The notes below the pieces were generated by a model. The model was not told the origin of the DNA and made no database searches. It saw only the letters and a program-made list of their open reading frames with translations. Positions 1-27,928 of a DNA stretch of 27,928 bases are shown here, piece by piece. Numbering within the stretch: position 1 is the first letter of the stretch; the number at the start of each line of letters is the position of its first letter. Source of the stretch: a virus. The stretch spans positions 1 through 27,928 of IMG/VR virus record IMGVR_UViG_3300032931_000574. One strand, given 5' to 3'. The position numbers and the translations under genes were made by a program.

Positions 1-1
1 A

Positions 2-190
2 GCCGCGTTCGCTAAAGCCAATGTCGCTAATACCACAGCCGATGCGTCTATAGTTTTTGGACAGGCAGCATTCACGAAAGCCAACACCGCGAATGTCACT
101 GGGGAAGCCGCGTTCGCTAAAGCGAATCTGGCCAACATCCTTGCTCAGTCGGCCTTTGTTCAAGCAAACCTCGCGTTTGATCGTGCCAAC
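2..190 (+). repeat. Heptad-periodic AAF.KAN.AN repeats, copy set 1
   Basis: The translated units alternate between 21 residues (AAF.KAN.AN.TADASIVFGQ) and 14 residues (AAF.KAN.AN.TGE). Both lengths are multiples of seven, as expected for a coiled coil. The array continues off the left edge. Confidence 0.8.
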
Positions 191-3100
191 ACCTTTGCCA
201 ATGCCTCCAATATCACTTCAGGAACTCTGGCCGTCTCGCGGGGAGGTACCGGACAGTCCAGCTATTCCAACGGCGACCTGTTGATTGGTAACACAATCTC
301 TGGAGGATTAGATCGCGCCAATCTAACCCAGGGGTATGGCATCATTATCACGAACGGCAACGGGACCATTACCATCGATGCGGCCACTGGTAGGACCTAT
401 TATCTTGTCCTCTCTCAACCTTCGGATATTGCGACCTATAATGTGGCCCAACACGATCCTTCCACTGGCGCTGAAGTCAACACATCGGTAGTCTATACCG
501 GAACGGCCTATTCTCTGGCTAGTGTCTTTGCGACTCCTCCAGGTACTCCAGGTACGACCTTACTCCCGGCCGGGACCTATGGTCGGCATTTTCAAGCCAC
601 AACCGATGGGGTGAATAATGAAGCACAGATCCGAGTGGATCTCTATAAGTATGCGTCTAATACGCTGGAAACCCTACTTCGTTCCAATGAATCTCCTATT
701 TTCAATAGTGGTAATTCCTCGGTTCTGTTGGCATGGAATATCACTGATTCTACAGGTTATGCTCTGGCCGTAACAGATCGATTGGTCTGGAAAGTCTATG
801 CCCGTCGAGTTAGTGGAGGATCGGGCTCTGTGCGGGTGACCCTCTACTACGAAGGTACCGATAGAGCGTCATATTTCCCCACCACAATCCTGGCTCCGTC
901 GGCGGATGAAGTTGCTCGAACGTCTGCGGCGGCCGCGTTTGCGAAAGCCAATACGGCGAATGTCACTGGGGAAGCTGCGTTCGCTAAAGCGAATGTGGCA
1001 AATACGACGGCGGATGCTTCGATTGTCTTCGGACAAGCGGCCTTCAATAAAGCGAATACCGCGAACACCACAGCGGATGCTTCTATCGTGTTTGGTCAGG
1101 CGGCCTTCACGAAAGCCAATACCGCCAATACGACCGCCGATGCTTCGATTGTCTTCGGACAAGCGGCCTTCACGAAAGCCAATACCGCCAATGTCACAGC
1201 CGAAGCCGCGTTCGCAAAAGCCAATACCGCCAATGTCACAGCCGATGCTTCGATTGTCTTCGGACAAGCGGCCTTCACGAAAGCCAATACCGCCAATATC
1301 ACGGCGGAAGCGGCCTTTGCGAATGCGAACAATTCCATCAAAACATCAGCACAGATACGCGCCAACATTTCCAACACGGCTCCGATCAATTATGACCCTT
1401 CTACGGGGATCATTTCACAAGCTCTCTCAGGTGTCGCCGCCGCGATCTATGGAGGTGCCAATACGGTGCCTGTGGTCACGCTCGATACGTTCGGACGGGT
1501 GACCTTAGCCGCGAAGTCGGCCATCAATAATTTGAATGCTGCTGCGATTACCTCAGGCAATCTGGTCGTGGCTCGCGGTGGTACTGGATTATCGCTCGGT
1601 GCCGTCACGAATGGACAGATATTAATCGGGAATACCGTCAATGGCGGATTCGATCTGGCCTTTGTCACGAATACGGGTGCCGGCGGCATTATCGTGTCGA
1701 ACGATAAAGGGATTATCAATCTCACGGCCAACTTGGTCTGGATTCGTGGAAACATCTCGGCCACGACCCCTATCGTCTATACGCCGGCGACGGGCGTGAT
1801 TACCCATGCCACATCAGGCGTCTCGGCCACGATCTATGGAGGCGCCAACACGGTGCCAGTGGTCACGGTGGATACGTTCGGGCACATTACCTTAGCCGCG
1901 AACTCCGCAGTTAATAACCTCGATGCGTCAACCATCATCACAGGCAATCTGGTCGTGGCCCGTGGAGGTACCGGTCGTTCCCTCGGTGCGATCACCAATG
2001 GACAGTTATTAATCGGGAATACCACCAACTCAGGATTCGATCTCAATACCTTGACTCAAGGCTCTGGTATCGTCATTACCAACGGCAACGGGACGATCAC
2101 CATTGCGGCCACTGGAGGCTCAGCCGTCGATCAATATGCCCGTGATAAAGCAAACGGGGCCGTTCAACTCGGATATCCGAAACTTAATGTGGCCGCGAAT
2201 GCCACTCTGGTAGCAGCGACCACCAACAACGATACCCTTATCCTGATTCAAGGATCGGGAATTATTCTGACACCGAATGCCGGCAACAGCAGTATCGTGA
2301 TCAGTGCCTCGGGTGGATCAGCGGTCGATCAATACGCACGAGACAAAGCGAACGGTGCTGTGCAATTGGGGTACCCACGCATCAATGTGGCTTCCAATGC
2401 CACCCTCGTTGCCGCTGTGACCAACAATGATATTCTGATTCTCCTCGCAGGGAACAATACGGAACTGACCTCGAATGCCGCGCAAAGCAGTATTACCATT
2501 AGTGCGTTCGATGCCTATGCCCGCTCCAAAGCCAACGGCGCCGTTCAGCTTGGATACCCCTCCATCAATGTATCCTCCAATGCGACCCTGGTCTCGGCCA
2601 CCACCAATAATAGTATCCTCTTTCTGTTGCCTGGGGAAAGTGTCACTCTGACTCCGAACGCAGCCCAGAGTAGTATCACGATCAGTGCCCAGGATGCCTA
2701 TGCTCGCACAAAAGCCAACGGTGCAGTCCAACTCGGATATCCCAAGATCAATGTCGCGGCCAATGCGACACTGATTGCGGCGACTACCAACAACGATACC
2801 CTCTTCTTGATTGCTGGTACCAATATCACCTTGACACCGAATGCCGGGAATAGTAGTATCGTGATTTCATCGGCTGGTGGTTTCTCTGGCGTCTTGAATG
2901 TGGCCTCAGGCGGAACAGGCTTGACGCCAACGATTGTGAACGGCGCGATTTTGATCGGTAATACGGTCAATAGCGGTTTCGACCTTAATACCATCGCCAA
3001 CACAGGTACGGGTGGTATCCTCATTACGAATGGACAGGGGACAATAACATTAGCCGCGAATGTGATTTGGATGCGTGGCAATATCTCTGCAACCACCCCG

Positions 3101-5692
3101 ATCAGCTATGCACCAGCCACCGGAATCATTACTCACGCGACTTCAGGTGTCACGGCGACAGGATACGGCACCGCGGCTCAGATCCCAGTGTTTGTGGTCG
3201 ACGATAAAGGTCATCTGACTTCGGTGGTCAATACCGCCATTGCTGGATTGGATGCAGGCGTCATTACCACAGGAAGACTCGCCGTAGCGCGTGGTGGTAC
3301 GGGATTGACTCCTACGATTGTCAACGGGTCCATCCTCATCGGCAATACGGTGAACTCTGGCTTTGATCTGAATACGATAGCGAATACCGGTACGGGTGGT
3401 ATCTTGGTCACCAACGGTCAAGGGACGATTACACTAGCGGCCAATGTCATCTGGGTTCGTGGTAATGTGTCTAATACGGCCCCGATCAACTACGACCCCG
3501 CGACCGGAATTATTTCTCATGCCCTCTCAGGCATTGTCGCTACTAACCCATTTGGAACGGCTACCCTCATTCCCAAGATCACCGTGGATGATAAGGGGCA
3601 CATCACGGCCGTCACGAATACCGCCATTGCAGGCCTTGATGCAGGAGTTATCACCACAGGATCGTTAGTGGTCGCACGAGGTGGAACAGGATTGAATCCT
3701 ACTATTGTGAACGGCGCGATTTTGATCGGTAATACGGTCAACTCTGGATTCGATTTCAATACCATAGCGAACACTGGTACAGGTGGAATTCTTGTGACGA
3801 ATGGACAGGGTACGATTACCCTAGCAGCCAACGTCATCTGGATGCGTGGAAATATCGGTGCCATTACACCAATCAACTATACGGCCGCCAATGGAAACTT
3901 CACCCATGCTGGATCAGGCGTCACCGCAGCGATTTATGGAGGTGCGAATACCGTCCCGGTCATCACAGTCAATGAAACGGGACATATTACCCTGGCGGCG
4001 AACTCGGCCATCAACAATCTCGCTGCCTCGGCCGTCACGACTGGCAATCTGGTGGTCGCCCGTGGAGGCACAGGACGCTCATTAGGCGCGATCACCAATG
4101 GTCAAATCCTCATTGGGAATACCGTCAATTCTGGATTTGATTTGGCCACGATCTCGAATACGGGCCAAGGCGGGATTATTGTCTCGAACGATAAAGGGAT
4201 TATTAACCTCACGGCCAACTTGGTCTGGATACGGGGTAATATCTCGGCCACGACCCCAATCGTCTATGATCCAGTGGGCGGCGTGATTACCCACGCCACA
4301 TCAGGAGTCGCCGCCACGATCTATGGAGGCGCCAACACGGTGCCTGTAGTCACGGTCGATACCTTTGGACATATCACCCTGGCGGCGAACTCGGCCATCA
4401 ATAATTTGAACGCCTCGACCATTACGTCAGGCAATCTGGTCGTGGCTCGCGGTGGTACTGGATTATCTCTCGGTGCGGTGACCAATGGACAGATATTAAT
4501 TGGGAATACCGTGAATGGGGGATTTGATCTGGCCTTTGTCACGAATACAGGGACCGGTGGTATCATCGTCTCGAACGATAAAGGCATCATCAATCTCACG
4601 GCCAACTTAGTTTGGATACGGGGTAATATCTCTGCGACCACACCAATCGTCTATACGCCGGCGACGGGCGTGATTACTCATGCGACCTCAGGTGTCTCGG
4701 CCACGATTTATGGAGGTGCCAATACCGTTCCGGTCGTGACCGTGGATACCTTTGGTCATATTACACTTGCCGCAAACTCAGCCATCAATAACTTGAATGC
4801 CTCGACCATTACGTCAGGCAATCTGGTCGTGGCTCGCGGTGGTACTGGATTATCGCTCGGTGCCGTCACGAATGGTCAAATCCTCATCGGGAATACCGTC
4901 AATGGCGGATTCGATCTGGCCTTTGTCACGAATACAGGGACCGGCGGTATTATCGTGTCGAACGATAAAGGCATTATCAATCTCACGGCCAACCTGGTCT
5001 GGATACGCGGGAACATCTCTGCTACGACCCCGATTGTCTATACGCCGGCGACGGGCGTGATTACTCATGCGGCATCAGGCGTCTCGGCCACGATCTATGG
5101 AGGAGCAAATACTGTCCCAGTCGTGACCGTGGATACGTTCGGACATATCACGCTCGCGGCGAATTCCGCCATCAATAATCTGGATGCTTCGACGATCACC
5201 ACAGGGAATCTTGTGGTCGCCCGTGGAGGCACAGGACGATCACTGACCGCGGTGGCGAATGGACAACTCCTCATCGGCAATACCACGAATAACGGATTCG
5301 ATCTAGCGACATTGACTCAAGGTACGAATATCACGATCACCAATGGCAACGGGACGATCACCATTGCCTCCGCAGGTGGTGCCGCAGGGAACGGTTATGG
5401 TGTCATCAACATCGGAGGTACGGGATCAGCGAATATCAATTCCACCGCGGCCAACGATACCCTGAAGATTCTCGCGGGTGCGGGTATCATTCTGACGACC
5501 GATGCGGCAGCCGAATCCTTGACCATTGCAGCGACAGGAGGAGCGGCGACTGATCAGTTTGCCCGTGATACCGCAAATTCGGCATGGCTTCAGGCCAATA
5601 CCGCCAATGCCATTGCGAATAGTATTAGTGGAGGAACCAGCTTCGGAAAGATCCATGCCTATGTCGTAGGCTACGGGATCACGATGCAGTAA
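2..5692 (+). CDS. Giant repeat-rich tail fibre/adhesin-like structural protein (5' partial)
   Basis: The frame is open from base 2 and ends at TAA 5690-5692, so the N-terminus lies outside the window and the visible part is about 1896 residues. The apparent ATG at 281 is internal, because the same repeats run through it from the left edge. Visible layout: alanine-rich AAF.KAN.AN repeats (about 2-190); a first GGTG motif (about 240); a beta-type domain without repeats (about 390-890); more AAF.KAN repeats (about 925-1345); ARGGTG-type units of 128-129 residues; four YAR.KANGAVQLGYP units (2129-2875); then more ARGGTG units to about 5590. The C-terminus ends in YGITMQ. Such repeats are typical of trimeric phage fibres, and the position matches gp12/wac of T4, upstream of gp13. 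The role as a receptor-binding or whisker-like fibre is inferred. No chaperone or catalytic motif was recognised. Confidence 0.85.
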   Translation, partial: AAFAKANVANTTADASIVFGQAAFTKANTANVTGEAAFAKANLANILAQSAFVQANLAFDRANTFANASNITSGTLAVSRGGTGQSSYSNGDLLIGNTISGGLDRANLTQGYGIIITNGNGTITIDAATGRTYYLVLSQPSDIATYNVAQHDPSTGAEVNTSVVYTGTAYSLASVFATPPGTPGTTLLPAGTYGRHFQATTDGVNNEAQIRVDLYKYASNTLETLLRSNESPIFNSGNSSVLLAWNITDSTGYALAVTDRLVWKVYARRVSGGSGSVRVTLYYEGTDRASYFPTTILAPSADEVARTSAAAAFAKANTANVTGEAAFAKANVANTTADASIVFGQAAFNKANTANTTADASIVFGQAAFTKANTANTTADASIVFGQAAFTKANTANVTAEAAFAKANTANVTADASIVFGQAAFTKANTANITAEAAFANANNSIKTSAQIRANISNTAPINYDPSTGIISQALSGVAAAIYGGANTVPVVTLDTFGRVTLAAKSAINNLNAAAITSGNLVVARGGTGLSLGAVTNGQILIGNTVNGGFDLAFVTNTGAGGIIVSNDKGIINLTANLVWIRGNISATTPIVYTPATGVITHATSGVSATIYGGANTVPVVTVDTFGHITLAANSAVNNLDASTIITGNLVVARGGTGRSLGAITNGQLLIGNTTNSGFDLNTLTQGSGIVITNGNGTITIAATGGSAVDQYARDKANGAVQLGYPKLNVAANATLVAATTNNDTLILIQGSGIILTPNAGNSSIVISASGGSAVDQYARDKANGAVQLGYPRINVASNATLVAAVTNNDILILLAGNNTELTSNAAQSSITISAFDAYARSKANGAVQLGYPSINVSSNATLVSATTNNSILFLLPGESVTLTPNAAQSSITISAQDAYARTKANGAVQLGYPKINVAANATLIAATTNNDTLFLIAGTNITLTPNAGNSSIVISSAGGFSGVLNVASGGTGLTPTIVNGAILIGNTVNSGFDLNTIANTGTGGILITNGQGTITLAANVIWMRGNISATTPISYAPATGIITHATSGVTATGYGTAAQIPVFVVDDKGHLTSVVNTAIAGLDAGVITTGRLAVARGGTGLTPTIVNGSILIGNTVNSGFDLNTIANTGTGGILVTNGQGTITLAANVIWVRGNVSNTAPINYDPATGIISHALSGIVATNPFGTATLIPKITVDDKGHITAVTNTAIAGLDAGVITTGSLVVARGGTGLNPTIVNGAILIGNTVNSGFDFNTIANTGTGGILVTNGQGTITLAANVIWMRGNIGAITPINYTAANGNFTHAGSGVTAAIYGGANTVPVITVNETGHITLAANSAINNLAASAVTTGNLVVARGGTGRSLGAITNGQILIGNTVNSGFDLATISNTGQGGIIVSNDKGIINLTANLVWIRGNISATTPIVYDPVGGVITHATSGVAATIYGGANTVPVVTVDTFGHITLAANSAINNLNASTITSGNLVVARGGTGLSLGAVTNGQILIGNTVNGGFDLAFVTNTGTGGIIVSNDKGIINLTANLVWIRGNISATTPIVYTPATGVITHATSGVSATIYGGANTVPVVTVDTFGHITLAANSAINNLNASTITSGNLVVARGGTGLSLGAVTNGQILIGNTVNGGFDLAFVTNTGTGGIIVSNDKGIINLTANLVWIRGNISATTPIVYTPATGVITHAASGVSATIYGGANTVPVVTVDTFGHITLAANSAINNLDASTITTGNLVVARGGTGRSLTAVANGQLLIGNTTNNGFDLATLTQGTNITITNGNGTITIASAGGAAGNGYGVINIGGTGSANINSTAANDTLKILAGAGIILTTDAAAESLTIAATGGAATDQFARDTANSAWLQANTANAIANSISGGTSFGKIHAYVVGYGITMQ
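925..1350 (+). repeat. Heptad-periodic AAF.KAN.AN repeats, copy set 2
   Basis: At least seven AAF[AT]KAN.AN units of 21 or 14 residues occur in tandem. The DNA also repeats closely, for example the phrase around GATTGTCTTCGGACAAGCGG at about 1020, 1150 and 1253. The segment precedes the first full ARGGTG unit and probably forms a trimeric coiled-coil stalk. Confidence 0.8.
1562..2125 (+). repeat. 129-residue ARGGTG repeat units, array A
   Basis: The LVVARGGTG motif starts at 1562 and again at 1949, exactly 387 bases (129 codons) apart. Each unit runs ARGGTG, NGQ.LIGNT, a GGI/TNG.GTI strand, W.RGNIS.T.PI.Y, an ATIYGGANTVPVVTVDTFG strand, NNL.A. and TGN. The second unit breaks off into the YAR repeat block. 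Confidence 0.85.
2129..2875 (+). repeat. Four tandem YAR.KANGAVQLGYP units
   Basis: Units begin at codons 2129, 2327, 2510 and 2693, with spacings of 66, 61 and 61 codons. Each contains YAR.KANGAVQLGYP, then N..SNATL..A.TNN. and a closing N[A].[QN]SSI.IS strand. The block interrupts the ARGGTG series. Confidence 0.85.
2894..5596 (+). repeat. 128-129-residue GGTG repeat units, array B
   Basis: GGTG motif segments begin at 2894, 3278, 3665, 4049, 4436, 4823 and 5210, giving spacings of 384, 387, 384, 387, 387 and 387 bases. The first copy reads ASGGTG, the others ARGGTG. Copies from 4436 onward are close at DNA level to array A: the 62 bases at 4814-4875 are identical to 1553-1614. Confidence 0.85.
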
Positions 5693-5732
5693 TACATAGA
5701 GATAGACCGTTATTTTAACCAAGGAGTAGATT

Positions 5733-6512
5733 ATGGCAGGCAATCAAAATCCCATTTATACCCGTGTGGCGCACATCTCAGACGAGGCCAATGCGCTCAG
5801 TTTGGTGGCCAACGATTACACAGGCTATGGTCTCAATAATTTCTCGGTATTTACGGCCGATAAGACCAACGGCAGCTATGTCCAGAAACTACGCTTCAAG
5901 CCCCTGGGCACGACCCAGGCCAGCGTGGCCCGCATTTTCCTAAACAATGGACTATCAGCTCGGGCCAATGTCTGTGGTGCGCCCACCGGACTGACAGGCA
6001 CACCACAAACCACAGGAGGGACCCTGGCCTCAGGCACCTATATCGGAAAAGTCTATACCATTGATCCCTGGGGTGCCTTGTCGACCAATACAGCCGAAGT
6101 CACGGTCAATACCACAGGACCGACGGCCCGTATCGATTGGTTCTGGACCGCGAATACCGGGGCCAACAATTATATCCTCTCTGTTGGGGCCCGCACCAGT
6201 GAACCCCAGGTGTCCTTTGTGAATGCCAATGCGTCCTATCAGATGACCACTCTGAGAGATGCCACTGGATTCTTGGCAGGTGCCTTCGAAGGCATGTTTA
6301 ATACTCCTGGAGGATTCTCGCCGAATGTGAATAACATGTTCTATGGTGAGGTGTCCTTACCCGCGGTGACGGCCACTGCGACGGCCGCGACCATTGATAT
6401 CGATTATCCCATGAACATCGCCTTACCTCCAGGCTATAAGATTCTTGTTGGATTAGGCACTGGACAAACCAACGCAGGTTGGGATGTGACCGTCATTGCG
6501 GGAGATTACTAA
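5733..6512 (+). CDS. Virion structural protein with a fibronectin-III-like insert
   Basis: 259 residues. The ATG is preceded by AAGGAG at a good distance. The N-terminal part (about 1-75) has the pattern GSYVQKLRFKPLGT followed by VARIFLNN. The C-terminal part (about 205-259) has FYGEVSLP, DIDYPMNIALPPGYKI and WDVTVIAGDY. Between them, residues about 80-165 look like a fibronectin-III-type beta domain (SGTYIGKVYTIDPWG, then a Trp-rich strand and ANNYILSVG). I recognise this bipartite pattern from structural proteins of many environmental tailed phages, but know no assigned function. It lies between the giant fibre and the glycine-rich adhesins, so a baseplate, fibre-tip or surface role is likely. 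No enzyme motif or signal peptide is visible. Confidence 0.75.
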   Translation: MAGNQNPIYTRVAHISDEANALSLVANDYTGYGLNNFSVFTADKTNGSYVQKLRFKPLGTTQASVARIFLNNGLSARANVCGAPTGLTGTPQTTGGTLASGTYIGKVYTIDPWGALSTNTAEVTVNTTGPTARIDWFWTANTGANNYILSVGARTSEPQVSFVNANASYQMTTLRDATGFLAGAFEGMFNTPGGFSPNVNNMFYGEVSLPAVTATATAATIDIDYPMNIALPPGYKILVGLGTGQTNAGWDVTVIAGDY

Positions 6513-6517
6513 AATCG

Positions 6518-7441
6518 ATGCTTGATATGCTCAATCTTCCCCAAGTACCGGGAAGAGATGTCCAAATCTTTACCTTACCGTCTACGGTGACCAATCTTCA
6601 ATGGTCGACCTGGACCAAGCCTCGCGGTTTGTCGATGGCCCATATCCTCTGTCTGGGCAGTGGAAGTGCGGGTGGATCAGGCCACGGAGCCGCCGTGGGA
6701 GGTGCAGGGGGAGGGGGAGGAGCAGGCGCTAGTTCTGGGGTATCCCGCGTTATGGTTCCCCTTGAATTTTTACCTGATCGTATGTACATTCAGGTCGGAG
6801 CGGGAGGACTCGGAAGTGCAAACGGTGCTGGAGGTGCTGGTATTTTTTCGTATGTGGCAATCTATCCTGATACGACCGCCACTAATATACTTTGTGTTTC
6901 GGGTGCCGCGGCACCGACTGGTGGTGGTGCCGGAACAGTGGCCATCGTTGGAGCGGCTTCAGCAGGAGGTGTCGTCGCGGCCATTGGTTCCATGCCATTG
7001 GCGGGTCTCGGAATTTTTACTCTCATCGGAGGAATGGCAGGACCAGCAGGAGGTGCGGTTGCTGGAGGTGTCGGAAGCGCAAATGCCATTGCCAATACCA
7101 GTTGCATTGCCGCAGGAGGTACCGGCGGTGGAGGCAAAACCTCAGCAGATTTCGCAGGCGGACTCGTCACTATCGTTAATAATTCCTTTCTATACCAATA
7201 TGCCCCAGCGACCGCACCAGGCACGAATCTCTTAAATAACGGATCAGGGGGCATACAACTCTGGAAACCATTTTATTCGTTTGGTGGTATGGGTGGCGGG
7301 GCGACCAATGCTGGTAGCGGAGTAGGGGGAGCCGGCGGACAAGGTGCCTATGGAGCCGGAGGTGGAGGTGGCGGCTCTGGCCTCACCGGAGGTCGTGGTG
7401 GAGATGGTGGTCATGGTATTGTGATTATTAGTTGCTTTTAG
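6518..7441 (+). CDS. Glycine-rich tail adhesin-like protein, copy 1
   Basis: 307 residues from ATG 6518, five bases after the previous stop. An upstream in-frame TTG at 6479 is less likely, because the paralogue downstream starts at the equivalent MLD. The N-terminus is MLDMLNLPQVPGRDVQIFTL, followed by TWTKPRGLSMAHIL. The rest is dominated by glycine runs such as GGAGGGGGAGA, and the end reads GGRGGDGGHGIVIISCF. A beta-structured start leading into a polyglycine-rich region is typical of phage glycine-rich domain proteins. It recalls T-even gp38-type adhesins, whose glycine-rich segments carry the host-recognition loops. The adhesin function is inferred from composition and position. Confidence 0.8.
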   Translation: MLDMLNLPQVPGRDVQIFTLPSTVTNLQWSTWTKPRGLSMAHILCLGSGSAGGSGHGAAVGGAGGGGGAGASSGVSRVMVPLEFLPDRMYIQVGAGGLGSANGAGGAGIFSYVAIYPDTTATNILCVSGAAAPTGGGAGTVAIVGAASAGGVVAAIGSMPLAGLGIFTLIGGMAGPAGGAVAGGVGSANAIANTSCIAAGGTGGGGKTSADFAGGLVTIVNNSFLYQYAPATAPGTNLLNNGSGGIQLWKPFYSFGGMGGGATNAGSGVGGAGGQGAYGAGGGGGGSGLTGGRGGDGGHGIVIISCF

Positions 7442-7449
7442 GGAATACT

Positions 7450-8388
7450 ATGCTCGATCATTTTCATCTTCCTATCGTACCTGGCCGTGATGTCCAGATG
7501 TTTACCCTACCATCCACAGTGACCAATCTTCAATGGTCGACCTGGACCAAGCCTCGTGGCCTGTCGATGGCCTATATGTTGCTCATTGGTGGGGGAGGTG
7601 GGGGAGGGAGAGGATTAGCGGGAATTGCGGGTACTGCCAGGGGAGGCGGAGGTGGTGGCGCTGGATCGGCCATGACGAAGATCCTCATGCCTCTAGAATT
7701 TTTACCAGATCGTTTATTTGTTCAGGTGGGGGGTGGAGGCGTAGGTGCCTCTGATCCAGCAACGAATGCAGGTCCTGGACTCCTCTCAGTTATCTCTCTT
7801 TATACTGATAGTGGAGTCACCAACACGATTGGTCAGTCTGGCGGCGCCGGAGCGACTGGGGGAGCCAACGGCTCCAACGGCGGCAATGCCGCTGGAGGAA
7901 CGGCCGGCACGGTTGCGGTCCTTTCAAATATGTCGCGTATTGGTCTAGGGCATCATGCCATCATCGCGGGTCAATCTGGATCGACCGGTGGATCGCCAAC
8001 GAGCGCAGGAACCGCACTGGCCATTCCTACGACAAGCGTGTTATGTATGGGAGGCACAGGAGGTGGAGGCGTCACCGTGACGACCAACTTTGCCGGTGGT
8101 GCCATTACCGTGATTTCAAACTCACTTCTCTCACAGTTCGCGCCGGCCGCGGCGCCAGCAGGGCCTGGAGGACATGGATCAGGGGGACCACAACTCTGGA
8201 AACCATTCTTCTCATTTGGTGGTATGGGAGGATCATCCAGTGACTCAGTGATACCCTCAGGTGATGGGGGTAAGGGAAGCTATGGTTCGGGAGGTGGGGG
8301 CGGTGGAGGAGGAATCGGAAACGCGGCCGCGGAAAACTCCCCTGGAGGTTTCGGTGGAAACGGCATCGTTATCATAAGCTGTTGGTAA
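7450..8388 (+). CDS. Glycine-rich tail adhesin-like protein, copy 2
   Basis: 312 residues from ATG 7450; a TTG at 7432 is also in frame but overlaps the preceding gene. This is a tandem paralogue of the gene before it. The first 60 residues or so match closely (VPGRDVQMFTLPSTVTNLQW, TWTKPRGLSMAYML), as do the C-terminal third (QLWKPFFSFGGMGG) and the end (GGFGGNGIVIISCW). The middle differs strongly in sequence and in the placing of glycine runs. The likely role is receptor binding at a fibre tip. Two copies with variable middles would suit alternative host recognition, which is inference. Confidence 0.8.
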   Translation: MLDHFHLPIVPGRDVQMFTLPSTVTNLQWSTWTKPRGLSMAYMLLIGGGGGGGRGLAGIAGTARGGGGGGAGSAMTKILMPLEFLPDRLFVQVGGGGVGASDPATNAGPGLLSVISLYTDSGVTNTIGQSGGAGATGGANGSNGGNAAGGTAGTVAVLSNMSRIGLGHHAIIAGQSGSTGGSPTSAGTALAIPTTSVLCMGGTGGGGVTVTTNFAGGAITVISNSLLSQFAPAAAPAGPGGHGSGGPQLWKPFFSFGGMGGSSSDSVIPSGDGGKGSYGSGGGGGGGGIGNAAAENSPGGFGGNGIVIISCW

Positions 8389-8404
8389 AAGGATAAATAG
8401 AGAT

Positions 8405-9367
8405 ATGGCACATCCAACATCACGCGCAACATTCAAAGAATACTGTCTTCGCAAGCTGGGCAAGCCTGTGATCGACATTAACATCGACGAAGACCAGCTC
8501 GATGATCGGGTCGACCAGGCCTTGCAATTCTGGTATGATTATCATTTTGATGGTTCCTCGAAAGTCTTCATCAAGCACATCGTCACCCAAGAAGATGCGG
8601 ATCGACGATGGATCTATGTGCCTGACAATCTCATTGGCATCACAGGCATCATTCCGTTCGATCAATCCAGTTCATCCACCAATATGTTCGATCTGCGCTA
8701 TCAACTCCGTCTCCACGATCTCTATGACTTTACCAGCGTGTCCTATGTCTCTTATGAAATCACGATGCAGCATCTTCGCACCTTGAATCTGTTGTTCTCT
8801 GGGACACCACAGTTTCGATTCAATCGGCATGGTTCCCGTTTGAAACTGGATGTGGATTGGGTCCGTGATACCCCCGTCGGTACCTGGGTCATCATCGAAG
8901 GCTATGTGGCCACCCTACCCGATAATCGGACCTTGACAGGCACGATCTCCACGACCTTAGGCTCCAATGTCTATACAGGCGCCAATACGATCTTCGATCA
9001 AGAACTGGCCATTGACGATGAACTCACGATCATTGGGGCATCGAATACCACGGTGCGCGTGACCGCGGTGGTGTCCTCCAATACGATCAATGTCTCAGCG
9101 AACTATGCCACAACCACTACCGGACTGACCGGGATTGTCTCAGGGAATTCGGATGTCTGGAATGATCGATTCCTCAAACTCTATGCCACGGCGCTGATTA
9201 AGAAGCAATGGGGCGCCAACCTGAAGAAATTCACCGGTATTCAGATGCCTGGAGGCATTACCTTGAATGGTCAGGTGATCTGGGAAGAGGCGCGGGATGA
9301 ACTCAAAGAACTCGAACAAGAAATGATATCGATGAATACACTACCGGGTGAAATGTTCTTAGGATAA
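8405..9367 (+). CDS. gp13: Neck protein gp13 (T4-like) with inserted beta module
   Basis: 320 residues. In T4, gp13 and gp14 form the neck that closes the filled head and receives the tail. The family pattern is clear: TFKEYCLRKLGKPVIDINID near the start, QALQFWYDYHFDG, an IPFDQ strand, and after residue 249 DVWNDRFLKLYATALIKKQW, GANLKKF and PGGITLNGQVIWEEA, ending PGEMFLG. Residues about 174-248 are extra and look like a separate beta domain (TGTISTT, ELAIDDELTI, VTAVVSSNTINV). The start is preceded by AAAAGGA, 12 bases away. It opens the conserved neck-tail-head gene order. Identification is firm; the function of the insert is unknown. Confidence 0.92.
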   Translation: MAHPTSRATFKEYCLRKLGKPVIDINIDEDQLDDRVDQALQFWYDYHFDGSSKVFIKHIVTQEDADRRWIYVPDNLIGITGIIPFDQSSSSTNMFDLRYQLRLHDLYDFTSVSYVSYEITMQHLRTLNLLFSGTPQFRFNRHGSRLKLDVDWVRDTPVGTWVIIEGYVATLPDNRTLTGTISTTLGSNVYTGANTIFDQELAIDDELTIIGASNTTVRVTAVVSSNTINVSANYATTTTGLTGIVSGNSDVWNDRFLKLYATALIKKQWGANLKKFTGIQMPGGITLNGQVIWEEARDELKELEQEMISMNTLPGEMFLG

Positions 9368-9377
9368 GGAATCACAC

Positions 9378-10517
9378 ATGAAAACCTTCAAGCAACACCT
9401 CTCTGAATCCACCAGCAGGCTCAATGGTCTGCGGATCTCCCGTCTGGTGGATTTTCTGACTGAGACCTTTCTGGCGGAGACCCCATTCCTGGGTGCGACG
9501 ATGCGACCGTTTCCCCATGATGAACTCCAGGCCTATCTGGGTCGTTCGGTCACCAAGACCAAGTTGCAGGGCGATAAGTATAAGATGCCCTATATTCACG
9601 GGAGCAATATTCAGGTCACCGGGGAAGAAGGCAAGGCCTATGATCTGGATGCCCTGAAGAAATTGATCACCCAGCGACCAGCCAGAATTACCAAGCAGAA
9701 CGAGAAGATGCAGCATTCCGATGGGACCAGCAGCATCTTCTTCAATGTCGGTCTCCCGGCCCTCAAAGGTCTGGCGGTCAATGAAAAGACAGGGGAATTT
9801 GTCATTGTGGATACCTGCCCTGGGGCCGGGGCCTGCAAGACCTATTGCTATGCCATGAAGGGTGGCTATGTCCAGTGGAAAGCCTCTAGTCTGGGGGTCA
9901 CGCGAGTCCTGAACTTCTTGCTCAATGATCCTGATGGTTTCAAGCATCTCCTCTCGACCGAACTCCAAGACGCCGAGCGCAAGTATTCGAAGAAGGGGAC
10001 CAAGGTCGTGGTCCGCTGGCATGATGCCGGAGACTTCTTTAGCCCTGAGTATATGGAAGTGGCCTATTCGGTGGCACGACAATTTCCCAATATTGATTTC
10101 TATGCCTATACCAAGATCGCGGCTGTGGCACAGTCGAACAAGCCGGCGAACTTCAAAATGAACTTTAGCCAGGGTGCCCAGCCTTCCCAAGAGAAGATGA
10201 TTGACTTTGCGCGGACCAAGCATTCCAAGGTCGTCCAAAAAGACCTGTTCATGGATCTGATTGCTCGCAAGGGGACCTCCCTGATTCGGGATGTCCAGGG
10301 GCGTATGCAGTTCCGCGATGCGGCCGCCTTGGAAGAATTCAAGCACCGCATGGCCCATAAATATGCGTTACAAGTGGATACCATTATCACCTATGATGAA
10401 ATGATGAAGATGCCCCTGGGTCCGACACCCCATTGGAATGTCCTGGTCTGGTCGGGGCATGGGGATGATTCTGCCAATCGCCATGATGTGATTGGGACCT
10501 ATTTGCTCCTGCATTAA
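9378..10517 (+). CDS. GP88-like protein with CX5CX3C motif and capsid-targeting-like N-terminus
   Basis: 379 residues. The core resembles the mycobacteriophage GP88 family, which has no assigned function: C147-P-G-A-G-A-C153-K-T-Y-C157-Y-A, then R213-W-H-D-A-G-D-F-F and F-Y-A-Y-T-K (241-246). The three cysteines in CX5CX3C could bind a metal or Fe-S cluster. The R.HDAGDFF...YAYTK part recalls the barrel of DUF5131/Gp37-Gp68 proteins, which are related to radical SAM enzymes, but the classic CX3CX2C is absent. The first ten residues, MKTFKQHLSE, closely match the T4 internal-protein targeting peptide (MKTYQEFIAE), and LxE sites occur at E10, E29 and E34. Directly downstream is iscU. It may be a packaged Fe-S enzyme; family assignment is fairly good, function is speculative. 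Confidence 0.7.
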   Translation: MKTFKQHLSESTSRLNGLRISRLVDFLTETFLAETPFLGATMRPFPHDELQAYLGRSVTKTKLQGDKYKMPYIHGSNIQVTGEEGKAYDLDALKKLITQRPARITKQNEKMQHSDGTSSIFFNVGLPALKGLAVNEKTGEFVIVDTCPGAGACKTYCYAMKGGYVQWKASSLGVTRVLNFLLNDPDGFKHLLSTELQDAERKYSKKGTKVVVRWHDAGDFFSPEYMEVAYSVARQFPNIDFYAYTKIAAVAQSNKPANFKMNFSQGAQPSQEKMIDFARTKHSKVVQKDLFMDLIARKGTSLIRDVQGRMQFRDAAALEEFKHRMAHKYALQVDTIITYDEMMKMPLGPTPHWNVLVWSGHGDDSANRHDVIGTYLLLH

Positions 10518-10525
10518 GGGGATTT

Positions 10526-10909
10526 ATGGCCTATTCAGAAAAAGTCATTGACCATTTCACAAACCCCCGCAACATGGGGAGTTTTGATAAGTCTCTCAAG
10601 GAGATTGGGACCGGTATGGTTGGGGCACCTGAATGTGGTGATGTGATGAAGCTCCAGATCAAAGTGGAGAATGAAGTCATCGTGGATGCGAAGTGGAAAA
10701 CCTTTGGCTGCGGGTCTGCTATTGCTAGTTCCAGTCTGGCAACCGAATGGCTCAAAGGCAAGACGATTGAAGAAGCCACAACGATCAAGAATACCGATAT
10801 TGTGAATGAACTGAATTTGCCACCAGTTAAAATTCATTGTTCGGTACTGGCAGAAGACGCCATCAAAGCGGCCCTATATAACTATAAGAAGAAACAAGAG
10901 GTTGGATAA
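10526..10909 (+). CDS. iscU: Fe-S cluster assembly scaffold IscU
   Basis: 127 residues, the normal IscU length. IscU is the scaffold on which the cysteine desulfurase IscS and an iron donor build [2Fe-2S] clusters, later released by the HscA/HscB chaperones. All ligands are present: C37 and D39 in GAPECGDVM, C62 in FGCGSAIASSS, and H104-C105 in KIHCSVLAEDAIKAA. The HscA-binding motif LPPVK is at 98-102. It therefore looks functional and able to use the host IscS and HscA; no desulfurase or chaperone is coded in the window. The start ATG lies eight bases after the GP88-like gene, with a weak AAGGGG upstream. Compared with Escherichia coli IscU, the match is near full-length. It is an auxiliary metabolic gene within a structural operon. 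Confidence 0.96.
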   Translation: MAYSEKVIDHFTNPRNMGSFDKSLKEIGTGMVGAPECGDVMKLQIKVENEVIVDAKWKTFGCGSAIASSSLATEWLKGKTIEEATTIKNTDIVNELNLPPVKIHCSVLAEDAIKAALYNYKKKQEVG

Positions 10910-10953
10910 TATGACTGAAGCATTGAGGTGATGTGTCTTTTGGGAGGTTTACT

Positions 10954-11694
10954 ATGGCGTGTATTGTCTATGTTACCACAAATCTTATAAACGGGAAGAA
11001 GTATCTTGGAAAACATAATAAGGCCATTTCAGCCTATTTGGGTTCCGGTACTCTTCTCAAGAAGGCCATTCATAAATATGGCAAGAATTCTTTCTTCAAA
11101 ACGACCATAGCTGAATGTGCAACAGAGCAAGAAGCGTATGACCTCGAAGAACGGCTCTCTCGTCAATGGAATGTGGTATCTGACCCCAATTGGTATAATC
11201 TGAAATGTGGCGGTGAAGGGAGTCGGTCTGGGAGCGATCACCCCGAATATGGAACAAAGCACAGTTTGGCTAGGAGATTAGCGAACAGCGAAGCCCAGAA
11301 GAATAGCACCGCTGCTCGGCGCAATGTACAAAATCTTATTGCATTGCATACAGGAAAGATCAACAGTGATGAATATAAAAGGAAGATGAGTGATTCATGC
11401 CGAAAGAGTGAGAAGGTTCAAGCCCACAATAAACGATTGAATGAACAGCTAACCTCAGAGAGGCGCCGAGAGATAACACTGATGACAATGGCGGCAAGAC
11501 CCGAATTACTTGATCGACTCAGAGAACTGAAAAATAATCGTAAAGGTGTACCACAAACGATAGAACATATCAACAAACGCATTATCGCCTTACGAGGAAG
11601 AAAATGTTCTATCATAACCTGCCCTCATTGTAGTATTTCTGGGGGAAATTCTATAATGAGGCGTTGGCATTTCAATAACTGCAAAAGGAAGTAA
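10954..11694 (+). CDS. GIY-YIG homing endonuclease 1 (free-standing)
   Basis: 246 residues from ATG 10954, which has GGGAGG upstream; an in-frame GTG at 10933 would add seven residues and is less likely. The N-terminal nuclease domain shows IVYVTTNLINGKKYLGKH (the GIY and YIG strands), YLGSGTLLKKAIHKYG, and PNWYNLKCGGEG at its end. The middle is basic and helical. The C-terminus has a putative zinc finger, CPHC with RRWHFNNCK, common in such enzymes. These enzymes cut related genomes that lack the gene and spread by repair. It separates iscU from iscA and ends two bases before the iscA start. The base composition is visibly AT-richer than the flanking structural genes, which suggests separate acquisition. 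Confidence 0.88.
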   Translation: MACIVYVTTNLINGKKYLGKHNKAISAYLGSGTLLKKAIHKYGKNSFFKTTIAECATEQEAYDLEERLSRQWNVVSDPNWYNLKCGGEGSRSGSDHPEYGTKHSLARRLANSEAQKNSTAARRNVQNLIALHTGKINSDEYKRKMSDSCRKSEKVQAHNKRLNEQLTSERRREITLMTMAARPELLDRLRELKNNRKGVPQTIEHINKRIIALRGRKCSIITCPHCSISGGNSIMRRWHFNNCKRK

Positions 11695-11695
11695 G

Positions 11696-12016
11696 ATGAT
11701 ATCTATAACAAAGTCGGCCCTAATTAAATTGCAATCACTTCTCTCCGACGAACAAAAAGGTGTATTTTTTAGAATAGCGGTGGTCGGAGGGGGGTGTTCT
11801 GGCTACTCATACAAAATGACATTCGAGGAACAGATGGGGGATGACGATAATCTAATACCCAATTTGGAAGTGCCTATTGTTATTGATGGTCAGAGTATGC
11901 CATTGATCTCAGGCTCCGTGGTCGATTATTCTGATTCATTGCAAGGGGCAGGATTCCAGATCAAGAATCCGGCCGCGAAAACCACCTGCGGCTGCGGGAG
12001 TTCGTTTGGAACATGA
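11696..12016 (+). CDS. iscA: A-type Fe-S carrier protein (IscA/ErpA/HesB family)
   Basis: 106 residues, full length for the family. These proteins take clusters from IscU-type scaffolds and pass them to apo-enzymes. The three conserved cysteines are present: C34 in GGGCSGYSYKM, and C98 and C100 in TTCGCGSSF near the C-terminus. The GGGCSG, VDY and NP.AKTTCGCGSSF features are close to ErpA as well as IscA, so the exact subtype is open. AAGGAAG precedes the ATG, which is one base beyond the endonuclease stop. The last codon region overlaps the next gene by ATGA. With iscU it forms a scaffold-plus-carrier pair, split by the endonuclease gene. The 5' two thirds use AT-rich codons (ATA, TTA), unlike the 3' end. 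Confidence 0.93.
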   Translation: MISITKSALIKLQSLLSDEQKGVFFRIAVVGGGCSGYSYKMTFEEQMGDDDNLIPNLEVPIVIDGQSMPLISGSVVDYSDSLQGAGFQIKNPAAKTTCGCGSSFGT

Positions 12017-12213
12017 TGACGACCTGGATCTTATGGGCCGTGCTCACGCTGGTCACCCCGACCGCACAGGTGGTCATACCTGTGGATGAATTTGCCCAGA
12101 AGGATTCATGTAAGGCATCCTTGAAGGCCATTGCCGAAGAAATGGCCGCGATTGCACCCGAGAATATCACCACCGTCACCTTGACTTGTATCCCAGTGGG
12201 AATGAGAGACTAA
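12013..12213 (+). CDS. Small secreted-looking protein coupled to iscA
   Basis: 66 residues, not recognised. The N-terminus MMTTWILWAVLTLVTPTAQ is a hydrophobic stretch of about 18 residues that could be a signal peptide or a membrane anchor; there is no lipobox. The rest contains two cysteines (KDSCKAS and TLTCIPV), which could pair if exported. The start overlaps the iscA stop as ATGA, and its stop overlaps the next start as TAATG, so translation is probably coupled across the cassette. Codon use is GC-rich and like the structural genes. A link to iron or Fe-S handling is suggested only by position. Confidence 0.6.
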   Translation: MMTTWILWAVLTLVTPTAQVVIPVDEFAQKDSCKASLKAIAEEMAAIAPENITTVTLTCIPVGMRD

Positions 12214-12812
12214 TGGAAGCCTTTGTGTATTGCTGGACAGATTTTCAGACCAATAAACTTTATGTGGGTGTGCATAAGGGGGCACCTGATGATGGGTATG
12301 TCTGTTCCAGCAAGATCATGCTGCAAGAACACAAGAAAAGACCTCATGAGTTTTCTAGGCAGATTATAGGGCGGGGAACATTTGACGATTGTTATGCACT
12401 TGAAACAGCAATTTTGAAAACTGTTGAGGCAGCGAAATCCCCTGAGTTCTATAATCAACATGAAAATAATGGAAAATTTCATATGGCAGGGAAGAGGCAC
12501 ACAGAAGAATCAAAAGAAAAGATGAAAGGTTGTCAGAATAGATTGGGAAAGTTTGGCCATAAGGACTCTGAATCAACAAGAGAAAAAAAGAGAAAAATGA
12601 GACTCGGAAAGACCTATGATGTGAACACCCGACAAAAAATAGCAGAGGCGAAGTCTATGTGGTGGGTGGTTTCTACACCAAATGGTACCACCGAACGTGT
12701 AAAGAATCTTGCCCTCTACTGTAGGCGCAACGACCTCAGCAGATCACATATGGTATCTCGTGGGAAAACTAAGGGATTCTTTTGTGAAAGAATGGTGACC
12801 TGTGGCGACTAA
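12213..12812 (+). CDS. GIY-YIG homing endonuclease 2 (free-standing)
   Basis: 199 residues from ATG 12213, overlapping the previous stop as TAATG; an in-frame TTG at 12186 is less likely. FVYCWTDFQTNKLYVGVHKG is the nuclease start, with VY and YVG as the GIY and YIG strands. YALETAILKTV likely carries the catalytic glutamate region. RHTEESKEKMKG is a NUMOD3-type DNA-binding motif, with further SxxTREKKRKM and NTRQKIAEA repeats. The C-terminal part (WWVVSTPNGTTERVKNLALY, then RRNDLSRSHM and GKTKGFFCERM) resembles a small DNA-binding module common in phage endonucleases. The gene sits immediately before gp14 and its last 11 bases contain the gp14 GTG start. It is AT-rich compared with its neighbours. 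Confidence 0.85.
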   Translation: MEAFVYCWTDFQTNKLYVGVHKGAPDDGYVCSSKIMLQEHKKRPHEFSRQIIGRGTFDDCYALETAILKTVEAAKSPEFYNQHENNGKFHMAGKRHTEESKEKMKGCQNRLGKFGHKDSESTREKKRKMRLGKTYDVNTRQKIAEAKSMWWVVSTPNGTTERVKNLALYCRRNDLSRSHMVSRGKTKGFFCERMVTCGD

Positions 12813-13713
12813 TAGCTTTTTTAATTGGTATCCCGTAACGGTTACCAACGAACAGCTATTGGTCGAAGACTTGGCCATCGAAGCCCTTCAGATCAATGGC
12901 ATGGAAGTCTATTATATTCCACGCGCCTCGGCGGGGGTGATCGATAAGCTCTTTGGGGAAGATCAACTCAAGAAGTTCAGTGCCGCCTATAAAGTGGAAA
13001 TGTATCTCGAAAATGTCACGGGTATGGATGGCGAGGGAGATTTCCTTTCCAAGTTTGGATTGGAAATTCGTGATGAAGTATCTCTCTTGGTGGCCAGGAG
13101 ACGATTCCGTTTCACGGTCCCCAATCAGGTCCGCCCCCTTGAAGGGGATCTGGTCTATATTCCTCTGATGCAGAATTTCTTTGAAATCACCTTCGTGGAG
13201 CATGAAAATAATCAGGCCGCATTCTATACCTTAGGTCGTGGTCGGGGCAGTAATGTGGTGTTCTTTGCCTTGAAGATGCGCCAGTTTGTCTTCAATGAGG
13301 AACGTGTGGAGACCGGTATCCAGGAGATTGACGAGCAAATGATTGACTCCTATCGACCATTGCTGTTGACGCTGGCCACTGGCGGCATTCGCAACTATGA
13401 TGCGGCCAATACCGAATATGTGTTTCAAGGGGCCAATCTGGCATCTGCCAGCGCCTATGCTGAAGTCCTCAACTGGACGAACAGCACACGCAAACTGAAC
13501 GTCATTCGTGTCCACGGTACCTTTACCCCAGGGGCGATCCTCAAAGGCAACACCTCCAATGCCCAGTGGAATGTGTCGACCACCGATAGTGATTCGCCAT
13601 TGGATACCATGTTTGAGGATGCGATTGATAATAAGATCATTCAGACGGAAGCCAATACGATTCTTGATTTCACCGCGACCAATCCTTTTGGTAGCCCAGG
13701 CACGGTGACCTAA
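12802..13713 (+). CDS. gp14: Neck protein gp14 (T4-like) with C-terminal module
   Basis: 303 residues from GTG 12802, giving MATNSFFNWYPVTVTN. It is the neck partner of gp13. The family pattern is evident: LAIEALQINGMEVYYIPR, LFGEDQLKKF, VEMYLENVTGMDGEGDFLSK, FGLEIRDEVSLLVARRRF, and a beta region PLEGDLVYIPLMQNFFEI. Residues about 206-260 form an extra motif, YVFQGANL...LNVIRVHGTFTPGAILKGN, a module seen elsewhere in phage structural proteins and similar to one in gp15 here. The start codon lies within the end of the endonuclease gene and has only GGTGA three bases upstream, so translation may depend on read-in from the upstream gene. Confidence 0.92.
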   Translation: MATNSFFNWYPVTVTNEQLLVEDLAIEALQINGMEVYYIPRASAGVIDKLFGEDQLKKFSAAYKVEMYLENVTGMDGEGDFLSKFGLEIRDEVSLLVARRRFRFTVPNQVRPLEGDLVYIPLMQNFFEITFVEHENNQAAFYTLGRGRGSNVVFFALKMRQFVFNEERVETGIQEIDEQMIDSYRPLLLTLATGGIRNYDAANTEYVFQGANLASASAYAEVLNWTNSTRKLNVIRVHGTFTPGAILKGNTSNAQWNVSTTDSDSPLDTMFEDAIDNKIIQTEANTILDFTATNPFGSPGTVT

Positions 13714-13970
13714 TGGAACACACCAATCTGGCCATGCCGGAAGTGCCTTCTGAGGGATTTGTGCCACCGAGTCTGTTATTTCCTGCTGATCGCGTGGCCA
13801 CGGTCGCCGTGAAGCCACGGATGGAATGGCAGGATCTCGGCACGGGTATGCAGGAGAAATACCGACGGAAGGCCTGGTGGATCATCGAACACAGTCATGT
13901 CATGAAACACGATGCCGAAACGCTGGCACAAGCCATCTATGAGGGCAATCCCTCTCTGATCGCACCATAA
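13713..13970 (+). CDS. Hypothetical protein between gp14 and gp15
   Basis: 85 residues, not recognised. The start overlaps the gp14 stop as TAATG, which suggests coupled translation. The N-terminal half is proline-rich (MPEVPSEGFVPPSLLF) and probably extended. The C-terminal half looks helical (MQEKYRRKAWWIIEHSHVMK, then DAETLAQAIYEG). There is no signal peptide or membrane segment. Its place in the neck-tail cluster suggests an assembly or minor virion role, but nothing in the sequence proves it. Confidence 0.65.
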   Translation: MEHTNLAMPEVPSEGFVPPSLLFPADRVATVAVKPRMEWQDLGTGMQEKYRRKAWWIIEHSHVMKHDAETLAQAIYEGNPSLIAP

Positions 13971-13982
13971 AGGATACGCGAG

Positions 13983-14984
13983 ATGTTTGGACAGCCGTTT
14001 AAAAACGATTCCCTCAGAAAGTACATTGTCCTCTTTGGGGGCTTGTTCAACAATTTGTACTGCGTCAAGTATGATGCTCTGGGAAATGAAGTCACCCGTT
14101 CCAAGGTCCCGATTGCCTTTGGTCCCAAGGAAAAATGGTATGAACGGATCAATCAAGATCCCACGCTGGCCAAATCGGTCCTGGTCACGACCCCTCGTCT
14201 CTCCTTTGAGATGATTGGTCTGAACTACGATGAAACGCGGGCCCAACAGACGACCTTGCGGCATCGTGGCACGGCACCCGTCACCGGTACGACGACCCAA
14301 TCACAGTATGTGGCCACACCCTACAATTTTGATTTCAATTTGAGTCTCTTTGTGCGGAATATCGAGGATGGCAATCAGATCATCGAACAGATTCTCCCAT
14401 ACTTCCATCCCGATTTTACGATCTCGGCGCTGTTGTCGCCGGTCATGGGCATCACCAAGGATATCCCGATTACGCTGAATTCGGTGATGCAAAATATCGA
14501 GTATGAAGGTCCCATCGAAAACGGTCCGCGCCTCATCACCTGGGATCTGACCTTTACGCTCAAGGGCTTCTTCTTTGGTCCGACCGCCACGGCCGCACAG
14601 ATTTATGGCACCAGCGCCAATACCGGCGGTATCTTTGTGAATTACTTTATGACCGATCCAGGCAGCGTCCAATTGGTCGGTGTGGCCAATACCAGCAATC
14701 AGACGTATACAGAAGGGGAAGTGGTGCGGGTCGCCAACACAGGCATCTATGGGACCGTGACGTATTATCACGGCAATACCCTGACGATTTCTGGTGCCAC
14801 AGGTGTGATCCAGATCGGTCAATACATTCAAGGCGATGCGTCAGGTACCCGCTTCAAAGCCAATTCGGTCAGTAAGAGCGCCGTCCATGTGGCCAACACC
14901 CATATCGTCCAGAATCCATTGTCGGCCAACCAATATAGTGATTTTGGGTATACGACGACCACCCAGGAATTCCCCTACGCCTAA
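13983..14984 (+). CDS. gp15: Tail completion / sheath terminator gp15 (T4-like)
   Basis: 333 residues; T4 gp15 forms the hexamer that caps the tail and contacts both the sheath and the neck. The start MFGQPFKNDSLRKYIVLFGG followed by LFNNLYC matches the family. So do VPIAFGPKEKWYERI, TTPRLSFEMIGLNYDETR and the ITWDLTFTLKGFFFGP region that ends the conserved core at about residue 200. The C-terminal part (about 205-333) is longer than in T4 and includes YTEGEVVRVANTGIYGTV and IGQYIQGDASGTRF, a beta module like that of gp14. AAGGA precedes the ATG. It is followed 11 bases later by the small terminase gene. Confidence 0.92.
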   Translation: MFGQPFKNDSLRKYIVLFGGLFNNLYCVKYDALGNEVTRSKVPIAFGPKEKWYERINQDPTLAKSVLVTTPRLSFEMIGLNYDETRAQQTTLRHRGTAPVTGTTTQSQYVATPYNFDFNLSLFVRNIEDGNQIIEQILPYFHPDFTISALLSPVMGITKDIPITLNSVMQNIEYEGPIENGPRLITWDLTFTLKGFFFGPTATAAQIYGTSANTGGIFVNYFMTDPGSVQLVGVANTSNQTYTEGEVVRVANTGIYGTVTYYHGNTLTISGATGVIQIGQYIQGDASGTRFKANSVSKSAVHVANTHIVQNPLSANQYSDFGYTTTTQEFPYA

Positions 14985-14995
14985 CGAGGTATATA

Positions 14996-15475
14996 ATGAG
15001 CAGCCTTGATGATTCCCTCTCTGACATCTTAGATGTCGAACCGATGTCCTCCTATACCGAAAACGGATCGGAGGTCGTGGTGTATGGTGATCCCTCGGCC
15101 CCTGCCCCGCCTGTGCCGGTGCGGACCAGCGACGAGGATATCATCGAAGATGCGGCCCTGGTCCGACAGAATATCAAAGGTCTTCTGGACAAAGGCGGAA
15201 GGGCCTTGTCCTCCCTCATTGAGATTTCCAATGAGAACCAACACCCCCGTTCCTTTGAAGTGGTCGCCACGATGCTCAAGACCCTCTCGGAGATGAATCA
15301 CGATCTCCTGAGTACCCATAAAGTCAAGCGCGATCTGATCAAAGGTGAGCCGCCCATTCCTCAAGGTAATACGACGATTCATGCCAACCAAGCCGTCTTC
15401 TTTGGTTCGACCGCTGAGTTGGCGGCACGAATGAAAGCACAAAAAGAAAGTTCTGCCAATGTATCACATCTATAA
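14996..15475 (+). CDS. gp16: Small terminase subunit gp16 (T4-like)
   Basis: 159 residues, close to T4 gp16 (164). The small subunit recognises DNA and stimulates the large subunit ATPase during packaging. The central coiled-coil domain is clear: EDAALVRQNIKGLLDKGGRA, LSSLIEISNENQHPRSFEVV and ATMLKTLSEMNHDLL, with the HPR(A/S)FEVV signature. The N-terminal 45 residues are acidic and proline-rich, and the C-terminal tail (NTTIHANQAVFFGSTAEL) is flexible-looking. GAGGT precedes the ATG. The last 17 bases overlap the start of a homing endonuclease gene, so the final five residues lie in shared sequence. Confidence 0.93.
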   Translation: MSSLDDSLSDILDVEPMSSYTENGSEVVVYGDPSAPAPPVPVRTSDEDIIEDAALVRQNIKGLLDKGGRALSSLIEISNENQHPRSFEVVATMLKTLSEMNHDLLSTHKVKRDLIKGEPPIPQGNTTIHANQAVFFGSTAELAARMKAQKESSANVSHL

Positions 15476-16109
15476 AATCACTAATCAGATCAACAGAAAG
15501 TCGTATGTGGGTATTACCTCTAAGACACCTGAGGTAAGGTGGAAATCCCACCAGTATAGAGCATCTAAAGGATCACATACCCACTTCCATAGAGCCATAC
15601 AAAAATATGGCGCAGCTACCTTCTTGTTGACCATCTTAGAAAAAGGTGATGATTTAAAAGTGGGGCTCCTACGAGAACAACATTGGATTACCACAACCCA
15701 TGCCCAATACAACGAAACGGCTGGGGGTCAAGGGTGCCTCTCCCCCTCACTATCTGCCCGCAAAAAAATGGGACGGGATATGAAGGGTCCAAACAACCCA
15801 TTCTTTAGAAAATCTCATTCTCAAACAACGCGAGACATCATAGGAAAAAAGAATTCAGGAAAAACACGATCCAAAAATTGGCGCGGGTTGATGGCGGACA
15901 AAAATACAAAAGAGGGTAACCCTATGTGGGGGAGGTCGCATACCAACCAAACCATCGAAGTATTCAAAAAGATCAATTCTGGATGTGGTAACCCGATGTT
16001 TGGCAAAACACAACCCCTGACCAGTTGTATCTTTTGTAGAACAGCGGTCGGGGTCAATGCCATTCCTCGATGGCATGGCGAAACGTGCAGGTCTCGTCGT
16101 GGCAAGTAA
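15459..16109 (+). CDS. GIY-YIG homing endonuclease 3, between the terminase subunits
   Basis: 216 residues. YHIYKITNQINRKSYVGITS is a classic GIY-YIG start, with the catalytic arginine in the following helix (EVRWKSH). HRAIQKYGAATFLLTILEK and LREQHWITTTHAQYNETAGG complete the nuclease domain. Three NUMOD3-like DNA-binding motifs follow: GPNNPFFRKSHS, GNPMWGRSHT and GNPMFGKTQ. A C-terminal putative zinc finger has CIFC and HGETC. The gene begins inside the gp16 coding end (17-base overlap) and ends inside the gp17 start (35 or 53 bases, depending on the gp17 start). It is AT-richer than the terminase genes, so it is probably a later insertion into the gp16-gp17 junction. Confidence 0.9.
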   Translation: MYHIYKITNQINRKSYVGITSKTPEVRWKSHQYRASKGSHTHFHRAIQKYGAATFLLTILEKGDDLKVGLLREQHWITTTHAQYNETAGGQGCLSPSLSARKKMGRDMKGPNNPFFRKSHSQTTRDIIGKKNSGKTRSKNWRGLMADKNTKEGNPMWGRSHTNQTIEVFKKINSGCGNPMFGKTQPLTSCIFCRTAVGVNAIPRWHGETCRSRRGK

Positions 16110-17769
16110 CTCGTATTTGGCGAATCCAAGGCTCAAGGCTGCTGGTGTCAAGATCCCCTTTACCCAACACCAAATCGATGAATGGGTCAAATGTTCGGAC
16201 GATGTTGAATACTTTATTCGAACCTATGTTAAAATTGTTCATGTGGATCGAGGAATTATCAACTTTGATCTATTCGATTTCCAAAAAGACATTATCTCAA
16301 CATTCAAGAAGGAACGCCGTGTCATCGTCAAGCTGCCCCGACAGATGGGCAAGACGACCACCACGGCGGCCTTCTTTCTGTGGTATATCCTCTTCCATGA
16401 AAACAAAGTCACCGCGATCCTGGCGAACAAAGCGGCCACGGCCCGTGAAATCCTTTCCCGTCTCAAGATGGCCTATGAGAATTTACCTCTGTGGATTCAA
16501 TGTGGCATCACCGAATGGAACAAAGGCAGCATTGAACTGGAGAATGGCTCTCGCGTCCTCGCGGCGGCGACCAGTTCCTCTGGTATCCGTGGTTATTCTC
16601 TCTCCCTGGTGTTCCTCGACGAATTTGCCCATGTCCAAAACAATATTGCCGACGAATTCTTTACCTCCATCTATCCGACCATCAGTTCTGGTAAAGATAC
16701 CAAAATCCTGATTGCCTCGACCCCCAACGGTATGAATCACTATTATCGCTTCTGGACCGAAGCCGAACAAGGGAAGAACGGATTTACCCCATTATACTAT
16801 GCCTATCATGCCATGCCAGGGCGCGATGAGGCCTGGGCGCGTGAACAACTCAATGCCCTGGGCGCGGTGAAGTATCAACAGGAAGTCGAATGTGAATTCT
16901 TGGGATCATCGAATACCCTGATCTCAGGGAAGAAATTGCGCCAGCTGGCCTGGGTCACCCCGATTCAATCCTCTGAGGGCTTTGATGTCTATGAACTGCC
17001 TGTCCCTGGGCACAACTATGTGATCTCGGTCGATCCTTCCCGCGGTCTGGGCTTGGATGCCTCGGCCATGGCGATCATCGATATCACGGCCTATCCCTAT
17101 AAACTCGTGGCCAAGTATCGTTCCACGACCATTGATCCCCTCATCTTTCCGAATCTGATCTACAATGCGGGAAAGCAATACCATAATGCCTTTATCCTCA
17201 TCGAAATCAATGACAACGGACAACAAATCGCCAATATGCTCCATTTTGACCTGGAGTACGACAACATCTATAAACTCGAACTCCAAAACAAAACGGGCCC
17301 TGGACAACAGCTTTCCGCTGGATTCAAAAAGAAGATCCAGCTCGGCGTTCGCACCACCGATTCCCTCAAGCGGATCGGATGCTCCAATCTCAAAACGATC
17401 ATTGAACGAGATAAGTTGCTGATTCAGGATTATCATACCATCTCTGAGTTATCGACCTTTGTGCAACAGAAAGCCAGTTATGCGGCCGAACCAGGGTATA
17501 AAGACGATATGGTCATGTCCCTGGTCATCTTTGCATGGCTCCTGACCCAGAAGCATTTCCGTGAAAGTGTGGGGACCGACATTCGCAAGGAAATTGAAGG
17601 CGAATTGAGTATGTTGATCGACGAGGATGTGATACCATTCGGTTTCATCGATAATGGGCTGGTCGATATGTCGCTGATCCTGGAAGACGGCGATCTTTGG
17701 TCCGAGGCCTCTGATATGTATGGGAATCGTACTCAAGTGACTTCCCAGGGGTATCAACGGCAGAAATAA
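16057..17769 (+). CDS. gp17: Large terminase subunit gp17 (T4-like)
   Basis: 570 residues from ATG 16057, or 564 from ATG 16075 (MAKRAGLVVA); neither has a good ribosome site, so the start is uncertain. The large subunit is the packaging ATPase and headful nuclease. Numbering from 16057: Walker A PRQMGKTT at 94-101, Walker B SLVFLDEFAH at 183-192, the coupling motif IASTPNG at 219-225. The RNase H-like nuclease has acidic residues D326 (VISVDPSRG), E383 (LIEINDNG) and D483/D484 (YKDDMVMSL). All active-site elements are intact. The 5' end overlaps the homing endonuclease 3 gene. The gene is followed by a 117-base gap with a possible late promoter. Confidence 0.95.
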   Translation: MPFLDGMAKRAGLVVASNSYLANPRLKAAGVKIPFTQHQIDEWVKCSDDVEYFIRTYVKIVHVDRGIINFDLFDFQKDIISTFKKERRVIVKLPRQMGKTTTTAAFFLWYILFHENKVTAILANKAATAREILSRLKMAYENLPLWIQCGITEWNKGSIELENGSRVLAAATSSSGIRGYSLSLVFLDEFAHVQNNIADEFFTSIYPTISSGKDTKILIASTPNGMNHYYRFWTEAEQGKNGFTPLYYAYHAMPGRDEAWAREQLNALGAVKYQQEVECEFLGSSNTLISGKKLRQLAWVTPIQSSEGFDVYELPVPGHNYVISVDPSRGLGLDASAMAIIDITAYPYKLVAKYRSTTIDPLIFPNLIYNAGKQYHNAFILIEINDNGQQIANMLHFDLEYDNIYKLELQNKTGPGQQLSAGFKKKIQLGVRTTDSLKRIGCSNLKTIIERDKLLIQDYHTISELSTFVQQKASYAAEPGYKDDMVMSLVIFAWLLTQKHFRESVGTDIRKEIEGELSMLIDEDVIPFGFIDNGLVDMSLILEDGDLWSEASDMYGNRTQVTSQGYQRQK

Positions 17770-17788
17770 CCCCGCAAATCCCATAAAC

Positions 17789-17796
17789 GATAAATA
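17789..17796 (+). promoter_or_regulatory. Possible T4-type late promoter before gp18
   Basis: GATAAATA differs by one base from the T4 late box TATAAATA. It lies about 90 bases upstream of the gp18 ATG, in the 117-base gap after gp17. The only gene-start signal in the gap besides this is the AGGAG ribosome site of gp18. Confidence 0.4.
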
Positions 17797-17886
17797 CAAG
17801 CACAAGTCTGACTCTCTGCCGAAGCTATGCACACAAATCGTCGTTGACGCAGTTTTTGCATTTTAAAAAGAATAGGAGTATTACCC

Positions 17887-19785
17887 ATGGGTTTTCAAGT
17901 CTCTCCAGGTGTGAACGTCTCAGAAATCGATTTGACCACCATCATTCCGGCCGTCTCGACGACCAATGGAGGCTTTGTCGGTCAGTTTGTCTGGGGTCCA
18001 GTCGGAAATCGGGTCCTGATCGATTCCGAAGTGACTTTGGTCTCCCGTTTCGGTAAGCCCGATTCCAATACCTTTACGTCCTTCTGGCCAGCGGCCAACT
18101 TTCTGGCCTATGGGAACAGCCTCCGGGTCTCCCGCGCCACCAATGCCAATACCTTCAATGCCACGGCCAACAACCTCGCGGCGATCCAAATCAAGAATGA
18201 AGATTTCTATACCGAAACCTATGCCGCAGGGCAGGGTGCGTTTGGTGAATTCGCGGCCCGCTATCCAGGCGCCTTAGGTAATGCGTTGATCGTCTCGATC
18301 TGCCCATCGGCCAATGCGTTTTATCAGAACTTGACCGCAGGCCTGGCCGTCACGGCCTCGATCATCACCATTGGCCAAACGGTCATCGGTATCTCCTCGA
18401 CCACTGGCACCAGTCTGATCGCGGGGGATACGGTCCGTTTCGGAAAGGTCGGTCCGTTTATCAATGTCACGACCGTGACCTCCTCGAATATCACGCTGGA
18501 ATCGTCCTATCGATACAATGTGGCCACTGGTAGCACCGTGGAACGCCGCTGGTTTTATGCGAGCCAGTTCGATTCGTCACCAAAGACCTCGACCTATGTC
18601 AAAAACCTTAAAGGTGCCAACGATGAAATCCATGTGATCGTCACGGACCGTACAGGGGCTATCACGGGGGTCCCAGGGACGATTGTTGAAAAATATCCTT
18701 TCTTGTCAAAGGCCTCAGATGCCAAGACCGAAGACGGATCAACCAACTATTATCCATCGGTCCTCTACAACAAGTCACGCTGGATCTACTGGGGTGGTCA
18801 TCAGTCAGGTGGCACGAATTGGGGCAATACGGCCGCCAATACCAGCTTCACCTATGTCACCAACCCACTGACCCGCACCTTAGGTGGTGGCACGACCGTG
18901 ACGGCGACCGATGCAGATACAGTACTGGCCTGGGATCTCTTCAAGGATGCGGATCAGGTCGACGTATCCCTCCTCCCATTGGGTGAGGCGTCTGCCACAG
19001 TCATTAGCTATGTCATCGATAACATCGCAGAAGCCCGACGCGATTGTGTGGTCTTCTTCTCACCAAGCCGTGCCTCGGTTGTGAACAACGCCGGGAACGA
19101 AGTGGATGCCATTGTGGCGTTCAATGATACATTGTCGGATTCTTCCTATGCCGTCCTGGATTCTGGTTGGAAGTATCAATATGACAAGTATGCCGATGCC
19201 TATCGTTATGTGCCATTGAACGGGGATATCGCCGGGCTGTGCGTCCGTACCGATACGACCCGTGATCCATGGTTCTCACCAGCAGGGTTCAATCGTGGTG
19301 CCATCAAGAACGTGGTCAGACTGGCGTGGAATCCTACGCGAACAGATCGTGACCAACTCTATCAGAGCGGGATCAATCCCGTGGTCACCTTCCCAGGCGA
19401 AGGCACGATTCTCTATGGAGACAAGACCTGTTTGAGCAAGCCTAGCGCCTTTGATCGGATCAACGTGCGCCGTCTGTTCATCGTCCTCGAAAAAGCGATT
19501 GCACGGGCTGCCAAGTATTCCCTCTTTGAATTCAACGATGAATTCACCCGCGCCAGCTTTGTCTCGATGGTCGAGCCTTTCCTCCGTGATATCCAAGGTC
19601 GTCGTGGTATCTACGATTTCCGTGTGGTCTGTGATACCTCGAACAACACAGGTGAAGTCATTGATCGCAATGAATTCATCGGCGACATTTACATCAAGCC
19701 AGCACGAAGCATCAACTTTATCCAGTTGAACTTTGTGGCCGTTCGCACAGGCGTCAGCTTTGATGAAGTGGTCGGGAAATTCTAA
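17887..19785 (+). CDS. gp18: Contractile tail sheath protein gp18 (T4-like)
   Basis: 632 residues (T4: 659). The sheath surrounds the tail tube and contracts on infection. The start MGFQVSPGVNVSEIDLTTI and GGFVGQFVWGPVGNRVLI are typical. Further family signatures are RYPGALGNALIVSICPSANA, NDEIHVIVTDRTG, FLSKASDAK, and the C-terminal region FEFNDEFTRASFVSMVEPFL, IQGRRGIYDFRVVCDTSNN and DRNEFIGDIYIKPARSINFI. Residues about 160-216 are an inserted beta module (ISSTTGTSLIAGDTVRFG, VTTVTSSNITLES) resembling the insert in gp13. AGGAG lies eight bases before the ATG. The short gap after it holds only the ribosome site of the tube gene. Confidence 0.95.
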   Translation: MGFQVSPGVNVSEIDLTTIIPAVSTTNGGFVGQFVWGPVGNRVLIDSEVTLVSRFGKPDSNTFTSFWPAANFLAYGNSLRVSRATNANTFNATANNLAAIQIKNEDFYTETYAAGQGAFGEFAARYPGALGNALIVSICPSANAFYQNLTAGLAVTASIITIGQTVIGISSTTGTSLIAGDTVRFGKVGPFINVTTVTSSNITLESSYRYNVATGSTVERRWFYASQFDSSPKTSTYVKNLKGANDEIHVIVTDRTGAITGVPGTIVEKYPFLSKASDAKTEDGSTNYYPSVLYNKSRWIYWGGHQSGGTNWGNTAANTSFTYVTNPLTRTLGGGTTVTATDADTVLAWDLFKDADQVDVSLLPLGEASATVISYVIDNIAEARRDCVVFFSPSRASVVNNAGNEVDAIVAFNDTLSDSSYAVLDSGWKYQYDKYADAYRYVPLNGDIAGLCVRTDTTRDPWFSPAGFNRGAIKNVVRLAWNPTRTDRDQLYQSGINPVVTFPGEGTILYGDKTCLSKPSAFDRINVRRLFIVLEKAIARAAKYSLFEFNDEFTRASFVSMVEPFLRDIQGRRGIYDFRVVCDTSNNTGEVIDRNEFIGDIYIKPARSINFIQLNFVAVRTGVSFDEVVGKF

Positions 19786-19830
19786 TCAATAGCCTATTTT
19801 AAGCATACTAAGTAAGAGAAGGAGAACACT

Positions 19831-20385
19831 ATGGCGTTCAATGTAGGAGAATTTAGATCACAACTACAGGGAGATGGGGCGCGTCCAAATCTCTTCGATG
19901 TGTCGCTGGTGCTTCCGGCGATCCTGGGATTTGCGGCAGCTAACCAAAAGCTGGCCTTTACCTGTAAGTCTGCGAGCCTTCCTGGTTCCACCGTGGGGAC
20001 CGTGTTGCTCCAGTACTTTGGTCGGGAAGTCAAGTTGGCAGGCAATCGCACCTTTGCGCCATGGACGGTGACCATTCTCAACGATGAAGATTGGAGCGTT
20101 CGTACCGGATTTGAAAAGTGGCTCAATGCGCTGAACTCCCATGCCGGGAATCAACGCCTCTCTGGTGCTGGTAATTCCATCGGCTATACCGTCGATGCCT
20201 CTGTCAATCAATATGCCAAAACAGGTAGTTCGCCAGTGGCGACCTATAAATTTGTGGGTCTCTTCCCGACCGATCTCTCCCAGATCGATTTGGATTGGGG
20301 CGCCAACGATACCATCGAAGAATTCACCGTGACGTTCGACTATCAGTACTGGACGCGCACGAATAATGGCGCTGGAATCGTTTAA
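19831..20385 (+). CDS. gp19: Tail tube protein gp19 (T4-like)
   Basis: 184 residues (T4: 163). It stacks as hexamers into the tube through which DNA passes. Family features: MAFNVGEFRSQL, ARPNLFDVSLVLP, FTCKSASLPGSTVGTV, YFGREVKLAGNRTFAPWTVT, and ILNDEDWSVRTGFEKWLN, with a C-terminal FPTDLSQIDLDWGANDTIEE and FTVTFDYQYW. A strong ribosome site, GAAGGAGAACACT, precedes the ATG. It is the expected neighbour of the sheath gene and is followed by a hairpin likely to end transcription. Confidence 0.95.
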   Translation: MAFNVGEFRSQLQGDGARPNLFDVSLVLPAILGFAAANQKLAFTCKSASLPGSTVGTVLLQYFGREVKLAGNRTFAPWTVTILNDEDWSVRTGFEKWLNALNSHAGNQRLSGAGNSIGYTVDASVNQYAKTGSSPVATYKFVGLFPTDLSQIDLDWGANDTIEEFTVTFDYQYWTRTNNGAGIV

Positions 20386-20402
20386 GAAAGGGGCGTTTTT
20401 AG

Positions 20403-20428
20403 GGGGCTCCTCTCGGCGGGGCCCCTTC
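20403..20428 (+). terminator. Likely hairpin terminator after gp19
   Basis: GGGGCTCC (20403-20410) pairs with GGGGCCCC (20418-20425) through one T-G wobble, giving an eight-base-pair stem with the loop TCTCGGC. The following TTCTC is a poor T tract. The upstream AAGGGGC (about 20388-20394) can also pair perfectly with GCCCCTT (20421-20427), so two folds compete. Confidence 0.5.
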
Positions 20429-20446
20429 TCACCTGTGATGAACCCC

Positions 20447-20454
20447 CTAAATAT
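20447..20454 (+). promoter_or_regulatory. Weak late-promoter-like box before gp20
   Basis: CTAAATAT resembles the late box loosely. It lies between the hairpin and the gp20 start, about 48 bases upstream of the ATG. Only the position makes it worth listing. Confidence 0.25.
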
Positions 20455-20501
20455 CATCATGATCCATCATTCTACATTGGGCTGTGAAGGATACATTTAT
20501 T

Positions 20502-22235
20502 ATGGCATCGATTAATCTTTGGGGCTGGCGCCTGACTCAAAAAGGTGACGACGATGATATCGTCACGCCTGCGGCAAATAACATGCCGTCGCTGGTCCTC
20601 AAGCAGGAACAGATCGATGATGGGGCAGTCACGATCACTCAAGGGGCTCACGTTGCCACCTATGTGGACCTTGAAGGATCTGTTCGGAACGAAATTGAAC
20701 TGATCTCGCGCTATCGGGAAATGGCCCTGCATCCTGAGTGTGGCATGGCCGTGGATGAAATTGTCACCGAAGCCATCACCCAAGAACCTGACGGCGATAT
20801 CGTGGATATCAATCTCGATAAGCTCGAAGGTGCCTCTGACTCCACCAAAAAGAAAATCATCGCCGAATTCAATACCATCAAGCGTCTCCTCAACTTTAAT
20901 AATCTGGCCGATGAGATTTTTCGTCGCTGGTATGTGGATGGGCGCATCTACTATGAAGTCCTCGTTGATCGCACCAAGCCGACTGAGGGCATCAAGGAAC
21001 TCCGTTTCATTGATCCTCGCAAGATTCGGAAGGTCCGCGAAGTCCTCAAGAATCGTGATCCCAAGACGGGCGCCGATATCATCCAATCCACCGCCGAATA
21101 CTATGTCTATAATGATCGAGGCACGGTCACCCAGACCTATACCGCTCATGTGAATCAAGGCATTCGTATTGCACCAGATACCATCATCAATATCAATTCT
21201 GGTATGATGGATGCCAAGAATACCATGGTCATCTCCTGGCTCCATAAAGCGATCAAGCCGTTGAATCAACTTCGCATGATCGAAGATGCGGTGGTGATCT
21301 ATCGTCTCTCCCGCGCACCCGAGCGCCGCATATTCTATATCGATGTCGGCAATCTCCCCAAACTCAAGGCCGAACAGTATGTCCGTGATATCATGGTCAA
21401 GTATCGGAACAAACTGGTCTATGATGCCTCGACCGGGGAACTCCGCGATGAACGCAAACATCTCAGTATGCTTGAAGATTTCTGGCTCCCACGGCGCGAA
21501 GGCTCCAAGGGTACCGAAATCACGACCCTCCCGGCTGGGCAGAATCTTGGGCAGATGGATGATGTCCTCTATTTCAAGAAGCAACTCTTTCAATGCTTGA
21601 ATGTCCCCATTGGTCGCCTTGATCCCTCCGGTGGTCCTGGTGGCGCCCAAGGTGGATTTGCTGGTATCGGCCGAGTGACCGAAGTGACCCGCGATGAAGT
21701 CAAGTTCTCGAAGTTTGTCAATATCCTTCGCAAGAAGTTTGCCTTGTTGTTCTTCCAGGCCTTGAAGCGCCAGTTGTCGCTCAAAGGGATCTGCTCGGTC
21801 GAGGAATTTGACGATCTCAAGGAACGGATTACGTTCAAGTTTGCGACCGACAATAACTTTGCCGAGATGCGGGATGCAGAATTGCTCCGTGAACGCCTCT
21901 TGACCTTGGGACAAGTGGAACCCTATGTGGGGACCTACTTCTCCCGTGAATGGGTCCGTAAACAAGTCCTGATGCAATCTGAAGAAGAGATTGCTGACAT
22001 GGATAAGCAGATCGAGGCCGAGCCGCCCCCAGTGCCTCCGGCACCACCGGATGGTATGGTCCCAGGCGGAGGCGTCCCAGGCGCCCCGGGCGCACCAGGG
22101 GCTCCACTGCCAGGCATGCCGCCGCCAGAGGATAATTCAGCAGAAACCATGCCGGGGGAGAAAACAGAAAGCCCAACCCCCATGCTGGACCAAGAGGTCG
22201 CCAAGGGATTCGGTAAGGGTAAAAAGTATAAATAA
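20502..22235 (+). CDS. gp20: Portal vertex protein gp20 (T4-like)
   Basis: 577 residues (T4: 524). It forms the dodecameric portal on which head assembly starts and through which DNA is packed. ATG 20502 is preferred, with AAGGA upstream; an in-frame GTG at 20484 is the longer alternative. Family features: NLWGWRLTQKG at the start, IELISRYREMALHPECGMAV, DEIVTEAI, RWYVDGRIYYEVLVD, LRFIDPRKIRKVREV, SWLHKAIKPLNQLRMIEDAV, VIYRLSRAPERRIFYIDVGN and RVTEVTRDEVKFSKFVNILR. The last 70 or so residues are proline- and glycine-rich (EPPPVPPAPPDG, PGAPGAPGAPLPGMPPPED) and look disordered. The stop codon lies within a perfect late promoter box for the next gene. Confidence 0.95.
   Translation: MASINLWGWRLTQKGDDDDIVTPAANNMPSLVLKQEQIDDGAVTITQGAHVATYVDLEGSVRNEIELISRYREMALHPECGMAVDEIVTEAITQEPDGDIVDINLDKLEGASDSTKKKIIAEFNTIKRLLNFNNLADEIFRRWYVDGRIYYEVLVDRTKPTEGIKELRFIDPRKIRKVREVLKNRDPKTGADIIQSTAEYYVYNDRGTVTQTYTAHVNQGIRIAPDTIININSGMMDAKNTMVISWLHKAIKPLNQLRMIEDAVVIYRLSRAPERRIFYIDVGNLPKLKAEQYVRDIMVKYRNKLVYDASTGELRDERKHLSMLEDFWLPRREGSKGTEITTLPAGQNLGQMDDVLYFKKQLFQCLNVPIGRLDPSGGPGGAQGGFAGIGRVTEVTRDEVKFSKFVNILRKKFALLFFQALKRQLSLKGICSVEEFDDLKERITFKFATDNNFAEMRDAELLRERLLTLGQVEPYVGTYFSREWVRKQVLMQSEEEIADMDKQIEAEPPPVPPAPPDGMVPGGGVPGAPGAPGAPLPGMPPPEDNSAETMPGEKTESPTPMLDQEVAKGFGKGKKYK
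22227..22234 (+). promoter_or_regulatory. T4-type late promoter before gp67
   Basis: TATAAATA is a perfect match to the T4 late promoter box. It overlaps the last codons of gp20 and lies 38 bases upstream of the next ATG, a normal distance. It would be read by host polymerase carrying phage sigma and clamp-coupled co-activator, if this phage uses the T4 mechanism. Confidence 0.7.
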
Positions 22236-22271
22236 CACTAGCATCCTAGAACTCATAAAGGAGAGACGCTC

Positions 22272-22736
22272 ATGGTACCAGAAAATTTCATCGCAATGAT
22301 CGCACAGGGCAACGGGGCGGAAGCGCGGGCCGTGTTGGAAGACGGTTTATCGAACATCGTCCTGAATCGTCTGGAAGAACGGAAACGAGGATTGGCCGCT
22401 GGATTGTTCTCAGGTACCTCAACCCAGCCAGTGACCGAAGAGAACGAGGCAGCCGAGAAGCATGATGATGAGGTCGAAGATACCAAGCTGGTCAAGAAAC
22501 TCGTCAAGAAGGACTGTCTGACCAAGGAAGAAGTCGAACAGTTGGATGAAATTTCCCTAAAGACCAAGAAAAGTGCCTATGCGAAATCTGTTGAGATGGA
22601 TAGCCCCAGGGGAGATCGCCTCGCAGTAAAAATCGAAAAGAATGTTCAGAAAAAGCACGGCTCGGCCGGTGTGGAAAGACTGTACAAAGCCGCCGATACG
22701 TACATGTACGGAAACAGAAAAAATCGGCATAACTAA
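22272..22736 (+). CDS. gp67: Prohead core protein gp67-like, with C-terminal extension
   Basis: 154 residues (T4 gp67: 80). The first half matches the gp67 plan: FIAMIAQGNGAEARAVLEDG, LSNIVLNRLEERKRGLAAGL and then an acidic stretch (EENEAAEKHDDEVEDT). In T4 this small acidic protein is part of the scaffold core and is destroyed by the gp21 protease. The second half is an extra basic region with LTKEEVEQLDEISLKTKKSA and YKAADTYMYG, a LDEIS-type motif common in core-region proteins of environmental T4-like phages. AAAGGAG precedes the ATG, and a perfect late promoter lies just upstream. Position between portal and protease supports the call. Confidence 0.7.
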   Translation: MVPENFIAMIAQGNGAEARAVLEDGLSNIVLNRLEERKRGLAAGLFSGTSTQPVTEENEAAEKHDDEVEDTKLVKKLVKKDCLTKEEVEQLDEISLKTKKSAYAKSVEMDSPRGDRLAVKIEKNVQKKHGSAGVERLYKAADTYMYGNRKNRHN

Positions 22737-22760
22737 GAATCATCTGAGGAATTTATCATC

Positions 22761-23123
22761 ATGATGCAGCGCGTGATCGACTGGTTTCGATGTCGGTACC
22801 GACGAGAGAATATTCAACTGGTCGTGGCGCTCAGTTTGCTCCGACTCATGCAACTACAAGGAGAGACGATCATGGGAAATTTAGCGACATTGCAAGCCTC
22901 TGTTGATACCCTCGCTGCCGATGCCGTCGCTGTGAAAGCGGCCGTGGAAGCCGGGAAGTTTGCGGTGGAGACCAAGCTGGATGAGTTGGCAGCACAGGTC
23001 GTCGATCTTCAAGTGCAACTCGCCCTGGGTGCTCCTGTCAGCGCAGAGACATTCGACAACCTGACCGCTGCCGTGGATGCCGTGGGTGTCACCGTGAAGA
23101 GCATTGGCGTGCCAACAGTCTAA
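22761..23123 (+). CDS. Coiled-coil head-region protein with a second strong internal start
   Basis: 120 residues from ATG 22761 (GAGGA ten bases upstream), or 83 residues from ATG 22872. The inner start has the stronger site, AAGGAGAGACGATC. That leader is almost the same as the one before the gp67-like gene. The shorter form, MGNLATLQASVDTLAADAVA and onward, is a heptad-patterned helix rich in alanine and valine, ending KSIGVPTV; it probably forms a coiled coil. The longer form adds a basic, then hydrophobic helix (MMQRVIDWFRCRYRRENIQL, VVALSLLRLMQLQG). I do not recognise the family. A role in the prohead core or virion is inferred only from its neighbours. Confidence 0.65.
   Translation: MMQRVIDWFRCRYRRENIQLVVALSLLRLMQLQGETIMGNLATLQASVDTLAADAVAVKAAVEAGKFAVETKLDELAAQVVDLQVQLALGAPVSAETFDNLTAAVDAVGVTVKSIGVPTV
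22858..22874 (+). promoter_or_regulatory. Strong internal ribosome binding site and start
   Basis: AAGGAGAGACGATCATG lies inside the preceding reading frame. The same arrangement, AAGGAGAGACGCTCATG, precedes the gp67-like gene at 22272. This suggests that 22872 is a real, possibly the main, start. Confidence 0.6.
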
Positions 23124-23132
23124 GGTCTGATC

Positions 23133-23396
23133 ATGCACACATTCAAATCGTTTATCACAGAATTGAAATCCTCCACCCTGGGTCGGTATATCAAGACCGC
23201 CGCGGGGGACCTGACACACCAGTCCGTCTTATTGAAGCAATATAAGAAGGATTATCCTGGTAACAACAGTCCGACAGAACAAAAACTGCTCGATCAGAAA
23301 ATTCGTGCGGTCAAGAAACGAAACCATGGGATTGGACAAGCGACGAATCGGCTGGTCAATCGTGTTTGGGGCCATTCCAAAGGAAAAGACAACTAA
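23133..23396 (+). CDS. Small basic head-region protein with capsid-targeting-like N-terminus
   Basis: 87 residues, strongly basic. The first ten residues, MHTFKSFITE, resemble the T4 capsid-targeting peptide (MKTYQEFIAE), with an ITE site at residue 10 that fits the gp21 cleavage rule (hydrophobic-x-Glu). The next part, LKSSTLGRYIKTAAGDLTHQ, carries an L.k.TLG.YIKkAa motif common in small proteins of the prohead region of T4-like phages. The C-terminus is rich in Lys, Arg and Asn (IRAVKKRNHGIGQATNRLVN). This could be an internal head protein packaged with DNA. The start lies nine bases after the previous stop, with only a weak ribosome site. Confidence 0.65.
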   Translation: MHTFKSFITELKSSTLGRYIKTAAGDLTHQSVLLKQYKKDYPGNNSPTEQKLLDQKIRAVKKRNHGIGQATNRLVNRVWGHSKGKDN

Positions 23397-23400
23397 CGCC

Positions 23401-24087
23401 ATGAAAGAGCTACGAGAACTTCGGACACAATTAGAGGAACATGTCACTGACCCAGCGGTCCGCGGTGTGCATCTCTATCCTCCAGGATATTCACCCCCAA
23501 ACATTTTAATCCTCAAGCGGAAGACCGTTCGGGCGTTCAATAGTGCTGAGCGCGTGGCCCTGTACTACTCTGACAAATTGCAACGGTACTTTTCGGTGCC
23601 ATTTACGGTAGGTCGTGAAGACGATTCCATCGATGATGTGGTCGGGGTCTCTGAAGAGGCGTTGAACGAAATCTCGATCCCTGTGGCCAAGAAGGCCTAT
23701 CATACCAGACAGAACCGCGGCGTTGATGCCATGAACAAGGGTGACTATAAGACTGCCCTCCCACAGTTCCATAAGGCCCTGAAGACTCAGCGCCTGCTCT
23801 CAAAGAAATATGAACGGGACGATAAGGGAGAGACGGTCAAGGAAGCAGTCATCCAGGAAGATGCGGTGAGCCATCTCAAGAAAGTCGTGGCGTTCAAGAC
23901 TTCCACTCCACTGTACCATAAAAATGGTACCCAAACCAAGATTGATCCCCAAACGGCCAATGCCCTCTTGACAGTCCATGGTTCATTGCATCCTGACAAT
24001 CAGAAGAAGTTCAATGATTCGTGTGAACATTCCAAAGAAGGTCTGGCCAAGATGATCGATTTTGCCTGGAAGAACGTGAAATCGTGA
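23401..24087 (+). CDS. Hypothetical head-region protein with TPR-like segment
   Basis: 228 residues from ATG 23401, four bases after the previous stop; an in-frame GTG at 23305 would overlap the upstream gene by 92 bases and is less likely. The N-terminal half has mixed alpha/beta character (HLYPPGYSPPNILILKRKTV, ERVALYYSDKL). The middle contains EEALNEISIPVAKKAYHTRQ, again a LNEIS-type motif as in other core-region proteins here, followed by a helix pair (NKGDYKTALPQFHKALKTQR) that looks like one TPR repeat. The C-terminal third is unassigned. There is no export signal. Its stop overlaps the next GTG start (GTGA), which suggests coupled translation with the basic protein downstream. Confidence 0.65.
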   Translation: MKELRELRTQLEEHVTDPAVRGVHLYPPGYSPPNILILKRKTVRAFNSAERVALYYSDKLQRYFSVPFTVGREDDSIDDVVGVSEEALNEISIPVAKKAYHTRQNRGVDAMNKGDYKTALPQFHKALKTQRLLSKKYERDDKGETVKEAVIQEDAVSHLKKVVAFKTSTPLYHKNGTQTKIDPQTANALLTVHGSLHPDNQKKFNDSCEHSKEGLAKMIDFAWKNVKS

Positions 24088-24491
24088 ATGACATAAATAG
24101 GCTTGTCGAACATCCTATTGTCTTTAAAGCGATTATCTGGAAGGCATTGGATCGGATTCGAGAAGAAAAAGAGTATCATATCAAGCGAGCGATTGCGGCA
24201 AATCTCATGACGGTCGAACCGCTCGATGAAGCGAATGTGGTCAAGACAGGACGGATCAAGCTCATTCGTCGGCGCATCCGCAATGGGAAACTTCAACGGA
24301 ACATCCGCAAGTCTTCGGTCAAAGGTTGGACCTTGCGCGGGAAGAAACTGGTTCGCATTCCGGCCGCAAAACGGGTGCGTATGAGGATCGTGGCCAAACG
24401 GTCAGCCCGAAAGCGCAAAGGTAAGTTGCAGAATATCTTGAGAAAGCGGAGACAGTCGCTCCGTAAACGTAAAGCGATGGGCATTCATTAA
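24084..24491 (+). CDS. Very basic prohead core-like protein (gp68 position)
   Basis: 135 residues from GTG 24084, overlapping the previous stop as GTGA. The N-terminal 40 residues are helical (VFKAIIWKALDRIREEKEYH). The remainder is extremely rich in Arg and Lys: IKLIRRRIRNGKLQRNIRKS, GWTLRGKKLVRIPAAKRVRM and RKRRQSLRKRKAMGIH. T4 has the basic core protein gp68 in the same place, between gp67 and gp21. Related basic proteins with a GK.QRR...G.T.R.GK.VR. pattern occur in this slot in other T4-like phages. The call as a gp68 equivalent rests on position and charge, not on a firm sequence match. It could bind DNA or the acidic core proteins. Confidence 0.6.
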   Translation: MNDINRLVEHPIVFKAIIWKALDRIREEKEYHIKRAIAANLMTVEPLDEANVVKTGRIKLIRRRIRNGKLQRNIRKSSVKGWTLRGKKLVRIPAAKRVRMRIVAKRSARKRKGKLQNILRKRRQSLRKRKAMGIH

Positions 24492-24501
24492 GGAGATTCA
24501 T

Positions 24502-24636
24502 ATGTTTATTGTTCTTGGCGTGTTGAGTGCAGTCGGTGCCTTGGTCTATCTCGCGGGCTGGGCCTTGAAACAAGGATCGGCCACCACACCTCCAGTCGTA
24601 GTCCGCCAGCCGGCAACTAAAGCGAAGAAGAAGTAA
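24502..24636 (+). CDS. 44-residue single-pass membrane peptide
   Basis: This short frame reads MFIVLGVLSAVGALVYLAGW, then ALKQGSATTPPVVV and a basic end RQPATKAKKK. It is preceded by AAGGAGATTCAT, an excellent ribosome site almost identical to the one before gp23, and followed nine bases later by the next ATG with its own site. The first 22 residues form one membrane-spanning helix, with a basic tail probably on the cytoplasmic side. No family is recognised. T4 proheads assemble on the inner membrane, so a membrane anchor in the head operon is conceivable. Confidence 0.65.
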   Translation: MFIVLGVLSAVGALVYLAGWALKQGSATTPPVVVRQPATKAKKK

Positions 24637-24644
24637 GGAGTATT

Positions 24645-25043
24645 ATGGCACAAATTGAAATCACCAAAGGCGGAAAACGCGCCGTGACATTGGTCGCCGT
24701 CGGAACTGGCGCGGCCACCATTGAACTGAATGGTGCTGGCGGGCTCTCGTCATTCAATGTCGCGTCTGAAAATGTGACCACCCTCTCGGTCAAAGGTATC
24801 GCCTGGACGGCCAACTCTGGAGCCGCCTATTGGGAGGTGCGCCGTGGTGGATCGACCGGAAACATTGTCGGACAATTTCCAAATGCGGGTGAGTGGCGCT
24901 TGGATGAATACAAAACCTCGCTGTCGGCCAACAATATGCTGAATGCCTATAATGTCTATGTCAATCTGATTGGCGTCGGTTCCATCGGCACCCTCGTCCT
25001 GGATTGTTCCAAGGATGCAACTATGAATGTGAAGGTGCCATAA
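24645..25043 (+). CDS. Small beta-rich putative virion protein
   Basis: 132 residues; AAGGAG precedes the ATG. The sequence alternates in beta fashion with few charged helices: IEITKGGKRAVTLVAVGTGA, TTLSVKGIAWTANSGAAYWE, VRRGGSTGNIVGQFPNAGEW and VYVNLIGVGSIGTLVLD. Proteins with this WEV.RG...v..f...GeW pattern are frequent in structural regions of environmental tailed phages, but I know of no function. It might be a decoration or head-surface protein given its place before gp21 and gp23. It ends with a TAATG overlap onto the protease gene. Confidence 0.65.
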   Translation: MAQIEITKGGKRAVTLVAVGTGAATIELNGAGGLSSFNVASENVTTLSVKGIAWTANSGAAYWEVRRGGSTGNIVGQFPNAGEWRLDEYKTSLSANNMLNAYNVYVNLIGVGSIGTLVLDCSKDATMNVKVP

Positions 25044-25702
25044 TGAAACTGATCCGAGAATTCAACGAAAGCGTCAAGCTCCTGACCGAAGCGGATACCA
25101 CAGGCAAGAAGGCCTATTACATCGAAGGCGTCTTCATGCAAGCCGGGATTGCCAACAAGAACAAGCGCCTGTATTCCTTGGATATCTTGAAAGAAGAAGT
25201 GAGTCGTTATACCACAGAAATGGTCAAGCTGAGTCGGGCCTATGGTGAACTTGGGCATCCTGATAGTCCGACCATTAATCTTGAGCGCGTCTCCCACATG
25301 ATCAAAGCCTTGACCTTAGAAGGGGCCAACTTCGTCGGTCGTGCGAAGGTCATGGATACGCCGTATGGCAACATCGTGAAATCATTGATCGATGAGGGTG
25401 CTCAACTCGGCGTCTCTAGTCGCGGCATGGGGAATCTGGTTCCAGGTCCCAATGGGATCAATACGGTCCATGATTTCCATCTGGCCACGGCCGCGGATAT
25501 CGTCGCTGATCCGTCTGCCCCTGATGCGTTTGTTCGTGGTATCATGGAAGGCAAGGAATGGGTCTTTGTTGACGGTCGATATGTCGAAGAAGATATGTCC
25601 TGTGCCAAACGCGCCATCGAACAATCCTATCGATCCATAGATCGCCGTGAGCAAGAACGAGTCGCCATTCGGTTGTTTGAAGGGTTCATGAGAAAGTTGT
25701 AA
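25043..25702 (+). CDS. gp21: Prohead core protease gp21 (T4-like)
   Basis: 219 residues (T4: 212) from ATG 25043, overlapping the previous stop as TAATG. This serine protease of the herpesvirus-assemblin-like clan cleaves the scaffold and capsid proteins during head maturation. The catalytic His lies in YGELGHPDSP (H72) and the Ser in LGVSSRGMGN (S125 or S126). Other family features are AYYIEGVFMQAGIANKNKRL, RVSHMIKALTLEGANFVGRA and DTPYGNIVKSLIDEG. The N-terminus MKLIREFNESVKLLTEAD contains LTE followed by Ala, a likely self-cleavage site after E16. Genes for its expected substrates (gp67-like, gp22, gp23) flank it. Confidence 0.95.
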   Translation: MKLIREFNESVKLLTEADTTGKKAYYIEGVFMQAGIANKNKRLYSLDILKEEVSRYTTEMVKLSRAYGELGHPDSPTINLERVSHMIKALTLEGANFVGRAKVMDTPYGNIVKSLIDEGAQLGVSSRGMGNLVPGPNGINTVHDFHLATAADIVADPSAPDAFVRGIMEGKEWVFVDGRYVEEDMSCAKRAIEQSYRSIDRREQERVAIRLFEGFMRKL

Positions 25703-25728
25703 GGATACCCAGCGTAAATTCGGAAAAG

Positions 25729-25736
25729 TATAAATA
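25729..25736 (+). promoter_or_regulatory. T4-type late promoter before gp22
   Basis: TATAAATA, perfect match to the T4 late box, lies 31 bases upstream of the gp22 start in the 64-base gap after gp21. The flanking AAAAG..TAAATAA resembles the copy at 22227, where GTATAAATAA also occurs. Confidence 0.72.
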
Positions 25737-25766
25737 ATCAACACATTCGTCTTAAAGGAGAGCACA

Positions 25767-26927
25767 ATGTCGAAAAATCATTTGATGGAAGCCGCTGCGG
25801 ATATTCTTTCACGAAGCTATGCAGCCGCACCAAAAGCACCACTAGAGAAAGCTGCCGGATCAGCACAGGACCTTGGTGGTTCAACACCCGAAAGCAATAT
25901 CAGCAAGAAGTTTGCACCACAGACTGGTCCAGGGGCCACCGCACCTGGTAAGCCTGCCTCTGTCGCAGCCATGCCATTAGACAAGCAAGCCGCACCAGAA
26001 GAAATCGATCCTCTTGATCCCCAGGGTGGTACTGGCGATTCCGCCGAGAATGATGCCCTGATCGCCGCCAACAAGAAACGCGCAGGTCTGGCCGAAGAAA
26101 AGTCAGATAAGGACGATGACGATAAGGACGATGACGATAAGGACGATGACGATAAGGACGATGACGACGACGACAAGGACGACGAGAAGGCCGCCTTCGA
26201 TTTCAAGAAGAAACTCGGAGAAGATGTCGCCGCCATTTTGCAGGATGAATCGGATCTGTCTCCTGAATTCCGTACCAAGATTGCCACGATCTATGAAGCT
26301 CGCGTCATTGACAAGATCAATGAAATCGCGGCAGATATGCAAGCCTCCTATGATGCCCAATTGACCGAATCGATCCAGACATTGGGTGAGGAATTGACCA
26401 CCAAGACCAACGACTATCTCAATTATGTCGTGGAAGAATGGATGGGCGCCAATGAACTCGCCGTGGTCTCGGGTCTCCGTTCCGAACTGGTCGAAGAATT
26501 CATCGGTGGACTCCATACCCTCTTTGCCGAACACTTCATCGATGTCCCTGAGAACAAGGTGGACCTGGTTGAAGAATTAGCGGCCAAGGTCGAAACCCTG
26601 GAAACGACATTGAACGAGGAAATCGCTCGTGGCGTCTCCCTCAAGAAGCAAATCGCCGAATCAAAGAAATCAGAAATATTGGCATCCGTGTGTGAAGGCT
26701 TGACTGCACCGGCCGCCGATAAAATTCGTACCCTCGCAGAGAGCGTCGAATTCACCGCAGAAGGTGACTTTCGTAAGAAAGTGGATGTACTTCGAGAGAA
26801 TTACTTCCCAACCAAAGTCAAGGTCGCAGAGGTCACGCAGTTAAACGAAGTGGTCGAGTTGGCGCCTGAAGTACCTGCCTCCATGAAGGCGTACTCCGAT
26901 GCCATTGCTCGTCAGACCATCAAGTAA
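25767..26927 (+). CDS. gp22: Prohead core scaffold protein gp22 (T4-like)
   Basis: 386 residues (T4: 269). It is the main scaffold that shapes the prohead and is removed by gp21. Placement between protease and capsid genes, and the long helical charged body, identify it: FDFKKKLGEDVAAILQDESD, LSPEFRTKIATIYEARVIDK, TNDYLNYVVEEWMGANELAV, ELVEEFIGGLHTLFAEHFID and the C-terminal YFPTKVKVAEV region are typical of the family. The N-terminal 110 residues are low-complexity, rich in Ala and Pro. They are followed by an Asp/Lys stretch (about 112-141) encoded by exact 15-base repeats. LAE and IAE sequences (GLAEE, QIAES, TLAES) could be gp21 sites. AAAGGAG precedes the ATG. Confidence 0.92.
   Translation: MSKNHLMEAAADILSRSYAAAPKAPLEKAAGSAQDLGGSTPESNISKKFAPQTGPGATAPGKPASVAAMPLDKQAAPEEIDPLDPQGGTGDSAENDALIAANKKRAGLAEEKSDKDDDDKDDDDKDDDDKDDDDDDKDDEKAAFDFKKKLGEDVAAILQDESDLSPEFRTKIATIYEARVIDKINEIAADMQASYDAQLTESIQTLGEELTTKTNDYLNYVVEEWMGANELAVVSGLRSELVEEFIGGLHTLFAEHFIDVPENKVDLVEELAAKVETLETTLNEEIARGVSLKKQIAESKKSEILASVCEGLTAPAADKIRTLAESVEFTAEGDFRKKVDVLRENYFPTKVKVAEVTQLNEVVELAPEVPASMKAYSDAIARQTIK
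26106..26165 (+). repeat. Four exact 15-base repeats encoding DKDDD
   Basis: GATAAGGACGATGAC occurs at 26106, 26121, 26136 and 26151, in frame with gp22. A decayed continuation reaches about 26190. Copy number is a likely point of length variation. Confidence 0.9.
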
Positions 26928-26959
26928 GTCAACATCAGTTCAATAAGGAGATTCATACT

Positions 26960-27928
26960 ATGTTTTTATCAGAAGGATTACAGAACAAGTGGAAGTCGAT
27001 CTTGGATCATCCAAGTCTTCCTCCGATTACTGACCCCTATCGCAAGGCAGTGACCGCCGTCATCTTGGAAAACCAAGAGAAGGCCTCACGCGAAGAACAA
27101 GCCCAGATGCACGGCACGTTCTTGTCCGAAGCCTCGGCAACCAACTCCACAGGTGGTGGTCTCGGTGGCGCCGCAACCGCAACTGGTCCAATGGCCGGTT
27201 TCGATCCCATCCTCATCAGCTTGGTTCGCCGTTCCTTGCCTAACCTCATTGCCTATGACATCTGCGGCGTGCAGCCAATGACCGGTCCAACTGGATTGAT
27301 CTTCGCCATGCGCTCCAATTATGCCAACAGCAACACCCGTCTGGGAGAAACCTTCTACGACGAAGTGGATACCGCATTCTCTGGTGGTACTGGTGTGGCA
27401 CAAACTGCCATCTCCTTGGCCGCAGATACCTCACTCGGTTCCGGTAACGTGTTCGCCTCGACCATGACCACTGGTAACGCGATGCCAACAGCCACAGGGG
27501 AAGCCTTGGGTACTGCATCAGCCGTCGCCGGCGGAGTCTGGAACGAAATGTCCTTCTCCATCGAAAAAGTGACCGTCACCGCGAAGACTCGCGCTCTGAA
27601 GGCCGAATACACGATGGAATTGGCACAGGATTTGAAGGCCGTTCACGGATTGGATGCAGAGACAGAATTGTCGAACATCTTGTCAGCAGAAGTGTTGGCA
27701 GAAATCAACCGCGAAATCCTCCGCAACATCTATGTGTCCTCCAAGGTCGGTTGCCAAGTGGGTACCACGACCAAGGGCACCTTCGACCTCGATACCGATT
27801 CCAATGGTCGTTGGATGGTGGAAAAGATCAAGGGATTGGCGTTCCAAATCGAACGCGAAGCCAACCAAATCTCCAAGCAGACTCGTCGCGGCAAGGGCAA
27901 TGTGTTGATCGTGTCTTCGGACGTGGCC
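26960..27928 (+). CDS. gp23: Major capsid protein gp23 (T4-like, 3' partial)
   Basis: The first 323 residues are visible; the frame is open at the right edge. ATG 26960 follows AAGGAGATTCATACT. Strong family matches include FDPILISLVRRSLPNLIAYD, ICGVQPMTGPTGLIFAMRSN, WNEMSFSIEKVTVTAKTRAL, KAEYTMELAQDLKAVHGLDA and LSAEVLAEINREILRNIY. It has the HK97 fold by family. The N-terminal prosegment probably ends in TFLSE followed by ASATN: LSE at residues 55-57 fits the gp21 cleavage rule and corresponds to E65 of T4. Residues 1-57 would be removed in maturation. No T4-style dedicated late promoter is visible directly upstream, so it may be transcribed from the box before gp22. Confidence 0.96.
   Translation, partial: MFLSEGLQNKWKSILDHPSLPPITDPYRKAVTAVILENQEKASREEQAQMHGTFLSEASATNSTGGGLGGAATATGPMAGFDPILISLVRRSLPNLIAYDICGVQPMTGPTGLIFAMRSNYANSNTRLGETFYDEVDTAFSGGTGVAQTAISLAADTSLGSGNVFASTMTTGNAMPTATGEALGTASAVAGGVWNEMSFSIEKVTVTAKTRALKAEYTMELAQDLKAVHGLDAETELSNILSAEVLAEINREILRNIYVSSKVGCQVGTTTKGTFDLDTDSNGRWMVEKIKGLAFQIEREANQISKQTRRGKGNVLIVSSDVA

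Follow-up and report, generated by a model that had tools for sequence, protein, structure and literature searches.

Most knowledge of the capsid-targeting peptide (CTS) of phage T4 comes from a few enterobacterial phages, and T4 Alt is a packaged and injected ADP-ribosyltransferase. For IPIII, residues -10 to -1 (MKTYQEFIAE) are annotated as a removed peptide in record X04567. Mutational work on IPIII assigned residues 4 and 7 to targeting and residues 8 and 10 to processing (PMC9026906), the same article summarizing the work of Mullaney and Black on the CTS of IPII and IPIII. The CTS is common to IPII and IPIII and not to other core proteins (PMC9958956), the IP genes of T4 and its close relatives are recognized by their signal sequence (PMC12373910, PMC9026906), and IPI-III, T4 proteins with CTS peptides, are injected (PMC12373910). 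CTS-tagged cargo is, in this sense, already known from T4 and close relatives.

The window analyzed here, the whole stretch of 27,928 bases from a virus record, encodes a T4-type structural module and a protein of the GP88 family (Table 1), a family common in phages and unexplained. The translation of ORF 9378-10517 begins MKTFKQHLSESTSRLNGLRISRLVDFLTETFLAETPFLGATMR, and its N-terminus can be divided as MKTFKQHLSE/STSRLNGLRISRLVDFLTE/TFLAE/TPFLGATMR, slashes marking candidate cuts here and below. The three LxE tripeptides reported in the first-pass annotation (LSE, LTE, and LAE, the last ending at nucleotide 9479) are confirmed by translation, and the alignment that it proposed with IPIII (MKTYQEFIAE/A) is correct. 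GP88 shares with IPII and IPIII a 10-residue N-terminal MKT[YF]xxx[IL]xE/, in a phage that has gp21, gp22, and gp23. Compared with IPIII, positions 4 (Y to F), 8 (I to L), and 10 (E) are kept, whereas position 7 is H instead of F. Both processing residues are present (L8 and E10); at the targeting positions GP88 has F4 and H7, with homologues L009 and L011 matching both. On the other hand, GP88 differs from IPII and IPIII in its cargo, an enzyme-like protein of 345 aa rather than a small basic inhibitor, and in an additional cut site, E34, that is stricter.

T4 Alt is like GP88 in being an enzyme with a short N-terminal propeptide, and its injection is the model for that of GP88. Nonetheless, the targeting peptide is not shared with Alt, as had been claimed: the ADP-ribosyltransferase starts with MELITELFDE, whereas the three-cysteine protein of the window starts with MKTFKQHLSE. 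The T4 proteins gp24 (MAKINELLRE/S) and gp23 (GSFLTE/A) show the same hydrophobic spacing before E as GP88, although both are shell proteins and the gp23 propeptide has 65 residues. The LSE tripeptide noticed earlier at the predicted gp23 cut of the window was also found, GTFLSE/ASATNS (E57) aligning with GSFLTE/AEIGG (E65) of T4 gp23. Moreover, the gp21 of the window carries LLTE/A at residues 13-16 of its own N-terminus.

Table 1. Features of the window discussed in the text (a single number is the position noted for the gene; a slash marks a putative cut)
Feature	Position	Strand	Basis or remark
gp13-like adaptor	8405
GP88-family protein, 379 aa; tag and linker 1-34, folded domain about 38-379	9378..10517	+
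CTS-like peptide MKTFKQHLSE, residues 1-10; first putative gp21 site LSE/S	9378..9407	+
LTE, residues 27-29	9456..9464	+	Homologue alignment; conserved in near relatives only
LAE, residues 32-34; putative main gp21 site	9471..9479	+	E34 invariant
Predicted mature enzyme T35-H379	9480..10514	+	E34 site and model
C147-x5-C153-x3-C157, the protein's only cysteines; probable Fe-S/metal ligands	9816..9848	+
HDAGDFF motif, residues 215-221	10020..10040	+	WHDAGDFF in 80/80 homologues
IscU Fe-S scaffold, untagged	10526..10909	+	TIGR01999 above cut-off; PF01592
ErpA/IscA-type Fe-S carrier, untagged	11696..12016	+	TIGR00049 above cut-off; PF01521
gp14 neck protein	12802		PF11649
gp15	13983
Terminase	14996, 16057
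Sheath and tube genes			Part of the T4-type module
Portal	20484
87-aa protein starting MHTFKSFITE/L, beside head genes	23133..23396	+	Translation
gp21-type prohead protease	25043..25702	+	PF03420, E 2e-34
gp22-type scaffold	25767..26927	+	PF25623, E 3.7e-58
gp23 major capsid protein, runs off the window end	26960..27928	+	PF07068, E 2.1e-86
FLSE at predicted gp23 cut (after E57)	27119..27130	+	Aligns with T4 FLTE/A, E65

The N-terminal extension of GP88 and its candidate cleavage sites

The Pfam GP88 model (PF17338) matches with an E-value of 7.6e-32 and 111.4 bits (gathering cut-off 24.4) and spans residues 137-289 only. In the AlphaFold (AF2) model, the fold begins near residue 40: pLDDT is 43-50 for residues 1-39 and mostly 70-96 from residue 41, except for 151-170. 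On the basis of this model, the N-terminal extension is probably disordered.

At the border between extension and domain, E34 is found in all 26 aligned homologues, and the position two residues upstream is L, V, or M. Also, in each of the 78 homologues of sufficient length, [LIVM]xE is found no more than 12 residues ahead of the LGA motif, against a background of 7% for a 13-residue stretch of the same homologues. The site stays at the domain border despite 60-400 extra residues after the SLDxFV motif, being mostly E/A in these long-insert homologues (IAE/APGDFGLGA, LME/AKLGG, and LSE/APFGLGS). Because a conserved site at the domain border looks like a maturation site, E34 would be the best candidate for the main gp21 cut. 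The first-pass annotation had placed the putative cut after residue 10 and counted LTE and LAE as further sites; E10 is kept as a candidate and E34 becomes the best-supported cut, whereas LTE at 27-29 is dropped as a third site, not being conserved in the alignment beyond near relatives.

The tag pattern was defined by hydrophobic residues at -6, -3, and -2 and E(0) at residue 8-14, with H also permitted at -3. It is present in 77% of divergent GP88 homologues (27/35, E being permitted for them up to residue 16, which gains two matches). In the 11 GP88-bearing records used as background (ten related genomes and the window), it is found in 48/2026 other proteins, a group that contains GP88 itself, and in 4/123 core T4 orthologues, that is, about 2-3%. 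Fisher tests of homologues against background gave very small values, although the homologues are related by descent and the counts are not independent. Since ancestry is shared, the argument rests on the pattern being kept while the peptide sequence diverged, as in MKTFKQHLSE, MALRKFRHFISE, MDIRNILNIITE, MKLIDLLTE, and MKIHEIITE. There are exceptions: the tag is missing from homologue L047 (genome G009), E10 is replaced by Q in L016 and L019, and variants such as MRFYELFES, MRASELFES, and MKIFEV are seen in L055, L042, and others. The tag pattern in 27/35 homologues and the E34 site in 78/78 are not due to chance.

For a single protein, the same pattern says less. When calibrated on T4, it picks out 11 of the 260 gene calls, of which roughly half are head proteins, so that a match in one protein amounts to about even odds and is weak evidence. 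The T4 matches include IPII, IPIII, Alt, gp24, gp2, and gp61.1, but also DNA ligase and mobB. Furthermore, the gp14 neck protein of relatives (L006-L017) has an N-terminus, MPTNQFFNFFPE, that fits the pattern as a false positive. The pattern alone is not specific, DNA ligase, mobB, and this gp14 fitting it by chance.

The three-cysteine site and the neighboring Fe-S genes

The motif C-x5-C-x3-C is present in 80/80 GP88 homologues, with exactly three cysteines in those homologues in which they were counted. This motif recurs, in the same or nearly the same form, in GP88 proteins from phages that are not T4-type, and both it and HDAGDFF are seen again in distant GP88 proteins. The PF17338 proteins of mycobacteriophages and Streptomyces phages share CP-x(4,5)-C-x3-CYA and RxHxxGDFF-type motifs with the GP88 of the window, whereas they lack both the N-terminal tag and the E34-type site. 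The GP88 proteins of mycobacteriophage D29, Streptomyces phage Gilgamesh, and one archaeal virus start at the domain, with neither tag nor linker. No cultured phage with the tagged form of the window was present in the collection searched, nor did virion proteomics turn up for any close relative.

In near relatives, GP88 lies between gp13 and gp14, followed by IscA in 13/22 cases and by IscU in 4/22. A comparison of GP88 with solved structures gave no significant match, NifB being among the best PDB matches (E 0.07 and 0.12). Membership among the radical SAM enzymes was not supported, the motif being C-x5-C-x3-C instead of the canonical CxxxCxxC and the fold match not significant. A search for DUF5131 in the related genomes was negative. 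In this case, the initial description of GP88 as an Fe-S or metal enzyme has indirect support: the invariant cysteines and the IscU and ErpA/IscA neighbors make it likely that the protein carries a metal or Fe-S site, while the comparison with solved structures lends the idea no significant match.

Some other features of the window can be mentioned here. Homing-endonuclease-like ORFs are found inside the structural module at 10933-11694, 12186-12812, and 15459-16109, two of the three adjoining the Fe-S genes. The two ORFs between gp13 and gp14 resemble GIY-YIG homing endonucleases by eye, and the ORF at 15459 has GIY-YIG and NUMOD3 matches. A 1803-aa ORF at 281-5692 with repeated AFxKANTANTTADASIVFGQ units is probably a tail fibre. 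PADLOC detected no defence family.

Tag-like N-termini on unrelated proteins of T4-type phages

Only one other tag-like N-terminus occurs in the window, MHTFKSFITE in the 87-aa protein beside the head genes, for which no family match was obtained. A search for similar N-termini among the 31 genes of the window alone gave nothing, and the same comparison within G001/G002 did not exceed the null. When applied to T4, this unbiased within-genome comparison recovers IPI, IPII, IPIII, and gp61.1, and in G007, G010, and G015 it recovers clusters of unrelated proteins that start with MRLQELxE or MRxxEFLxE. For G010 and G015, the total pair counts lie above an internal-Met null; for G007 they do not, and its cluster is distinguished by sequence and position only. 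In G007 as in G010, GP88 belongs to a group of clustered, mutually unrelated genes that share the lineage's own tag, MRxxELxE. Also, unrelated large proteins of G015 (loci L153-L165; for example at 77500-78513, 86204-88474, and 89464-93376) start with MRAxEFLxE, a second dialect of the tag, and one of them has a GH19 chitinase/endolysin domain.

A scan of IMG/VR with back-translated M-K-T-F-K-[QE]-F-x-x-E retrieved at least 128 ORFs in at least 60 unrelated families. When the scan placed no constraint on residues 8-10, [LIVMF]xE ends at residue 9-11 in 77% of the further matches and at other offsets in 1-5%; the 77% excludes loci already taken by the stricter scan and is, if anything, low. Since all synonymous codons occur in the tags of the IMG/VR matches, selection acts on the peptide and not on the RNA. 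Moreover, gp23 or the T4 portal is found in 12/20 long tagged contigs compared with 0/13 controls (p about 4e-4, hypergeometric estimate), these controls being chosen by an unrelated DNA word and somewhat shorter than the tagged contigs. Some tagged contigs, which are fragments or other phages, have no T4-type head gene, and a search of the tagged contigs for a T7-type connector, run without a positive control, found none. Within the GP88-bearing records, gp21 is detected in 13/20, several of the remaining ones being short fragments.

Regarding the proteins that bear these tags, Pfam matches comprise an ADP-ribosyltransferase domain, a glucosaminidase, GH19, a lytic transglycosylase domain, and GNAT, together with a weak Zeta-like match. 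Several tagged proteins of the IMG/VR loci L181-L412 are ADP-ribosyltransferase-like, in parallel to T4 Alt: L378 by a Pfam match, and L254, L275, and L188 by a YRG-like motif only. In the records behind L046 and L225 (L538:847-2628 and L539:395-2152), an insertion of about 1 kb, in frame and with intein-like ends (C... to ...GN/S), interrupts the gp21-type protease just after the conserved GELxHP motif.

A connection between the tag and a known gp21 site is provided by T4 gp61.1 (NC_000866.4 18966-19130, 54 aa), which starts with MKTFKEFIKE. This protein aligns with gp23 residues 57-93 across the cut (z 12.7), with the last residue of its tag, E10, opposite gp23 E65. Judging by this alignment, gp61.1 resembles the N-terminal arm of gp23 and may be a tagged mimic of it. 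Mimicry of the gp23 arm was not extended to tagged mini proteins in general, the only convincing cases being L280 (z 13.7) and gp61.1 itself.

Proposed packaging and processing, and possible fates, of GP88

Based on these comparisons, we consider it probable that GP88 is a capsid-targeted and gp21-processed head cargo with a three-cysteine, probably Fe-S, site, which would be injected with the DNA. The evidence is at the level of sequence, namely, the tag, the conserved sites, the low-confidence extension, gp21/gp22/gp23, and the Fe-S neighbors, and from it we infer every physical step. GP88 would be expressed late with the neck genes, and its Fe-S or metal site would probably be loaded by the neighboring IscU and ErpA/IscA-like proteins before packaging. 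As the prohead assembles, residues 1-10 would then dock the protein on the scaffold core of gp22, and gp21 would remove the extension, with the main cut after E34 and probably another one after E10, leaving mature T35-H379 in the head to enter the next host with the DNA. The parts of this reading differ in strength. Packaging and cleavage, already proposed in the first-pass annotation, are well supported as predictions by conservation among homologues, by the phage's own gp21, gp22, and gp23, by the T4 control, and by the tags on unrelated proteins, whereas for injection and early action the T4 IPs and Alt offer a plausible analogy.

An alternative that accepts the targeting and trimming is that GP88 acts in assembly only, for example as a scaffold-associated factor, or is retained in the particle instead of being injected. 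The tag and the cut sites are silent on ejection; moreover, in T4 the core proteins gp22, gp67, and gp68 are degraded by gp21, and gp24 has such an N-terminal peptide and yet belongs to the shell. Nevertheless, the catalytic-looking combination of three cysteines and HDAGDFF and the cut at the fold border suggest that a mature enzyme is preserved, and the T4 proteins IPI-III, with their CTS peptides, are injected (PMC12373910). We therefore regard this fate as unlikely.

The remaining alternatives deny the head location or the meaning of the tag. That the N-terminus is an ordinary amphipathic start, serving folding or partner binding, and resembles the T4 CTS by coincidence would agree with the roughly 50% precision of the pattern alone in T4 and with the H that the window clade has at residue 7, a targeting determinant of IPIII. 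However, the 77% of GP88 homologues against a background of 2-3%, the E34-type site in 78/78, the lack of an extension where the phage has no T4-type head, and the occurrence of tags of the same class on at least 60 unrelated families make such a coincidence very improbable. At a probability that we place slightly lower still, GP88 would bind iron at the neck or tail, in line with the Ferrojan horse idea, with an N-terminus serving that location. The gene order gp13-GP88-(IscU)-(IscA)-gp14 of near relatives speaks for this proposal, but in G007 and G010 GP88 is not beside gp13/gp14 and sits in the tagged-gene cluster with a tag-like start and an E34-type site. Also, the tag resembles that of head cargo and not of tail proteins, only 4/123 core T4 orthologues matching the pattern. 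Injected head cargo is thus the reading that we retain for GP88.

A broader proposal is more tentative, and we would sooner doubt than assert it: in environmental T4-type phages, one peptide class may load dozens of unrelated proteins into the head, GP88 being among them a pre-assembled Fe-S enzyme, its cluster supplied by the phage's IscU/ErpA-type carriers and its extension trimmed by gp21 on packing, that acts in the next host before phage gene expression. No description of CTS tags across environmental phages, or of GP88 or Fe-S cargo, was found in the literature searched, subscription papers lying outside it. If the proposal is true, a ready-made metal-cluster enzyme with adjoining cluster-assembly genes would be a new class of cargo, and the GP88 family would gain a time and a place of action. 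Moreover, in many uncultured phages the same code would mark what is loaded into the head, and candidate injected proteins, for the most part of no known function, could be listed from their N-termini alone.
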